Shown here piece after piece: positions 1 to 64,000 of a stretch of 64,000 bases of DNA. The DNA comes from Desulfuromonas sp. TF (GTDB lineage Bacteria > Desulfobacterota > Desulfuromonadia > Desulfuromonadales > ATBO01), in contig NZ_KI421420.1 in NCBI RefSeq assembly GCF_000472285.1, positions 3,480 through 67,479 of the forward strand, written 5' to 3'. The notes under the pieces were generated by a model. It was not told where the DNA came from. It did not search any database and saw only the letters and a list, made by a program, of their open reading frames with translations. Position 1 is the first letter of the stretch; every line of letters starts with the position of its first letter. Both the position numbers and the translations under genes were made by a program.

Positions 1-419
1 GCGAAGTTCCCCTTGCCGACCAGTTCGGTCTCCTCGGCGATGGTGACCCCGTCCTTGGTGACGTGCAGGCTGTAGAAGCAGTCTTTTTTAGGCAGTCCTT
101 CGATGATCAGCGCCTTGATCCCCAGGCGGGCGAACTGATGGGCCGAGGTGCCGCCGGCGTTGCTTTCCTTGATGGTGCCCGTCAGCGGGCTCTTGGCCCC
201 GCAGGACATGCGGCCGGACTGGGCGGCGGGGGTTCCGGAGAGCAGGCCCGGGGCGAAAACAAGCTTGTTGAGCTCTCCGAGGGGGTGACAGGTGGGCACG
301 ACCTCCTCGGCAACGATGGTCGAGGTCAGCCCGCGGCCGCCGAGTCCTGCCCACTTCTGGGGGACTTCTTCGACACAGGTGGTGAGGTCGGACATATTGA
401 CGCGAAAAATCTTATCCAT
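1..419 (-). CDS. aor: Aldehyde:ferredoxin oxidoreductase, N-terminal part (cut by window edge)
   Basis: The first 139 residues of an aldehyde:ferredoxin oxidoreductase, a tungsten-bis-pterin and [4Fe-4S] enzyme that interconverts aldehydes and carboxylates with ferredoxin. The N-terminal AFOR domain is clear from GGRGLTS near residue 27, APGLLSGT, SGRMSCGAKSPL and IKESNAGG. The iron-sulfur cysteines and most of the pterin-binding region lie outside the window; the family usually has about 600 residues. ATG at 419 follows a GGAAGGGAG ribosome site 9 bases upstream. The gene lies 205 bp downstream of an iron-type alcohol dehydrogenase on the same strand, so the pair could turn an alcohol into an acid via the aldehyde (inference). 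The nearby tungstate genes suit the metal need. Confidence 0.93.
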   Translation of the reverse strand, partial: MDKIFRVNMSDLTTCVEEVPQKWAGLGGRGLTSTIVAEEVVPTCHPLGELNKLVFAPGLLSGTPAAQSGRMSCGAKSPLTGTIKESNAGGTSAHQFARLGIKALIIEGLPKKDCFYSLHVTKDGVTIAEETELVGKGNF

Positions 420-581
420 TTTTTTATTCTCCCTTCCGGGGTTGACGAAACAAAATCTCCTTTCCGAAAGGGAGGCTCCGCCGTTTCCAGCGAAGCCCGT
501 TGGCCCTGCACCCTGGGACGTTTCCTTTAGGCGGCTGGGCTCGGAGATATCTATTGTTGTAGGGGCAGGTGGGGGAACTAT

Positions 582-609
582 GTAGGGGCAATTCATGAAT
601 TGCCCCTAC
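582..609. repeat. Perfect 28-bp palindrome between the alcohol dehydrogenase and AOR genes
   Basis: A perfect inverted repeat with 14-base arms that begin GTAGGGGCAATTC and meet at CATG. A single extra copy of the arm start (GTAGGGGCAG) lies at 559-568. The palindrome sits 15 bp beyond the stop codon of the alcohol dehydrogenase and would fold in its transcript. No T-run follows on the minus strand, so a simple intrinsic terminator is unlikely. It could be an RNA-stabilising or processing hairpin or a dispersed mobile palindrome. Confidence 0.85.
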
Positions 610-624
610 GAAAGGTCATCCGTA

Positions 625-1788
625 TTACATCGCCGCCTTGTAGACACCGACGACGCAGTCGAGGGTGGCGGTGCGGGGGTTGGTCAGCATGCAGGCGTCC
701 TTCATGGCGTTTTCGGCCATGATGCGCAGGTCGGTTTCCTGCACGTTGAGTTCTTTAAGGCCGGCCGGGATGCCGATGTCGGAGGAGAGCTGGCGGATGG
801 CGGCGATCCCTTTGGCGGCAGCATCAACATCCGAGAGTCCGTCGATGTTTTCGCCCATGGCCACGGCGATGTCGGCGAAGCGCTTGGGATTGGAGATCAT
901 GTTGAACTCGCAGACCGAAGGAAGCAGGATGGCGTTGCAGACGCCGTGGGGGAGGTTGTAGAAGCCGCCGAGCTGGTGAGCCATGGCGTGAACGTAGCCG
1001 AGGCTGGCGTTGTTGAAGGCCATTCCGGCGAGGTACTCGGCGTAAGCCATCTTGTCGCGGGCCTCGAGGTTCTTGCCGTTGGCCACGACCGGACGCAGCC
1101 ACTCGGCGATCAGCTCGATAGCCTTGATGGCGCAGGCGTCGGTGATCGGGGTGGCGATGGTGGAGACGTAGGCCTCGACGGCGTGGGTCAGGGCGTCCAT
1201 GCCGGTGGCGGCGGTCAGGGCGGCGGGTTTGCCGACCATGAGAACCGGGTCGTTGATGGCGATGTTGGGGGTGCAGCGCCAGTCGACAATGGCCATCTTC
1301 ACCTTGGTGTCGGTGTTGGTGATGATGCAGAAACGGGTCATCTCGCTGGCGGTGCCGGCGGTGGTGTTGATGGCGACGAAGGGGGGCATCGGCTTGATGG
1401 TTTTGTTGACCCCTTCGCAGTCGCGGATGTGTCCGCCGTTGGTGGCGACCATGCCGATCCCTTTGGCGCAGTCGTGAGAGCTGCCGCCGCCGAGGGAGAT
1501 GATCGAGTCGCACTTCTCGTCCTGATAGACCTTCAGGCCGTCATGCACGTTCTTGTCGGTGGGATTAGGCTCAGCGCCGTCGAATATGACGACGGAAACG
1601 CCGGCTTCCTCCACCTGCTTCTTGATCTGGTCGGCCATGCCGATTCCCGAGATTCCCTTGTCGGTAACCAGCAGCGCCTTCTTGGCGCCGAGTGCCTTCA
1701 CCTGCGCGCCGGTCTCCTTGGAGGAGCCGACACCCATGAGCGAAACGGTAGGGATGAAAAATCCGAAAGTCTGGTCTGCTAATGCCAT
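625..1788 (-). CDS. Iron-containing (group III) alcohol dehydrogenase
   Basis: A 387-residue NAD(P)-dependent alcohol dehydrogenase of the iron-activated family, the usual length. The Rossmann part carries the glycine-rich GGGSSHDCAKG near residue 100. The metal site reads from TGMDALTHA (D198, H202) and YVHAMAHQ...LPHG (H267, H281), by analogy with Zymomonas ADH II. ATG at 1788 follows a GGAGA ribosome site. A sigma-54 promoter sits about 90 bp upstream with paired inverted repeats further out, so expression is probably activator-dependent. The AOR gene follows on the same strand. Together they suggest oxidation of ethanol or another primary alcohol, or the reverse. Substrate cannot be read from sequence. 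Confidence 0.95.
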   Translation of the reverse strand: MALADQTFGFFIPTVSLMGVGSSKETGAQVKALGAKKALLVTDKGISGIGMADQIKKQVEEAGVSVVIFDGAEPNPTDKNVHDGLKVYQDEKCDSIISLGGGSSHDCAKGIGMVATNGGHIRDCEGVNKTIKPMPPFVAINTTAGTASEMTRFCIITNTDTKVKMAIVDWRCTPNIAINDPVLMVGKPAALTAATGMDALTHAVEAYVSTIATPITDACAIKAIELIAEWLRPVVANGKNLEARDKMAYAEYLAGMAFNNASLGYVHAMAHQLGGFYNLPHGVCNAILLPSVCEFNMISNPKRFADIAVAMGENIDGLSDVDAAAKGIAAIRQLSSDIGIPAGLKELNVQETDLRIMAENAMKDACMLTNPRTATLDCVVGVYKAAM

Positions 1789-1878
1789 TGTCCTGTTCTC
1801 CTTTTTTTGTTGGGGAATTCATTGTTCTGCCCGGACCTGCGCCGCAAGCAGATTAAATAAAACGATGGTTGGGTATAC

Positions 1879-1894
1879 AGCAACAAGAATGCCA
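1879..1894 (-). promoter_or_regulatory. Sigma-54 (-24/-12) promoter of the alcohol dehydrogenase gene
   Basis: On the minus strand the bases read TGGCATTCTTGTTGCT, against a consensus of TGGCACG-N4-TTGCW. The invariant GG and GC are present with exact 16-base spacing. The expected transcription start is near 1868, giving a leader of about 80 bases before the ATG at 1788. No convincing sigma-70 promoter competes in the same stretch. Confidence 0.78.
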
Positions 1895-1973
1895 TTTTCT
1901 CAACCAGCTATAAGCTGTTGAATATATAACAAATCTCACCCGGTAACGAAGGGATGGCTGAGAATGTCTAGTT

Positions 1974-2008
1974 GTTCAATCATGGATCTCATGGTTCCAT
2001 TTTGGAAC
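1974..2008 (-). promoter_or_regulatory. Tandem inverted repeats, probable enhancer-binding-protein sites
   Basis: GTTCCATTTTGGAAC at 1994-2008 is a perfect inverted repeat with 6-base arms and a 3-base centre. A degenerate copy, GTTCAATCATGGATC at 1974-1988, matches 11 of 15 positions and starts exactly 20 bp away, about two helical turns. The pair lies roughly 105-140 bp upstream of the predicted start site, the normal range for a sigma-54 activator. Binding by a specific protein is inference; the two-component regulator at 8801-10333 is one candidate. Confidence 0.6.
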
Positions 2009-2271
2009 GAAACGTCCTTTATTGTTCCCCTTGAGCTGGTTGTGCCGATCGGGTTTTGGTGAGGAACCCGACATATACTCTAAAAAAACGAGTTTGCGCC
2101 GCGGATTTCCATTTCCCACTGGACTTTCTCCCGCAGACGGGAACACCCTGCCGGACAGACTTCGTGATTCGATCGGAATTTATTTGTGGTAAAAAGAAGA
2201 ACAATTTTTTAGAATGGCGTATGGTTTGTGCATGAGAATTGCAAAACTGATTGATGCGAAAACATAAAACT

Positions 2272-2400
2272 CCGAACCGTACCGCCTAAGGGTCAGACCT
2301 ACGGCGGACGGTCCGGGCCCTGCTGGAAACGGCACGGCCTCCCATTGTGGAAAGGAGACCTCTGGCTTCGCATGTGCGTACAGGCGAAATCGGCAGGGCT
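2272..2400 (+). promoter_or_regulatory. Riboswitch-like leader, candidate molybdenum/tungsten cofactor aptamer
   Basis: Two adjoining folds precede tupB. Hairpin one (2272-2316) pairs ACCGT 2276-2280 with ACGGT 2308-2312 and CCGCC 2282-2286 with GGCGG 2303-2307. Domain two is closed by a 9-bp helix, 2317-2325 with 2391-2399 (GCCCTGCTG/CGGCAGGGC), and contains inner pairings such as GGCCTCC with GGAGACC and CTTCGC with GCGAAA. The 3' strand of the closing helix is also the 5' strand of an intrinsic terminator, so the two folds exclude each other. Position before a tungstate transporter and moeA, plus the GGCCTCCC...GGAAAGG core, suggests the Moco RNA class. That class match is from memory and not verified. 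Confidence 0.6.
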
Positions 2401-2424
2401 CTTCCACCAGGGAGAGCCCTTTTT
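2396..2424 (+). terminator. Intrinsic terminator in the tupBC leader
   Basis: GGGCTCT at 2396-2402 pairs perfectly with AGAGCCC at 2413-2419, followed directly by five T. It overlaps the 3' strand of the aptamer closing helix at 2391-2399, so it would form only when the aptamer is unfolded, or the reverse if ligand stabilises the aptamer. The predicted effect is control of read-through into tupB, tupC and moeA. Confidence 0.75.
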
Positions 2425-2575
2425 GATGGCGTCGCAAAAAGTTCGCCCTACGGCGTTACGGCGTTTTTTCAGGACCTCGACATACCTGATGTATGCCTTC
2501 GCCCCTGAAAAACCACCAAGCCTTGTAGGACGAAATTTTTGCTTAGCCATCTTCTGAGTTTTTGCGAGTGCATCC
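2424..2575. repeat. Long imperfect palindrome, dispersed element copy 1
   Basis: The outer ends GATGGCGTCGCAAAAA (2425-2440) and TTTTTGCGAGTGCATC (2559-2574) are near reverse complements. Inner arms such as TTTTTTCAGG and CCTGAAAAA also pair, so the whole stretch can fold into one long hairpin. Its right end, 2541-2574, recurs in reverse orientation at 22221-22255. It lies between the leader terminator and tupB and so would be part of the long 5' leader. Confidence 0.7.
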
Positions 2576-2612
2576 TTTTTTATTCTTTGTTTTTCAAGAT
2601 GGATTGTCTTGA

Positions 2613-3299
2613 ATGGAGTTCCTGAGCGAATCGCTGCGCGCCGCCCTGGCGATGGTCCTAGCCGCCGACCGGGAGGTGGTGCATGCTGTCTGGACCTCCG
2701 TGTATACCTCGGGTTGCGCCATCGTCCTGGCGGCGCTGATCGGGATTCCCGCCGGCACCGGCCTCGGCCTCGGCCGCTTCGCCGGGCGACGGGCGGCGGT
2801 GACGGGGCTCAACACCCTGATGGCGCTGCCGACGGTGGTGATCGGGCTGGTCCTCTATGGCCTTCTCAGTCGCCAGGGGCCGCTGGGAGCGTGGGGCCTG
2901 CTCTTCACCCCGGCGGCGATGATCGTCGGCCAGACGGTGCTGGCGGCTCCGATCGTCGCCAACTACACCCTGGCGGCGGTCGCCGGCGCCGACCCCCGCA
3001 TCATGACGACGGCCCTGACCCTCGGGGCGGGTCGCTTCCGTGCCGTCTGGCAGTTGCTGCTGGAGATCCGCTTCGGCATCATCGCCGCCGTGGTCGCCGG
3101 TTTCGGACGGGTCATCGCCGAGGTGGGGGTGGCCATGATGCTCGGCGGGAACATCCGCGGCTACACGCGGACCATGACCACCGCCATCGCCCTGGAGACG
3201 AGCAAAGGGGAATTCGCCTTCGGCCTGGCCCTGGGAATCGTCCTTATGGCGGTGGCGCTTGTCGTGAATCTTTTTCTGAACCTGCTGCAGCAGCGATAG
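2613..3299 (+). CDS. tupB: Tungstate ABC transporter permease
   Basis: A 228-residue inner-membrane permease of the TupB type, with about five to six hydrophobic segments and the ABC coupling region around LGAGRFRAVWQLLLE (roughly residues 137-151). It would pair with the ATPase encoded directly after it to import tungstate delivered by a periplasmic TupA. No TupA gene is adjacent, which is unusual because tupABC is normally one operon. The ATG at 2613 has only a weak ribosome site. Sequence alone cannot exclude molybdate as the substrate, but the family and the AOR gene nearby favour tungstate. Confidence 0.88.
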   Translation: MEFLSESLRAALAMVLAADREVVHAVWTSVYTSGCAIVLAALIGIPAGTGLGLGRFAGRRAAVTGLNTLMALPTVVIGLVLYGLLSRQGPLGAWGLLFTPAAMIVGQTVLAAPIVANYTLAAVAGADPRIMTTALTLGAGRFRAVWQLLLEIRFGIIAAVVAGFGRVIAEVGVAMMLGGNIRGYTRTMTTAIALETSKGEFAFGLALGIVLMAVALVVNLFLNLLQQR

Positions 3300-3304
3300 C
3301 TCCT

Positions 3305-4003
3305 ATGGAATCGATTCTTGCCGTACACAATCTGGAGTATCGCCGCGGGGACGGGGATTTCGCCCTGACCATCGAGCGGCTTGAACTGTTCTCCGGAAGG
3401 GTTCATCTCCTTGCAGGTCCCAATGGGGCCGGCAAAAGCACCTTGCTTCAGCTCCTTGCCCTGCTGCTGCCGCCCGATCGGGGAGAGATCCTGTTCGCAG
3501 GCGCCGCCGTAAAGGGAGCGGTGCAGCGACATAAGCTGAGACAGCAGATCACCCTGGTCGAACAGTCCCCTTTCCTGTTCGACACCACCGTCAATGAAAA
3601 CCTCGCCTTTGGCCTGCGGCTGCGGGAAATCCGCGGCGATATGCAGCGTCACCGCATCGCCAGGGCTCTGCAGGCAGTCGGGCTGGAGGGTTTCGAATCC
3701 CGCCGCGCAAACACCCTCTCAGGCGGAGAGACGCGGCGGGTGGCCCTGGCCCGCGCCCTGGTCCTGAAACCCAAGGTCCTCCTCCTCGACGAGCCGACGG
3801 CCGGTCTCGACCGCGAATCTCTGCCCCTCTTCGAGAGCTGCCTGGCCGCCCTCCCCGGCACCGGGGTCTCCATCATCATCTCGACCCATGACATCGACCA
3901 GTCCCGCCGACTACAGGGACAGGTCCTCCACCTCGAAGCGGGCCGCCTGGTAGCGGCAGCCGTTCCGCCTTCCAAGTTCCGCACAATGGAGAGTTCCTCA
4001 TGA
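3305..4003 (+). CDS. tupC: Tungstate ABC transporter ATP-binding protein
   Basis: A 232-residue ABC ATPase. Walker A GPNGAGKST is at residues 38-46, the LSGGE signature near 135, Walker B VLLLDEPT near 157 and the switch histidine in STHD. It starts 5 bp after tupB and its TGA overlaps the ATG of moeA, so transport and metal insertion are translationally coupled. There is no C-terminal TOBE/Mop domain of the kind found in ModC; a separate single-domain Mop protein is encoded at 5371-5583. The frame is open further upstream across tupB, but that part is a shadow. Confidence 0.9.
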   Translation: MESILAVHNLEYRRGDGDFALTIERLELFSGRVHLLAGPNGAGKSTLLQLLALLLPPDRGEILFAGAAVKGAVQRHKLRQQITLVEQSPFLFDTTVNENLAFGLRLREIRGDMQRHRIARALQAVGLEGFESRRANTLSGGETRRVALARALVLKPKVLLLDEPTAGLDRESLPLFESCLAALPGTGVSIIISTHDIDQSRRLQGQVLHLEAGRLVAAAVPPSKFRTMESSS

Positions 4004-5217
4004 CCATCCGTTTCGAAGATGCCCGTTCCCTGATCCTGGAAAACGTCCCTACCCTCGGAGTTGAACGGGTGCCGCTTCTCGATGCCTCCGGGCGGGTCCT
4101 GGCCGAAGATGTCATCGCCCCCTGGCACATGCCCCTCAGCGACAACTCGGCCATGGACGGGTTCGCCGTACGTGCCGCCGACTGCGAAAGCGGAGAACCC
4201 CTCGTGATCACCGGCTACATCCCAGCCGGAGGCCGTCCCGAGCCGGCCGTGGTCTCCGGCGGTGCGGTCAAGATCATGACCGGGGCGCCCATTCCACCGC
4301 AGTGCGATGCCGTGGTTCCTTTCGAAGAGGCGGAGGAGTCGGGGGAGACGGTGCGAATTCTGGCGCCCGTGACCCTCCGGCAGCATATCCGCTTCCGCGG
4401 CGAGGACGTCTCCCCGGGAGACGTGATCATCCCGGCCGCCACCGTGATTCGCCCCCCCGAGGTCAGCATGCTCGCGTCCATGGGAATGGTGATGGTCCCC
4501 GTTCATCGCCGGGCGCGCGTCGCCATTCTTTCCACGGGGGACGAGCTCATCGAGCTTGGGCAGGCGCCGGCGGAGGGTAAGATCATCAACTCGAATTCCT
4601 TCTCCCTTGCTGCCGCGGTGCGGGAGTGCGGGGGCGAGCCGGTGATGCTCGGCATCGCCCTCGACACTCCCGAAGATCACCGGAAGAAACTGGCCGAGGG
4701 GCTCTCCTGCGACGCCCTGATCACCTCGGCCGGGGTGTCCGCCGGAGACCGCGACTTCGTCCGCGACGTGCTGGCCGATCTTGGGGTGAAGCAGCTCTTC
4801 TGGAAGGTCGCCATCAAGCCGGGAGGGCCGACCGCCTTCGCCCTCAAGGACCGCACCCCCGTCTTCTCCCTCCCCGGCAACCCGGTCTCCACCATGATCA
4901 CCTTCGAGGAGTTCGTCAGGCCGGCCCTGCTGAGAATGATGGGGCATCGCCGGGTGGTGCGCCCCTTCGTGAAGGCGACCCTGAAAGAGGACGCCAGGAA
5001 GAAGCCCGGCAAGGTCAATTTCATACGGGTGAGGGTGGAGATAAAGGAAGGGCGCTACATCGCCTCCACGGCCGGCGACCAGCACACCGGCATCCTGCGG
5101 ACGATGGTCAATGCCAACGGACTGGCCGTCCTGCCGCAGGAGGCCTCCTTTTTGCCTGCCGGCACCGAAGTGGATTTACAGATCCTGCGCGAAGAAGTGG
5201 CGATGCTGGAGAAATAG
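4000..5217 (+). CDS. moeA: Molybdopterin metal-transferase MoeA (copy 1, tungstate operon)
   Basis: A 405-residue MoeA, the enzyme that inserts molybdate or tungstate into adenylylated molybdopterin. Family landmarks are DNSAMDG near residue 48, KIMTGAP, SAGVSAGDRDFV near 245 and LPGNPVS near 293, followed by the C-terminal beta domain. Its start overlaps the tupC stop (ATGA at 4000-4003). A second MoeA is encoded at 20650-21858. Placement in the tungstate operon suggests this copy serves tungsten, as proposed for duplicated MoeA proteins in other tungsten users (inference). Confidence 0.95.
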   Translation: MTIRFEDARSLILENVPTLGVERVPLLDASGRVLAEDVIAPWHMPLSDNSAMDGFAVRAADCESGEPLVITGYIPAGGRPEPAVVSGGAVKIMTGAPIPPQCDAVVPFEEAEESGETVRILAPVTLRQHIRFRGEDVSPGDVIIPAATVIRPPEVSMLASMGMVMVPVHRRARVAILSTGDELIELGQAPAEGKIINSNSFSLAAAVRECGGEPVMLGIALDTPEDHRKKLAEGLSCDALITSAGVSAGDRDFVRDVLADLGVKQLFWKVAIKPGGPTAFALKDRTPVFSLPGNPVSTMITFEEFVRPALLRMMGHRRVVRPFVKATLKEDARKKPGKVNFIRVRVEIKEGRYIASTAGDQHTGILRTMVNANGLAVLPQEASFLPAGTEVDLQILREEVAMLEK

Positions 5218-5240
5218 GCGAATAGTGGCTGTGCACCCAT

Positions 5241-5366
5241 GTTTCAGGGCTGATCAAAAATGCCCAGGTGCAAGGCGGACGAAATCCTTCGGAATAAGGC
5301 GTACCTGCAAGGTACGTCGTTGACGAATGATGAGGACAACGCAGCAGATGGGCGTTTTTCATCAGC
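5241..5366. repeat. Dispersed palindromic element, about 130 bp, copy A
   Basis: An imperfect long inverted repeat whose ends read GCTGATCAAAAATGCCCAG and the complement of GCTGATGAAAAACGCCCATC. The middle contains GGCGTACCTGCAAGGTACG. The same element occurs in reverse orientation at 57752-57885. It fills the gap between the convergent moeA and mop genes and could fold in either transcript. Small open frames inside it are artefacts shared by both copies. Confidence 0.85.
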
Positions 5367-5370
5367 TCCT

Positions 5371-5583
5371 TTAGTGATCGACCGCCAGCATGACGTTGGA
5401 AGCCTTGATCACGGCGTAAGCTTCCTTACCTTCCTTAAGATTCAGGGCCTCCACCGCATCCTTGGTGACGATGGAGGTGATGGTGACGCCTCCGGGCAAT
5501 TCGAGGAATATCTCCGAGTTGACCGCGCCGGCCACGATTTTCTTTATCGTCCCCTTGAGGCAATTGCGTGCGCTCAGTTTCAT
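5371..5583 (-). CDS. mop: Single-domain Mop (TOBE) molybdate/tungstate-binding protein
   Basis: A 70-residue molbindin-type protein of one Mop domain, starting MKLSARN and containing KGTIKKIVAGAVNSE and VTKDAVEAL, as in cytoplasmic oxyanion-binding proteins that assemble into rings and store molybdate or tungstate. The start has a strong GGAGGAG ribosome site 5 bases upstream. It is convergent with moeA and divergent from the second Fe-alcohol dehydrogenase. Its location fits buffering of the oxyanion imported by TupBC. Confidence 0.9.
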   Translation of the reverse strand: MKLSARNCLKGTIKKIVAGAVNSEIFLELPGGVTITSIVTKDAVEALNLKEGKEAYAVIKASNVMLAVDH

Positions 5584-5724
5584 TTCGCTCCTCCGTTCCG
5601 AAAAGTGTTTCCCTCTTGCTCAAACCATATCAAGGGGAAAGCACTTTACAACGAGGGCGCTCTCGAACGCGCCGGAAATGACTCCCAACCGGCAGGTATG
5701 ATATCTTGATCAACAGGAGATGCC

Positions 5725-6873
5725 GTGAACATCAGTAAATTCGTCACACCCGAGATCATCTTCGGCCGGGGCTCCCTGAGTCAGATCGGCGAAAGCGCAG
5801 CGCGCATAGGTGCATCGAAGGTCTTTTTGGTCAGCGATGAGGATGTGATCCATGCCGGCTGGGTCGATCAGGCTCTGCACTACCTGCATGCCTCCGGCCT
5901 GGAAACCGAAATCTTCTCCTCCCTCACGACGAATCCAAAGGACTGCGAGGTTACCGAGGGGGCCTTGAGGTATACGGCTTCCGGCTGCGACGCCATCGTC
6001 GCCGTGGGCGGCGGCAGCCCCACGGACGTGGCCAAGGCGGTCGCCATCCTGGCCAGCAACGGCGGCACTCTTCAGGACTACGAGGGGATCAACCGGATCA
6101 TACGGCCGCTGCCGCCGATGCTGATCGCCCCCAGCACCGCCGGGGCCGGCTCGGAGGTGAGCCAATTCGCCATCATCGTCGATACCGCCCGCAAGCTGAA
6201 GATGTCCATCATCTCCAAGTCGCTGGTGCCCGACATCGCCATCGTCGACCCGGAGCTGCTCAAGACCAAGGACGCCGTGCTGGCGGCGGCCACGGGACTG
6301 GACGCCCTGACCCACGGCATTGAGTCCTACGTCTCTCTGGCATCCACCCCCCTGACCGACATCCATGCCCTGAAGGCGATCGAACTCATTTCCCGGAATT
6401 TGCGCCAGGCGGTGGCGGACCGAGGGGACATGGAGGCCAACACCAACATGGCCATGGCCAGCCTGACCGCCGGGATCGCTTTTTCCAATGCTATTCTCGG
6501 CGCCACCCACGCCATGACCCACCAGGTCGACGGGCTCATCGACCGGCATCACGGCGAGACCAACGCCTCTATTCTCCCCCACGTCATGGAGTTCAACCTG
6601 CCCGCCTGCCCCGAGCGGTTCAGGGAGATCGCCGTCGCCCTGGGAGAGGATGTGCGCGGGCTGGATCTTGCCGACGCCGCCGGACGCTCCATCGAGGCGA
6701 TCCGCCGGCTCATCGCCGACATCGGTCTCGCCAAGGGACTGGGGGATATCGGACTGGAAGAGAAATTCATCCCCCTGCTGAGCCGCAACGCCATGAAGGA
6801 CGCCTGCCTGGTGACCAATCCGCGCAACGCGACGCTGGAGGACATCGAAGCCATTTTCCGCAAAGCGATGTAA
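5725..6873 (+). CDS. Iron-containing (group III) alcohol dehydrogenase, second copy
   Basis: A 382-residue Fe-type NAD(P) alcohol dehydrogenase. GGGSPTDVAKA lies near residue 95, and likely metal ligands are D193 and H197 (GLDALTHG), H262 (THAMTHQ) and H276 (RHHGETN). It starts with GTG at 5725 behind an AGGAG site. It resembles the copy at 625-1788 only at family level, so the two are unlikely to be a recent duplication. The kinase and sigma-54 regulator that follow on the same strand may control it. Substrate unknown; ethanol, butanol or a diol are all possible. Confidence 0.94.
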   Translation: MNISKFVTPEIIFGRGSLSQIGESAARIGASKVFLVSDEDVIHAGWVDQALHYLHASGLETEIFSSLTTNPKDCEVTEGALRYTASGCDAIVAVGGGSPTDVAKAVAILASNGGTLQDYEGINRIIRPLPPMLIAPSTAGAGSEVSQFAIIVDTARKLKMSIISKSLVPDIAIVDPELLKTKDAVLAAATGLDALTHGIESYVSLASTPLTDIHALKAIELISRNLRQAVADRGDMEANTNMAMASLTAGIAFSNAILGATHAMTHQVDGLIDRHHGETNASILPHVMEFNLPACPERFREIAVALGEDVRGLDLADAAGRSIEAIRRLIADIGLAKGLGDIGLEEKFIPLLSRNAMKDACLVTNPRNATLEDIEAIFRKAM

Positions 6874-6882
6874 AACAAACGC

Positions 6883-6959
6883 AAGCTATAAGCTGTAAGC
6901 TGCAAGCTTTAAGATTAAAAGCTTCTGGCTTACAGCTTACAGCTTCCAGCTTACAGCTT
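6883..6959. repeat. Heptad element: 4 + 6 inverted 7-bp units
   Basis: Four units of the AAGCTGT type (6883-6910) and six units of the reverse-complement type ACAGCTT (6918-6959), all in strict 7-bp phase, separated by 7 bases. The element ends 6 bases before the ATG of the histidine kinase, which has no visible Shine-Dalgarno site. Confidence 0.9.
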
Positions 6960-6965
6960 GGATTT

Positions 6966-8624
6966 ATGAAAAACAGGGAAAAACTGCTCGAACAGCTGAC
7001 CGGTGTCGACTCCTCCAAGCTCAACTACTATGTCGAGCTGAAAAAGCGCAACCAGGAGGTTCTCACACAGAACAAACGCCTGGAGATCCTCCATCAGCTG
7101 GCCCGGGACATCAATATCGACATGTCGTTCTCCGACATCATCGGGCGGGCTTTCGTCAAGCTGCCTCAGACCCTCCCCTGCGACTTTCTCGGTCTGGTCA
7201 CGGTGAAGGAGGGAAATCTGACGCTCAAGGCGATGATGCCGGAGGATTTCTGCCGGATTGACGACTTCCCGGCCCAATCTCCTTCGCTGAACGTCATCCG
7301 CAGTAAAAAAGCGGAGATCTTCCGGTTGACGCCGGAGGAACTCGGTCATGTCCGGATCGATCCTCGGTACCCCGACCCTTTGCGGACGTTGGCGGTGGCG
7401 CCGATGTTCAAGCGGGAAGAGGTGATCGGCGCCCTCATCGTCGCCAGCGCCGTCGAGTCAGCCTACAGCGAGACGGATCTCAGCTTCATTCAGCATCTGG
7501 CCGACCAACTGTCGATCAGCATTCAGAACGCCCGTCTCTACAAGCAGGTCTCGCGGGCGAAGAAGGAGTGGGAGGAAACCTTCAAGGCGGTGACCGATCC
7601 GATCTTTCTGGTCGACACAGACTACAACGTCCTGCTCCACAACGGCCGACTGCCGCCTGAGATGAGCGATTCCTGGAACCGCGCGCTCGGCAACAAGTGC
7701 TTTGCCAGGCTCCACGGCCGCACCGATCCCTGCCCCGAATGCCCTATCAAGGAGGTCCAGCGGACCGGCAAGCCGGTTTTCCAGCGCTGGCAGACCGAGT
7801 CCGGACTGCTCCTCGATCTCTCCTATTATCCGGTCCTCAACGAGGAGAAGCAGCTGGCGGCGGTGACCATCATCCTCAAGGATGTCACCCGCAAGACCAA
7901 GATGGAGGCACAGCTGGTCCATTCGGCCAAGCTGGCCGCCCTCGGCGAAATGGCCGCCGGGGTTGCCCATGAGCTCAACAGTCCGATGACCGTCATCATC
8001 GGCACCGGACAGATGCTGGCCCGGGAACTGCGTGATGAGGCCCTCGACGATAAAGCCGAGGTCCTCTCCGACATCATCAACTGCGGCCTGCGCTGCAAGC
8101 GGATCATCCAGAACCTGCTGACCTTCTCCCGCCAGGATCAGCTTCCAGCGACGGAGATCGACCTCAACGCCGAGGTGGAGCGGGTGCTGAGCCTTATTCA
8201 GTACCAGATCAATCGCAACCAGATCCGCATTGTCGAGCGCCTGAACCCCGACCTGCCGAAGATGCTCGCCAACGGCCCCCAGATACAGCAGGTGCTGACC
8301 AACCTCCTGGTCAACGCCCGGGATGCTCTGACGGAAACCGAGCATGAGGAAAAAATCATCGAAGTTTCCACCTTCCTTCGCGGGGAGGGGGGGGGAAAGT
8401 CCGTGGTGCTGAGTGTACGGGACAACGGAACGGGGATTGAAGAGGAGGACCTGAAAAAGATTTTCACGCCCTTCTACACCAGCAAAGAGGCGACCAGGGG
8501 AACCGGCCTGGGCCTTTCGGTGAGCCTTGGAATCGCCGAGTCCCACAACGGAACCATCGAGGTGGAGAGCCGGGCGGGCGAAGGGAGCACCTTCTCCCTC
8601 GTCATTCCACTGGAGAGGCAATAA
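6966..8624 (+). CDS. Cytoplasmic GAF-PAS sensor histidine kinase
   Basis: A 552-residue soluble histidine kinase. Order: N-terminal helix, GAF domain (about 45-190), PAS domain (about 205-310) with a cysteine cluster C245, C256, C259 (DPCPECP), HisKA with the phospho-accepting H335 in AGVAHELNSP, then HATPase with NLLVNARDAL, DNGTGI and GTGLGLSV. No membrane segments are visible. The three cysteines could bind iron or sense redox state (inference). The cognate regulator is probably the NtrC-class protein encoded next, 176 bp downstream. The gap between them is filled by a heptad repeat element. Confidence 0.93.
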   Translation: MKNREKLLEQLTGVDSSKLNYYVELKKRNQEVLTQNKRLEILHQLARDINIDMSFSDIIGRAFVKLPQTLPCDFLGLVTVKEGNLTLKAMMPEDFCRIDDFPAQSPSLNVIRSKKAEIFRLTPEELGHVRIDPRYPDPLRTLAVAPMFKREEVIGALIVASAVESAYSETDLSFIQHLADQLSISIQNARLYKQVSRAKKEWEETFKAVTDPIFLVDTDYNVLLHNGRLPPEMSDSWNRALGNKCFARLHGRTDPCPECPIKEVQRTGKPVFQRWQTESGLLLDLSYYPVLNEEKQLAAVTIILKDVTRKTKMEAQLVHSAKLAALGEMAAGVAHELNSPMTVIIGTGQMLARELRDEALDDKAEVLSDIINCGLRCKRIIQNLLTFSRQDQLPATEIDLNAEVERVLSLIQYQINRNQIRIVERLNPDLPKMLANGPQIQQVLTNLLVNARDALTETEHEEKIIEVSTFLRGEGGGKSVVLSVRDNGTGIEEEDLKKIFTPFYTSKEATRGTGLGLSVSLGIAESHNGTIEVESRAGEGSTFSLVIPLERQ

Positions 8625-8769
8625 GGACAGAGGACAGAGGACAGAGGACAGAGGACAGAGGACAGAGGACAGAGGACAGAGGACAGAGGACAGAGGGGAA
8701 TTTGCCATCTTCGCCTTCCATGCTCAAGGGTTTTGTTTTGGCCGTCACCCGTCCTCCGTCTTCTGTCAT
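8624..8769. repeat. Heptad element: 10 tandem AGGACAG units and 4 inverted units
   Basis: Ten perfect AGGACAG copies run from 8624 to 8693. After a 48-base spacer come four heptads at 8742-8769 (CCGTCAC, CCGTCCT, CCGTCTT, CTGTCAT) that approximate the reverse complement. The first unit overlaps the last base of the kinase stop codon. The element argues against using ATG 8720 or TTG 8702 as the start of the following gene. Confidence 0.9.
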
Positions 8770-8800
8770 CAAGGTTTTCAAGAACGAAGGTGATACTGAA

Positions 8801-10333
8801 TTGACCCCGATCCGGATACTGATTATCGATGACGAAGCGGATGTCTGTACCTTTTTTCGTCGACTGCTGACGCGGAAGGGGCATGAGGTCGTCACTGCGG
8901 AAAACGAACGGGAAGCGGTGCGCGCGATCGAGTCGACCGGCTTCAATGTGGCCATGGTCGATCTGAAGCTGCCGGACACCGACGGGCTGACTCTTCTGCA
9001 GAAAATCAAGGCCCGCCAGCCCGGCTGCGAAGTCCTCATCATGACCGGCTACAGCACGATCAAGACGGCGGTTACGGCGATCCAGCTCGGCGCGTACGCC
9101 TATCTGGAGAAGCCTTTCGACGACATCGGTGAAATCGAGGCGCTGGTCGAAAAGGCGGCCTCCTATGCCCTGAGCCACCAGTTGGGGACGCATGTCGAAG
9201 AAGAATGGTCGGATATCGCCCGGGCCGTCGGCTTTCAGGTCGGCAATTCGCCGGAGATGCGGCGCCTGACTTCCCTGGCCTTCAAGATCGCCTCCAAGAA
9301 CATCAACGTTCTGATCCAGGGAAAAACCGGGACCGGCAAGGAGGTCCTGGCCCGCTTCATTCACGCCGCCTCCAACCGGGCCGAGCAGGCCTTCATCCCC
9401 GTCAACTGCGGGGCCCTTCCGGAAAACCTCCTCGAAAGCGAACTTTTCGGCCATGAAAAAGGAGCCTTCACGGGCGCCGGCCAGACCCGGCGCGGCATCT
9501 TCGAACTGGCCAACCGAGGCACGCTCTTCCTCGACGAAATCGGCGACGCCAGCCCGCAGATCCAGGTCAAACTTCTGCGGGTCCTCGAAACCGGGGAATT
9601 CATGCGGGTGGGGGGAGAAAAACCGATCAGGACCGACGTGCGGGTGCTCGCCGCCACCAACGTCGACCTGGAAGGGGCGATTCGGGATAAGACCTTTCGA
9701 GAGGACCTCTTCTACCGCCTCAACGTGGTACGCCTTTCTATCCCCTCCCTGCACTCCCGGGCTGAAGACATCCCGCAGCTTGCGGAGCATTTCATACGGC
9801 AGCTCAGCCCCGAATTTCGCCTCTCCCCGGGCGCTCTGCACCAGCTGCAGGGGCATCACTGGCCGGGGAACATCCGCGAACTGGCCAACGTCCTCAAAAG
9901 GGCGGCGGTCCTCTGCCAAGGCGACACCATCCTGCCGGCGCACCTGGGCAGGGCCCTTGAAACGCCCTCTTCCGGGAAATCCGGAACGGCGTCCCCGGCC
10001 TCCCAGGAACGTCCCCCCCTCGCAGAATCGACTTCATTCGAGAGCTTCTGGGAGCATTACGGCAAGGAAGATGTTCTCGAGGAGATGAGCGCCGGCGAAC
10101 TGAGCCAGATGCTCCACTCCCTGCGCGGCCTCGAAAACAGTCTGGTTTCGGTAATGCGCAGAAAAGGTTTCGGACCGCCGGCCCAAGAGGCGCTCAGGGA
10201 AAAAGAAGTGGAGACCATCAGAAAGGCCCTGGAGACGCATCGGTGGAACATCACCGAGACGGCCCAGGCACTCGGGATCGCCCGCAACACCCTGCACCGG
10301 AAAATAAACAGATTCAACCTGCGGGATTCCTGA
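8801..10333 (+). CDS. NtrC-family sigma-54-dependent response regulator
   Basis: A 510-residue regulator with receiver (D54 in MVDLKLP; K near 105 in EKPF), AAA+ domain (GKTGTGKE, the sigma-54 contact loop GAFTGA, LFLDEIG) and a Fis-type C-terminal helix-turn-helix (TETAQALGIARNTLHRKI). It activates sigma-54 promoters by ATP hydrolysis after phosphorylation. TTG at 8801 gives a natural receiver N-terminus (MTPIRILIIDDEA) with AAGGTG upstream; upstream in-frame starts at 8702 and 8720 would translate the repeat element. It is likely the partner of the upstream kinase. The sigma-54 promoter at 1879-1894 is a plausible target. Confidence 0.93.
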   Translation: MTPIRILIIDDEADVCTFFRRLLTRKGHEVVTAENEREAVRAIESTGFNVAMVDLKLPDTDGLTLLQKIKARQPGCEVLIMTGYSTIKTAVTAIQLGAYAYLEKPFDDIGEIEALVEKAASYALSHQLGTHVEEEWSDIARAVGFQVGNSPEMRRLTSLAFKIASKNINVLIQGKTGTGKEVLARFIHAASNRAEQAFIPVNCGALPENLLESELFGHEKGAFTGAGQTRRGIFELANRGTLFLDEIGDASPQIQVKLLRVLETGEFMRVGGEKPIRTDVRVLAATNVDLEGAIRDKTFREDLFYRLNVVRLSIPSLHSRAEDIPQLAEHFIRQLSPEFRLSPGALHQLQGHHWPGNIRELANVLKRAAVLCQGDTILPAHLGRALETPSSGKSGTASPASQERPPLAESTSFESFWEHYGKEDVLEEMSAGELSQMLHSLRGLENSLVSVMRRKGFGPPAQEALREKEVETIRKALETHRWNITETAQALGIARNTLHRKINRFNLRDS

Positions 10334-10345
10334 AAAAACAATTTT

Positions 10346-10417
10346 ACCGCAGAGAACGCAGAGGCCGCAGAGACAACCGATGGCTTTAACAGGGTTTTCC
10401 TCCGCGAACTCTGCGGT
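10346..10417. repeat. Nonad element: inverted 9-bp tandem units
   Basis: Three 9-bp units (ACCGCAGAG, AACGCAGAG, GCCGCAGAG) at 10346-10372 face two units of the inverted type (CTCCGCGAA, CTCTGCGGT) at 10400-10417. The stem would follow the regulator stop codon and is followed by a T-rich stretch, so it could also help termination. Confidence 0.8.
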
Positions 10418-10450
10418 GAGATCAAATTTTTTGAAGCAAGGAGCCATGCC

Positions 10451-10915
10451 GTGCCTGAGAACAAACTGGTCTGCCCCCATTGCGGTAAGACGGTTACGAC
10501 CTACCGCAACCCTTTCCCCACCGTGGACATCATCATCCGCCATGAGGGGAAGATCGTCCTGATCGAACGGAAAAACGAACCGAAGGGGTGGGCGCTTCCG
10601 GGCGGCTTCGTCGACTACGGCGAAAGCCTGGAACAGGCGGCCATCCGTGAGGCGGCTGAGGAAACCGGGCTGGAGCTGAACGATCTCCGCCAGTTCGGGG
10701 CCTACTCCGATCCAGACCGGGATCCACGCCAGCACAACATCTCCTTCGTCTTCACCGCGGAAGGCCGCGGAGAGCTGTGCGGAGGCGACGATGCGGCCAG
10801 GGCGGTGGTCTTTTCCCTGGACGAGCTCCCCTCACCGCTCTGTTTCGACCATGAAAAAGTTCTTACCGATTACCGCAACTGTTTATTTTCAACTGGAATC
10901 AAGGAGAAGAGATGA
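10451..10915 (+). CDS. Nudix hydrolase with N-terminal zinc-ribbon-like motif
   Basis: A 154-residue Nudix protein. The Nudix box runs from GGFVDYGES to REAAEETGLE (about residues 50-73), giving the Mg-binding helix for hydrolysis of a nucleoside diphosphate linked to another group. The N-terminus has a CPHCGK pair but no obvious second pair, so zinc binding is uncertain. The start is GTG at 10451 behind AAGGAG. Its stop overlaps the ATG of mobB. Substrate cannot be assigned; ADP-ribose or NADH-type compounds are common in this group. Confidence 0.9.
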   Translation: MPENKLVCPHCGKTVTTYRNPFPTVDIIIRHEGKIVLIERKNEPKGWALPGGFVDYGESLEQAAIREAAEETGLELNDLRQFGAYSDPDRDPRQHNISFVFTAEGRGELCGGDDAARAVVFSLDELPSPLCFDHEKVLTDYRNCLFSTGIKEKR

Positions 10916-11418
10916 TGAAGATCAAGGCTTTATCTTTCGTGGCAAAGTCCGGAACCGGCAAGACCACCCTTCTGGAGAAAGTGATCCGGGAACTGAAGGA
11001 CCGTGACTACAGGGTGGGAGTCATCAAGCATGATGCTCACCGCTTCAACATCGACCATCCGGGCAAGGACAGCTACCGGCTCACGGCGGCCGGAGCGGAC
11101 ACGATGCTCATTGCTTCTCCGGAGAAGCTTGCCCTGATCAAGCAGCATCCGGTCTCTCCACCCCTTGATGAGCTGCTGGCAACCTATTTCTCGGATGTGG
11201 ACATTGTTCTGACCGAAGGTTTTAAAAAAAGCGGCCTGCCCAAGATCGAGATCAATCGGCGGGAGCGCAGCGCCACATTGATTTGCCGTGGAGAAGAACA
11301 TGATCCTACGCTCATCGCCGTCGCCAGCGATCAGTCACTGGAAGTAGATGTGCCGCTGCTTGATCTCAACGATACGTCCGCAATCGCCGATTTCGTCGAA
11401 GAGAGATTTCTGAAGTAA
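10912..11418 (+). CDS. mobB: Molybdopterin-guanine dinucleotide biosynthesis adapter MobB
   Basis: A 168-residue P-loop GTPase with AKSGTGKTTL near residue 12, VIKHDAH and the acidic TEGFKKSGLPKIEI segment. MobB assists MobA in forming the guanine-dinucleotide form of the molybdenum or tungsten cofactor. Start is ATG 10912, or 10915, since two ATGs are consecutive; the first overlaps the Nudix stop. MobA is encoded separately at 20024-20635 with the second moeA. Confidence 0.93.
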   Translation: MMKIKALSFVAKSGTGKTTLLEKVIRELKDRDYRVGVIKHDAHRFNIDHPGKDSYRLTAAGADTMLIASPEKLALIKQHPVSPPLDELLATYFSDVDIVLTEGFKKSGLPKIEINRRERSATLICRGEEHDPTLIAVASDQSLEVDVPLLDLNDTSAIADFVEERFLK

Positions 11419-11530
11419 CATCGAAAACTCCCAAAAGGTCATCAATAATGGCGACTCCGCTTGCGATGAAGATAATTTTTTATATGGTATTTATCTGACG
11501 CTTTTTTCGCCAGCCGGAAAGGACGGAGAG

Positions 11531-11944
11531 ATGGGATTTTTTGACAGGATGTTCGGAGAGAAGAAGGAGTACCCGGAACTCGACCCATACAGCCCGACCT
11601 TGAACTGTCTGGAAAAGTTCCGGCCTCAGCTGGAGGCGTTATCGGCGGAAGCCAAACAACCCCTTGAGGTTATCCCCGGTGACGAGCGTGCCTTCGTATT
11701 CATCGGCAAGCCTCCGAAAAAATTCGGGATCGCCTGGATTGAAGAGGGGCAGGTCAACAACCTCAAAAACCGCGTGGATCCACAGAAGGTGCAGGCGTTG
11801 GCCGAACGTCTGCGGAAAATCTACGAAGCTAATCAGCAGGATGAAAGATTTTCCGCAAAGCTTGGCACCTGCAATCTTGTGGTGACGCCATCGGACAAAT
11901 TCCGCAACGAGCTGAGAGAGGTCATTCAGGAAGCGACCCACTGA
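11531..11944 (+). CDS. Conserved-looking hypothetical protein, 137 residues
   Basis: I do not recognise this family. The protein starts MGFFDRMFGEKKEYPELD and is soluble, with no signal peptide or membrane segment. A central strand-rich part (AFVFIGKPPKKFGIAWIEEG) is followed by a charged helix and a C-terminal amphipathic helix. The start has a GGAGAG site. Codon use matches its neighbours. It stands alone between mobB and the convergent trkA, 112 bp after mobB, so co-transcription with mobB is possible but not shown. Confidence 0.75.
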   Translation: MGFFDRMFGEKKEYPELDPYSPTLNCLEKFRPQLEALSAEAKQPLEVIPGDERAFVFIGKPPKKFGIAWIEEGQVNNLKNRVDPQKVQALAERLRKIYEANQQDERFSAKLGTCNLVVTPSDKFRNELREVIQEATH

Positions 11945-11949
11945 AGCTT

Positions 11950-11990
11950 ACGCTGTTTTGAGCGTTTTGCCCCGGTTCCGGAGAACGGGG
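11950..11990 (+). terminator. Possible terminator hairpins after the 137-residue gene
   Basis: A short stem ACGCT/AGCGT at 11950-11965 is followed by TTTTG. A second, stronger stem (CCCCG-TTC with GAA-CGGGG, one bulged base) lies at 11970-11990 but lacks a T-run. Either could end transcription before the convergent trkA. Confidence 0.35.
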
Positions 11991-12105
11991 TACCGGACGC
12001 AACTCTCATTTCAGGCTGGCGAAAGATGAGAGACGCATCACCGGGGCAAGCGCTCCTTTTCCGTTCGGCGGCCACATTCATTGAGAAACCAGGTCATCCC
12101 CCTCC

Positions 12106-12762
12106 TTATTTCTTCAAAGCTCTTTCGATATCCACCATCTTCCCGATGAGGATAAGCATGTCGCTGTCCTTGATGACATAGTCGGGGCGGGGAACGGCGA
12201 TGAATCGGTCGGATATCATGTCCTTTACCGCGATGACAGTGACCTGGAATTTCTTCCTGAGATCGAGGTCGATCAGGCTCCTTCCGATGAAATGACCGGG
12301 AGGATCGACCTCGGAGATCGAATATTCTTCCGCAAGAGGGATGAAATCCAGGATATTCGGGGTGGCCAGGGCGCGTGCGGTTTTGGCGGCCATGTCCTTT
12401 TCCGGGAAAATCACCTCCGTCGCTCCGACCTTCTCCAGGATGCGGCCGTGGTCCTCGCTGATGGCCTTCACCAGGATACGCGGGACCTTCATTTCTTTCA
12501 GGTAGAGAGTGATGAGGGTGGAGAGATGGGATCGCTCGCCGGTCGATACGACCACCGCATCCATTTCCCCGATCCCCTGGGCGAGGAGGAAATCCTTCTT
12601 CGACGCGTCGCCCAGGATGGCGTAGGAGGAGCAGTCCTGGACCTTCTGGACCTTCTCCTTGTCCGTATCGACGGCGATCACCTCCATGCCCTTCTCGTAG
12701 AGATTTTTCACCACATGGAAACCGAAGTTTCCCAGCCCGATGACGCAGTAGCGCTTTTTCAT
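12106..12762 (-). CDS. trkA: Potassium-uptake regulatory subunit TrkA/KtrA
   Basis: A 218-residue RCK protein: an N-terminal NAD-binding TrkA-N domain (VIGLGNFG near residue 7, acidic VDTD at the end of strand two) followed by TrkA-C from about residue 140. A single RCK unit of this length corresponds to KtrA-type subunits, which form an octameric ring gating the membrane channel. The partner, a TrkH/KtrB channel, ends 4 bp upstream on the same strand. Confidence 0.93.
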   Translation of the reverse strand: MKKRYCVIGLGNFGFHVVKNLYEKGMEVIAVDTDKEKVQKVQDCSSYAILGDASKKDFLLAQGIGEMDAVVVSTGERSHLSTLITLYLKEMKVPRILVKAISEDHGRILEKVGATEVIFPEKDMAAKTARALATPNILDFIPLAEEYSISEVDPPGHFIGRSLIDLDLRKKFQVTVIAVKDMISDRFIAVPRPDYVIKDSDMLILIGKMVDIERALKK

Positions 12763-12766
12763 GTGA

Positions 12767-14137
12767 TTATCCGATCATTATGTTTTCTTCCGCATACCGG
12801 GCCGCATAAGGTTTGCGGCGCCCGGCAATCGAAAAGGCCATCGTAAGAAGACCGACCCTTCCGACGAACATCAGAACGATGATGATGACCTTGCCTGCGC
12901 CTGCCAGGTTTCCCGTAGCCCCCAAGGAGAGGCCGACGGTGGCGAACCCGGAGACCGTCTCGAAAGCGTAATTCAGAAATTCGCGCGAGAGCTCGAATTC
13001 CACTTGGCTCTGGGCGATCAGCAGTCCGAAGAGGGCGATTCCGATAAAAATGACGGCCAGCAGGACCAGTGTGAGAGCCCTTGTTACAATCTCGTCGGGG
13101 ACGGAGCGCCGAAAGAGGTTGGTGTTCGGATTCCCTCTGAGCCGGCTGTAGAGAACACCCAGGAACAGGGCAAACGTCGTGGTCTTGACGCCGCCACCGG
13201 CCGAGCCGGGGGAGGCGCCGATGAACATGAGGAACATGATGAGGAAGAGCGTCGGAGTTTGAAAGGCATTCAGGTCGATGGTGTTGAAGCCCGCGGTGCG
13301 GGCGGTCACCGACTGGAAGAGCGCGGTCCAGAATCCTTCCGCCACAGTCATTTCGGCGAAGGCGTGGCCTGCCTCCAGCCATCCGATGAGGACCGTGCCG
13401 TAGAGGATCAGAAAAACCGAGGTCAGCAGAACCACTCGGCTGTGCAGGGACAGCCGGGTGCGCTCCGTTCGCCGCCGCCGGATTCCCACCCTCAGCACTT
13501 CCTGGATAACCAGAAAGCCGATCCCCCCCAGGATGATCAGGGCCATGACGGTCACGTTGACCAGGGCATTGCCTCGATAGGCGACCAGACTGTCAGGGTA
13601 AAGGGAAAACCCCGCGTTGCAGAAAGCGGAAACGGAATGGAATATTCCCGAGTAAATGCCCTCCGCCAGACCGAGATCAGGGATGAAGGCGAGGGAGAGA
13701 AAGAGGGCGCCGACACCCTCGATGACGATGGTCATGAGGAAGATTCCCTTGATCAGCTCCGGCAGGGAGCCGACCGGCTTGTGCATGAGGGTCTCCTGAA
13801 GGACCCATCGGCCCCGCAAGCTCACCCCGGCCCGCAGATAGAGGAAGAAGTAGACGGAAAACGTCATGATGCCCAGACCGCCGATCTGGATGAGACCGAG
13901 GACCACCATCTGTCCGAACAGGCTCAGCCGGGTCCCGGTGTCCACCACGATCAGGCCGGTCACGCATTGGGCCGAAGTCGCCGTGAACAGGGCGTCCAGA
14001 AAGGAGAGCGCCTCGCCCCGGGCGGCCAGGGGTGTGGACAGAAGGAGCGCCCCCAGGAGAATGGCGGCGGCGTAGTACACCATGATCGATTCGCCGGGCG
14101 AGGGGTTCTTCCACCGGCTTTTCAGGGCTGCAAGCAT
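12767..14137 (-). CDS. trkH: TrkH/KtrB-family potassium channel subunit
   Basis: A 456-residue membrane protein of the TrkH/KtrB family with four pore repeats. Selectivity-filter regions are visible: SAQCVTGL, SAFCNAGF, TARTAGFN and SGFATVGL. Its length is nearer KtrB than TrkH. The gene starts with ATG at 14137 and is followed 4 bp later by the regulatory subunit, forming a two-gene operon for Na- or H-coupled K uptake. Confidence 0.94.
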   Translation of the reverse strand: MLAALKSRWKNPSPGESIMVYYAAAILLGALLLSTPLAARGEALSFLDALFTATSAQCVTGLIVVDTGTRLSLFGQMVVLGLIQIGGLGIMTFSVYFFLYLRAGVSLRGRWVLQETLMHKPVGSLPELIKGIFLMTIVIEGVGALFLSLAFIPDLGLAEGIYSGIFHSVSAFCNAGFSLYPDSLVAYRGNALVNVTVMALIILGGIGFLVIQEVLRVGIRRRRTERTRLSLHSRVVLLTSVFLILYGTVLIGWLEAGHAFAEMTVAEGFWTALFQSVTARTAGFNTIDLNAFQTPTLFLIMFLMFIGASPGSAGGGVKTTTFALFLGVLYSRLRGNPNTNLFRRSVPDEIVTRALTLVLLAVIFIGIALFGLLIAQSQVEFELSREFLNYAFETVSGFATVGLSLGATGNLAGAGKVIIIVLMFVGRVGLLTMAFSIAGRRKPYAARYAEENIMIG

Positions 14138-14264
14138 TTACCCGTCCCGTCCTTGCTTACCATACGGCCAGTGTTCGGCCGACCTTGAATTCACTGGCAA
14201 TTTGAGGCTTTGTCAGCCAGGACGGGGCCATTCTACACAAAATGTCTTTCCAGGCCAAAGCAAT

Positions 14265-16310
14265 TCATTTTAGGGGAAGAATCCTCTTTCTATCCGGCAA
14301 AAGGGCCGGTTCATCCTTTTCCATCAGGGGCAGCGTGAAATGAACGCGCGTTCCGCTGCCAGGTTCGCTCTCGACCCAGATATGCCCGCTGTGGGCCTCC
14401 ACGATGCTCCTGACGATGTGCATTCCCAGCCCAAAGCCACTGACGGCGGTCATCGACGCGTCGACCCTGTAGAACTTTTCGAAAATCCGCTCTATCTGCT
14501 CCGGGCCCATGCCGATCCCCTGATCCCCCACGGTCACCTGGATCTCACCATCGGTGCGCCGTGCACTGACCGTGATGCGTCCGCCCGCCGGTGAAAATTT
14601 CACTGCGTTGCTGAGAAGGTTTTCCAGGACCTGCCCGATCTTTCCTGCATCCAGCGAAAACCGAAGAGGCGAGTCCGGCAGATCGAGGACGAAGTCGTGC
14701 TTTTTTGTTATTTCGCGGTAGGATGCAACCGCCTCGTCGATGAGGCCCACGAGATCCTCCGGAGACTTCTTGAGGACGATCAGATGTCCCGCACGAAGTC
14801 GACTGAGGTCGAGGAGGTCGTCCATGATCTTGGCGAGAATCTCGGACTTCTGATAAATGAGTTCGAGGAATTCTCTCTGTTCCTCGGGACTGAAGGCATA
14901 TTCGTCCTTGTGCTGAAGGAGTTCGACATACCCCATGACCGTCGTCAGCGGCGTGCGCAGCTCGTGGGCGGCGGTGGAGATGAACTCGTCTTTCAACTGA
15001 TCGAGCTCGCGCTCACGGGTAATGTCCTGCAGCAGGGTGATCGTCCCGCTCAGCCGCCCCTCCGCCGTGCGAACCGGCATCGACCTAACCTTCAGGGTCT
15101 GAACGCCGGTCCCCTTCCGCGTCCCCACCTCCCACTCGACGGGCCCCTGTTCCTCTCCGCGGGTGCGGGTAGCGGCAATCTGCTGTCTGACCCTCTCTTC
15201 CGGCAGCAGGGCATCGACATGCCCTGAGGGGATGGCGGAGAAGGGGATTCCCAGCAGGCGCTCAGCGGCTTGGTTCATCAGGACGACTCGGCCTGAGAGG
15301 TCACTGACCACCAGGCCGTCTCCCACCGACTCGAGAATGGCATCGATCTTCTCCCGGGCCTCCTCCGCATTTTCAAAGGCCCGCTTCTGAGCCTCCTCCG
15401 CCTTCCTGCGCTCGGTGATGTCCCTGGTTAGGCAAAGGACCGCCGGCTCGCCCATGAAATCTACCCGGCGACCGCTGATCTCCACCGGCAGGAGGGAACC
15501 GTCCTTGCGCACCTGAACAGTCTCCATCCTGGCGCTGCCCTCACGCATAACCTTGTCGATGTAGTCGGTGATCCGTTGGTGCTCCTCCGGGGCGTGAATA
15601 TCGTGTTTGGTCAGGCGCAGCAGTTCCTCCAGGCTGTATCCGAGGTTGCAGTAGGTCTGCGGGTTTGCTTCGAGCAGGCGGCCGTCCGGGGCCACGAGCA
15701 CGATGGAGTCGAGGGCGCTTTCGAAGATGGAGCGAAACTTCCTCTCCGAGGCCTCCAGAAGATTGCGGGATTCAATTTCCCGCAGACGTCCGCTTCCCAG
15801 TCTCGCCAGCAGCTTGGCAAAACCGGAGAAGAACCCGATAACATCCTCGACCCGTTCCCTGCTGATGACGGGGACCGTCCCCACCGCCTCCAGATAGGGC
15901 TCCTCGTCCATGCCGAGTTCCAGTGCCTGACGGCGAAATCGCTCCAGGTCCGGAGCCTCGTAAAAGAACTGCGAAAGAAAGAGCGTCGCCAGATGCTCTC
16001 CCTCGACCATGATCGGAAATCCGATATGCACCAGGCCGTTGCGGCAAAAGGATTCAAAGTACTCGCCGGCGGCGGGGGGACGGCCATCCCGGATGAAGTG
16101 GGAAAAATCGGTATCACTGTCGATGCAACGCTGCAGGGGGACTGGAAAACGACGATGAAAGTAGGTGCAGACTTTTTGCCATCCGCAAGTGACCAGCACA
16201 TTGCCTTCCACATCGACGATGGACATCGGCAGTCCCGAGGTCCGGGAGAAGCTCTGTATCAGCGGCCGAACGATGTCGAGATCGATCAGATCGGCAAAGC
16301 TGAGGGTCAT
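14265..16310 (-). CDS. PocR-PAS-PAS sensor histidine kinase
   Basis: A 681-residue soluble kinase. The N-terminal PocR ligand-binding domain (about 7-175) has the conserved pattern around TCGWQKVCTYFH and CRNGLVHIGFPI with cysteines C42, C48, C62 and C89. Two PAS domains follow (about 190-305 and 320-432), then HisKA with H449 in AAHELRTPL and a HATPase with NLLSNAVKFS, DQGIGM and GFGLGMHIV. PocR domains bind small hydrophobic molecules such as diols in characterised cases; the ligand here is unknown. There is a GGAGA site before ATG 16310. No response regulator is adjacent. Confidence 0.93.
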   Translation of the reverse strand: MTLSFADLIDLDIVRPLIQSFSRTSGLPMSIVDVEGNVLVTCGWQKVCTYFHRRFPVPLQRCIDSDTDFSHFIRDGRPPAAGEYFESFCRNGLVHIGFPIMVEGEHLATLFLSQFFYEAPDLERFRRQALELGMDEEPYLEAVGTVPVISRERVEDVIGFFSGFAKLLARLGSGRLREIESRNLLEASERKFRSIFESALDSIVLVAPDGRLLEANPQTYCNLGYSLEELLRLTKHDIHAPEEHQRITDYIDKVMREGSARMETVQVRKDGSLLPVEISGRRVDFMGEPAVLCLTRDITERRKAEEAQKRAFENAEEAREKIDAILESVGDGLVVSDLSGRVVLMNQAAERLLGIPFSAIPSGHVDALLPEERVRQQIAATRTRGEEQGPVEWEVGTRKGTGVQTLKVRSMPVRTAEGRLSGTITLLQDITRERELDQLKDEFISTAAHELRTPLTTVMGYVELLQHKDEYAFSPEEQREFLELIYQKSEILAKIMDDLLDLSRLRAGHLIVLKKSPEDLVGLIDEAVASYREITKKHDFVLDLPDSPLRFSLDAGKIGQVLENLLSNAVKFSPAGGRITVSARRTDGEIQVTVGDQGIGMGPEQIERIFEKFYRVDASMTAVSGFGLGMHIVRSIVEAHSGHIWVESEPGSGTRVHFTLPLMEKDEPALLPDRKRILPLK

Positions 16311-16415
16311 GGCGGTTCTCCAGGCTGACCGGCTTTTGATGGGGTACCCCTAAGACAAGAATATCCCTTGCTTCACCTCATGCAATTAATTCCTCCTTAT
16401 TATGGAAAATCTCCT

Positions 16416-17027
16416 TCAGGCAAGCCGCTCCAGCCAATTTTTCTCGCACTCGCAGAATCGCTCAAACAGGCCGGCGCCCCAGATATAGAGAGGGTGGGCG
16501 TCTCGATCAGCCCTGATCCGCCGGCAGAATTCCGGCACCCAGGGATGCAGCAGAGCCTGGCAGAAATCGCCCTGTTTGCGCACGGCCGACCGGGCCTCTT
16601 CGACATCGCCCCGGCCCAGGGCTTCCTCCTCGCACTCCACAAGAAAGTAGAGGAATTCCAGTTCGGTCGGGAGATAATCGGCCGGCTCCACGGAGCCGTC
16701 CACCGAAAGCTCCTCCCCGCGATAGGCCGCGGCGACCGACTGGGTGGAGAGCCCCATGAGGCGCTCGCCACCTTCAAGATAGACTGAGCCGTAAGGAGGG
16801 GCCGACGCCCCGCCCAGGCGGTTGATGAACAGCCCGGTAAAGGCGGCCTGAAGCTCCTCCGTCTGCGCTTCTCCCGCGAGCTTCGGAGGCTGCCGGGCTT
16901 CCGGGAAAAGCCCGGCGGCCCACACTCCTTCGCCCCGCGCGAGCGCGGCCGACAGTTCCTCATCCGGATAGCTGAAAAGGGTGGAGAAGAAAGCGTAAAG
17001 CTGTTTGCGTTCGCTGACATTCAACAT
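16416..17027 (-). CDS. TorD/DmsD-family molybdoenzyme chaperone (orphan)
   Basis: A 203-residue all-helical protein with the family pattern: an N-terminal FFSTLFSYPDEE segment, the central PPYGSVYLEG motif and C-terminal HPWVPEF. Such chaperones bind the Tat signal of a complex iron-sulfur molybdoenzyme and help load its cofactor. No such enzyme is encoded in this window, so the client lies elsewhere. The gene has a strong AAGGAGAA ribosome site and is divergent from the arsenic cassette. A client among arsenate-respiration or other DMSO-reductase family enzymes is possible but not shown. Confidence 0.88.
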   Translation of the reverse strand: MLNVSERKQLYAFFSTLFSYPDEELSAALARGEGVWAAGLFPEARQPPKLAGEAQTEELQAAFTGLFINRLGGASAPPYGSVYLEGGERLMGLSTQSVAAAYRGEELSVDGSVEPADYLPTELEFLYFLVECEEEALGRGDVEEARSAVRKQGDFCQALLHPWVPEFCRRIRADRDAHPLYIWGAGLFERFCECEKNWLERLA

Positions 17028-17055
17028 GATGAAGTTCTCCTTGTATTTATTTATT

Positions 17056-17069
17056 CATATTTAAATATG
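17056..17069. promoter_or_regulatory. AT-rich palindrome upstream of torD
   Basis: CATATTTAAATATG is a perfect 14-bp palindrome located 29-42 bp upstream of the torD start, a position suited to an operator or a promoter-overlapping site. No regulator can be assigned. Confidence 0.4.
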
Positions 17070-17224
17070 CAATATCCGTGCGCAAGGAATCGGCAGGGAA
17101 GAATTGTGTCGGTGCAGGGATTTTTCCGGTTGGGGAGAATGAAGGAAAACGTTCTTTGGCCGAAAGGCCGGGGGGAATGGCGGGGTGAGCGAACAGATCC
17201 GTCAACAGTTGAAGAAATTGTCTC

Positions 17225-17253
17225 TTGACTTTTATCCGCCTATGCGGATAAAT
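17225..17253 (+). promoter_or_regulatory. arsR promoter with embedded operator
   Basis: A -35 TTGACT (17225-17230) and a -10 ATAAAT (17248-17253) are separated by 17 bp. The spacer is filled by a perfect inverted repeat, TTTATCCGC-CTAT-GCGGATAAA (17231-17252), with 9-base arms, which overlaps the -10. A repressor bound there would block RNA polymerase. The arsR ATG follows 7 bases after the -10, implying an almost leaderless mRNA. Confidence 0.8.
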
Positions 17254-17260
17254 ATTAATC

Positions 17261-17605
17261 ATGAAAAATACAGCCCGACTCTTCAAGGCCCTGGCCGACG
17301 AAACCCGACTCCGCATCCTGGCGCTCCTTGCCCGGGGCGAACTGTGCGTCTGCGATCTCATGACGGTTCTCGATCTCCCCCAGTCCACCGTTTCGCGCCA
17401 CCTGGCCTACCTGCGCAATGCCGGCTGGGTGGAAGACCGCCGCCAGGGGGTCTGGATGTATTACCGCCTGGCAGAGGGCGACCACCTCCTGCAACGGGAG
17501 CTGCTTCCGCTGCTGGCCGCGCGTCTCGAGGAAATCCCGGAAGCCCGCAAGGATCTGTCCGCCCTGAACGGCTACCTGGCCGACAAGCCCGGCAGGTGCG
17601 GATAA
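17261..17605 (+). CDS. arsR: ArsR-family arsenic-responsive repressor
   Basis: A 114-residue winged-helix repressor. The arsenite-binding pair CVC (C29, C31 in ELCVCDLM) sits at the start of the alpha-3 region, and the recognition helix is [17 protein letters not shown] third cysteine lies in the C-terminal GRCG. Arsenite or antimonite binding would release it from the palindrome overlapping its own promoter. It heads the cassette with gap and arsJ. Confidence 0.92.
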
Positions 17606-17608
17606 CAA

Positions 17609-17636
17609 AAATCAGAACTACGAAATCCGAAACGAG
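17609..17636. repeat. Heptad element: four degenerate 7-bp units
   Basis: Four units in 7-bp phase (AAATCAG, AACTACG, AAATCCG, AAACGAG) occupy the space between arsR and gap. No inverted second arm is seen. The unit is much more degenerate than at other loci but keeps the period. Confidence 0.55.
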
Positions 17637-17646
17637 GAAAATCCAC

Positions 17647-18660
17647 ATGAGCATACGCATCGGCATCAACGGCTTCGGCCGCATGGGGCGCCTCGCCCTG
17701 CGAGCGGCCTGGGACTGGCCGGAGCTGGAGATCGTCCATATCAACGAGGTGAAAGGGGGAGCGCAGTGCGCGGCGCACCTCCTCGAATTCGACTCGGTGC
17801 ACGGGCGCTGGAACCGGGAAATCCGCGCCGAGGGAAGTGTCGTGATCATCGACGGCTCGGCCATCGGCTTCAGTGAATACAAGTCCCCCGGCGAAGTCCC
17901 CTGGGACGACCTGGGAGTCGACATCGTCATCGAATCCTCCGGCAAGTTCCGCACGACGGATCTGCTGCAGCCTTATTTCGACCGCGGGGTTAAAAAGGTA
18001 ATCGTTGCCGCGCCGGTGAAGGAAGGGGCCCTGAACATCGTCATGGGGGTCAACGACGGTCTCTATGATCCGGCCGAACACCACCTGCTCACCGCCGCCT
18101 CCTGCACCACCAACTGCCTGGCCCCGGTGGTGAAAGTCCTGCACGAGAAGATCGGCATCGAGCACGGGGTGATCACCACCATCCATGACGCCACCAACAC
18201 CCAGGTAGTGGTCGACGCTCCCCACAAGGACCTGCGCCGGGCGAGGGCGGCAGGCATGTCCCTGATCCCCACCACTACCGGCAGCGCCACCGCCATCACC
18301 CTCATCTACCCCGAACTCAAGGGGAAGCTCAACGGACATGCGGTGCGGGTGCCGCTCCTCACCGGCTCCATCACCGACGCCGTCTTCGAGATGAAGCGCG
18401 AGGTGAGAGCCGAAGAGGTCAACACCCTCTTCCACGAGGCCGCCGACACCTATCTGAAAGGAATCCTCGGCATCGAAGAGCGCCCCCTGGTCTCCATCGA
18501 TTTCAAGAGCGACCCGAGATCCGCCATCGTCGACGCCCCCTCCACCATGGTCGTCGACGGCACCCAGCTCAAGGTCTTCATCTGGTATGATAACGAGACG
18601 GGCTACGCGAACCGGCTGATGGAGCTCGCGAAGAAGATCAGCTTACAGCTTGAAGCTTGA
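17647..18660 (+). CDS. gap: ArsJ-associated glyceraldehyde-3-phosphate dehydrogenase
   Basis: A 337-residue GAPDH with the N-terminal NAD-binding INGFGRMGR and catalytic cysteine in [10 protein letters not shown] (about residue 151). In the known arsR-gap-arsJ system this enzyme uses arsenate in place of phosphate to make 1-arseno-3-phosphoglycerate, which ArsJ exports. ATG at 17647 is behind GAGGAAAATCC. The last residues (SLQLEA) and the stop codon are encoded inside an AGCTTGA heptad repeat, so the natural C-terminus has been overwritten or extended. The neighbours make this specialised role more likely than central glycolysis. Confidence 0.93.
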
Positions 18661-18688
18661 AGCTTGAAGCTTGAAGCTTACAGCTAGG
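18640..18688. repeat. Heptad element overlapping the gap stop codon
   Basis: Seven units in phase (AGCTTAC, four AGCTTGA, AGCTTAC, AGCTAGG). The first three lie inside the coding sequence of gap and supply its last codons and stop. The unit resembles that of the element at 6883-6959. AGCTTGA-type units are partly self-complementary through AAGCTT. Confidence 0.88.
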
Positions 18689-18692
18689 GAAT

Positions 18693-19919
18693 ATGACCGA
18701 CCTTCGCAACTACACCCTTGTCACCGGCGCCTATTGGGCGTTCACCTTGACCGACGGCGCCCTGCGCATGCTGGTCCTGCTCCATTTCCATGAGCTCGGC
18801 TATTCGCCGGTGCAGATCGCCTTCCTCTTTCTGCTCTATGAATTCTTCGGCGTCGTCACCAACCTGGTCGGCGGCTGGATCGGCTCGCACCTGGGGCTGA
18901 AAATCACCCTCTTCGCCGGCCTCGCCCTTCAGGTGGCCGCCCTTTTGGCCCTGGCGCTCCTCGACCCGACCTGGCCGGTGGCCTTGTCGGTCGCCTATGT
19001 CATGGGAGCCCAGGCTCTCTCCGGGATCGCCAAGGATCTCACCAAGATGAGCTCGAAGAGTGCGATCAAGGTGCTGATCCCGGAGGACGCCGCGGGGACT
19101 CTGTTCAAATGGGTGGCCATCCTCACCGGCTCGAAGAATGCCCTCAAGGGGGCCGGATTTTTCCTCGGCGGAGCACTGCTCGCCTGGCTCGGCTTCCGCA
19201 TCTCGCTGGTGGTGATGGCGACAGGGCTGGCGCTGGTGCTGGCGGCGGCCGTTCTTTCGCTCCCCCGGGGGATGGGCCAAGCCGGAAAGAAGGTCAAATT
19301 CACCCGTATATTCTCCAAAAGCCGCAACATCAACCTTCTCTCGGCGGCCCGTCTCTTCCTTTTCGGATCGCGCGATATCTGGTTCGTGGTGGGGCTGCCG
19401 GTTTTTCTTTCCGCCAGCCTCGGCTGGAGCCATGCGGAAGTCGGCGGGTTTCTGGCCCTCTGGGTGATCGGCTACGGCGGCGTGCAGTCGCTTGCGCCAA
19501 ATCTGCTAAGGCGCGGACTGGCCGGCGGCACGCCCCAGGGTGGGACGGCCAGCATCGGCGCATTTGTCCTTGCGGCACTGACGGTTCTGATCGCCCTGGG
19601 CGTTCAGGCAGGCCTCTCTCCCTGGCTGACCGTGGTGGCGGGGCTCGCCCTCTTCGGAATCGTCTTCGCGGTCAATTCCTCGGTCCATTCCTATCTGATA
19701 CTGACGTACTCCGAGAGCGACCAGGTGGCCCTCAACGTCGGCTTCTACTACATGGCCAACGCCATGGGACGCCTGGCCGGCACCCTTCTTTCGGGAGTGG
19801 TTTTTCAGATAGCCGGCCTGACGGGCTGCCTGTGGGTCTCCGCCGCCTTCGTTCTCATGGCTGGCGGGCTGTCGCTTCTGCTGCCGAGGGGAGAGAGGGC
19901 GGCGGGCGCTGCGGCCTGA
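18693..19919 (+). CDS. arsJ: ArsJ organoarsenical efflux transporter
   Basis: A 408-residue major-facilitator protein with about 12 hydrophobic segments. It matches the ArsJ type through its N-terminus (TDLRNYTLVTGAYWAFTLTD), the SGIAKDLTKMSSKSA loop and its position after an arsJ-type gap gene. ArsJ exports 1-arseno-3-phosphoglycerate, which decomposes outside and releases arsenate, giving arsenate resistance. The start lies 32 bp after gap, just downstream of the heptad element. No arsC, arsB or acr3 is seen in this cassette. Confidence 0.92.
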   Translation: MTDLRNYTLVTGAYWAFTLTDGALRMLVLLHFHELGYSPVQIAFLFLLYEFFGVVTNLVGGWIGSHLGLKITLFAGLALQVAALLALALLDPTWPVALSVAYVMGAQALSGIAKDLTKMSSKSAIKVLIPEDAAGTLFKWVAILTGSKNALKGAGFFLGGALLAWLGFRISLVVMATGLALVLAAAVLSLPRGMGQAGKKVKFTRIFSKSRNINLLSAARLFLFGSRDIWFVVGLPVFLSASLGWSHAEVGGFLALWVIGYGGVQSLAPNLLRRGLAGGTPQGGTASIGAFVLAALTVLIALGVQAGLSPWLTVVAGLALFGIVFAVNSSVHSYLILTYSESDQVALNVGFYYMANAMGRLAGTLLSGVVFQIAGLTGCLWVSAAFVLMAGGLSLLLPRGERAAGAAA

Positions 19920-20023
19920 GCCGGATGCGAAAGGGGAAACTCTCTCCGGTCGGTGAGGCTCAGCACATATGAAACCCCGAATATCTCCTTGCCTCGCAGT
20001 TCCTTCACGGATATAATCCACCG

Positions 20024-20635
20024 ATGCAAAGCGTTCACATCGATGATTCCCCGATGAAGAAGGTGGATGATGTCACAGGGGTCATTCTGGCAGGCGGCAG
20101 GAGTTCCCGCATGGGCAGAGACAAGGCTACCCTGGAGGTGGCGGGCACCCCTTTGTTCGAGCGCGTCCTTGACGTTCTGCAGGACTTTTTTGCCGCCGTT
20201 CTCATTGCCGGAGACCGCCCCGACCTGGCCCGGCCCACGGTACCGCATCATCCCGACATCTACCCCGGCAGCGCCCTGGGGGGGCTCTATACCGGCCTGC
20301 TCAAGGCGCGGACCGAGTGGATTTTCGCCGCCCCCTGCGACATGCCCCATCCCGATCCCGAGCTGATCAGGGTCCTGCTGGAGCACCGCGAGGGACACCA
20401 GGTCGTCGTTCCCCATACCAGCGCCGGATTTGAACCCCTCTTCGCCCTCTATCACAAGGACTGCCTGAAGCCCATGCGCGCCATGCTGGAGGAGGGGCAC
20501 TACCGCATCTACGACTTCTACGATCAGATGTCCGTTCGCTATGTGAGCGAGGCCGAACTTCCTCCGGGCTGGAAGCAGTCGCTGATCAATGTCAACACCC
20601 CCGAAGAATATTCGAAGATCCGGAAGAAGACTTGA
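20024..20635 (+). CDS. mobA: Molybdenum cofactor guanylyltransferase MobA
   Basis: A 203-residue nucleotidyltransferase. The GTP-binding LAGGRSSRMGRDKA is near residue 22, and metal-binding CDMPHPD near 105. It adds GMP to the molybdopterin cofactor. ATG at 20024 is used here; a second ATG at 20054 would remove ten residues before the conserved domain and cannot be excluded. Its end lies 15 bases before the next moeA start, so the two form an operon. Confidence 0.93.
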   Translation: MQSVHIDDSPMKKVDDVTGVILAGGRSSRMGRDKATLEVAGTPLFERVLDVLQDFFAAVLIAGDRPDLARPTVPHHPDIYPGSALGGLYTGLLKARTEWIFAAPCDMPHPDPELIRVLLEHREGHQVVVPHTSAGFEPLFALYHKDCLKPMRAMLEEGHYRIYDFYDQMSVRYVSEAELPPGWKQSLINVNTPEEYSKIRKKT

Positions 20636-20649
20636 AAACAGAGGAAAAC

Positions 20650-21858
20650 ATGCTGACATACCAGCAGGCGATCGACGTGATTCTGCAAGCCGTCCAACCC
20701 CTGCCGCCGGTAGAGACGGCCCTGCCGGACGCTCTCGGAATGGTGCTCGCCGAATCGGTGGAAGCCTGCTGGGACCTTCCCCCGGCGGACAACTCGGCCA
20801 TGGACGGCTATGCCTTCGCTTTTGCCGGACAACGCGAAGGGGATGAACTGGCGGTGGCGGGATTCGTCCCCGCGGGCGCCTCTTTCGCGGGCCGTCTTTC
20901 ACAGAAGGAGGCGGTGAAGATCATGACCGGCGCTCCTCTGCCGCCGGAGTGCGATACCGTTATGCCGGTGGAAGATACCGCCTTGGAAGGGAACCGCATC
21001 CGTCTCACCCGCTCCCCGCAGAAGGGTCAGCATGTGCGCAGTCGCGGCGAGGAATTCGGCCGGGGGGAACCGCTCCTGGGTCCCGGCTGCCCTGTTTATT
21101 CCGGTGAAATGGGGCTGCTGGCGGCCGGCGGCATTACGGCTCTCAAGGTTCATCCCACCCCCCGCGTCGCCCTCCTCTCCACCGGTGACGAGCTGGTGGA
21201 GCTCGGCTCCGCCCCCGGCCCCGGGCAGATCGTGAACTCCAACTTTCACCTTCTCGCGGCCCGGCTTCAGGAGTCGGGGTGCCGTGTCGTACCCCTCGGC
21301 ATCGCCCGGGACAATCCCCAGGACCTGAGCGCCAGAATAGCCAAGGGGCTCGAGGCCGACATGCTTATCAGCACCGGCGGGGTTTCCGTGGGCGACCGCG
21401 ACTATGTGCAGGAGATCCTGCTGGAACACGGCTTCGAGCTCGGTTTCTGGCGGGTGGGAATAAAACCGGGCAAACCCGTCCTCTTCGGGACCGCGCGGGG
21501 CACGACAGTGTTCGGACTCCCCGGTAATCCGGCCGCCTCGGCGGCCACCTTCGAACTGTTTGTCCGCCCTGCCCTGCGAAGGCTCGCCGGACATCGCGAT
21601 CCCCTGCCGCCGCGCCTGCGCGTCACCCTGACTGCCGACATCAGCGGAGGGGAAAAACGGCAGCGTTTTCTCTGGGGAACCCTGCAGGAGCGGGAAGGCC
21701 GCTATCTCTTCACTCCCTCACCCCGTCAGGGATCGGGTCAGAACCGCAGCATACAGGGGGCGCAGGCTCTGCTTCCGGTCCCGGGAGACAGTCCGGAGAT
21801 AATCGCCGGAACGGAAATGGAGGTTCTGCTCCTTCGCCTGCCTCCGGGAGGGGCCTGA
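20650..21858 (+). CDS. moeA: Molybdopterin metal-transferase MoeA (copy 2)
   Basis: A 402-residue MoeA with [10 protein letters not shown] near residue 42, [36 protein letters not shown] and [11 protein letters not shown] 20650 follows AGAGGAA; an upstream in-frame TTG at 20632 overlaps mobA and is less likely. It clearly differs from copy 1 (SAGVSAGD against STGGVSVGD), so the pair is an old divergence. Being with mobA rather than the tungstate transporter, it may be the general molybdenum form (inference). Confidence 0.95.
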
Positions 21859-21890
21859 AGGGCGGCGGATAAAAGGTAGTCGTTGAGATT

Positions 21891-21914
21891 TACACCTTGA
21901 ACGGTGTATATAAT
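21891..21914 (+). promoter_or_regulatory. tatA promoter region with inverted repeat
   Basis: A consensus -10 TATAAT (21909-21914) directly follows the inverted repeat TACACC-TTGAAC-GGTGTA (21891-21908). No good -35 lies 16-18 bp upstream; TTGAGA at 21883-21888 is 20 bp away. The repeat may be an operator or may be coincidental. The tatA ATG lies 44 bp further on behind CAGGAG. Confidence 0.45.
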
Positions 21915-21958
21915 AGGGTTCGATAACGCTTCAACCCGCAAGACAGGAGAAAAACCCC

Positions 21959-22156
21959 ATGTTCGGACTCGGAACCCAGGAACTGATCATCATCCTCGTG
22001 CTGGTGCTGATTATTTTCGGCGCCGGCAAGCTTCCCCAGATCGGAGGGGCGCTCGGCAAGAGCATTCGCAATTTCAAGGAGGGGGTCAAGGAAGAGGAAG
22101 AAGAAAAAAAGGAAGAAGAAAAAAAGCTGGAAGACAAGAAGGATGAATCAATCTGA
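21959..22156 (+). CDS. tatA: Sec-independent translocase subunit TatA
   Basis: A 65-residue TatA: one N-terminal membrane helix ([13 protein letters not shown]), the [10 protein letters not shown] hinge, an amphipathic helix and a tail of almost only E and K. TatA forms the pore-like oligomer for folded Tat substrates. It is separate from tatB and tatC at 55.5-56.7 kb, sitting instead after mobA-moeA, whose products serve cofactor-containing Tat cargo. It ends in a strong terminator. Confidence 0.94.
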
Positions 22157-22207
22157 AAACGACACGGTCCGGCTTCTACGGGAATAAAGCCGGACCGCGT
22201 CGTTTTT
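22157..22207 (+). terminator. Intrinsic terminator after tatA
   Basis: A long stem pairs AACGAC-CGGTCCGGCTT with AAGCCGGACCG-GTCGTT, closing a loop of about 8 bases, and runs into TTTTT. It starts immediately after the tatA stop codon. Confidence 0.93.
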
Positions 22208-22220
22208 CAGTTTGCTTGTT

Positions 22221-22263
22221 TGATGCGCTCGCAAAAACTCAGAGGATGGCTAAGCCATCTTGC
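22221..22263. repeat. Dispersed palindromic element, partial copy 2
   Basis: The reverse complement of this stretch matches 2541-2574 with only a few differences (AGTTTTTGCGAG core). It contains a perfect small hairpin GATGGC-TAA-GCCATC at 22245-22259. It lies between the tatA terminator and the convergent OmpA-type gene. Only one end of the element is present. Confidence 0.7.
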
Positions 22264-22267
22264 TTGT

Positions 22268-22915
22268 TTACTGCGGCGCGATGGTGATTTCCACGCGCCG
22301 GTTCAACTGCCGACCATAATCAGTGCTGTTATCGGCGATGGGGCTGGTTTCCCCGTATCCGATGGCGGTCATCCGCGCCGCGTTGACCCCCTGGCCGACC
22401 AGGGCGTTCTTGACATTGGCCGCCCGCCGGTCCGAGAGCTGCTGGTTGTACGTCTCCGAACCGGTGCTGTCCGTATGACCGGCGATAATGATGTTGGTCT
22501 GGGGATACTGGTTCAGCACCCTGGAGACCCGGGTGAGCTCATCGTAGAAGCCGGGCTTGACGGCCGACGAATCAACGTCGAACAGGGTATCCGCCTTGAA
22601 GGTCAGAGCCAGAGTGTTGGCGTTGCGCTGCACATTGGCCCCTTCCACCCCCGCCAGCTCCTGCCTGAAGGCCGCCTCCTGATTATCCATCATCCGTCCC
22701 ATGGCTCCGCCGGCGACACCTCCGACCGCGGCCCCGATGGCCGCGCCGATCAGCGTCCCCTTGGTATCCCCGCCTATCACCTGTCCGGCCACCGCTCCCG
22801 TGGCCGCTCCGACGCCGGTTCCGACTGCCGCCCCTTTCTGGGTCCTGGTTGCCGGTTGCGCGCAGCCCGCCAGGGTCAGGGCTGCAATTACCATAAGAAT
22901 CACTGTTCTCTTCAT
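22268..22915 (-). CDS. OmpA-family glycine-zipper lipoprotein
   Basis: A 215-residue lipoprotein: signal peptide with lipobox LAGC (C near 18), a glycine-zipper segment (GAAVGTGVGAATGAVAG and GAAIGAAVGGVAGG, about 28-72) and a C-terminal OmpA peptidoglycan-binding domain (FDVDSSAVKP, AGHTDSTGSETYN, LSDRRAANVKNAL, GYGETSP). It probably links the outer membrane to the cell wall, as YiaD-type proteins do. ATG 22915 is chosen because it gives the signal peptide; the longer open frame upstream lacks family similarity. Divergent from gatC. Confidence 0.92.
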   Translation of the reverse strand: MKRTVILMVIAALTLAGCAQPATRTQKGAAVGTGVGAATGAVAGQVIGGDTKGTLIGAAIGAAVGGVAGGAMGRMMDNQEAAFRQELAGVEGANVQRNANTLALTFKADTLFDVDSSAVKPGFYDELTRVSRVLNQYPQTNIIIAGHTDSTGSETYNQQLSDRRAANVKNALVGQGVNAARMTAIGYGETSPIADNSTDYGRQLNRRVEITIAPQ

Positions 22916-23099
22916 CTCTGTCTCCCGTCTGTCATATGAAGTACGCCCCTCGACCATCTGCTTAATTTTAACCATGCCGCCTGTCAAATGCAATCGCTCC
23001 GGGAAGGAGAGAAGGTTTAAAAGCTTGAAAGCAGAGCCTTTTTTATGGTAATTTGCGCCTCTGTAAAACCCCTTAATTTCCCATCTGGAGGTTTCCGCA

Positions 23100-23387
23100 A
23101 TGAAGATAACCCGCGCCGAAGTGGAGCATGTCGCCCGTCTGGCCCGCCTCGCCCTCCAGGATGGCGAACTGGACAGGCTGACCGGGCAGATGGACGCCAT
23201 CCTCGGCTATGTCGAGCAGTTGAACGAATTGAACACCGAAGGCATCATCCCCACCGCTCATGCCGTTCCGATGGAGAATGCCTTTCGCGAGGATGAGGTG
23301 AAACCCCCTATCGGCATCGAAAAAGCGCTGCGGAACGCCCCGGCCGCCGCCGAAGGCGCTTTCAAGGTGCCCAAGGTTATCGAATAA
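23100..23387 (+). CDS. gatC: Asp/Glu-tRNA amidotransferase subunit C
   Basis: A 95-residue GatC with the typical N-terminus (ITRAEVEHVARLARLAL) and C-terminal fold-over segment. It stabilises GatA-GatB in the complex that converts misacylated Glu-tRNA(Gln) or Asp-tRNA(Asn) to the amide forms. A strong CTGGAGG site precedes ATG 23100. It is the first gene of gatC-gatA-gatB. Confidence 0.96.
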   Translation: MKITRAEVEHVARLARLALQDGELDRLTGQMDAILGYVEQLNELNTEGIIPTAHAVPMENAFREDEVKPPIGIEKALRNAPAAAEGAFKVPKVIE

Positions 23388-23408
23388 ACAATGTAAAAGG
23401 ACTTGAAC

Positions 23409-24865
<1,457 letters not shown>

Positions 24866-24866
<1 letters not shown>

Positions 24867-24929
24867 TCATTTGTCATTTGTCATTTGTAAGATCCTGAAC
24901 CAATGACAAATGACCACTGACCAAGGACA
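24866..24929. repeat. Heptad element: 3 + 4 inverted 7-bp units
   Basis: Three GTCATTT units (24866-24886) begin on the last base of the gatA stop codon. After a 15-base spacer come AATGACA, AATGACC, ACTGACC and AAGGACA (24902-24929), the reverse-complement type in 7-bp phase. It ends 7 bases before the gatB start, and its last unit may act as the ribosome site. Confidence 0.88.
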
Positions 24930-24936
24930 AGATTTT

Positions 24937-26379
24937 ATGAAATACGAAGTCGTCATCGGGCTGGAGGTGCACGTCCAGCTGACCACGAAGACCAAGATCT
25001 TCTGCGGCTGTTCGACCGCCTTCGGGGCCGCGCCCAATTCCCATACCTGCCCGGTCTGCCTGGGGCTGCCGGGCGCCCTGCCGGTGCTCAACGGGAAAGT
25101 CGCGGAATTCGCCATCCGGACCGGCCTGGCCACCCACTGCGCCATCGCCCCCCGGTCGATCTTCGCCCGCAAGAACTACTTCTATCCCGACCTCCCCAAG
25201 GGATATCAGATCTCCCAGTACGAGCTCCCCATCTGCGAGCACGGCCACCTGAAGATCGAAACCGAAGAAGGGGGACCGAAGACCATCGGCATCACCCGGA
25301 TCCACATGGAAGAGGACGCCGGCAAGCTGATCCACGGAGAAACGGCCGAAACCGCAGGCAGCTCCTTCGTCGACCTCAACCGGGCATGCACCCCCCTGCT
25401 GGAGATCGTCTCCGAACCGGACATGCGCTCTTCGGACGAAGCCATCGCCTACCTGAAGAAGCTGCACCAGATCGTGGTCTACCTCGGCGTCTGCGACGGC
25501 AACCTGGAGCAGGGCTCCTTCCGCTGCGACGCCAACGTCTCGATCCGCCCCTGGGGACAGAAGGAATTCGGCACCCGCGCCGAGCTGAAGAACATCAACT
25601 CCTTCCGCTTCATCAAGCAGGCCATCGATTACGAAGTCGAGCGGCAGGCGGAGATCCTCGAGGACGGCGGCCGGGTGATCCAGGAGACACGCCTCTTCGA
25701 CAGCGCCGCCGGCACGACCCGCTCCATGCGCGGCAAGGAAGAGGCTCACGACTACCGGTATTTCCCCGATCCCGATCTCGTCCCCCTGGTCGTCTCCGGA
25801 GAGTGGATCGAAGAGGTCCGCAAGAGCCTCCCGGAACTCCCCGAAGCGAAGATCGAGCGTTTCGTCCGCGAGTACGGCATTCCCCTCTACGACGCCGAGG
25901 TCCTCTGCGCCGACCGCGCCATGGCCGACTACTTCGACGCCTGCGTCGGTCTGCACGGCAACGGTAAAACCTGCGCCAACTGGGTCATGGGCGAGGTCCA
26001 GCGCCGTCTCAACGACGAGGGGATCGCCATCACCGGCGCCCCGGTCACCCCGACACTGCTGGCGGGGATGCTGCGGCGCATCGACGACAACACCATCTCC
26101 GGCAAGATCGCCAAGACGGTTTTTGACGAAATGTGGCAGAGCGGCAGGGATGCCGACACCGTCATCGAGGAGAAGGGCCTGAAGCAGGTTACCGATACCG
26201 GCGCCATCGAAGCGATCATCGACGAGGTCATCGCCGCCAACCCCGGGCAGGTTGAGGAATACCGCGGAGGCAAGGACAAGGTCTTCGGCTTCTTCGTCGG
26301 CCAGGTGATGAAAGCCTCCAAGGGCAAGGCGAATCCCGCCGCTGTGAATGAACTGCTGAAGAAGAAACTAAAGGGATGA
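24937..26379 (+). CDS. gatB: Asp/Glu-tRNA amidotransferase subunit B
   Basis: A 480-residue GatB with N-terminal GLEVHVQL, zinc-site cysteines in [22 protein letters not shown], the HMEEDAGK phosphate-site region and the C-terminal tail domain that grips the tRNA. ATG 24937 gives the family N-terminus ([12 protein letters not shown]); an in-frame ATG at 24910 would translate the repeat element. Third gene of gatCAB. Confidence 0.96.
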
Positions 26380-26382
26380 GAA

Positions 26383-26441
26383 ACGCGGGACGCGGGACGC
26401 GAAAATCTGTAATCCGCGTCCCTCATACCTCGCTCCTCGTT
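26383..26441. repeat. Heptad element between gatB and mtnA
   Basis: ACGCGGG twice plus ACGCGAA (26383-26403) face CCGCGTC, CCTCATA, CCTCGCT and CCTCGTT (26414-26441). The inner units are near reverse complements, and all are in 7-bp phase. The second arm drifts away from the first outward. Confidence 0.78.
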
Positions 26442-26458
26442 CCGATTCCGGAGGAATC

Positions 26459-27502
<1,044 letters not shown>

Positions 27503-27628
27503 ATCGGCTGAATGTTTTCGACCACCCGTTCGCTTAGAAGCGTTTCCGGCAGGGTCGTGGCCGCCCGGACCCAATCGCCGGGAACGGCAAAAATCGCCTT
27601 ATCCCGACCTACAAGGTCTCAGGTTGAC

Positions 27629-30600
27629 ATGGATATCGCTCTTCTGACCCGAAAACTTGCCCAGGCTCTGGCGGCCGGAAACGATGTGGATCTGACCGCC
27701 CTGGCCCGAGAACTCGGATTTTCCGAACCGAAGAAAAGCGCCACCAACCTGCGCCTGCTCAAGGGCGTCCTGAATGACGAAAACCTCCTGGCCGGGATCG
27801 TCCGGAGCGCCGGCGACGCCGCTTCCCCCGATCAGGCTCTCAACAGCCTGGAGCGCCTGAGCGCCGTCGTTCGGGCAGAAGAACTGGTTTCCGTACTCGG
27901 GAACGGGCCGTCACACCGCCAATTGCTCACCATTCTCGGCGCCTCCCCCTTTCTGACCGGCATTCTCTGCCGGAAACCCTCCTACTTCCAGGATCTTTTC
28001 CCCGGAGGGGAGATCGAGCGCCGCAAGGATGAAGCGGAGATGAGGGCCGAACTGCGCGAGCGCATCCCCGCCGATGCCGACTTTGTCGTCCTGCAGAGGG
28101 AACTGCGTCTCTACAAGTTCCGGGAGATTCTCCGCATCGCGAGCCGCGACCTGTGCGGAGTGGCCGACCTGGCCGAGGTCACCGGCGAGTTGTCTGCGCT
28201 GGCCGCCGCCTCGCTGCAGCGGTCTTACGAGATCTGCGACACTCTGCTGCGCTCCGAGTACGGCGCCCCCCTTCTCGCTTCGGCAGCGGATCAGCTTGCC
28301 GCCGAGGCCGAATTCACCATCTTCGGCATGGGCAAGTTCGGCGGCCGCGAACTGAACTTTTCCTCCGACATCGATCTCATCTATTTCTATTCCTCTGAAA
28401 AGGGGATGACGGCAGGCATCCCCGGCCCCCTGGGTGAAACCAGGAATCGCCTCCATCTGCATCAGTATTTCTGCAAGCTGGGAGAGATGATCACCAGAGC
28501 CGTCGGACAGGCGACGGAGGACGGATTCGTCTTTCGGGTCGACCTGCGGCTGCGCCCCGAGGGGAACAGCGGCGAGATGGCCAATTCCCTGCGCAGCGCG
28601 GAAATCTACTACGAGAGCTGGGGGCAGAGCTGGGAGAGGGCTGCAATGATCAAGGCCCGGCCCGTGGCCGGCGATATTCCTCTCGGCGAGCGACTGCTCA
28701 AGAATCTGGAGCCTTTCGTCTACCGCCGCTTCCTCGATTACGGGATGGTCGAGGACATCAAGGTGATGAAGCAGAAGATCGACCGCAGCCTGACGCGGGA
28801 GCGCGAAGGGGAACTCAACCTCAAGCTGGGCCGCGGCGGCATCAGGGAGATCGAATTTTTCATCCAGGCGCTTCAGTTGATCTATGCCGGAAAGAATCCC
28901 GCCCTCCGGGAGAAGAATTCCCTGGCGGCCCTGGAACGGCTGTGCCGGGAGGGATTGATCCGGCAGCAGGAGCATGACACCCTGCGCGAGGCCTACATCT
29001 TTCTGCGCACGGTGGAGCACCGCATCCAGGTGGTACAGGAGCGGCAGACCCACAACCTGCCTGTCCGGCCCGACGAAATGCTGGCCCTGGCCCGACGCTG
29101 CGGATTCCCCGACGCGGAGACCTTTGGCCGGACCCTGGAACGGCACCGCCGCGGAGTGGAGAATATCTATCGGGACCTTTTCTATACAAGCGAGGAGGAG
29201 ATCCGGGAGGAGGTTCGCCCGGAGGTCGCCTTTCTTTTCGATCCGTCCGCTGATTCCGACCTGGTCAAGGACCTGCTGGAGGAAAAAGGGTTCAAAAACC
29301 CCGATGCCGCCTATGAGATCCTGCTGATGCTCAGGGACGGCCAGCCGCGTGCCCATCTCACCGAGCGGGGCCGACGGTTGTTCGAGCGTATTGCGCCGCT
29401 GCTGATGCAGGAGGTCATCGACTCTCCCGAACCGGACATGGCCCTGCTCAACCTGGAGCGCTTCCTCGAAGTACTGAAGGCCCGGGCTACCTTTTACGCC
29501 CTGCTGGCAGAGAACAAGGAGATCATCAAAGTTCTCGTTACCCTCTTCGGCACCAGCCAGTTCCTGTCGCGCATCTTCATCCAGCACCCCGAAATCCTCG
29601 ATTCCCTGGTATCACGCTCCTATGCCGTCTCCTTCAAGGAGCGCAACGCCATGCAGCGGGACCTGGAACAGCTGATGCAATCGGCTGCGGATTACGAGGA
29701 TAAGCTGGATATTCTGCGCAGGTTCCGCAACGAGGAGTTTTTGCGCATCGCCATGGGAGATATCCATGGCCACATGCCCCAGGGTCAGGGAGCGACCCAG
29801 CTCTCCACCCTCGCCGATGCCTGCCTCGAGAAGTCGCTGAAAATCGCCAGGGACGAATTGCTTCCCCGCTTCGGGCTCCCCTTCTGCAGGGACGAGAAAG
29901 GGGCGGAACACGAGGCCGCCTTCGCCATCGTCGGCATGGGAAAGCTCGGAGGCGTGGAACTGAATTACCACTCCGACCTGGACATCATCTTCGTTTACGA
30001 GGGCGAGGGGGAAACCCGCCCGGTCGCGGGAACCGACAAGGAACGGTTCCGGGAGTTGTCCAACCCGGAGTACTTCTCCCGTCTGGCCCAGAGGGTCATT
30101 TCGGTGCTGACCCTGATAACCCGGGAAGGATATGTCTACCAGATCGACACCCGCCTTCGGCCCTCGGGCAATCAGGGCCCACTGGTCACCAGCCTGCCGG
30201 CCTTTGAGCGTTATCATCGCTCATCGGCCCAGCTCTGGGAACGGCAGGCCCTCACCAAAGCCCGCGTCGTCGTTGGTTCGCCCGCCTTTGCAGGGCGCAT
30301 CGAGGAACTGATAGGACAGCTGGTTTTCGAGCGGCCGCTGGCCGGTGACCTCAAGGAGGAGATTTACCGCCTGCGCGGCCGGATGGAGACGGAAATCGCC
30401 CGCGAGGGTGCGGACCACCTGAACATCAAGACGGGGCGCGGCGGAATGGTCGATGTGGAATTCCTGGCGCAGTACCTCCAACTGCGTCATGGCCAAGATC
30501 GTCCGAGCCTGCGGCAGACCAACACCCTCGGCATCCTGCAGGCTTTGCTGGATGAAGGACTGCTGACGGAGACCGACCATGAATCCTTGGCCGGAGGCTA

Positions 30601-30847
30601 CAAATTCCTCCGGCGGCTGGAAAACAAATTGCGGCTGATCCATGACCAGTCCATCAACGAGCTTTCGGGGGAGCGCGCCTATCTCGTCAAACTCGCCCGG
30701 AGGCTCGGCTACGCCGATCGGCCGCTGAGCCCGGACAAGGTGCTGCTGGAGGATTATCGGCAGGTCACTGGAAAGATCAGGGAAATTTTCGAGAGATTTC
30801 TCGGTCCGGATCAGGCGCCCGAGAGCGTCATCTCCGAAAATCGTTAA
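27629..30847 (+). CDS. glnE: Glutamine synthetase adenylyltransferase/deadenylase
   Basis: A 1072-residue bifunctional enzyme with two nucleotidyltransferase domains: GMGKFGGRELNFSSDIDL (near residue 235) for de-adenylylation and GMGKLGGVELNYHSDLDI (near 773) for adenylylation, linked by a regulatory region. It tunes glutamine synthetase in response to nitrogen status through PII. ATG 27629 is chosen; the frame is open from ATG 27512, but the extra 39 residues look non-coding. It is longer than the about 950-residue E. coli protein, mainly in the N-terminal region. Convergent with, and overlapping by 4 bp, the next gene. Confidence 0.95.
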   Translation: MDIALLTRKLAQALAAGNDVDLTALARELGFSEPKKSATNLRLLKGVLNDENLLAGIVRSAGDAASPDQALNSLERLSAVVRAEELVSVLGNGPSHRQLLTILGASPFLTGILCRKPSYFQDLFPGGEIERRKDEAEMRAELRERIPADADFVVLQRELRLYKFREILRIASRDLCGVADLAEVTGELSALAAASLQRSYEICDTLLRSEYGAPLLASAADQLAAEAEFTIFGMGKFGGRELNFSSDIDLIYFYSSEKGMTAGIPGPLGETRNRLHLHQYFCKLGEMITRAVGQATEDGFVFRVDLRLRPEGNSGEMANSLRSAEIYYESWGQSWERAAMIKARPVAGDIPLGERLLKNLEPFVYRRFLDYGMVEDIKVMKQKIDRSLTREREGELNLKLGRGGIREIEFFIQALQLIYAGKNPALREKNSLAALERLCREGLIRQQEHDTLREAYIFLRTVEHRIQVVQERQTHNLPVRPDEMLALARRCGFPDAETFGRTLERHRRGVENIYRDLFYTSEEEIREEVRPEVAFLFDPSADSDLVKDLLEEKGFKNPDAAYEILLMLRDGQPRAHLTERGRRLFERIAPLLMQEVIDSPEPDMALLNLERFLEVLKARATFYALLAENKEIIKVLVTLFGTSQFLSRIFIQHPEILDSLVSRSYAVSFKERNAMQRDLEQLMQSAADYEDKLDILRRFRNEEFLRIAMGDIHGHMPQGQGATQLSTLADACLEKSLKIARDELLPRFGLPFCRDEKGAEHEAAFAIVGMGKLGGVELNYHSDLDIIFVYEGEGETRPVAGTDKERFRELSNPEYFSRLAQRVISVLTLITREGYVYQIDTRLRPSGNQGPLVTSLPAFERYHRSSAQLWERQALTKARVVVGSPAFAGRIEELIGQLVFERPLAGDLKEEIYRLRGRMETEIAREGADHLNIKTGRGGMVDVEFLAQYLQLRHGQDRPSLRQTNTLGILQALLDEGLLTETDHESLAGGYKFLRRLENKLRLIHDQSINELSGERAYLVKLARRLGYADRPLSPDKVLLEDYRQVTGKIREIFERFLGPDQAPESVISENR

Positions 30848-31563
30848 AGGCAAGGCTTTGGGAATCCGATCTCTTTCAGGATCGCCGGCGGCACATCGAA
30901 ATGGGACAAACCTTCCATGAAGACAGGGGCGTCCATTCCTGCCCGCACCCTTTCGAGGTAGGTTTGGATGACGAAGTCATGCAGAACCTTCCGCAGGCTC
31001 CTGGCACGGTAATCGAAAATCACCCCTATCTGAGCTTTCCCTGACCGATCGAGATCTCCCAAGGGGACCACATAGATCACCCGGGCAGACAGTTTCAACC
31101 GGCGCCGGGCGATGGTCAGGCCCAGAACCAGTTCCTCGCCGGGAGCCAGTTCCCGATCCAAATCGAACCGCCCTCCCAGATCAGACAAACTGGTGATGCT
31201 GATTTCAACCGTCTCATTCCTGACTTCCAGTGTTGCCGGAAGCGCAAGTCTGATCCGGATGCGGCTTCTGGCAGGCTTGTAAAAACGCCTTTCGAGCTCG
31301 GTCCACAGCTCCTCCAGGGAAAATGGAAGGCCCAGACGGTCCTGCTCTTCACAGCGGGTGCGGGTAAGCCACAGCACAGGAGCCCCATCCTCGGGAACCG
31401 GGGAACCATCTTCGGCGAGAAGAAGATCCGCGGCAGCCGGATTCTTCTGAACCGAATAACGCCACTCTCCGAGGAGCCCTGCCAGAACCAGGCGAAACGA
31501 TTCATTGCGGACGAAAAGACAAAGGCGATTTTCCGACGGTTTGGGAAGAGTGCCTATCAGCAT
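30844..31563 (-). CDS. PilZ-like protein with degenerate c-di-GMP motif
   Basis: A 239-residue soluble protein. Its C-terminal half resembles PilZ: an RSRIR segment (RxxxR-like) before a strand-rich region containing SLSDLGGRF, where the usual D/NxSxxG is degraded by loss of the acidic first residue. The N-terminal half (about 1-95) resembles a receiver-like fold but lacks a clear phospho-acceptor. Binding of c-di-GMP is therefore doubtful. The ribosome site is weak. It overlaps the end of glnE by 4 bp in convergent orientation. Confidence 0.65.
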   Translation of the reverse strand: MLIGTLPKPSENRLCLFVRNESFRLVLAGLLGEWRYSVQKNPAAADLLLAEDGSPVPEDGAPVLWLTRTRCEEQDRLGLPFSLEELWTELERRFYKPARSRIRIRLALPATLEVRNETVEISITSLSDLGGRFDLDRELAPGEELVLGLTIARRRLKLSARVIYVVPLGDLDRSGKAQIGVIFDYRARSLRKVLHDFVIQTYLERVRAGMDAPVFMEGLSHFDVPPAILKEIGFPKPCL

Positions 31564-31647
31564 GTGGAAATCAGATCAGGACCCGCATGGGGTCCGTGAA
31601 AATCCATAACGACATCCATTAGCTCATATCCCTCGCCGGTTGGCCAT

Positions 31648-32418
31648 TCAGAACGTCTTGAGGTTTTTATCCATCAGATGCCGAGGATGGACGTTCCCCA
31701 GAGCGCCGATCATGCTTCGCTTGAGATGGGAGTTTTCCCCGGCAAGCTCACGGATCAGTCTTTTCATCCGCTTGCGTTTTTGATCCACCACTCCACAGAC
31801 CGGACAGGCGCAGCATATCACCGGAAAGGCGTTAGCCCGGGTGAAGGCCATGATATCCTGCTCCTCCACATAGACGAAGGGCCGGATCACCGTCTGCTCC
31901 CCGTTATCGGCCAGCAGCTTCGGGCTCATCGCCGCCAGGGTTCCCCCGTAGAACTGGTTGAGAAGCAGCGTCTCGATAAAATCGTCGAGATGGTGTCCCA
32001 AGGCGATCTTGTTGCATCCGAGTTCCCTGGCAACCGTATAGAGCACACCGCGACGCAGACGGGCGCAGAAGGAGCAATAGGAAGTTCCGGGGCGGCGTTT
32101 TTCCTCGATGATCCGGTAACAGTCGGTCGACTCCATCCGGTAGGCGAAACCATGCTCCTTCAGATGGTCCTCGAGAATCTCCTTGCGAAAGCCGGGATAG
32201 CCCGAATCGACGTTGACCGCCACCAGATCGTATTTCACCGGCGCCCGTCGGCGAAGGCTCTCCAGGATGTGAAGCAGGGAGTAGGAGTCCTTGCCTCCCG
32301 AAACCCCGACGGCGATCCGGTCTCCTTCCTCGATGAGGTTGAAATCGCCGATGGCCTTGCCGGTCAGCTTCTTGATCCTGCGATACAGTTTGTCTTCGAT
32401 GAGAGGCAACGCCGTCAT
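31648..32418 (-). CDS. ttcA: tRNA 2-thiocytidine synthetase TtcA
   Basis: A 256-residue PP-loop ATPase with SGGKDS at residues 40-45. CxxC pairs in SYCSFCARLRRG and CACPVCG would bind the iron-sulfur cluster. TtcA thiolates cytidine 32 of certain tRNAs. The GHHLDDFIETLLLNQFYGG signature is typical of the TtcA group rather than TilS or ThiI. It is on the same strand as lspA and ileS and lies 65 bp after lspA. Confidence 0.9.
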   Translation of the reverse strand: MTALPLIEDKLYRRIKKLTGKAIGDFNLIEEGDRIAVGVSGGKDSYSLLHILESLRRRAPVKYDLVAVNVDSGYPGFRKEILEDHLKEHGFAYRMESTDCYRIIEEKRRPGTSYCSFCARLRRGVLYTVARELGCNKIALGHHLDDFIETLLLNQFYGGTLAAMSPKLLADNGEQTVIRPFVYVEEQDIMAFTRANAFPVICCACPVCGVVDQKRKRMKRLIRELAGENSHLKRSMIGALGNVHPRHLMDKNLKTF

Positions 32419-32483
32419 TCCGAATGCTTGACCTTCTATACGGTATCCAGGGACAATTCATGACCACCCGTTTCGCTCTGAGG

Positions 32484-32969
32484 TCAGACGGCTTTTTTCT
32501 TCCGTTCCTCCCGCCAGAGATCCAGCAGCAGGATGCCGACCCCCACGGTGATGGCCGAATCGGCGATATTGAAGGCCGGCCAGTGGTATTGGTACCAATG
32601 GACGTCGATAAAGTCGATGACTTCACCGAGCCTTATCCGATCGATGAGATTGCCCACCGCCCCTGCGAAAATGAGGGACAGGGCGACATGCAGCAGCCTC
32701 TGTTGCTCATTCAGCCGGTGCAGATACCAGACAATTCCGATGGCGGCTACAATCGAAACAGTAATGAAGAAAGGTATCCGAACCGCACTGTCGGCGAAAA
32801 TGCCGAATGCCGCTCCCTTGTTGCGAACGTAGGTGATGTGGAAGAAATTCTCCACCACCGTCAGCGACTGGTGCAGGGCGAATCGGCTGTCGATGTACAG
32901 CTTCGTCGCCTGATCGAGGACCAGGACCACGGCGGAGATGATCAACAGCAGGCGGAAACGAGAGGGCAC
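32484..32969 (-). CDS. lspA: Lipoprotein signal peptidase
   Basis: A 161-residue aspartyl membrane peptidase with four membrane helices and the conserved NKGAAFG, GNLIDRI and FNIADSAI motifs, the last two holding the catalytic aspartates. It cleaves prolipoproteins at the lipidated cysteine, such as the two lipoproteins in this window. It starts 15 bp after ileS, the classic ileS-lspA operon. Confidence 0.96.
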   Translation of the reverse strand: MPSRFRLLLIISAVVLVLDQATKLYIDSRFALHQSLTVVENFFHITYVRNKGAAFGIFADSAVRIPFFITVSIVAAIGIVWYLHRLNEQQRLLHVALSLIFAGAVGNLIDRIRLGEVIDFIDVHWYQYHWPAFNIADSAITVGVGILLLDLWREERKKKAV

Positions 32970-32984
32970 GGGATCTCCAGACTT

Positions 32985-35762
32985 TTAAGCCAGTGCCTCG
33001 CGGCAACGGTGGCAGACGGTCGGATGTTCGTCGCTCTGTCCTATGGTGGTGGCGTAATTCCAGCAGCGCTCGCACTTCTCGCCGAGGGCCTTTTCCACCC
33101 GCACCTTGAGCCCCGGGACCTCTTCACCGGCGACGGCCTCGGAAAGGCCTTCCGTGAGCTGAGCCTGGGAAACGATGAAGAGGGTGGCCAGTTCATTCTC
33201 ATGGGCCTGAAGCAGCTCCCGCCACTCCCCTTCCGGCGCTTCGACCAGGACACGCGCGTCGAGGGAGTGTCCGATCTTCTTCTCGTTTCTGGCGAGTTCG
33301 AGGGCCTTGGTGACGTCGGTGCGCACCGACAGCAGGCGCTCGTAGCGCGCCTCGAGCCCGGCATCAAGCAGGCTCGAGTCGAACCGCGGGAAGGCGGCCA
33401 GATGAACGCTCTCCTCCCGTTCGCCGGGGAGTTCCGCCCAGATCTCGTCGGCGGTGAAGGAGAGGACCGGTGCGACCAGTCGGGTCAGGGCATCGAGGAT
33501 GCGGTACATGGCGGTCTGGGCGCTGCGCCGGGCCAGGCTCTTGCCGGGAGAAATGTAGAGTCGGTCCTTGAGTACGTCTAGATAAAAGGCGCTCATGTCG
33601 ACGCTGCAGAAGTTGTGCACCGCATGGTAGAGGACGTGGAATTCGTATTCCTCGTAAGAGCGCTCCACGCGGTTGACCAGCCCCTCCAGGCGGGAGAGGG
33701 CCCAGCGGTCGATTTCCAGCAGATCACCGTCGGGAACGCCGTCGGCGGCGGGATCGAAGCCGTGCAGGTTGCCGAGGATGTAGCGGGCCGTGTTGCGGAT
33801 GCGCCGGTAGGCGTCGGAGAGGCGCTGGAGGATCTCCGGACTGATCCGGATGTCGTCGCGGTAATCCTGGGCCGCCACCCACAGGCGCAGGATCTCGGCG
33901 CCGAATTTCTTGATGACTTCCTCGGGGGCGATGACGTTCCCCGTCGACTTGGACATCTTCTTGCCGGCCCCGTCGACGACGAAGCCGTGGGTCAGCACCG
34001 CCCGGTAGGGGGCGACCCCCCGGGTGCCGACGGCGGCCAGCAGGCTCGAATGGAACCAGCCGCGGTGCTGGTCCGACCCTTCCAGGTAGAGGTCGGCGGG
34101 AGAGCTCAGGTTCGCGCGCTGCTCGAGGACGGCGGCATGGGAGACCCCCGAATCGAACCAGACGTCGAGGATGTCGGTCTCACGGGTGAATCCGGAATGG
34201 CCGCAGGCGGCGCAGGCGGTGCCTTCCGGCAGAAGTTCGGAGGGCTCTTTCTCGAACCAGATGTCGCTCCCTCCCTCCTCGAAGAGATCGGCGACATGGT
34301 GCATGGTTTTGCCGTCGGCCAGAGCCTCGCCGCACTTCTCGCAGTAGAAGACGGTGATCGGCACTCCCCAGCTGCGCTGGCGGCTGATGCACCAGTCGGG
34401 GCGATTCTCGATCATGCCGTAGATGCGTTCGCGACCCCAGCGGGGGATCCACTGGACGTCGTTGATCGCCTCCAGCGACTTCTGCCGCAGATCGCCTGCG
34501 GCCATGGAGATGAACCACTGCTCGGTGGCGCGGAAGATGATCGGCTTCTTGCAGCGCCAGCAGTGCGGATAACTGTGGGAAACCCTCCCCTCCTTCAGCA
34601 GGGCTCCGACCTCGGCCAGTTTCTCGTTCACCGCCGCGTTGGCGTCGGTGATCTTCATCCCCCCGAATAGCTCCAGATCCTCCCGGTAGCGGCCGTAGTC
34701 ATCCACCGGGTTGTAGATCTCCAGTCCGTACTTCAGACCGACCTGGTAGTCGTCCTGTCCGTGGCCTGGGGCGGTGTGAACGCAGCCGGTGCCGGCCTCA
34801 AGGGTGACGTGGTCGCCGAGCATGATCAGGGAGTCGCGCTCGTAGAGGGGATGACGGCAGTTCTTCCCCTCGAAGATGGGAGCGTCAAAGGTGGCCAGGA
34901 CCCGGAAGTCCTCAATGCCGGTCTCGCGCAGGACCTGCTCGTGGAGCCCCTCGGCCACGACCAGGACCTCTCCGCCGGTTTCGACCGCCACGTAGGGGAG
35001 TTCCGGGTTAAGGCAGATGCCGAGGTTGGCGGGGATGGTCCAGGGAGTCGTGGTCCAGATGACGAAGAAGATGTCCCTGCCCGCCAGGGCGGAGAGTTCA
35101 GCCGGCAGTTCACCCCGGTAGGGGAACTTCACGTAGATCGAGGGAGAGGTGTGATCAGCGTACTCGACTTCGGCCTCGGCCAGGGCGGTGACGCAGGAGG
35201 AACACCAGTGAACCGGCTTCTTCCCCTTGAACAGGCTGCCGCGCTCGGCGAACCGGGCCAGCTCCCGGGCGGTGGCCGCCTCGTAGTCGTGAGTCATGGT
35301 CAGATAGGGATTGTCCCACTCCCCGAGCACTCCCAGGCGCTGGAACTCGGTGCTCTGGATATCCACCCATTCCCTGGCGTAGGAGCGGCACTCGCGGCGC
35401 ACCTCGGCCTTGCTCATCTCCCGCTTCTTATTCCCCAGCTTTTTGTCCACCATCAGTTCGATGGGCAATCCGTGGCAGTCCCATCCCGGCACGTAGGGGG
35501 CGTAGAAGCCCTGCATCCGCCTGCTCTTGATGACGATGTCCTTGAGGATCTTGTTGAGGGCGTGGCCGATATGCGTATGACCGTTGGCGTAGGGAGGTCC
35601 GTCATGGAGGATGAAGGAAGGACGGCCCTGGCCCGCTTCCTCGATCTTCCGGTGGAGGCCGTCATTCTCCCACCGCTGCAGGATTTCGGGCTCGCGCTGA
35701 GGCAGGTTTCCCCGCATGGGAAAGTCGGTGACGGGCAGGTTGAGGGTCTCTTTATAATCCAT
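32985..35762 (-). CDS. ileS: Isoleucyl-tRNA synthetase
   Basis: A 925-residue class I synthetase: HIGH-type motif HTHIGH near residue 63, the CP1 editing domain, KMSKS in the middle-to-C-terminal part and a C-terminal zinc finger (CERCW...CHRC). ATG 35762 gives the family N-terminus [10 protein letters not shown]; an in-frame upstream start would add 11 residues. No T-box-like leader was found in the 130 bp upstream. Confidence 0.97.
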
Positions 35763-35893
35763 ATCGGTCCTCCCGGAAAACCTCTGGGGTGGCAAAAAGT
35801 CAAGTCATGTAAATTAACAAAAAGGACCGATGTATTCAAGAGAAAAGGGCGTAGAAAGGGCGCGTCACGGGCACGGGAGAGGATCTGGAGCCG

Positions 35894-37228
35894 TCAGGTG
35901 GAGCGTTGCCCGGTGCGGGAGAGGAGCAGATAGCCGACCACCCCGGCGAGCAGGGAGGCGGCGAAGATGCCCACCTTGGCGTCGGTGATCAGTTCGGTCG
36001 GACGGAAGGCGAGATTGGTGATGAACAGGGACATGGTGAATCCGATCCCCGCCAGGATGCCGGCGCCCAGGATCTGCGGCCAGCGGACTCCGGACGGCAG
36101 GTCGCAGATTCCCAGACGCACGGCGATCCAGGAGAAGATGAAGATCCCTGCCGGTTTGCCAAGCAGCAGCCCCAAGGCGACTCCCAGAGTGACAGGGTGG
36201 GTCAGGGAGGTCGCCAGGTCTGTTAAACCGATCGTCACCCCGGCATTGGCCAGGGCGAAAATCGGCATGACGCCGTAGATGACCCAGTTGTGCATTTCGT
36301 GCTCCATGCGCTGCAGGGGGCTGATGGCGTCGTGGCAGACATGCTCCAGGGCCAACAGGGCGCCCATACGCTCTTCCTTCTGGAATGGTCCCTCCTCTCC
36401 TTCGATCTCCTGATAGCGGTCCAGGAGTTCCTGTGTCTTGTGCAGAAAATCCTCCTTATTTACACGGGGGATCACCGGAATGGTGGCGCCGATGAGAACC
36501 CCGGCCACGGAGGCATGAATCCCTGACTTGAGCATCGCCACCCAGAGGCAGAACCCCACCAGGGCATAGAAGTTCGGGCTCTGGATCCCGAGGCTGTTTC
36601 CGATCATCAGCACGATCATGAAAATCGCCGCCAGGACCAGGGCAATTTCGGAGACATCCCCCGTGTAGAAAAGGGCGATGACCAGAACGGCGCCCAGGTC
36701 ATCCACGATGGCGAGGGCCGTAAGGTAAATAGCCAGAGAGCGCGGAATCAGCTTCCCAAGAAGGGCGATGACCCCAAGGGCGAAGGCGATGTCGGTGGCC
36801 ATGGGGATCCCCCACCCGCTCGTCTCCTGGCCTTGGGAGTTGATCATGAGATAAATCACGGCGGGCACGACCATCCCTCCGAGAGCGGCGGCGATGGGAA
36901 GGGTCGCGCTTCGCAGGCTGGCCAGCTCTCCGGCGAGGAACTCGCGCTTGATCTCCAGTCCCACGACAAAGAAGAACACAGCCATGAGCCCGTCGTTGAT
37001 CCAGTGGTGCAGCGATTGGGTCAGGCCGAATTCGTTGAATCCGATACCCAGCTTGATTTCCCAGAAATGATGATAGAAATCCCGGGCCGGGGAATTGGCG
37101 AGCACCATCGCGAGGACGGTAGCCCCCAGCAGGACGATGCCTCCCGAAGCCTGGCGCTTGAAGAAATCTTCGAAAGGGCGCAGCAGAATGGCAAGCTTGT
37201 AGGTGAATTCATCTAATCTTAATGGCAT
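35894..37228 (-). CDS. nhaA: Na+/H+ antiporter NhaA
   Basis: A 444-residue NhaA with about 12 membrane helices. The transport aspartates are in TALAIVDDLGAVL, and GVALGLLLGKPAGI and GIGFTMSLFI are family motifs. It exchanges internal Na+ for protons, mainly at alkaline pH. ATG 37228 (MPLRLDEF) is preferred; an upstream in-frame TTG would add 17 residues. It contains a charged insert near EEGEEGPF before the last helices. It is divergent from the Mrp operon and opens the cation block. Confidence 0.93.
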   Translation of the reverse strand: MPLRLDEFTYKLAILLRPFEDFFKRQASGGIVLLGATVLAMVLANSPARDFYHHFWEIKLGIGFNEFGLTQSLHHWINDGLMAVFFFVVGLEIKREFLAGELASLRSATLPIAAALGGMVVPAVIYLMINSQGQETSGWGIPMATDIAFALGVIALLGKLIPRSLAIYLTALAIVDDLGAVLVIALFYTGDVSEIALVLAAIFMIVLMIGNSLGIQSPNFYALVGFCLWVAMLKSGIHASVAGVLIGATIPVIPRVNKEDFLHKTQELLDRYQEIEGEEGPFQKEERMGALLALEHVCHDAISPLQRMEHEMHNWVIYGVMPIFALANAGVTIGLTDLATSLTHPVTLGVALGLLLGKPAGIFIFSWIAVRLGICDLPSGVRWPQILGAGILAGIGFTMSLFITNLAFRPTELITDAKVGIFAASLLAGVVGYLLLSRTGQRST

Positions 37229-37389
37229 GTTAGGAAGTTTGCCATTCGAGTGCCGAGAAATCAAGAAAGAGCTGCACAAAAGAGGCGTTGGAATATGGAT
37301 TTTTCATCCATACCCGATAACCTTTGATATTAGGCGCTCACAAAAAGTCCATTTTCAGCTGTTTTTACCGGCTCCCCGGAAACCGCGAC

Positions 37390-39690
37390 ATGCTCCCAGC
37401 CCTCTCCTCCATTCTCATCGCAATACTGGTGGCGCCCCTGCTGGGGCGCCTCCGCCCCCATCTCGCAGGATGGATTTGCGCCATCATCCCCCTGGGGCTG
37501 ACGGGCTATTTCCTCGGGAAGCTCGGTCATGTCTCCGGCGGGCAGAGCATAATGGAAAGTTATCCCTGGATTCCGGCTCTGGAAGTCAATCTTTCCTTCT
37601 ATCTGGACGGACTGAGTCTCTTGTTCGCCCTCCTGATCACCGGCGTCGGAACGGTCATCATGATCTATTCCGGAGCGTACATGGAGAAGGACGCCCGTCT
37701 GGGACGTTTCTTCGGTTACCTGTTCGCATTCATGGGGGCCATGCTCGGCCTGGTGCTGTCCGGCAACCTCATCACCCTTTTCCTCTTCTGGGAGCTGACC
37801 GGCATCACCTCCTTTTTCCTCATCGGATTCGACGACCGGCAGGAGTCCGGCCGCTCGGCGGCCCTGCAGGCCTTGCTGGTGACCGGACTGGGCGGGCTGG
37901 CCATGCTGGCCGGCTTTCTCCTGCTCGGCCTCGTCGCCGGCAGCTTCGAATTGTCCACCCTGCTGACGGCCGGCAACGGCGTGCGCAGCCACACGCTCTA
38001 CCTTCCGATCCTGTTGCTGATCCTGGCGGGCGCCTTTACCAAGAGCGCCCAGTTCCCCTTCCACTTCTGGCTCCCCTCGGCCATGGCGGCGCCGACGCCG
38101 GTGAGCGCGTACCTTCATTCGGTGACCATGGTCAAGGCGGGGGTCTATCTCCTCTTCCGCCTCAGTCCGGTGCTCGGGGGGACGGCCGCCTGGCACGGCC
38201 TGCTGGAACTGGCGGGCGGCACGACCATGTTGCTGGGCGCCTGGCTGGCCTTTCTGCAGAGCGACCTCAAACGCATTCTCGCCTACTCCACCGTCAGCTC
38301 CCTGGGGACCCTGGTCTTTCTGATCGGCCTCGATCTCCCCTTCGCCACCGAGGCCGCCCTGGTCTACCTGCTGGCGCATGCCCTCTACAAGGGTTCGCTA
38401 TTTATGGTCGCCGGAGCCCTGGACCATGCCACCGGCAGCCGGGACGTAACAGTTCTCGGGGGGCTGTTTCCCCGAATGCCGCTGCTTGGCACGGTCGCCG
38501 TGATGGCGGCCATATCGATGGCCGGCGCCCCTCCCTTGCTCGGCTTCATCGCCAAGGAGCATTTCTATGAAGTGGTGCTGACGGCGCCCCGGGCGATCCT
38601 GGCGAGCAGCGCGATGGCGATCCTGACCAGTCTGCTGATTGTGGCGGCAGCGACCGTGGTCGCCTGTCGACCCTTCTTCGGCCGTCCTGCCGACACCCTG
38701 GAAGAGCCGCATGGCGTTCCGCTCAGCCTCTGGCTCGGCCCCGCCCTGCTGGCCGCCCTGGGCCTCCTTTTTGCGATTTTTCCGGGACTGGCCGATCTGC
38801 CGCTCCTCGTACCGGCGGCGGGGGCGGTCCTCGGGGCGCCGGTGCGCTTCGAACTTCATCTGTGGCACGGCTTCAGCTGGGTCCTCCTGCTCAGCGCCGT
38901 CACCCTGGCCGGCGGAGGCGTCCTGGCCTGGCGTCACGATCCCTGTCGCCAGTTTGTCCGGCGCTGGGCCAGTGTGGCGGCCTGGGGGCCGGCCCGGGGG
39001 TATGAAGGGGCGCTGGCGGGGCTGGACATCCTGGCCCGCGGGCAGACCCGAATCCTGCAGAACGGCCGGCTGCGCATCTACCTGCTGGTGACTGTGGCCT
39101 CCACGGTGGCACTGGTCGGTTTCACCTTGTTTACCCGCGCCGGCATCCACCTCGAATTTGGGCTCATCCCGTTACGTCCCCGCTACCTGGCAATCATGGC
39201 GCTGATTCTGGCCGCCGCCTGGGTGACGGTTCGGGTCGGCTCCCGCCTCGCATCCATCGTCGCCATGGGGGCGGTCGGCTATGGGGTGGCGCTGATCTTC
39301 GTCCAGTTCGGCGCCCCGGACCTGGCCATTACCCAGCTCACCATCGAGACGATGACGGTGCTGCTGTTCGTCCTGGTGATCCACCGGCTGCCCCTGTTCA
39401 GCCGGATTTCCCACGGCTGGAGCCTCCGCCTCGATGCCGTGGTGGCCCTGGCTGCCGGTGGTCTGATGACCGTGCTGGCGCTGGTGGCTCTGACCGAGCA
39501 CAGGGGCTCTCGCCTTGCAGAGTATTTCGCCGAGCAGAGTCTGCCGGCCGCTCACGGGCGCAACATCGTCAACGTCATTCTGGTAGATTTTCGCGCCATG
39601 GACACCCTCGGAGAGATCACCGTGCTGGCGCTGGCGGGCGCCGGGGTCTTTGCCCTGTTGAAACTCGGCGCCAGGAAAGGGGGCAAGTGA
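37390..39690 (+). CDS. mrpA: Mrp Na+/H+ antiporter subunit A
   Basis: A 766-residue membrane subunit related to complex I NuoL. Proton-channel residues lie around [15 protein letters not shown] and [17 protein letters not shown], followed by the MrpA-type C-terminal part with MbhE-like helices ([20 protein letters not shown]). ATG 37390 is used. It is the first of seven overlapping or near-overlapping genes that form the full hetero-oligomeric antiporter. The MrpA and MrpB parts are separate, as in Bacillus-type group 1 operons. Confidence 0.95.
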
Positions 39691-40106
39691 TGAAATCGCT
39701 CATCCTCAGAACCGCGACCCGGTTTCTGATGCCGATGATGCTCCTCTTTTCGGCCTTTCTGCTTCTGCGCGGGCACCATCTTCCCGGCGGCGGCTTTGTC
39801 GGCGGCCTGGTCGCCGCCGCCGCCTTCAGCCTCTATGCCTTCGCCTTTGACGCCCGGGAGGCCCTTTTGCTGCTGCGGGTCGATCCGCGCAGCCTGGTCG
39901 GCGGCGGGCTGCTGCTGGCGCTGGGGAGCGGTTCCCTGTCGCTGCTGGCCGGCGACCCCTTAATGACCGGGCAGTGGGGCGCCCTGGATCTGGGAAAAGT
40001 GGGGGAGTTCAAACTGGGGACACCTCTCTTCTTCGATGCGGGTATCTACCTGGTGGTGCTGGGGGCGACCCTGGCCATGATTCTAACCATGGCGGAGCGA
40101 GAATAA
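39690..40106 (+). CDS. mrpB: Mrp antiporter subunit B
   Basis: A 138-residue membrane subunit with the MnhB-domain [15 protein letters not shown] segment and about four hydrophobic helices. Its ATG shares bases with the mrpA stop (TGATG), and its TAA overlaps the start of mrpC, so translation is coupled. Confidence 0.94.
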
Positions 40107-40450
40107 TGGAATTGCTGATGGCGATCGTTATCGGCGGCCTCTACGCCGCCGGCATCTTCATGCTGCTTCGACCGAGTCCGGTCAAGCTGGCCATCGGCCT
40201 CGGGCTGCTGACCAATGCCGTGAACCTGCTGATCTTCGTCGCCGCCGGGCTGACCCCGGGACGCGCGCCACTTGTCGAGGCCGGGGCGGTCCGTCCGGCT
40301 GGCTCTTTCGCCGATCCCCTGCCCCAGGCTCTCATTCTGACGGCTATCGTCATCGCGTTCGGTGTCCTGGCCTTCACCCTCGTGCTCCTTCGACGCGCCG
40401 CCGAGACCCTGGGCGTGGACAACCTGGACGATATGAGGTCAACCGATTGA
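40106..40450 (+). CDS. mrpC: Mrp antiporter subunit C
   Basis: A 114-residue NuoK-like subunit with three membrane helices ([47 protein letters not shown]). ATG 40106 lies in the overlapping ATAATG with mrpB. The TGA overlaps the mrpD start. Confidence 0.95.
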
Positions 40451-41964
40451 TGCAGCTGCTTCTGGTTCTTCCCATCGTCCTGCCGGTGACGACGGCCGCT
40501 GTCTGCCTGCTGCTCTGGCGCTTCGGCGCCGTCCAGCGGGCCATCGCCACCGTCGGCGCAGCCGCCCTGCTGGGCAGCGCCTTGGCCCTGCTGGCGGCCG
40601 TGCGCCGAGAGGGGATGCTCGTCCTCCAACTGGGCAACTGGCCCGCCCCCTTCGGCATCACCCTGGTTGCCGACCTCTTCAGCGCCATCATGACCGTGCT
40701 GGCCGCCGTAATAGGTCTGGCGGTAGTTGTTTATTCGCTGGCCACCATCGACATCCGCCGCGAAGCCTTCGGTTACTACCCCTTCCTCCATATCCTGCTG
40801 GTGGGCGTGTGCGGCTGCTTTCTGACCGGCGACCTGTTCAACCTCTACGTCTGGTTCGAAGTGATGCTGATGGCCTCTTTTGTCCTGCTTTCGCTGGGGG
40901 GAGAACGCGGTCAACTGGAAGGGGCGGTCAAATACGTCACGCTCAACCTGCTGGCCTCGACCTTCTTCCTCTCGGCGCTCGGTCTCCTCTACGGCATGGT
41001 TGGTACGTTGAACATGGCCGACGTTGCCCGGCAGCTTGGCGAGGTCGGCCGGCCGGGGCTCGTCTCGACCCTGGCCATGCTCTTTCTGGCGGCCTTCGGC
41101 ATCAAGGCGGCCCTTTTTCCCTTCTTCTTCTGGTTGCCGGCGTCCTATCACACCCCGCCCGTGGCGGTTTCCGCCATTTTCGCCGGCCTGCTGACCAAGG
41201 TGGGGGTCTATTCCCTGATACGGGTTTTCACCCTGCTGTTTATCCAGGATGTCGGCTACACCCATGGCCTGATCCTGGTCATTTCCGGCCTGACCATGGT
41301 GACCGGAGTGCTCGGGGCCATCGCCCAGAACGAATTCCGTCGCATCCTTTCCTTTCACATCATCAGCCAGGTCGGCTACATGGTCATGGGTCTGGCGCTC
41401 TTCGCCCCCCTCGCTCTGGCCGGCTCGATCTTCTACATCATTCATCACATCATCGTCAAAACCAACCTCTTCCTTGTCAGCGGGGTGGTCCTGAAACTGC
41501 GCGGGACCCTCGAACTGAGCCGTCTCGGCGGCCTCTACCAGCGAGCCCCCACCCTGGCATTTCTCTTTCTGGTCCCGGCCCTCTCCCTAGCCGGCCTCCC
41601 CCCTCTGTCGGGATTCTGGGCCAAGCTGCTCCTGGTCCGGGCCGGCCTGGAGACCGGCAGCTATCTCATCGCCGCCACAGCCCTGGGAGTCGGCCTGCTC
41701 ACGCTTTTCTCCATGACCAAGATCTGGGGGAAGGCCTTCTGGGGCGGCCCGCCGGAGGCGGCCGGAGGCAATGCGACGACGGAAGAAGTCCGGCTCCCTC
41801 TCGCGGCACGGCTTTCGCTCTACCTGCCGATGACCGCCCTGACCCTGCTCACGGTCATCATCGGTCTGCTGGCTCAACCGGTCTTCGAGATCTCCCTGCA
41901 GGCCGCCCAGCAGCTGCTCGACCCGGATATTTACATCCACGCCGTTCTCGGAGGAAAGAAATGA
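40450..41964 (+). CDS. mrpD: Mrp antiporter subunit D
   Basis: A 504-residue subunit related to NuoM/NuoN with about 14 helices. Conserved channel residues are in [15 protein letters not shown] and [21 protein letters not shown]. With MrpA it forms the ion-translocating core. The start overlaps the mrpC stop. Confidence 0.95.
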
Positions 41965-42443
41965 ACCGGTTCTGGGGAATCATTTTTCTGCCGCTCGTCT
42001 GGATGACGTTGACCGGCGATTTTTCCGGTGGAAACTTCATCCTCGGCCTGCTGCTCAGCTCCCTGGCACTATGGGTGGCCCATCCGGTAGGGGAGGGGGT
42101 TCCCCTGATCCATTATGTCCGCAAGGGGCGCCGCTGGTTCGCTTTCAGCCTTTTCTTTCTCCGGGAACTGATCTGGGCGAGCCTGCGGATCACCTGGGAT
42201 ATTTTGACCCCAAGGCACCGGATGCGTCCCGCCATCCTGGCGATCCCCCTGGACGTCAAGACCGATCTCGAAATCACCACCCTCGCCAACCTGATTACCC
42301 TGACGCCCGGGACTCTGAGCCTGGACGTTTCGAGCGACCGGAAAGTGCTCTACATCCACGCCGTGTACGTCCACGACGTGGCAGCGTTCAAAAAATACAT
42401 CAAGGACCGCCTCGAACGGCGGGTCCGGGAGGTGTTGCGATGA
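41961..42443 (+). CDS. mrpE: Mrp antiporter subunit E
   Basis: A 160-residue subunit with two or three N-terminal helices and a cytoplasmic domain ([23 protein letters not shown]). It starts within the mrpD stop codon region behind GGAGG and overlaps mrpF by 4 bp at its end. Confidence 0.94.
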
Positions 42444-42712
42444 TCCTGCAGGCGACGGTTCACTACCTGGTTTTCCCTATGCTGACCGGAGCGCTGGTCC
42501 TGGCTTTCATCCGCCTGCTGCGCGGCCCGACCACGGCGGACCGGATCGTCGCCTTCGACCTGATCGCCGCCGCCTCGGTGGGGATCATCGTGGTTACCGC
42601 CATCGTCACCGAACAGGCTGTGCTGCTCGACGCGGCCAGTATCTGGGCGGTGATCGCCTTTGTCAGTGTCATCGCCTTTGCCGATTACATCGAGCGCCGG
42701 GGGGGGGTATGA
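42440..42712 (+). CDS. mrpF: Mrp antiporter subunit F
   Basis: A 90-residue subunit of three helices with the conserved RLLRGPTTADRIVAFD segment after the first helix. ATG 42440 overlaps the mrpE end, and its TGA overlaps the mrpG start. Confidence 0.94.
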   Translation: MILQATVHYLVFPMLTGALVLAFIRLLRGPTTADRIVAFDLIAAASVGIIVVTAIVTEQAVLLDAASIWAVIAFVSVIAFADYIERRGGV

Positions 42713-43068
42713 GCGAGATCGTCGTTGCCGCCCTGCTGGTTTTCGGCGCCGCCTTCATTCTGGTTGCGGCGATCGGCCTGGTGCGCATGCCTGACATCTT
42801 CCTGCGCATGTCCTGCAACGCCAAGGCCTCCACTCTCGGCATCGGTCTGCTGCTGCTCGGCCTGGCAGTTCATTTCGGTGAGATGGATGTGAGCGGCCGC
42901 GCCCTGGCCACCATCGGCTTCATTGTCCTGACCACTCCCATCGCCTCCCACCGCATCGGCCGGGTGGCCTATCTCGACGGGACGCCCCTGTGGGAGGGAA
43001 CGATCGCCGACGAGATGCGCGGAAAATATGCGTCCGGCGAGGTAATGGCGGAGCGGAAGAAAGAGTAG
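42709..43068 (+). CDS. mrpG: Mrp antiporter subunit G
   Basis: A 119-residue subunit with three helices and the RMPDIFLRMSCNAKASTLG motif typical of MrpG/MnhG. Last gene of mrpABCDEFG. No clear terminator follows; the next 207 bp to mgtE hold nothing recognisable. Confidence 0.94.
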   Translation: MSEIVVAALLVFGAAFILVAAIGLVRMPDIFLRMSCNAKASTLGIGLLLLGLAVHFGEMDVSGRALATIGFIVLTTPIASHRIGRVAYLDGTPLWEGTIADEMRGKYASGEVMAERKKE

Positions 43069-43275
43069 CTTGGGCGACGGCCGGTGGCGAAAACTCTCGG
43101 CCTGCCGCGGGTTCCCCGCTGGCGCCTGTCGGCGCGCATCCATCATCGCTCGGGGGTCTTCGGACTCTTCGACGGAGTCCGCGGGGGCTCCAATTTCATG
43201 GGTCTGGGCGTGACATATCGGTTTTGATCTGGCATACATTAAAGAGTCTTTCTTCTTTCGGAAAGCAGGAATCGC

Positions 43276-44595
43276 ATGACGTTATCACCGTTGCCTGCAG
43301 AGGACTTGCGGGCTCTGCGAGAAGAACTGGGCGATCGTGACGCCCTCAGCATCGCCGACGACCTGGGCCGCCTTGAGCCGGCGGAACGGGCCAAGGTCTT
43401 CCGCCTGCTGACAAAGCAAAAAGCCTTGGCCGTCTTCCAGTTGCTGGACACCGCCCACCAGGAGGAGTTGGTGAGCGGGCTGCGGGACGAGCAGGTACTG
43501 CGGCTGGTCCAGGAGCTGGATCCGGACGACCGGGCGCGGCTCTTCGACGAAATGCCCGCCGCCGTGGTGCGCCGTCTGCTTGCTGGCCTGAGCCCCCGCG
43601 AGCGGCGCCTGACCTCGATGCTGCTGGGTTTTCCGGAGGAGTCGGCCGGACGGATCATGAGCCCCAAGTTCGTCCGGCTGGTTCCGGAGATGACTGTGAC
43701 CGAGGCCCTGGAAAGGGTACGCCGGCGGGGAAGGGATGCAGAGACGATCTATGCCCTGCCGGTCACCGACGAGGAACTTCGGCTGGTGGGGGCCGTGGAA
43801 CTGCGGGACCTGCTTCTGGCCGAACCGGAGACCCGGGTAAGGGAGATCATGAACCCCGAGGTCCGCGCCGTGCGGGTGGACGAGGACCAGGAAAAAGTGG
43901 CGCGGCTGATCCAGGCGGCGGACCTGCTGGCGCTGCCGGTGGTCGACATGGAAAACCGGTTGGTGGGGGTGGTCACCGTAGACGACGCCATGGACGTGCT
44001 TGGAGCCGAGGAAGAAGAGGACCTGGCCCGCACCGGCGCCTCCGAGCCCCTGGGACGCCCCTATTTTTCCGCCTCCATCTTCCGGCTGGCGCGCAGCCGG
44101 GCCACCTGGCTCCTCCTCCTGGCGGTGGCCGCCATCCTCACCGTCAACGTCCTCAGCGCTTTCGAGCACACCCTGGAATCGGTGGTCACCCTGACCCTGT
44201 TCATCCCCCTGCTGATCGGCACGGGTGGAAACGCCGGCGCCCAGTCGGCGACGACCATCGTGCGCAGCATGGCCATGGATGACATCCGCCCCGGAGACAT
44301 CATGCGGGTGGTCCTGCGGGAGGGCCGGGTGGGACTGCTGCTGGGGACCATGCTGGGCGGACTGAGCTTTATACCGGTGTGGCTATTCACCGGCCGCTCT
44401 CTGGCACTGGTCATCTCCCTCACTCTGATCACGGTCTGCACCCTGGCCTCCCTGGTCGGCTCCCTGATGCCCCTGCTCGCCCGGCAGATCGGGGTGGACC
44501 CGGCCGTGGTCAGCGCCCCATTCGTGACCACCATCGTCGATGCCAGCGGTCTGCTGGTTTATTTCCTGATCGCCCGGGCGGTCCTGGGAATCTGA
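43276..44595 (+). CDS. mgtE: Magnesium transporter MgtE
   Basis: A 439-residue MgtE: cytoplasmic N domain (about 1-125), a CBS pair (about 135-250) that senses cytosolic Mg2+, and five C-terminal membrane helices with the pore motif IPLLIGTGGNAGAQSAT. A short CAGGA site precedes ATG 43276. No M-box-like leader was seen. It is followed by a P-type ATPase 33 bp downstream, likely the same transcript. Confidence 0.94.
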   Translation: MTLSPLPAEDLRALREELGDRDALSIADDLGRLEPAERAKVFRLLTKQKALAVFQLLDTAHQEELVSGLRDEQVLRLVQELDPDDRARLFDEMPAAVVRRLLAGLSPRERRLTSMLLGFPEESAGRIMSPKFVRLVPEMTVTEALERVRRRGRDAETIYALPVTDEELRLVGAVELRDLLLAEPETRVREIMNPEVRAVRVDEDQEKVARLIQAADLLALPVVDMENRLVGVVTVDDAMDVLGAEEEEDLARTGASEPLGRPYFSASIFRLARSRATWLLLLAVAAILTVNVLSAFEHTLESVVTLTLFIPLLIGTGGNAGAQSATTIVRSMAMDDIRPGDIMRVVLREGRVGLLLGTMLGGLSFIPVWLFTGRSLALVISLTLITVCTLASLVGSLMPLLARQIGVDPAVVSAPFVTTIVDASGLLVYFLIARAVLGI

Positions 44596-44628
44596 CAGAT
44601 CGGCAACCCGGCGAAAAATAGGATCTCT

Positions 44629-47334
44629 ATGCCCGGTCCAGACTCTGACCATTCCGAAACCGCCTGGCACGCCCTGTCCGGGGAAGAAACCCTGGCGCGG
44701 CTCGACGCCCGGGAGGCAGGACTGACCCCCGAAGAGGCCGGCCGTCGACTCGCCGAATTCGGCCCCAACCGTCTGCCGCCTCCCACGCGGAATGGCCCCC
44801 TGCTGCGTTTTCTCCTCCAGTTCCACAACGTCCTCATCTACGTCCTTCTGGTCGCCGCCGTCGTGACCGCCTTTCTCGGGCACTGGGTCGATTTCGCGGT
44901 CATCCTGGGGGTGGTGGTGCTCAACGCTCTGATCAGCTTCATCCAGGAGGGGAAAGCGGAGAAGGCCCTGGAGTCGATCCGCCGCATGCTTTCGCTGCAC
45001 GCCACCGTACTGCGCGGCGGCCATCGCCGGCAGGTGGGGGCGGAAGATCTGGTCCCCGGCGACATCGTCTTTCTCCAGTCGGGGGACAAGGTGCCGGCCG
45101 ATCTGCGCCTGCTGCAGATCCATGAGCTGCAGGTGGACGAGGCGATGCTGACGGGCGAATCGCTCCCGGTGAGCAAGTCGGCGGAACCGGTGGCGGCCTC
45201 GGCGACAGTCGGCGACCGGACGGACATGGCTTTCTCCGGCACCATGGTGACGTCCGGACAGGGAACCGGGGTGGTGGTGGCGACGGGGGGGGAAACCGAA
45301 CTGGGGCGCATCAACGAGATGCTCGCGCAGGTACAGACCCTCACCACCCCCCTGCTGCGGCAGATCGGGGAGTTCGCGCGCCGTCTGACGGTCATCATCA
45401 TCGTCCTGGCCGGCGGCACCTTGGGTTTCGGCGTCCTGCTGCGGGGCTACTCCCCCGGCGAGATGTTCCTGGCGGCGGTCGGCCTGATGGTGGCCGCCAT
45501 TCCCGAAGGCCTGCCCGCCATCATCACCATCACCCTGGCCATCGGAGTCCAGCGGATGGCCCAGCGCCGAGCGATTATCCGCCGGCTGCCGGCGGTGGAG
45601 ACGCTGGGAGCGGTGACCGTCATCTGCTCCGACAAGACCGGGACCCTGACCCGTAGCGAAATGACGGTGCAGGCGGTGGTCACCACCGATCATCGCTTCG
45701 AGGTCAGCGGCGTGGGGTATGATCCGCACGGTGTTTTATCGATTGCGGGACAGGAGGTCTGTCCCCCCGACTATCCCGTTCTGGAAGAAATCGGCCGGGC
45801 GGGTCTGCTGTGCAACGATTCGATTCTGGCCGGTGAGGAAGGGGAATGGCGGATTCAAGGAGATCCCACTGAGGGGGCTTTGCTGGTTCTCGGGCGAAAG
45901 ATGGGGATCGATCCCGACCTGGCCGGAGAAAGATGGCCGCGCGACGACATCATCCCCTTTGAATCGCAGCACCGTTTCATGGCGACCCTGCATCATGACC
46001 ATGAGGGGCACGGATTTATCATTCTCAAGGGCGCGCCCGAACGCCTGCTGCTGATGTGCGACCGGCAGCGCAGCGGCAAGGGGGACTTTCCCCTTGATTA
46101 TTCCTTCTGGCTGGGGGAGATGGAGAGACTGGCCGTGCAGGGGATGAGGGTGCTGGGCATCGCTTCCGCACCCGCGCGGGCGGAGCAGGACAAGCTGCTT
46201 TATGAGAACGTCGAGAACGGGATGGTCCTGCTCGGCCTCGTCGGCATCATCGATCCCCCCCGGGAGGAAGCCATTGTCGCCGTCCGCCAATGCAGGTCGG
46301 CAGGGATCCGGGTCAAGATGATCACCGGAGACCACCTGATCACTGCCAGCGCCATCGCCCGGCAGATGGGTATCGGCAGCGGGCAGGCCGCCCTCTCCGG
46401 CGAGGATCTCGAAAAGATGGATGATGCGGAGTTGCAGCAGCAGGTCCGGACGGTCGAGGTTTTCGCCCGCGCCGCCCCCGAGCACAAGCTGCGGCTGGTT
46501 GAGGCTCTGCAGGCCAACGGGGAAGTGACGGCGATGACCGGCGACGGGGTCAACGACGCCCCCGCCCTCAAGCGTTCAAATATCGGCGTAGCCATGGGGA
46601 TCAAGGGGACGGAAGTGGCCAAGGAAGCGGCCGAGATGGTCCTGACGGACGACAACTTCGCCTCCATCGCCAGCGCGGTGGAAGAGGGTCGGACCGTCTA
46701 CGACAACATCCGCAAGGCGATTTTGTTCATTCTCCCCACAAACGGCGCCGAGGCGCTGATCATCCTGGTCGCCATCGCCTTGGGCCGGAGCCTGCCGATT
46801 ACTCCGGTGCAGATTCTGTGGATCAACATGATCACCGCCGTCACCCTTGCCCTCGCTCTGGCTTTCGAGCCCCCGGAGAGCGATGTCATGAGCCGGCCGC
46901 CCCGAGATCCGCGGGAACCGATCCTCGGCCCCTTTCTGATCTGGCGCCTGGTCTACGTATCTTTCATCCTGGTGGCCGGCACCTTCGGCCTTTTTCTCTT
47001 GGAGCGGGAAAGCGGCGCCGACATCCAGACCGCCCGCACTGTCGCGGTCAACACCCTGGTCATGTTCGAGGCTTTTTATCTGCTTAACTCCCGCTACCTG
47101 CACCGCTCCGTACTTTCACGCGAGGGTCTGCTGGGCAATCGCTACGTTTTGCTCGCCATCGCCCTTGTTATCGCCTTCCAGCTTCTGTTCACCTACGCGC
47201 CGCCGATGCAGCTGCTGTTCGACACGGTCGCGATGGATGCCATGGCATGGCTGCGGGTCGTTCTGGTTTCCTTCTCGGTTTTCGTCCTGGTGGAAGGGGA
47301 AAAGCTTGTATTTCGTTTCTATTACCGGGATTGA
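44629..47334 (+). CDS. P2-type cation-transporting ATPase
   Basis: A 901-residue P-type ATPase with the phosphorylated D335 in CSDKTGTL, actuator TGES (175-178), PEGLP in helix M4 (292-296), TGDGVNDAP in the P domain and ten predicted helices. The layout matches the SERCA/PMCA/Na-ATPase group (P2). Calcium or sodium is the likely substrate; the sequence does not decide. No heavy-metal N-terminal domain is present. It ends 15 bp before a membrane flavin reductase. Confidence 0.93.
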
Positions 47335-47349
47335 CGGAGAGAGGGGCTG

Positions 47350-48666
47350 ATGGAGAATATTCCGCGGGGCGTTTTATGGATCGGACTCTACCTGGCGCTG
47401 GTGACGACGCCGCTTTTCTTTCTGCTGCTCGGGCCGATGCCTCCGGGGAGCGGCTTCTGGAACGATCTGTCCCTGGCCCTGGGGTTCGCCGGAACTGCGA
47501 TGATGGCAGTCATGTTTGTGCTGACGGCCCGCTTTCATCGGGCGACCGCCCCTTTCGGCATCGACCTCATCTACTACTTTCACCGCCTGACCTCCCTGGC
47601 AGCCTTTATTTTTATTCTGGCCCATCCGTTCCTCCTGATGGCCGAAGAACCCGCTCTTCTGTCTTTCCTGCATCCTCGTTTCATCCCCTGGCACCTGACC
47701 AGTGGAGTCCTTTCGTTTCTGCTTCTCTCGACGCTCATGGCGACCTCGCTCTGGCGCAAGCCCCTGGGCATTCACTACGACAGCTGGCGTCTGGGACACA
47801 TGGTCCTTGCGGTCGCCGCCTTGGCGCTGGCTGTCGCCCACATTGCAGGGACGGGGCACTTCAGCGCCGTCCCCTGGAAGAGCGGGTTGTGGATGGCCAT
47901 TGCCCTGTCCTGCCTGGCCGTCGTCGCCTATGTCCGCCTGCTCAGGCCTCTGCAGATGCTCCGGCGCCCCTACAGGGTGCAGCAGGTCAACGCCGAACGA
48001 GGCAGCACCTGGACCCTGGTTCTGAAACCCCAGGGACATGGTGGATTTCGCTTCCTGCCGGGGCAGTTCGCCTGGCTGACCCTCTGGAGTTCGCCCTTCG
48101 CCATGAAAGAACATCCCTTTTCCATTTCGTCGAGCGCGCAGACGACCGGGGAGCTGCACTTCACGATTAAGGAGCTGGGCGACTTCACCCGCCGCATCAA
48201 AACCGTGGAACCCGGCGCCATCGTCTATCTCGATGGACCTTACGGATCCTTTTCGGTGAATCGCAGCCGGGCGCCCGGCTTTGTTTTCGTGGCCGGGGGT
48301 GTTGGAATCGCCCCCATCATGAGCATGCTGCGCACCCTCGCCGATCGCGGCGACGGACGCCCTTTGCTGCTCTTTTATGCCTATCACACCTGGGAGAGAT
48401 TGACCTTTCGCGAGGAGTTGGAGAATCTCAAGGACCGGCTCAATCTGAACCTCGTCACCGTGTTGAGCGAGCCGCCCGGAGACTGGGAGGGGGAGATCGG
48501 GTTTCTCAGGGAGGAAATCTTCGCCCGGCATCTGCCGGCTGACAAGATGCCAAGAGAATGTTACGTCTGCGGTCCGACACCCATGATCGAAGTGGCGGAG
48601 CGCGCCCTATCGCGCCAGGGCGTGCCCCTCGGCCGAATTCACTCAGAGCTGTTCGACCTCGTTTAA
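47350..48666 (+). CDS. Membrane ferric-reductase-like flavoprotein
   Basis: A 438-residue protein: six N-terminal helices of the ferric-reductase type with histidines in YYFHRLTSLAAFIFILAHPF and LGHMVLAVAALALAVAH, likely haem ligands, then a cytosolic FNR module with FAD site EHPFSISSS and NAD(P)H site GGVGIAPIMSML and CGPTPMIE. It would pass electrons from NAD(P)H through FAD and haem across the membrane. The acceptor is unknown (iron, oxygen or quinone). Its place between a cation ATPase and a Usp/antiporter pair is unusual. Confidence 0.88.
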   Translation: MENIPRGVLWIGLYLALVTTPLFFLLLGPMPPGSGFWNDLSLALGFAGTAMMAVMFVLTARFHRATAPFGIDLIYYFHRLTSLAAFIFILAHPFLLMAEEPALLSFLHPRFIPWHLTSGVLSFLLLSTLMATSLWRKPLGIHYDSWRLGHMVLAVAALALAVAHIAGTGHFSAVPWKSGLWMAIALSCLAVVAYVRLLRPLQMLRRPYRVQQVNAERGSTWTLVLKPQGHGGFRFLPGQFAWLTLWSSPFAMKEHPFSISSSAQTTGELHFTIKELGDFTRRIKTVEPGAIVYLDGPYGSFSVNRSRAPGFVFVAGGVGIAPIMSMLRTLADRGDGRPLLLFYAYHTWERLTFREELENLKDRLNLNLVTVLSEPPGDWEGEIGFLREEIFARHLPADKMPRECYVCGPTPMIEVAERALSRQGVPLGRIHSELFDLV

Positions 48667-48683
48667 GAAGGGGATTTCAAATC

Positions 48684-48779
48684 GTGCGCCTTCTTCTCGC
48701 CAGAGCCCTGGCCCTGCTCAGCTCCCTTCTCCTTTTCCTGCTGGCGGCGCTCTTCGCCTGGCTGCTGAACCGGCCGTGA
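48684..48779 (+). CDS. Possible 31-residue single-helix membrane peptide
   Basis: A GTG-started frame encoding MRLLLARALALLSSLLLFLL and then AALFAWLLNRP: two basic residues, one long hydrophobic helix and an RP end. AAGGGG lies about 9 bases upstream. It starts 17 bp after the reductase stop on the same strand. Known partners of transporters (KdpF, sarcolipin-like peptides) have similar size and shape, but no similarity is claimed. A chance hydrophobic frame in GC-rich DNA cannot be excluded. Confidence 0.4.
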   Translation: MRLLLARALALLSSLLLFLLAALFAWLLNRP

Positions 48780-48800
48780 AAAACTGATCCCCGGGCCGCC

Positions 48801-49703
48801 TCAGGGGAGCTCAAAACGGAAATCCGACGGGCGTACGGTAAGCACGTCGCACGGCGCATGGAGCAATACGTGTTCGGCCACGCTTCCTAGGAGGATGTAG
48901 GGCAGCCCCGAGCGCCCCTCGGTTCCCGTCGCGACGAGCTCCGCCTTCAGCTCTCCTGCCATTTGTGAAATCAGCATGGAAGGATGACCGTGTCGGAAAT
49001 GCCGCTCGATCTGCCGGCCGGCCAGATCGATTCCCTGGAGAAACTCATCCATTTTCGTCTCTGCATGACCCCGGGACATTTGATGGTATCGAGCCAAGGC
49101 GTCTTCTCCACCTCCGGCCAGTGCAAGGCGTCCCTGCCCCCAGAGCTCATAAACGTGCAGCAGGTCGATTCGGGCTCCGGGGGCCAGAGCCAGGGTTGTG
49201 AGAAGCGCCCGCTGCGAACCTTCGGAAAAGTCCGTTGCCACCAGCACCCTTTCGTAAGCTCCGACGGGCGGTTTCCTGACCGTCAGCACGGGGAATTCCC
49301 CCTTGCGCACCACCTTTTCGGGCGTGGTGCCGAGGAATCGGTCCCGGATGGAATGACTGCCATGCGCAGCCATGACGACCAGCTCGGCCGACACCTGGCG
49401 GGCATGGCGGATGATGACGACAAAATCCTTGCCGACCTCGACCCCGCAATGCAATGGGATATCCTGCCCCACCGTCTTCTCCGCCTGGCGCTGCAGCCGT
49501 TCCTCGGCCTCCCGTGTCGCTTCCCGGAAAAGCCTTTCGTCCCCGGACCCTTCCGGCAGGCTCAGGCTGGAGCTGTTCTCCAGGACGTGCAGCAGCTCCA
49601 GGCGAGCACCGTGTTCGCGGGCGATGAAGGCCGCCCGCCGGAGGGCGATCTCCGAATTCGCAGAAAGATCGCTGGCGGCCAAAATGACTTCAGGACGAGC
49701 CAT
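48801..49703 (-). CDS. Tandem universal stress protein (two Usp domains)
   Basis: A 300-residue protein with two Usp domains, about 1-145 and 148-295. Both C-terminal loops resemble the ATP-binding GxxG-x9-G-S/T pattern: GSHSIRDRFLGTTPEKVV and GTEGRSGLPYILLGSVAEHVL. The second domain is closer to consensus. It overlaps the end of the CPA2 antiporter gene by 14 bp, so the two are co-expressed. Usp domains beside antiporters can regulate them or occur fused to them. Confidence 0.92.
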   Translation of the reverse strand: MARPEVILAASDLSANSEIALRRAAFIAREHGARLELLHVLENSSSLSLPEGSGDERLFREATREAEERLQRQAEKTVGQDIPLHCGVEVGKDFVVIIRHARQVSAELVVMAAHGSHSIRDRFLGTTPEKVVRKGEFPVLTVRKPPVGAYERVLVATDFSEGSQRALLTTLALAPGARIDLLHVYELWGQGRLALAGGGEDALARYHQMSRGHAETKMDEFLQGIDLAGRQIERHFRHGHPSMLISQMAGELKAELVATGTEGRSGLPYILLGSVAEHVLLHAPCDVLTVRPSDFRFELP

Positions 49704-51867
49704 GGCGAAAACTCCTTTCTTCGGAGTTGGCCTTCTTCAGACACTCCCGGATCGCGTCCGGATGCCCAAGGACCAGAAGGATATCATGTGGCCGGAGAGT
49801 CTCTTCGGGTGACGGCGAGAGGATCCTCTCCTCTCCGCGTTGCAGTCCGATGACGGAGATCCCGTGCCGATGGCGAAAATCCAGTTCGGTCAGGGTCTTT
49901 CCCGACCAGCTGGATCCGCTATCCAGGGGGATTTCCGCCACATGGAATTTTTGTTTTTCCTCTGCCTCAGCTTCCACCTCCTCCAGGAGCCTTCGCGCCA
50001 TTTTCAGCCCCTCTTCGGTCCCGAGCAGCACCAGCCTATCGCCGGGGAGTAGGAGAAAATCGGAACCCGGATCGAAATGGCTGCGTCCGGCCCGGTCCAC
50101 CGCCACCACCGAAGCCCCGGTCCGGGATCGCAGGGACAGATCACCGATCTTTTTTCCGCTGGCCAACGAATCCGGTCTGAGTTTGACCTCTTCCAGGGTC
50201 ACCGGCCACGGTGTCAGTTCGGTGAATTCCTCCCGGGAGTCGGTCAGGTAATCGACCGCCTGTTCCGCCGCGTCGACAAAGGGCCAGAGCACTTTGTTGG
50301 CTCCGGCCTGGCGGTAGGTCTCCGCCTCGCTCCGGTTGTGTGCCGTCAAAACGATTTTCCCCGGATATCCTTTTTCCCGCAGGGCGTGAAGCAGAGAGAG
50401 GTTGGGCTCGCGCCCCGGGATGGCGTTGACCACCCAGCGGGAATGCCGGAAGGGAAGGTGCTCCAGGATTTCCGGATCTTCGACTGCCCCGTAGCGGACG
50501 GAAATCCCTTTCGCGGGTTCGGCGGACACGACCTCGGGATCGAAATCGACGGCCAGCACCCGCTTTCCCCGACGGACCAGGTTCTCGGCGATATTGCGCC
50601 CATAGCGGCCCAGGCCGAAGAGAATGACGTCGACCTTCTCCGGCTCCCCGCCGCTTTCCTCCTCGGCCTCCCGATAAGGAACTCTGCGTTCGAAGATCCC
50701 GAGGAAAGGCGAGATCCGCTGGTAGATGGGATGGGAGTAAAGAATCAGATACGTGGACAGGCCGATGGTGATGAGGCCGACGAGCGTGATCAGCCCCAGG
50801 GTTTCCCGGTCGATATGTCCAAGGCTGACGCCCAGGGCGCCCAGGATCAGCGAGAACTCGCTGATCTGGGCCACGGTCAGCCCGGCCAGGAACCCGGTCC
50901 GCTTCCGGTATCCCATGAAGCCCATGATCGCCATGACGATCAGGGGGTTGCCGATCAGAACGAAGGCTGAGAAGATGAGAGCCGGTACGACCTGGGCTTC
51001 CAGCATGGAAAGATCGAGCTGCGCTCCCAGGCCGATGAAGAAGAAGAGCAGCAGGAAGTCGCGCAGGCTGACCAGCCGCGAGGCGATCGTCTCCCGGAAC
51101 GCCGTTGAGGCCAGGGAGACGCCCGCCAGAAACGCGCCGACCTCCTTGCTGAAATCGAGGAAATCTCCGACGGCGGCAAGGAATATCGCCCAGGCGATGG
51201 CGAAGAGAAGGAGCAGTTCCTGGGTGCGGGCCAGATGAGGGAGGAGGTACGGCAGTACGAATCGCATCAGCAGAGCCACGCCGCCGATCAGGAAGGCGCC
51301 TTTCAGCAGGACCAGAAGGCCGTCTATCCAGAGATGTCCCGTCGCTTCCCCGGCTCCCAGGGCCGTCAGGCCGATCATCGCCAGGATGACGGCGATGTCC
51401 TGGACGATGAGGAATCCGACCGCGATGCGCCCGTGCAGGGCATCGATCTCGCGCTTGTCGGAGAGAAGCTTGACGATGATGATGGTGCTGGAAAAAGTCA
51501 GGGCGACGGCCACATACAGGGCGCCGACGATGGAAAACCCCAGTGCCTGAGCAATGAAGAAGCCGAAGAGGGAGGTAAAGGCGACCTGCCCCAGCCCCGT
51601 TGCCATGGCCACCGGGCCCATGGTGCGGATCAGGTGAAGATCGAGCTTGAGGCCGACGACGAACAGGAGAATGGCGATGCCGATCTCGGCCAGCAACCCC
51701 AGCCGTTCGTCGATCCCCACAAGGTCCAGCCCCGAAGGTCCCACAAGGATGCCGACGGCGATGAAGGCCACAATGAGCGGTTGGCGAAATTTCAGGGCCA
51801 ATGCCCCCAGGAACGCGCTGGCGGCGAGGATCAAGGCGGTCTCATAGAAGAGATTCTCCAGAAGCAT
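49690..51867 (-). CDS. CPA2 (Kef-type) cation/proton antiporter with RCK domains
   Basis: A 725-residue protein: about 12 membrane helices (1-385) with FIAVGILVGPSGL and VGFLIVQDIAVIL, then a TrkA-N NAD-binding domain (LFGLGRYGRNIAEN near 420) and two TrkA-C domains (about 540-620 and 630-710). The RCK part would gate K+ or Na+ efflux in response to nucleotides or c-di-nucleotides. Two RCK-C domains in tandem are more than in E. coli KefC. It is followed directly by the Usp gene. Confidence 0.93.
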   Translation of the reverse strand: MLLENLFYETALILAASAFLGALALKFRQPLIVAFIAVGILVGPSGLDLVGIDERLGLLAEIGIAILLFVVGLKLDLHLIRTMGPVAMATGLGQVAFTSLFGFFIAQALGFSIVGALYVAVALTFSSTIIIVKLLSDKREIDALHGRIAVGFLIVQDIAVILAMIGLTALGAGEATGHLWIDGLLVLLKGAFLIGGVALLMRFVLPYLLPHLARTQELLLLFAIAWAIFLAAVGDFLDFSKEVGAFLAGVSLASTAFRETIASRLVSLRDFLLLFFFIGLGAQLDLSMLEAQVVPALIFSAFVLIGNPLIVMAIMGFMGYRKRTGFLAGLTVAQISEFSLILGALGVSLGHIDRETLGLITLVGLITIGLSTYLILYSHPIYQRISPFLGIFERRVPYREAEEESGGEPEKVDVILFGLGRYGRNIAENLVRRGKRVLAVDFDPEVVSAEPAKGISVRYGAVEDPEILEHLPFRHSRWVVNAIPGREPNLSLLHALREKGYPGKIVLTAHNRSEAETYRQAGANKVLWPFVDAAEQAVDYLTDSREEFTELTPWPVTLEEVKLRPDSLASGKKIGDLSLRSRTGASVVAVDRAGRSHFDPGSDFLLLPGDRLVLLGTEEGLKMARRLLEEVEAEAEEKQKFHVAEIPLDSGSSWSGKTLTELDFRHRHGISVIGLQRGEERILSPSPEETLRPHDILLVLGHPDAIRECLKKANSEERSFRHGSS

Positions 51868-52097
51868 GATCAGAATTCCCGGGATGTTTCTTTCGGATAT
51901 TTTGACCGGGTGGGAGGGATCCCACTTTATCCAGCCCGCCCTGAGACGATCTGTTGGATTATAACAAACGGGAGAAGGGCGGCTCAGCGAAAGGGTCCTT
52001 CTTGTACCCCACCTTTAACTTGATACACTTCAATTGTCGGATTCGCAGTCGGATAACGTTACAGATTCTCAGTGGTTAACGAAGAGGAAGGTAATCC

Positions 52098-54215
52098 TTG
52101 GCCGATCCCATCCTGAAGACGGGGCGGAACTGCTGGCGCATCGAGCCGAGCCGGCGGGCCGCTTTCCTGATCGATGGAGAGGCGTATTATTCTGCCTTTG
52201 CCGCGGCCGTGGAACGAGCCCGCAGACAGGTGCTCATTCTCGGCTGGGACATCGACAGCCGCGTCCGCCTCTTCAGGGATGACCTGCAGCACCGGCTTCC
52301 CGGCGACCTGGGAAGCTTTCTGAAGGAAGCGGTGTCCCGGCGCAGGAGCCTCCATATCCATATTCTCGACTGGGACTTCGCCATGCTGTACGCCCTGGAG
52401 CGGGAGATGCTGCCGATCTTCAAGTTCGGCTGGGGGACTCATCGCCGCCTGCACTTCGAACTCGACGGCCGGCATCCGGTGGGGGCGTCCCACCATCAGA
52501 AGATTGTGGTGGTCGACGACAAGGTCGCCTTTGCCGGCGGCATGGACCTGGCCAGCGGCCGCTGGGACACTCCCGAACACGATCCCACAAATCCCCGCCG
52601 CCGCGACAACGGCAAACCCTACCTCCCCCATCACGATGTCCAACTGATGGTGGACGGTCCGGCGGCGGCGGCCCTGGGGGAACTCGCCCGGCAGCGGTGG
52701 CAAAGAGCCACCGGCAAAAAGCTGAGACCGCCCCGGTCCGGCCCGAGCGATCCATGGCCGCCCGACATCGGCCCGGATATGCAGCAGGTGTCCGTCGGCA
52801 TCGCCCGCACCGAACCGCCCCACAACGGGCGGCCCGGCGTCCGTGAAATCAAGAATTTCCATCGGGACGCCATCGCCGCCGCCCGTTCCGTGATCTACAT
52901 CGAAAACCAGTATCTGACCTCGGCGGCGGCAGGAGACGCCCTGGCAGAGCGCCTCGGGGAGGAAAACGGTCCGGAGGTGATCGCCGTCGTCCCCCGTGAA
53001 TGCTCGGGCTGGCTCGAAGAGAGCTCCATGGGGGTGATACGGGCCCGGCTCCTGCGGCGCCTGCAGGCTGCGGACCTCCATGGCCGGCTCAGGATCTGTT
53101 ATCCCGTTTTCAAGGGGACTGATATATACATCCACTCCAAAGTCCTGGTGGTGGACGACACCCTGCTGCGAATCGGATCCTCCAACCTCAACAACCGCTC
53201 CATGGGTCTGGACAGCGAGTGCGACCTGATCATGGAAGCCGGCGGCAATGCGGAACATCGGCAGGAGATCGCTCGGTTGAGGAACCGGCTGCTGGCGGAA
53301 CACCTGGGGCTCTCCTCCGGACAGGTGGCCGAAATGATCGCCGAAAAAGGCTCCGTGAGAGAAGCCATAGACGCTTTGCAGGGATCCGAGCGAAACCTGG
53401 AACCCCTCGTCGTCGAAGAGGAAGACCTGTTGGAGGAACTCATACCCGGAGCGACACTTCTCGATCCGGAACGACCCGTCAAGTTTGAGGAGCTGATAAA
53501 AGACATGGTGCCCAAAGAAGAGCCGGAATCGCCCGAAAAAGATGGCAAGCCCCGAATGTACCTGCTGCCCGGAGCGATCATCCTGGCCCTGGCGCTGACT
53601 GCCGCCTGGCGGCTGACTCCCCTGAGCGAATGGCTGGATTTTCGGACACTCACCGAATGGGGGCAGACGATCGGCGACAGCGTATACGCGCCTCTGCTGG
53701 TGATAGCGGCCTTCACGATCGGCGGACTGGTCATGTTCCCGGTTACCGTGCTGATCCTCGTTACCGCCCTCGTCTTCGGCCCCGTCATCGCGTTTATCTA
53801 TTCACTCGTCGGCAGCGCCTGCAGTGGAGCTCTCACTTTCGGCCTGGGCCGGATACTGGGCCGGGAGACCGTTCGCAAGCTCTCCAAGGGTCGTCTGAAC
53901 CGCCTGAGCCGGCTTCTTTCCCGCCGGGGCCTGCTCGCCGTCACGGCCGTTCGGATCATCCCCATCGCCCCCTTTACCGTGGTCAATCTCGTCGCCGGTG
54001 CTACCCATATCCGGTTTCGCGACTTCTTCCTGGGCACCCTGTTGGGAATGACTCCGGGCATTCTGGCCATTACCATCTTCGAAAAAGGGCTGGAGAGCGC
54101 CATACGGGAGCCCCAGGCCAAGAATTTCATCCTCCTCCTGGTCATTCTGCTGTCGATCTGGGTGGGGATCTGGCTGCTGCGGCGCTGGATAAGCGCCAAG
54201 GAAGAAGAGGTCTGA
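52098..54215 (+). CDS. Phospholipase D-family protein fused to a VTT membrane domain
   Basis: A 705-residue fusion. Two HKD motifs, H133-K135-D140 (SHHQKIVVVD) and H346-K348-D353 (IHSKVLVVDD), form one PLD active site, as in cardiolipin synthases. After a charged linker (about 430-475) come hydrophobic helices of a VTT/DedA-like domain (about 476-695) with FGLGRILGRETV and RIIPIAPFTVVNLVAGAT. It could synthesise or remodel phospholipid and move it between leaflets (inference). It starts with TTG 52098 behind GAGGAAGG. An EEP-family gene follows 8 bp later. Confidence 0.9.
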   Translation: MADPILKTGRNCWRIEPSRRAAFLIDGEAYYSAFAAAVERARRQVLILGWDIDSRVRLFRDDLQHRLPGDLGSFLKEAVSRRRSLHIHILDWDFAMLYALEREMLPIFKFGWGTHRRLHFELDGRHPVGASHHQKIVVVDDKVAFAGGMDLASGRWDTPEHDPTNPRRRDNGKPYLPHHDVQLMVDGPAAAALGELARQRWQRATGKKLRPPRSGPSDPWPPDIGPDMQQVSVGIARTEPPHNGRPGVREIKNFHRDAIAAARSVIYIENQYLTSAAAGDALAERLGEENGPEVIAVVPRECSGWLEESSMGVIRARLLRRLQAADLHGRLRICYPVFKGTDIYIHSKVLVVDDTLLRIGSSNLNNRSMGLDSECDLIMEAGGNAEHRQEIARLRNRLLAEHLGLSSGQVAEMIAEKGSVREAIDALQGSERNLEPLVVEEEDLLEELIPGATLLDPERPVKFEELIKDMVPKEEPESPEKDGKPRMYLLPGAIILALALTAAWRLTPLSEWLDFRTLTEWGQTIGDSVYAPLLVIAAFTIGGLVMFPVTVLILVTALVFGPVIAFIYSLVGSACSGALTFGLGRILGRETVRKLSKGRLNRLSRLLSRRGLLAVTAVRIIPIAPFTVVNLVAGATHIRFRDFFLGTLLGMTPGILAITIFEKGLESAIREPQAKNFILLLVILLSIWVGIWLLRRWISAKEEEV

Positions 54216-54223
54216 AGGGGGAT

Positions 54224-54958
54224 ATGATTGAAAGGAGCTCGGGACAAATAGAGGAAGGCGGCCGTGTGGTCACCCTTCTCTCCTATAACGTTCACAGCTG
54301 CGTTGGTCTAGACAGGCGCCCCGACGCCGACCGCATCGCCAGCATCATCCGCAAGCTGAACCCCGATGTGGTCGGGTTGCAGGAAATTACTAATCGTTTC
54401 GGCGGCGCCGAAGAGGCGGCGCAGCTCGAGTTTCTCGCCGCCGCCACCGGGATGAGGGACGTGCCCGGCCCGACGCTCCTTCATGCCCAGGGCGATTACG
54501 GCAATGCTCTCCTTACCCGGGGAGAGATGAGATCGGTGCGACGCATCGACCTGAATTTCAGAAGCCGGGAGCCGAGGGGCGCCCTCGATGTCGAACTGGA
54601 TCTTGACGGATACCCCCTGCGAGTCATCGTGACCCATCTCGGGCTGCGCCCTTCCGAGCGCCGCTTCCAGGTGCGGCGGTTGATCGAACTGTTCGGTGCG
54701 TCCCCCGCCCGGCCGCTGGTTCTGATGGGGGACATGAACGAATGGTTCCCCTGGGGAAGGCCCGCCCGCTGGCTTCACCGCTACTTCGGAGGGTTGCCGC
54801 TGCTGCGCACCTATCCGACCTCCTTCCCCCTCTTTGCCCTGGACCAGATCCTGGTCTACCCCCGGGAAGCCCTGCGGGGCCTGGAGGTGATCGTCACACC
54901 CGAGACAAGGGTCGCCTCCGATCACCTTCCCCTTATGGCGCGGATCGCTCTCCGCTGA
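54224..54958 (+). CDS. Endonuclease/exonuclease/phosphatase-family protein
   Basis: A 244-residue DNase I-like phosphoesterase. Metal-site motifs are LLSYNVHSC, VVGLQEI, GDMNEW and the terminal VASDHLPLMARI. No signal peptide or membrane helix is visible. It begins 8 bp after the PLD-VTT gene behind AAGGGG and is surely its partner. In this context a lipid head-group or cardiolipin-like phosphodiester is more likely than DNA (inference). Confidence 0.9.
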   Translation: MIERSSGQIEEGGRVVTLLSYNVHSCVGLDRRPDADRIASIIRKLNPDVVGLQEITNRFGGAEEAAQLEFLAAATGMRDVPGPTLLHAQGDYGNALLTRGEMRSVRRIDLNFRSREPRGALDVELDLDGYPLRVIVTHLGLRPSERRFQVRRLIELFGASPARPLVLMGDMNEWFPWGRPARWLHRYFGGLPLLRTYPTSFPLFALDQILVYPREALRGLEVIVTPETRVASDHLPLMARIALR

Positions 54959-54960
54959 TA

Positions 54961-54988
54961 AAAAAACCGAAGCCTTGGGGGCTTCGGT
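54961..54988 (-). terminator. Hairpin between convergent genes
   Basis: ACCGAAGCC and GGCTTCGGT (54966-54988) pair perfectly around a 5-base loop. The A-run at 54961-54966 becomes a T-run on the minus strand, so it can terminate the 61-residue gene's transcript. On the plus strand it lacks a T-run but still lies just after the EEP stop. Confidence 0.75.
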
Positions 54989-55080
54989 GCATGTCGGGAA
55001 AGCTCTGTTTCTTAAAGTTCGATCGAGACGTCTGAAAGCAAGCAAAAAGCATTCTCACGCCCGTTCGCTTCTCTCACTCA

Positions 55081-55146
55081 AGACGCAAAGACCGCGAAGA
55101 AGACAAACCCATTCTCTTCAAGGTTTTCTTTGCGTCTTTGCGTGAA
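55081..55146. repeat. Octad element: inverted 8-bp units
   Basis: AGACGCAA, AGACCGCG and AAGAAGAC at 55081-55104 face TTTGCGTC and TTTGCGTG at 55129-55144 in 8-bp phase. The arms are near reverse complements. It lies between the hairpin at 54988 and the 61-residue gene. Confidence 0.75.
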
Positions 55147-55153
55147 ATGTCTT

Positions 55154-55339
55154 TCAGGCGTTCCCCTCAGGCTCCAGGGCGTGCAGAACCTTGGCGAGGG
55201 TCTGTCTGCGATCCTTCAGCGCCTCACGGTAGTCCTGACTGTCGGTGTTGGATATCTCCATGCCCAAATCGGAAATATCCGAGCTGAGAACCTCGATCAG
55301 AATTCTGTGCTCCTCGGGGGTCAAATCCAGATGAATCAT
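55154..55339 (-). CDS. Small acidic helical protein, 61 residues, unknown function
   Basis: I do not recognise a named family. The protein begins MIHLDLTPEEHRILIEVLSS, continues with an acidic stretch (DISDLGMEISNTDS) and ends with a basic helix (EALKDRRQTLAKVLHAL), suggesting a two-helix hairpin. The ribosome site AAAGGAGG, 7 bases before ATG 55339, is one of the best in the window, which strongly supports translation. An in-frame upstream ATG at 55417 would bypass it and is rejected. Confidence 0.82.
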   Translation of the reverse strand: MIHLDLTPEEHRILIEVLSSDISDLGMEISNTDSQDYREALKDRRQTLAKVLHALEPEGNA

Positions 55340-55504
55340 AGAGTACCTCCTTTCAACGGTTCGACTGGGACAGACTGCTGGCCGAGGCGAATCATTGAGT
55401 TTTGGTCCTATATCCATTTTAGGCCATCAGGCACGAGAAGCAACAGGGAGAGAAGCGGAAATTCTATGGCGATTGCCCTTTCGGCCGGCCCTGGCTGAGT
55501 TGGC

Positions 55505-56263
55505 TTATTCGGCGGCAGCCGGCTCTTCCTCCTCTGCGGGTTTCTTCTTGCCGAAGAAACGGGCGATCCAGATGCCCACCTCGTAGAGGATGATGAAAGG
55601 CAGGGCGATGGCGGTCTGGGAGAAGACGTCCGGCGGGGTCAGGATGGCGCCGAGGACAAAAGCCGCCAGCAGGGCGAACTTGCGGTTTTTGGCCAGCCAG
55701 TGGTAGTCGACCACTCCCATCCGGGCCAGAAAGAAGATGACGATGGGCAGCTCGAATACCAGGCCGAAGGCGAAAAGGAGCTTGCTCGACAGGGAGAGGT
55801 AACCGCCCATGGAGAGCATGGCGTTGATCTCCCCGGTGCCGGTGCCGAACTTGATCAGAAAGGTAAAAATAGTCGGGAAGACAAAGACGAAGCCGAAATA
55901 GGTGCCGAGACCGAAACAGAGGCAGCTTGCGAAAACAAAAGGAATCGCAAATTTTTTCTCGTGGGCGTAGAGGCCCGGAGCGACAAAGCCCCAGAGCTGC
56001 CAGAAGATCACCGGAAGGGCGATGAGCGCCCCGGCTATGGCGCCGATCTTCAGATAGGTGAAGAAGGGTTCGGTGGCGGTGATGAAGACCAGTGAACTCC
56101 CTTCGGGGAGGGCCGCGCGGACAGGATCGGCGATGAATTCGAAAAGCCGCTCGGCAAAACCGTAGCAGGCGATAAAGGCCACCAGCCAGGATCCGGCGGC
56201 GATCATAAGGCGCTTGCGCAGCTCTTCAAGGTGTTCCGTGAAAGGGAGTTGTTTATCCGCCAT
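55505..56263 (-). CDS. tatC: Sec-independent translocase subunit TatC
   Basis: A 252-residue TatC with six membrane helices, the N-terminal [12 protein letters not shown] signal-binding motif and [20 protein letters not shown]. Its C-terminal tail ([14 protein letters not shown]) is acidic. It is the signal-peptide receptor with TatB. The tatB stop overlaps its start by 11 bp. Confidence 0.96.
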
Positions 56264-56672
56264 TGGACGGTTCCTTCAACTCCGATTCGGTCGGTTTCTT
56301 CACCTCCGGCTCGGCCCTCTCCTTCTCCTCCGGCATGGCCGGCTTCGCCTCCGGCTTGGCCGGCTCCTTCGAATCCGAGTCATCGGGCTTCCGCGGTTCC
56401 GGAGCATCCGGGACCGGGGCTTTCTGCTCCTCGGAGTAGGGCTCGGGGCTGGCGCCCGGAGGCTGGATCTTCCCATCCCGAAGCAGCTTGTCTCGGGTTT
56501 CAGAAGTGCGGCTTTCTTCGTGGAAAGTATGCTTCAGCTCATCGGTGGCGCGCCTGAATTCGGCCAGCCCGCGGCCCAGAGCCCGGGCGATGTCGGGGAG
56601 CTTTTTCGGTCCTATGACGATAAGCGCCAGGGCCAGGATGAGCAGCAGCTCGGGCATGCCGATTCCGAACAT
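56253..56672 (-). CDS. tatB: Sec-independent translocase subunit TatB
   Basis: A 139-residue TatB: one N-terminal helix ([20 protein letters not shown]), an amphipathic helix and a long proline- and charge-rich tail from about residue 70. The P-E-L start and [13 protein letters not shown] hinge separate it from TatA. ATG 56672 follows GAGAGG; upstream in-frame starts add residues that do not belong to the family. Overlaps tatC by 11 bp. Confidence 0.93.
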
Positions 56673-56774
56673 GGTATGATACCTCTCAGGAAAGAAACGG
56701 GGAAGTTTTGCCGGAGTGCTGAGAATAGCCCCAATCCCCACCCCTGTCAAGACCCAAGGGGATCATATAAGGGT

Positions 56775-56803
56775 TTGACATAGCAGGGGTTTTAAACTAG
56801 TAT
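56775..56803 (+). promoter_or_regulatory. Sigma-70 promoter of nadA
   Basis: A consensus -35 TTGACA (56775-56780), a 17-bp spacer and -10 TAGTAT (56798-56803), 33 bp before the nadA ATG. The start site would be near 56810. It is the clearest sigma-70 promoter in the window. Confidence 0.85.
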
Positions 56804-56835
56804 ACGGCGGCAAACACTGCCAGGAAAGGGTTACG

Positions 56836-57756
56836 ATGGACCAGGAAGAGATCAAGCAGGAGATTCGCCGTATGGCCAGGGAGCGCAACGCGCTTCTTCT
56901 GGCACACAACTACCAGCGGGACGAGGTCCAGGAGATTGCTGATATCACAGGGGATTCCCTCGCGCTCTCCATGGAGGCCGCCCGCACGGACCGGGAGGTC
57001 ATCGTCTTCTGCGGCGTGCACTTCATGGCCGAAAGCGCCTCGATTCTGGCGCCTGACAAGATCGTGCTCCTTCCCCGACTCGACGCCGGCTGCCCCATGG
57101 CCGACATGGTCACTCCGGAGGGGCTGCGCCGGATGAAGGCCGAGCACCCCGGGGCCACGGTCGTCACCTACGTCAACTCCAGCGCCGACGTCAAGGCGGA
57201 GAGCGATATCTGCTGCACCAGCTCCAACGCCGTCAACGTGGTCCGCTCCGTGAAAACCGAGGAGGTCATCCTGGTGCCGGACCGCAATCTCGGAAAGTAC
57301 ATCGCCGCGCACACGGACAAGACCTGCCATCTCTGGGAGGGATACTGCCCCACCCACGACCGGCTCCTGGTGAGCGACGTGCGGCGGGCTCAAAAGGAGC
57401 ATCCGGACGCCCTGTTCATGGCCCACCCCGAATGCCCCCCCGAGATCCTGGAGATGGCCGACCACATCTGCTCCACCAGCGGCATGTATGACTACGCCCG
57501 CAAGAGCCCGGCGAAGAAGTTCATCGTCGGGACCGAGGCGGGGATCCTCTACCGGCTGCGCCGGGAGAATCCGGACAAGGAGTTCTTCCTCCCCACGTCC
57601 CGGCTCATCTGCCCCAATATGAAGCTCACCTCCCTGGAGGACATCCTCAAGAGCCTGCAGACCATGAGCCCGGAGATCACCGTCCCGGCGGATATCCGTG
57701 AAAAAGCCAAGGTGACCCTAGACCGGATGCTGGCGGTGCCGCGGGATGCAGGCTGA
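56836..57756 (+). CDS. nadA: Quinolinate synthase NadA
   Basis: A 306-residue NadA of the short type. Likely [4Fe-4S] ligands are C86, C171 and C259, matching the spacing in Thermotoga Nad[14 protein letters not shown] and [10 protein letters not shown] are the substrate motifs. It condenses iminoaspartate with dihydroxyacetone phosphate in NAD synthesis. The stop codon is part of a dispersed palindromic element, so the last residues may vary among strains. No nadB or nadC is in the window. Confidence 0.95.
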
Positions 57757-57885
57757 TGAAAAACGCCCATCTGCGGCGTTGCCCTCATCCTTCGTCAACG
57801 ACGTACCTTCCAGGTACGCCTTATTCCTCAGGACTTCAGGCGCCTTGCATCTGGACATTTTTGATCAGCCTGAAAACCAGGGTTT
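57752..57885. repeat. Dispersed palindromic element, about 130 bp, copy B
   Basis: The reverse complement of this stretch aligns with 5241-5366 over nearly its full length, including GGCGTACCT-GAAGGTACGTCG. Its left end supplies the nadA stop codon. The two copies differ by scattered substitutions and small indels, mostly in the arms, consistent with age rather than recent transposition. Confidence 0.85.
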
Positions 57886-57955
57886 TTCAACATCCCGCCA
57901 GGGGAAATGGAACTCAACGTATTGAAATCAGGAGGCTTAAGAAAAAAAATCAAGA

Positions 57956-57990
57956 TCCTGAACTCTCTATTCTGACTCCTGAATTCCCTG
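57956..57990. repeat. Heptad element upstream of mfd
   Basis: Units TCCTGAA, CTCTCTA, TTCTGAC, TCCTGAA and TTCCCTG follow in 7-bp phase. One inverted unit, ATCAGGA, is visible at 57927-57933. The element stops 14 bases before the mfd ATG. It is degenerate, so confidence is lower than for other loci. Confidence 0.55.
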
Positions 57991-58004
57991 GTTTGAGCTG
58001 ATCA

Positions 58005-61508
<3,504 letters not shown>

Positions 61509-61582
61509 TTTCAATCTTTCAGAGGATCCCGCTTCTCTGCGCAAAAATCGACTTTATCCCATTGAAAGAAAGCCGAAAATAG

Positions 61583-62515
61583 ATGTTCCGTCCGTCCCGT
61601 CCTGTTCGTCTGTTTCTTTTCCTCTTTCTCCTCCTGCCGTTTTCAGCCTGTCAGCCGAAGGAGGAGGCCGTCGTGCCGGTACTGATCCATGTCGACGGCC
61701 GCTCGGTAACCCTGGAGCAGTTTCAGAAAGATTTCTCCGCCACCCTCCCTCCCGGCCAGAACCTTTCATCCGAGGAGAAGGAAGAACTCAAACGCGCCTT
61801 TCTGGTTCAGGTCATCGATCGGGAGCTGGCATTGGCCGAAGCCGAGAATCTCGGCATTACGGTGACTCCGACGGAAGTGGAGGAGGCCTTGCAGGAATAC
61901 CGCCGGGATTATCCTGCCGGAGCCTTCGAGGAGATGCTCCGGGAGCGGGGGATCACCCTCGATTCCTGGCAGAGGGAACTGACGCAGAACCTGCTGATGG
62001 AAAAGGTGGTCCGACAGGCCGCCTACACCGGGGTGACGGTCGAGGAAGAGGAAGTCGCCGCCCACTACCAGGAGCACCGGGAGGATTTCGACCGCCCCGA
62101 GCAGGTGCGGGCGCGCCAGATCGTCCTCAGCACTGAGGCCGAGGGGCAGCGTATACTGGGTCTTCTGCGCCAGGGCGAGCCCTTCGCCGAGATGGCCCGC
62201 CAGCACTCCCTCTCTCCCGACGGCGAGCAGGGGGGGGATCTCGGTTTCTTCGCACGGGGAGAGATGCCGCCGGAGTTCGATGCCGTCGTCTTTTCCCTCC
62301 CCGTCGGCCGCCTGAGCGATCTGGTCAAGAGCGAGTACGGTTATCACATCTTTCTTGTCGAAGAGAGGCGCAAAGCGATGCGCCTGGGGCTGGATTCCGT
62401 ACAGGACGAGATCCGTGCCGAACTCAGGGCGGAAAAGGAAGATCAGGCCTATCAGGAATGGCTTCGGAAGCTGCGCGTGCAGGCCGCCATCGAAGTCAAC
62501 TGGTCCCTTATCTAA
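61583..62515 (+). CDS. Parvulin-type peptidyl-prolyl isomerase lipoprotein (PrsA-like)
   Basis: A 310-residue lipoprotein: signal peptide with lipobox FSAC (C23), a SurA/PrsA-like chaperone N-domain (about 30-170) and a parvulin domain (VRARQIVLS, FAEMARQHS, GGDLGFFARGEMPPEFD, YGYHIFLVEE). It would assist folding of exported proteins from the membrane. It precedes surA by 30 bp, and both follow mfd on the same strand. Confidence 0.92.
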   Translation: MFRPSRPVRLFLFLFLLLPFSACQPKEEAVVPVLIHVDGRSVTLEQFQKDFSATLPPGQNLSSEEKEELKRAFLVQVIDRELALAEAENLGITVTPTEVEEALQEYRRDYPAGAFEEMLRERGITLDSWQRELTQNLLMEKVVRQAAYTGVTVEEEEVAAHYQEHREDFDRPEQVRARQIVLSTEAEGQRILGLLRQGEPFAEMARQHSLSPDGEQGGDLGFFARGEMPPEFDAVVFSLPVGRLSDLVKSEYGYHIFLVEERRKAMRLGLDSVQDEIRAELRAEKEDQAYQEWLRKLRVQAAIEVNWSLI

Positions 62516-62545
62516 CATCAACTTCTTGCGCGAGGATCGGGAATC

Positions 62546-63487
62546 ATGAAGCGCCATTTTCATACGATTGCGATTTTGCTTCTGCTGCCGGGGCTGGCCA
62601 TGGCGACGACGGCCGTCAGCCGGATCGCCGCCGTGGTCAACTCTGAAATCATCACTACCCGCCAACTGGACCAGGAAGTGAGCGAACGCGTCAAAGGCGG
62701 CAACATTCCGGCTTCACAGGCGTCCGCCCTGCGCCAGCAGGTCCTTTCGGATCTTATCGAAAAGACCCTGCTCATGCAGAAGGCCGATGAGCTGAGAATC
62801 AAGGTGGCTGAGGACGAAATCGAGGAGGCCATCAACGAGGTGCAGAAGCAGAACAAACTGACCCGCGAGCAGCTGATCGAGGCCCTGCAGTCCGAGGGAA
62901 TGGGCTATGAGAAATACCGGGAGAATCTGCGTCAGCAGATCCTGCGTTACAAGCTGGTGGGTAGGGAGGTTCAGGCCAGGGTCGAGGTGACCAACAGGGA
63001 AATACGCGACTATTTCCGGGAGAACATCGGAAAGTACCGGGATGAGCCTTTCCTGCGCCTGAGCCGTATAACTTTCCCCATCCCGGCCAAGGCCACGACG
63101 GTCCAGATCGAGGCGATTCGCGGCAAAGCGGAGGCTGCGCTGAACCGCCTGAGGCAGGGAGAGGAATTTTATCCGGTGCTGCTGAGTTTAACAGCGGACC
63201 AGAGCGCCGAAGGCGGGGATATGGGAACGTTCGCGGAGGGTGAATTGACCTCCGCCTTCGAAAAAGCCGTGCGCAATCTCAAGGAGGGCGAAATCAGCAG
63301 CATGGTGGAGACGCCGGCCGGCTTTCACATCCTTCAGGTCAACGAGATCAGTGCCGGCAAGGTCCGCCAGTTCGACTCGGTCAAAGAGGAAATCCGCCGG
63401 ATTCTCAGGGAGCAGAAAACCGAGGAACGGTTCAAGGAGTGGTCGCAGGGCCTGCGCAAGGAGGCTTATATCGATATCCGCCTGTAG
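62546..63487 (+). CDS. surA: SurA-type periplasmic chaperone/isomerase
   Basis: A 313-residue periplasmic protein: cleavable signal peptide ending near AMATTA, SurA N-domain (SRIAAVVNSEIITTRQLDQE) and one parvulin domain (about 175-275, GGDMGTFAEGELTSAFEKA, GFHILQVNEI). E. coli SurA has two parvulin domains; one is common in this lineage. It guides outer-membrane proteins. Last gene of the mfd-side run, followed by a strong terminator. Confidence 0.9.
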   Translation: MKRHFHTIAILLLLPGLAMATTAVSRIAAVVNSEIITTRQLDQEVSERVKGGNIPASQASALRQQVLSDLIEKTLLMQKADELRIKVAEDEIEEAINEVQKQNKLTREQLIEALQSEGMGYEKYRENLRQQILRYKLVGREVQARVEVTNREIRDYFRENIGKYRDEPFLRLSRITFPIPAKATTVQIEAIRGKAEAALNRLRQGEEFYPVLLSLTADQSAEGGDMGTFAEGELTSAFEKAVRNLKEGEISSMVETPAGFHILQVNEISAGKVRQFDSVKEEIRRILREQKTEERFKEWSQGLRKEAYIDIRL

Positions 63488-63508
63488 GCGGATGCACCCC
63501 TGAATGTG

Positions 63509-63544
63509 ACGAAGCCCCGTCGGCAACTGCCGACGGGGCTTCGT
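63509..63544. terminator. Bidirectional terminator between surA and a histidine kinase
   Basis: A perfect 16-bp stem starting ACGAAGCCCCGTCGGC with a 4-base AACT loop. A T-rich stretch (TTGTTT) follows on the plus strand. It can serve both convergent genes. Confidence 0.85.
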
Positions 63545-63568
63545 TGTTTGGGCGAGTTAAAGGGCCCT

Positions 63569-64000
63569 CTACTCCGGCAGGACGAACCAGACCCGCGTCT
63601 CCCCTTCCGCGCTTTCGGCGCCGACGCTGCCCCCGTGGGCCTCGATCAGCTCTTTTACGATGGACAGGCCGATGCCGGCGCCGCCGGCGTCGCGGGAACG
63701 GGAGCGTTCGGCGCGGTAGAAACGCTCGAAGACGTAGGGGAGGTCCGCAGGGGGTATGCCCGGGCCGCTGTTGGCGAAAACGACCCGGATCTCCCCGGGG
63801 AGGCGCTCGGAAGAGACGGTGAAGCGTCCCCCCTCCGGGGTGTACCGGCAGGCGTTCTCAATCAGGTTGCGCACCGCCTGCAGCACCTTGTCCCGGTCGG
63901 CGACGATTCGGTCGGCCGCCGGAGCGAAACGGGTCGCGACGGTGATGCTGCGCGCCTCGAAACGGGGGCGGTAGAGGGTCAGCATCTGTCCGATCGTCTC
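63569..64000 (-). CDS. Sensor histidine kinase, C-terminal part (cut by window edge)
   Basis: The last 143 codons of a histidine kinase. The HATPase domain is complete enough to show the N box (NLIENACRYTPEGG), G1 (NSGPGIP), F box (VFERFYRAERSR) and G2 (GAGIGLSIV), in the order seen in EnvZ/PhoR-type kinases. The dimerisation domain with the histidine and any sensor region lie outside the window. It is convergent with surA. Confidence 0.9.
   Translation of the reverse strand, partial: ETIGQMLTLYRPRFEARSITVATRFAPAADRIVADRDKVLQAVRNLIENACRYTPEGGRFTVSSERLPGEIRVVFANSGPGIPPADLPYVFERFYRAERSRSRDAGGAGIGLSIVKELIEAHGGSVGAESAEGETRVWFVLPE

Follow-up and report, generated by a model that had tools for sequence, protein, structure and literature searches.

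The window analyzed here, a 64,000-nucleotide stretch of the Desulfuromonas sp. TF genome, carries a structured leader in front of tupB-tupC-moeA, and the question that this locus raises is whether the leader senses the tungsten or molybdenum cofactor and halts expression of the transporter genes behind it. Searched against Rfam 15, the window gave only two matches above the gathering threshold, and each of them is to RF01055, the Moco/Tuco RNA family, whose covariance model the original prediction had named as the one to try. The match in the tupB leader lies at 2258-2373 on the plus strand, with a score of 67.1 bits (gathering 36, E 5e-14; cmscan) and an alignment that covers the full model, 1-135. 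Read onto the window, this alignment gives the following anatomy:

2258..2373, plus strand: RF01055 aptamer without P3 (cmscan; P2/P4 covariation, 140 homologues)
2270-2273/2354-2357, plus strand: aptamer P1 (Rfam alignment)
2276-2286/2303-2312, plus strand: aptamer P2, with its apical hairpin (Rfam alignment)
2315-2325/2330-2340, plus strand: aptamer P4, with a GAAA loop at 2326-2329 (Rfam alignment)
2341-2342/2349-2350, plus strand: aptamer P5 (Rfam alignment)

P1, P2, P4, P5 and the GAAA tetraloop on P4 are present both in this alignment and in the pair table of the 140 homologues, and P1 encloses the other three helices. P3 is missing: model columns 57-71 are deleted, leaving a spacing of 2 nt between P2 and P4. 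The aptamer had been proposed to close through a 9-bp helix, 2317-2325/2391-2399; this complementarity exists (nine pairs, one of them G-U), but it removes the 5' strand of P4 and therefore cannot be the closing helix, which is the P1 listed above. The predicted 5' hairpin at 2272-2316 also exists and is the normal P2; since P1 encloses it, it neither sits beside the closing helix nor marks a variant, the real variant feature being the absence of P3. The leader as a unit is likewise real, although a start at 2272 cuts away half of P1.

The covariation set comprised 140 full-length relatives, drawn from the source genome and 66 others of the order. These were aligned with MAFFT, which ignored structure, and the alignment was therefore not biased towards the model. 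Pairing in P2 and P4 is kept through many compensatory changes, as a genuine structured RNA had been expected to show: the first pair of P2 is G-C in 106 relatives, A-U in 27, C-G in four and U-A in three, and the inner pairs of P4 are mixtures of C-G, G-C and U-A. The conserved core among the 140 RNAs consists of CUCCGA, GGAAAC, CUCCC and GGAAAGGAG. The leader at 2258-2426 folds at -76.2, compared with -57.0 +/- 4.3 for 200 dinucleotide shuffles (z -4.5; below all 200). Every sequence feature tested places 2258-2373 in RF01055 and in the P3-less subtype of that family. A reading in which the leader is an ordinary attenuator or is bound by a protein, with the match a relic that no longer senses a cofactor, might appeal to the fact that direct binding of Moco or Tuco to this RNA class was not demonstrated, owing to the instability of the ligand (PMC2408646); set against the full-length match, the conserved core, the covariation and the gene context across 140 RNAs, we regard it as very improbable.

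Profile matches of the three downstream genes bear out the predicted tupB-tupC-moeA context:

2613..3299, plus strand: tupB-like tungstate ABC transporter permease (best equivalog NF041773 TupB at 204.9 bits, below its 320-bit cut-off; above the cut-off for NF038017; PF00528)
3305..4003, plus strand: tupC-like ABC ATPase (PF00005)
4000..5217, plus strand: moeA, for metal insertion into molybdopterin (PF03453, PF00994, PF03454)

The tupA gene is not in this operon and was found on contig C15 at 162198-162974 (L142), where it encodes a protein 70% identical to the TupA of a relative; another candidate on that contig, C15:3668, proved not to be TupA. The tup transporter genes thus occupy two separate loci, the operon in the window having tupB and the other tupA; the latter is a cluster of porin, tupA, tupC and HTH/substrate-binding genes that has no RF01055 RNA; a search of this second locus for a hidden copy gave none at E<=1. 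Directly after the terminator described below, where relatives have tupA, the window holds a repeat of about 150 bp (2424-2574) with inverted ends, GATGGCGTCGCAAAAA...TTTTTGCTTAGCCATC, of which dozens of full or partial copies occur genome-wide (44 matches). A further repeat-like intergenic stretch with long inverted arms lies 3' of moeA, at 5240-5370.

With the class settled, the identity of the metal can be considered. The P3-less form of this RNA class was described by Regulski et al. (2008) and correlated with users of the tungsten cofactor (PMC2408646): 58 of 176 RF01055 copies were without P3, and tungsten-cofactor genes were found in 17 of the 19 organisms with such copies. The source genome carries these genes as well (nine AFOR_C matches, TupA, and tupB/tupC), and its three RF01055 copies, the third of which is on contig C11, precede tupB-tupC-moeA and two AOR genes. 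We infer selectivity for tungsten over molybdenum from this published correlation and the gene context. Alternatively, the riboswitch class could be the same and the ligand the molybdenum cofactor, or both cofactors, with the lack of P3 carrying no information on the metal. The genome encodes enzymes for both metals (nine AOR-family matches and 12 matches to PF00384, molybdopterin oxidoreductase) and the organism therefore probably uses both. In addition, every RF01055 RNA of the phylum that was examined is without P3, the longer ones that were checked having extra bases in P2 rather than P3, so that loss of P3 could track lineage instead of ligand; and deletion of P3 from the E. coli RNA abolished regulation and did not switch it (PMC2408646). 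The fact that all three copies in this genome precede tungsten-linked genes, together with the association in 17 of 19 organisms, argues against this alternative, which we consider unlikely but a serious contender.

The original prediction also described an expression platform, with a perfect terminator stem at 2396-2402/2413-2419 followed by a T-run. Both are present, and the stem extends further, to 2395/2420 at its base. The platform has these elements:

2395..2425, plus strand: intrinsic terminator, stem 2395-2405/2410-2420 with T-run after it (fold analysis)
2347..2407, plus strand: predicted antiterminator, 2347-2365 (L5, P5, P1 3' strand and next bases) with 2390-2407 (minimum-energy folds of 2258-2410 and of the full leader; recurrence in relatives)
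2317..2399, plus strand: 9-bp helix 2317-2325/2391-2399, a real complementarity but a weaker alternative antiterminator, which breaks P4 and is not conserved

The folds thus predict, for the tupB leader, a terminator and an antiterminator that cannot coexist, the latter overlapping the aptamer. For the transcript 2258-2410, the unconstrained minimum of -67.0 kcal/mol has neither P1 nor P5, and 2347-2365, including the GGAG of P1, is paired to 2390-2407; forcing the aptamer raises the energy to -57.1 kcal/mol and forcing the 9-bp helix to -59.7 kcal/mol. In the full leader the free minimum is -76.2, against -72.8 for aptamer plus terminator, a small gap in these models that ligand binding could plausibly reverse. 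In 35 of the 49 terminator leaders of the order the terminator arm pairs predominantly with the P1 3' strand, compared with 43 of 294 when arms were shuffled, and this antiterminator is seen at least once in 10 of 15 families. When the aptamer is forced, the predicted terminator probability rises by more than 0.1 in 17 of the 49 leaders and falls in none (Wilcoxon 5e-6). A hairpin passing the threshold was found in 54 of 82 non-AOR leaders. The two strands of the P1-type antiterminator, GGAAAG and CUUUCC, are both nearly invariant within the order, and consequently no covariation backs the pairing there, own pairs being no better than swapped ones (permutation p 0.67).

The predicted platform therefore survives in its terminator, while its antiterminator probably uses the P1 3' strand in place of the 9-bp helix. 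The competing arrangement, in which the 5' strand of P4 captures the terminator arm through 2317-2325/2391-2399 and the output is still OFF, draws on two features of the tupB leader: the best 12-nt duplex of its terminator arm is with this strand (-19.7 kcal/mol), and its P4 is atypical, with a C-C mismatch and a C-G where relatives usually have U-G, as if drifting towards the pairing with 2391-2399. However, the whole-transcript energy disfavors it (-59.7 vs -67.0), and in none of the 49 leaders does the P4 5' strand dominate the pairing of the arm. We consider this arrangement rather improbable for the tupB leader, and the RF01055 alignment together with these two results rules out the 9-bp helix as P1 or as a conserved antiterminator.

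Pairing of the P1 3' strand with the terminator arm does not extend to the rest of the phylum, where this strand was dominant in only 2 of 15 leaders. Outside the order, L5 instead pairs with the loop or 3' arm of the terminator; in one example the L5 loop CCCGUGUUUGG is complementary to the terminator loop plus 3' arm, CCAAACACGGG. Matched changes in L5 and terminator occur here (CCGUAUUUGG/CCAAAUACGG and CCCGUGGU/ACCACGGG), and own L5/downstream pairs beat swapped ones (permutation p 1e-4, or 3e-4 when each genome contributes one).

In the tupB leader, the proposed ligand binding and direction of switching would run as follows. With cofactor bound, whether of tungsten or molybdenum, P1, P4 and P5 would hold and leave 2390-2407 free, so that the terminator at 2395-2420 could form and tupB-tupC-moeA would not be transcribed. 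In its absence P5 and P1 would open, and pairing of 2347-2365, with the GGAG of P1, to 2390-2407 would block the terminator and allow the uptake and metal-insertion genes to be made. The leader thus probably shuts off tungstate uptake at high cofactor, and cofactor-bound repression of the transporter genes, as first proposed, is the best-supported reading. A sigma-70-like promoter sought upstream of 2258 was not matched. Overall, we hold with considerable confidence that 2258-2426 is a riboswitch of the P3-less RF01055 form that would repress tupB-tupC-moeA through transcription termination, and that its sister RNA at 558-441 on the minus strand has the opposite predicted output.

This second match in the window scores 76.2 bits (cmscan), has its P3 columns deleted as well, and lies 1.7 kb from the first:

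441..558, minus strand: second P3-less RF01055 RNA, between the Fe-alcohol dehydrogenase and AOR genes (cmscan 76.2 bits)
429..474, minus strand: predicted Shine-Dalgarno-sequestering helix 474-464/439-429, 11 bp, which uses aptamer P5/L5 (minimum-energy fold; duplex -20.7 kcal/mol)
3..419, minus strand: start of the gene for AOR, the tungsten aldehyde:ferredoxin oxidoreductase, beginning at 419 (PF02730 AFOR_N)
625..1788, minus strand: Fe-containing alcohol dehydrogenase, upstream of the AOR riboswitch (PF00465, PF25137)

Just beyond position 1 of the window, near 3470-3480 of L005, the AOR frame contains an assembly artefact, a short N gap with a 25-residue duplication around it. No terminator was found in the AOR leader. 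Its minimum fold keeps P2 and P4 and loses P1 and P5, with CUCCCUUUCGG (474-464; the end of P4, P5 and L5) paired to CCGGAAGGGAG (439-429, the Shine-Dalgarno region of AOR); forcing the aptamer raises the predicted accessibility of the ribosome site from 0.18 to 0.42. Without ligand the P5/L5 helix would hide the AOR ribosome-binding site, and with ligand bound the site would be released. P5/L5 would thereby be the switching element of both leaders, with opposite outputs.

Across the 58 AOR leaders of the order there was no convincing terminator, the one hairpin that passed the threshold overlapping the P1 3' strand. Their Shine-Dalgarno regions match their own L5 better than that of other genomes (p 0.002), and UUU in L5 co-occurs with AAAGGG at the Shine-Dalgarno sequence (counts 19/5/3/31; Fisher 5e-8, uncorrected for relatedness). 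With the aptamer forced, 13 of the 58 gain more than 0.2 in predicted accessibility and four lose more than 0.2 (Wilcoxon p 0.058); in these models the ON logic is not uniform across the AOR leaders of the order. No helix between L5 and the Shine-Dalgarno region was found at the second AOR gene of the genome, on contig C11. ON control is therefore a reasonable inference for AOR leaders with a matched L5, including the copy in the window, and is unsupported for AOR of the C11 type.

Much of this has precedent. The P3-less 'Tuco' subtype shares with the RNAs in the window the sequence and structure of the full model and the absence of P3, and it likewise precedes transporter, moeA and tungsten-enzyme genes and has the terminator platform in common (PMC2408646). 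Terminator platforms, and mixed platforms among the copies of one genome, were already described, and Pelobacter carbinolicus, of the same order, is a published P3-less carrier whose RNA is also beside a transporter (PMC2408646). The E. coli moaA Moco riboswitch is of the same aptamer class as the tupB leader, with presumed repression by cofactor, but it has P3 and hides its ribosome-binding site in P1, acting on translation, while the tupB leader would act by transcription termination; in the AOR leader, by contrast, the ribosome site is not part of P1 and has P5/L5 as its pairing partner. For the tupB-leader RNA, what is new is the copy, the host organism and the details of the platform, the RNA class being known. 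The text of PMC2408646 mentions repression alone, and an activating platform before AOR genes is absent from it. A search of open-access papers for AOR or tungstate with RF01055 returned only PMC2408646 and reviews, and no report was found in that literature of a switching strand shared by both platforms or of an ON platform before AOR, an absence that argues only weakly for novelty.

Other genes behind RF01055 RNAs in the order encode OprO/P-type porins, a TonB receptor, an acetylating acetaldehyde dehydrogenase and a succinate-semialdehyde-type dehydrogenase. The RNAs before the TonB-dependent receptor and porins, some of them tandem, are at L039 58-1953, L045 549-1802, L079 384-1682 and L057 589-1836, and these proteins are candidate outer-membrane routes for tungstate. 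Those before the two dehydrogenase genes are at L051 456-1802 and L118 420-1880; each type is confined to one genus of the order surveyed, and the succinate-semialdehyde-type gene is preceded by a clear terminator and a P1-type antiterminator. We take both enzymes to be tungsten-free aldehyde dehydrogenases, and they are therefore possible substitutes for AOR when tungsten is scarce. Two weak matches in one genome (L131, L132), upstream of a TetR-like gene and without the P1 3' strand, are probably decayed copies.

Taken together, and with slightly less than even confidence, these observations may describe a two-way tungsten-economy circuit in the Desulfuromonadales, built on P3-less RF01055 RNAs. 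Their switching strand, P5/L5 and the 3' side of P1, would act on a terminator ahead of moeA and of genes for uptake, porins and TonB receptors (OFF), and on the ribosome-binding site of the AOR gene (ON); a few genera would also have tungsten-free aldehyde dehydrogenases, which could replace AOR at low tungsten, under the OFF form. Since 2008 the instability of the ligand has stood in the way of establishing whether this RNA class senses the tungsten cofactor. The window pairs two P3-less RNAs of predicted opposite outputs, 1.7 kb apart, beside a tungsten transporter and a tungsten enzyme. The tupB and AOR leaders should respond to tungstate in opposite directions, which would give an internally controlled view of both sensing and metal selectivity with no handling of the ligand.
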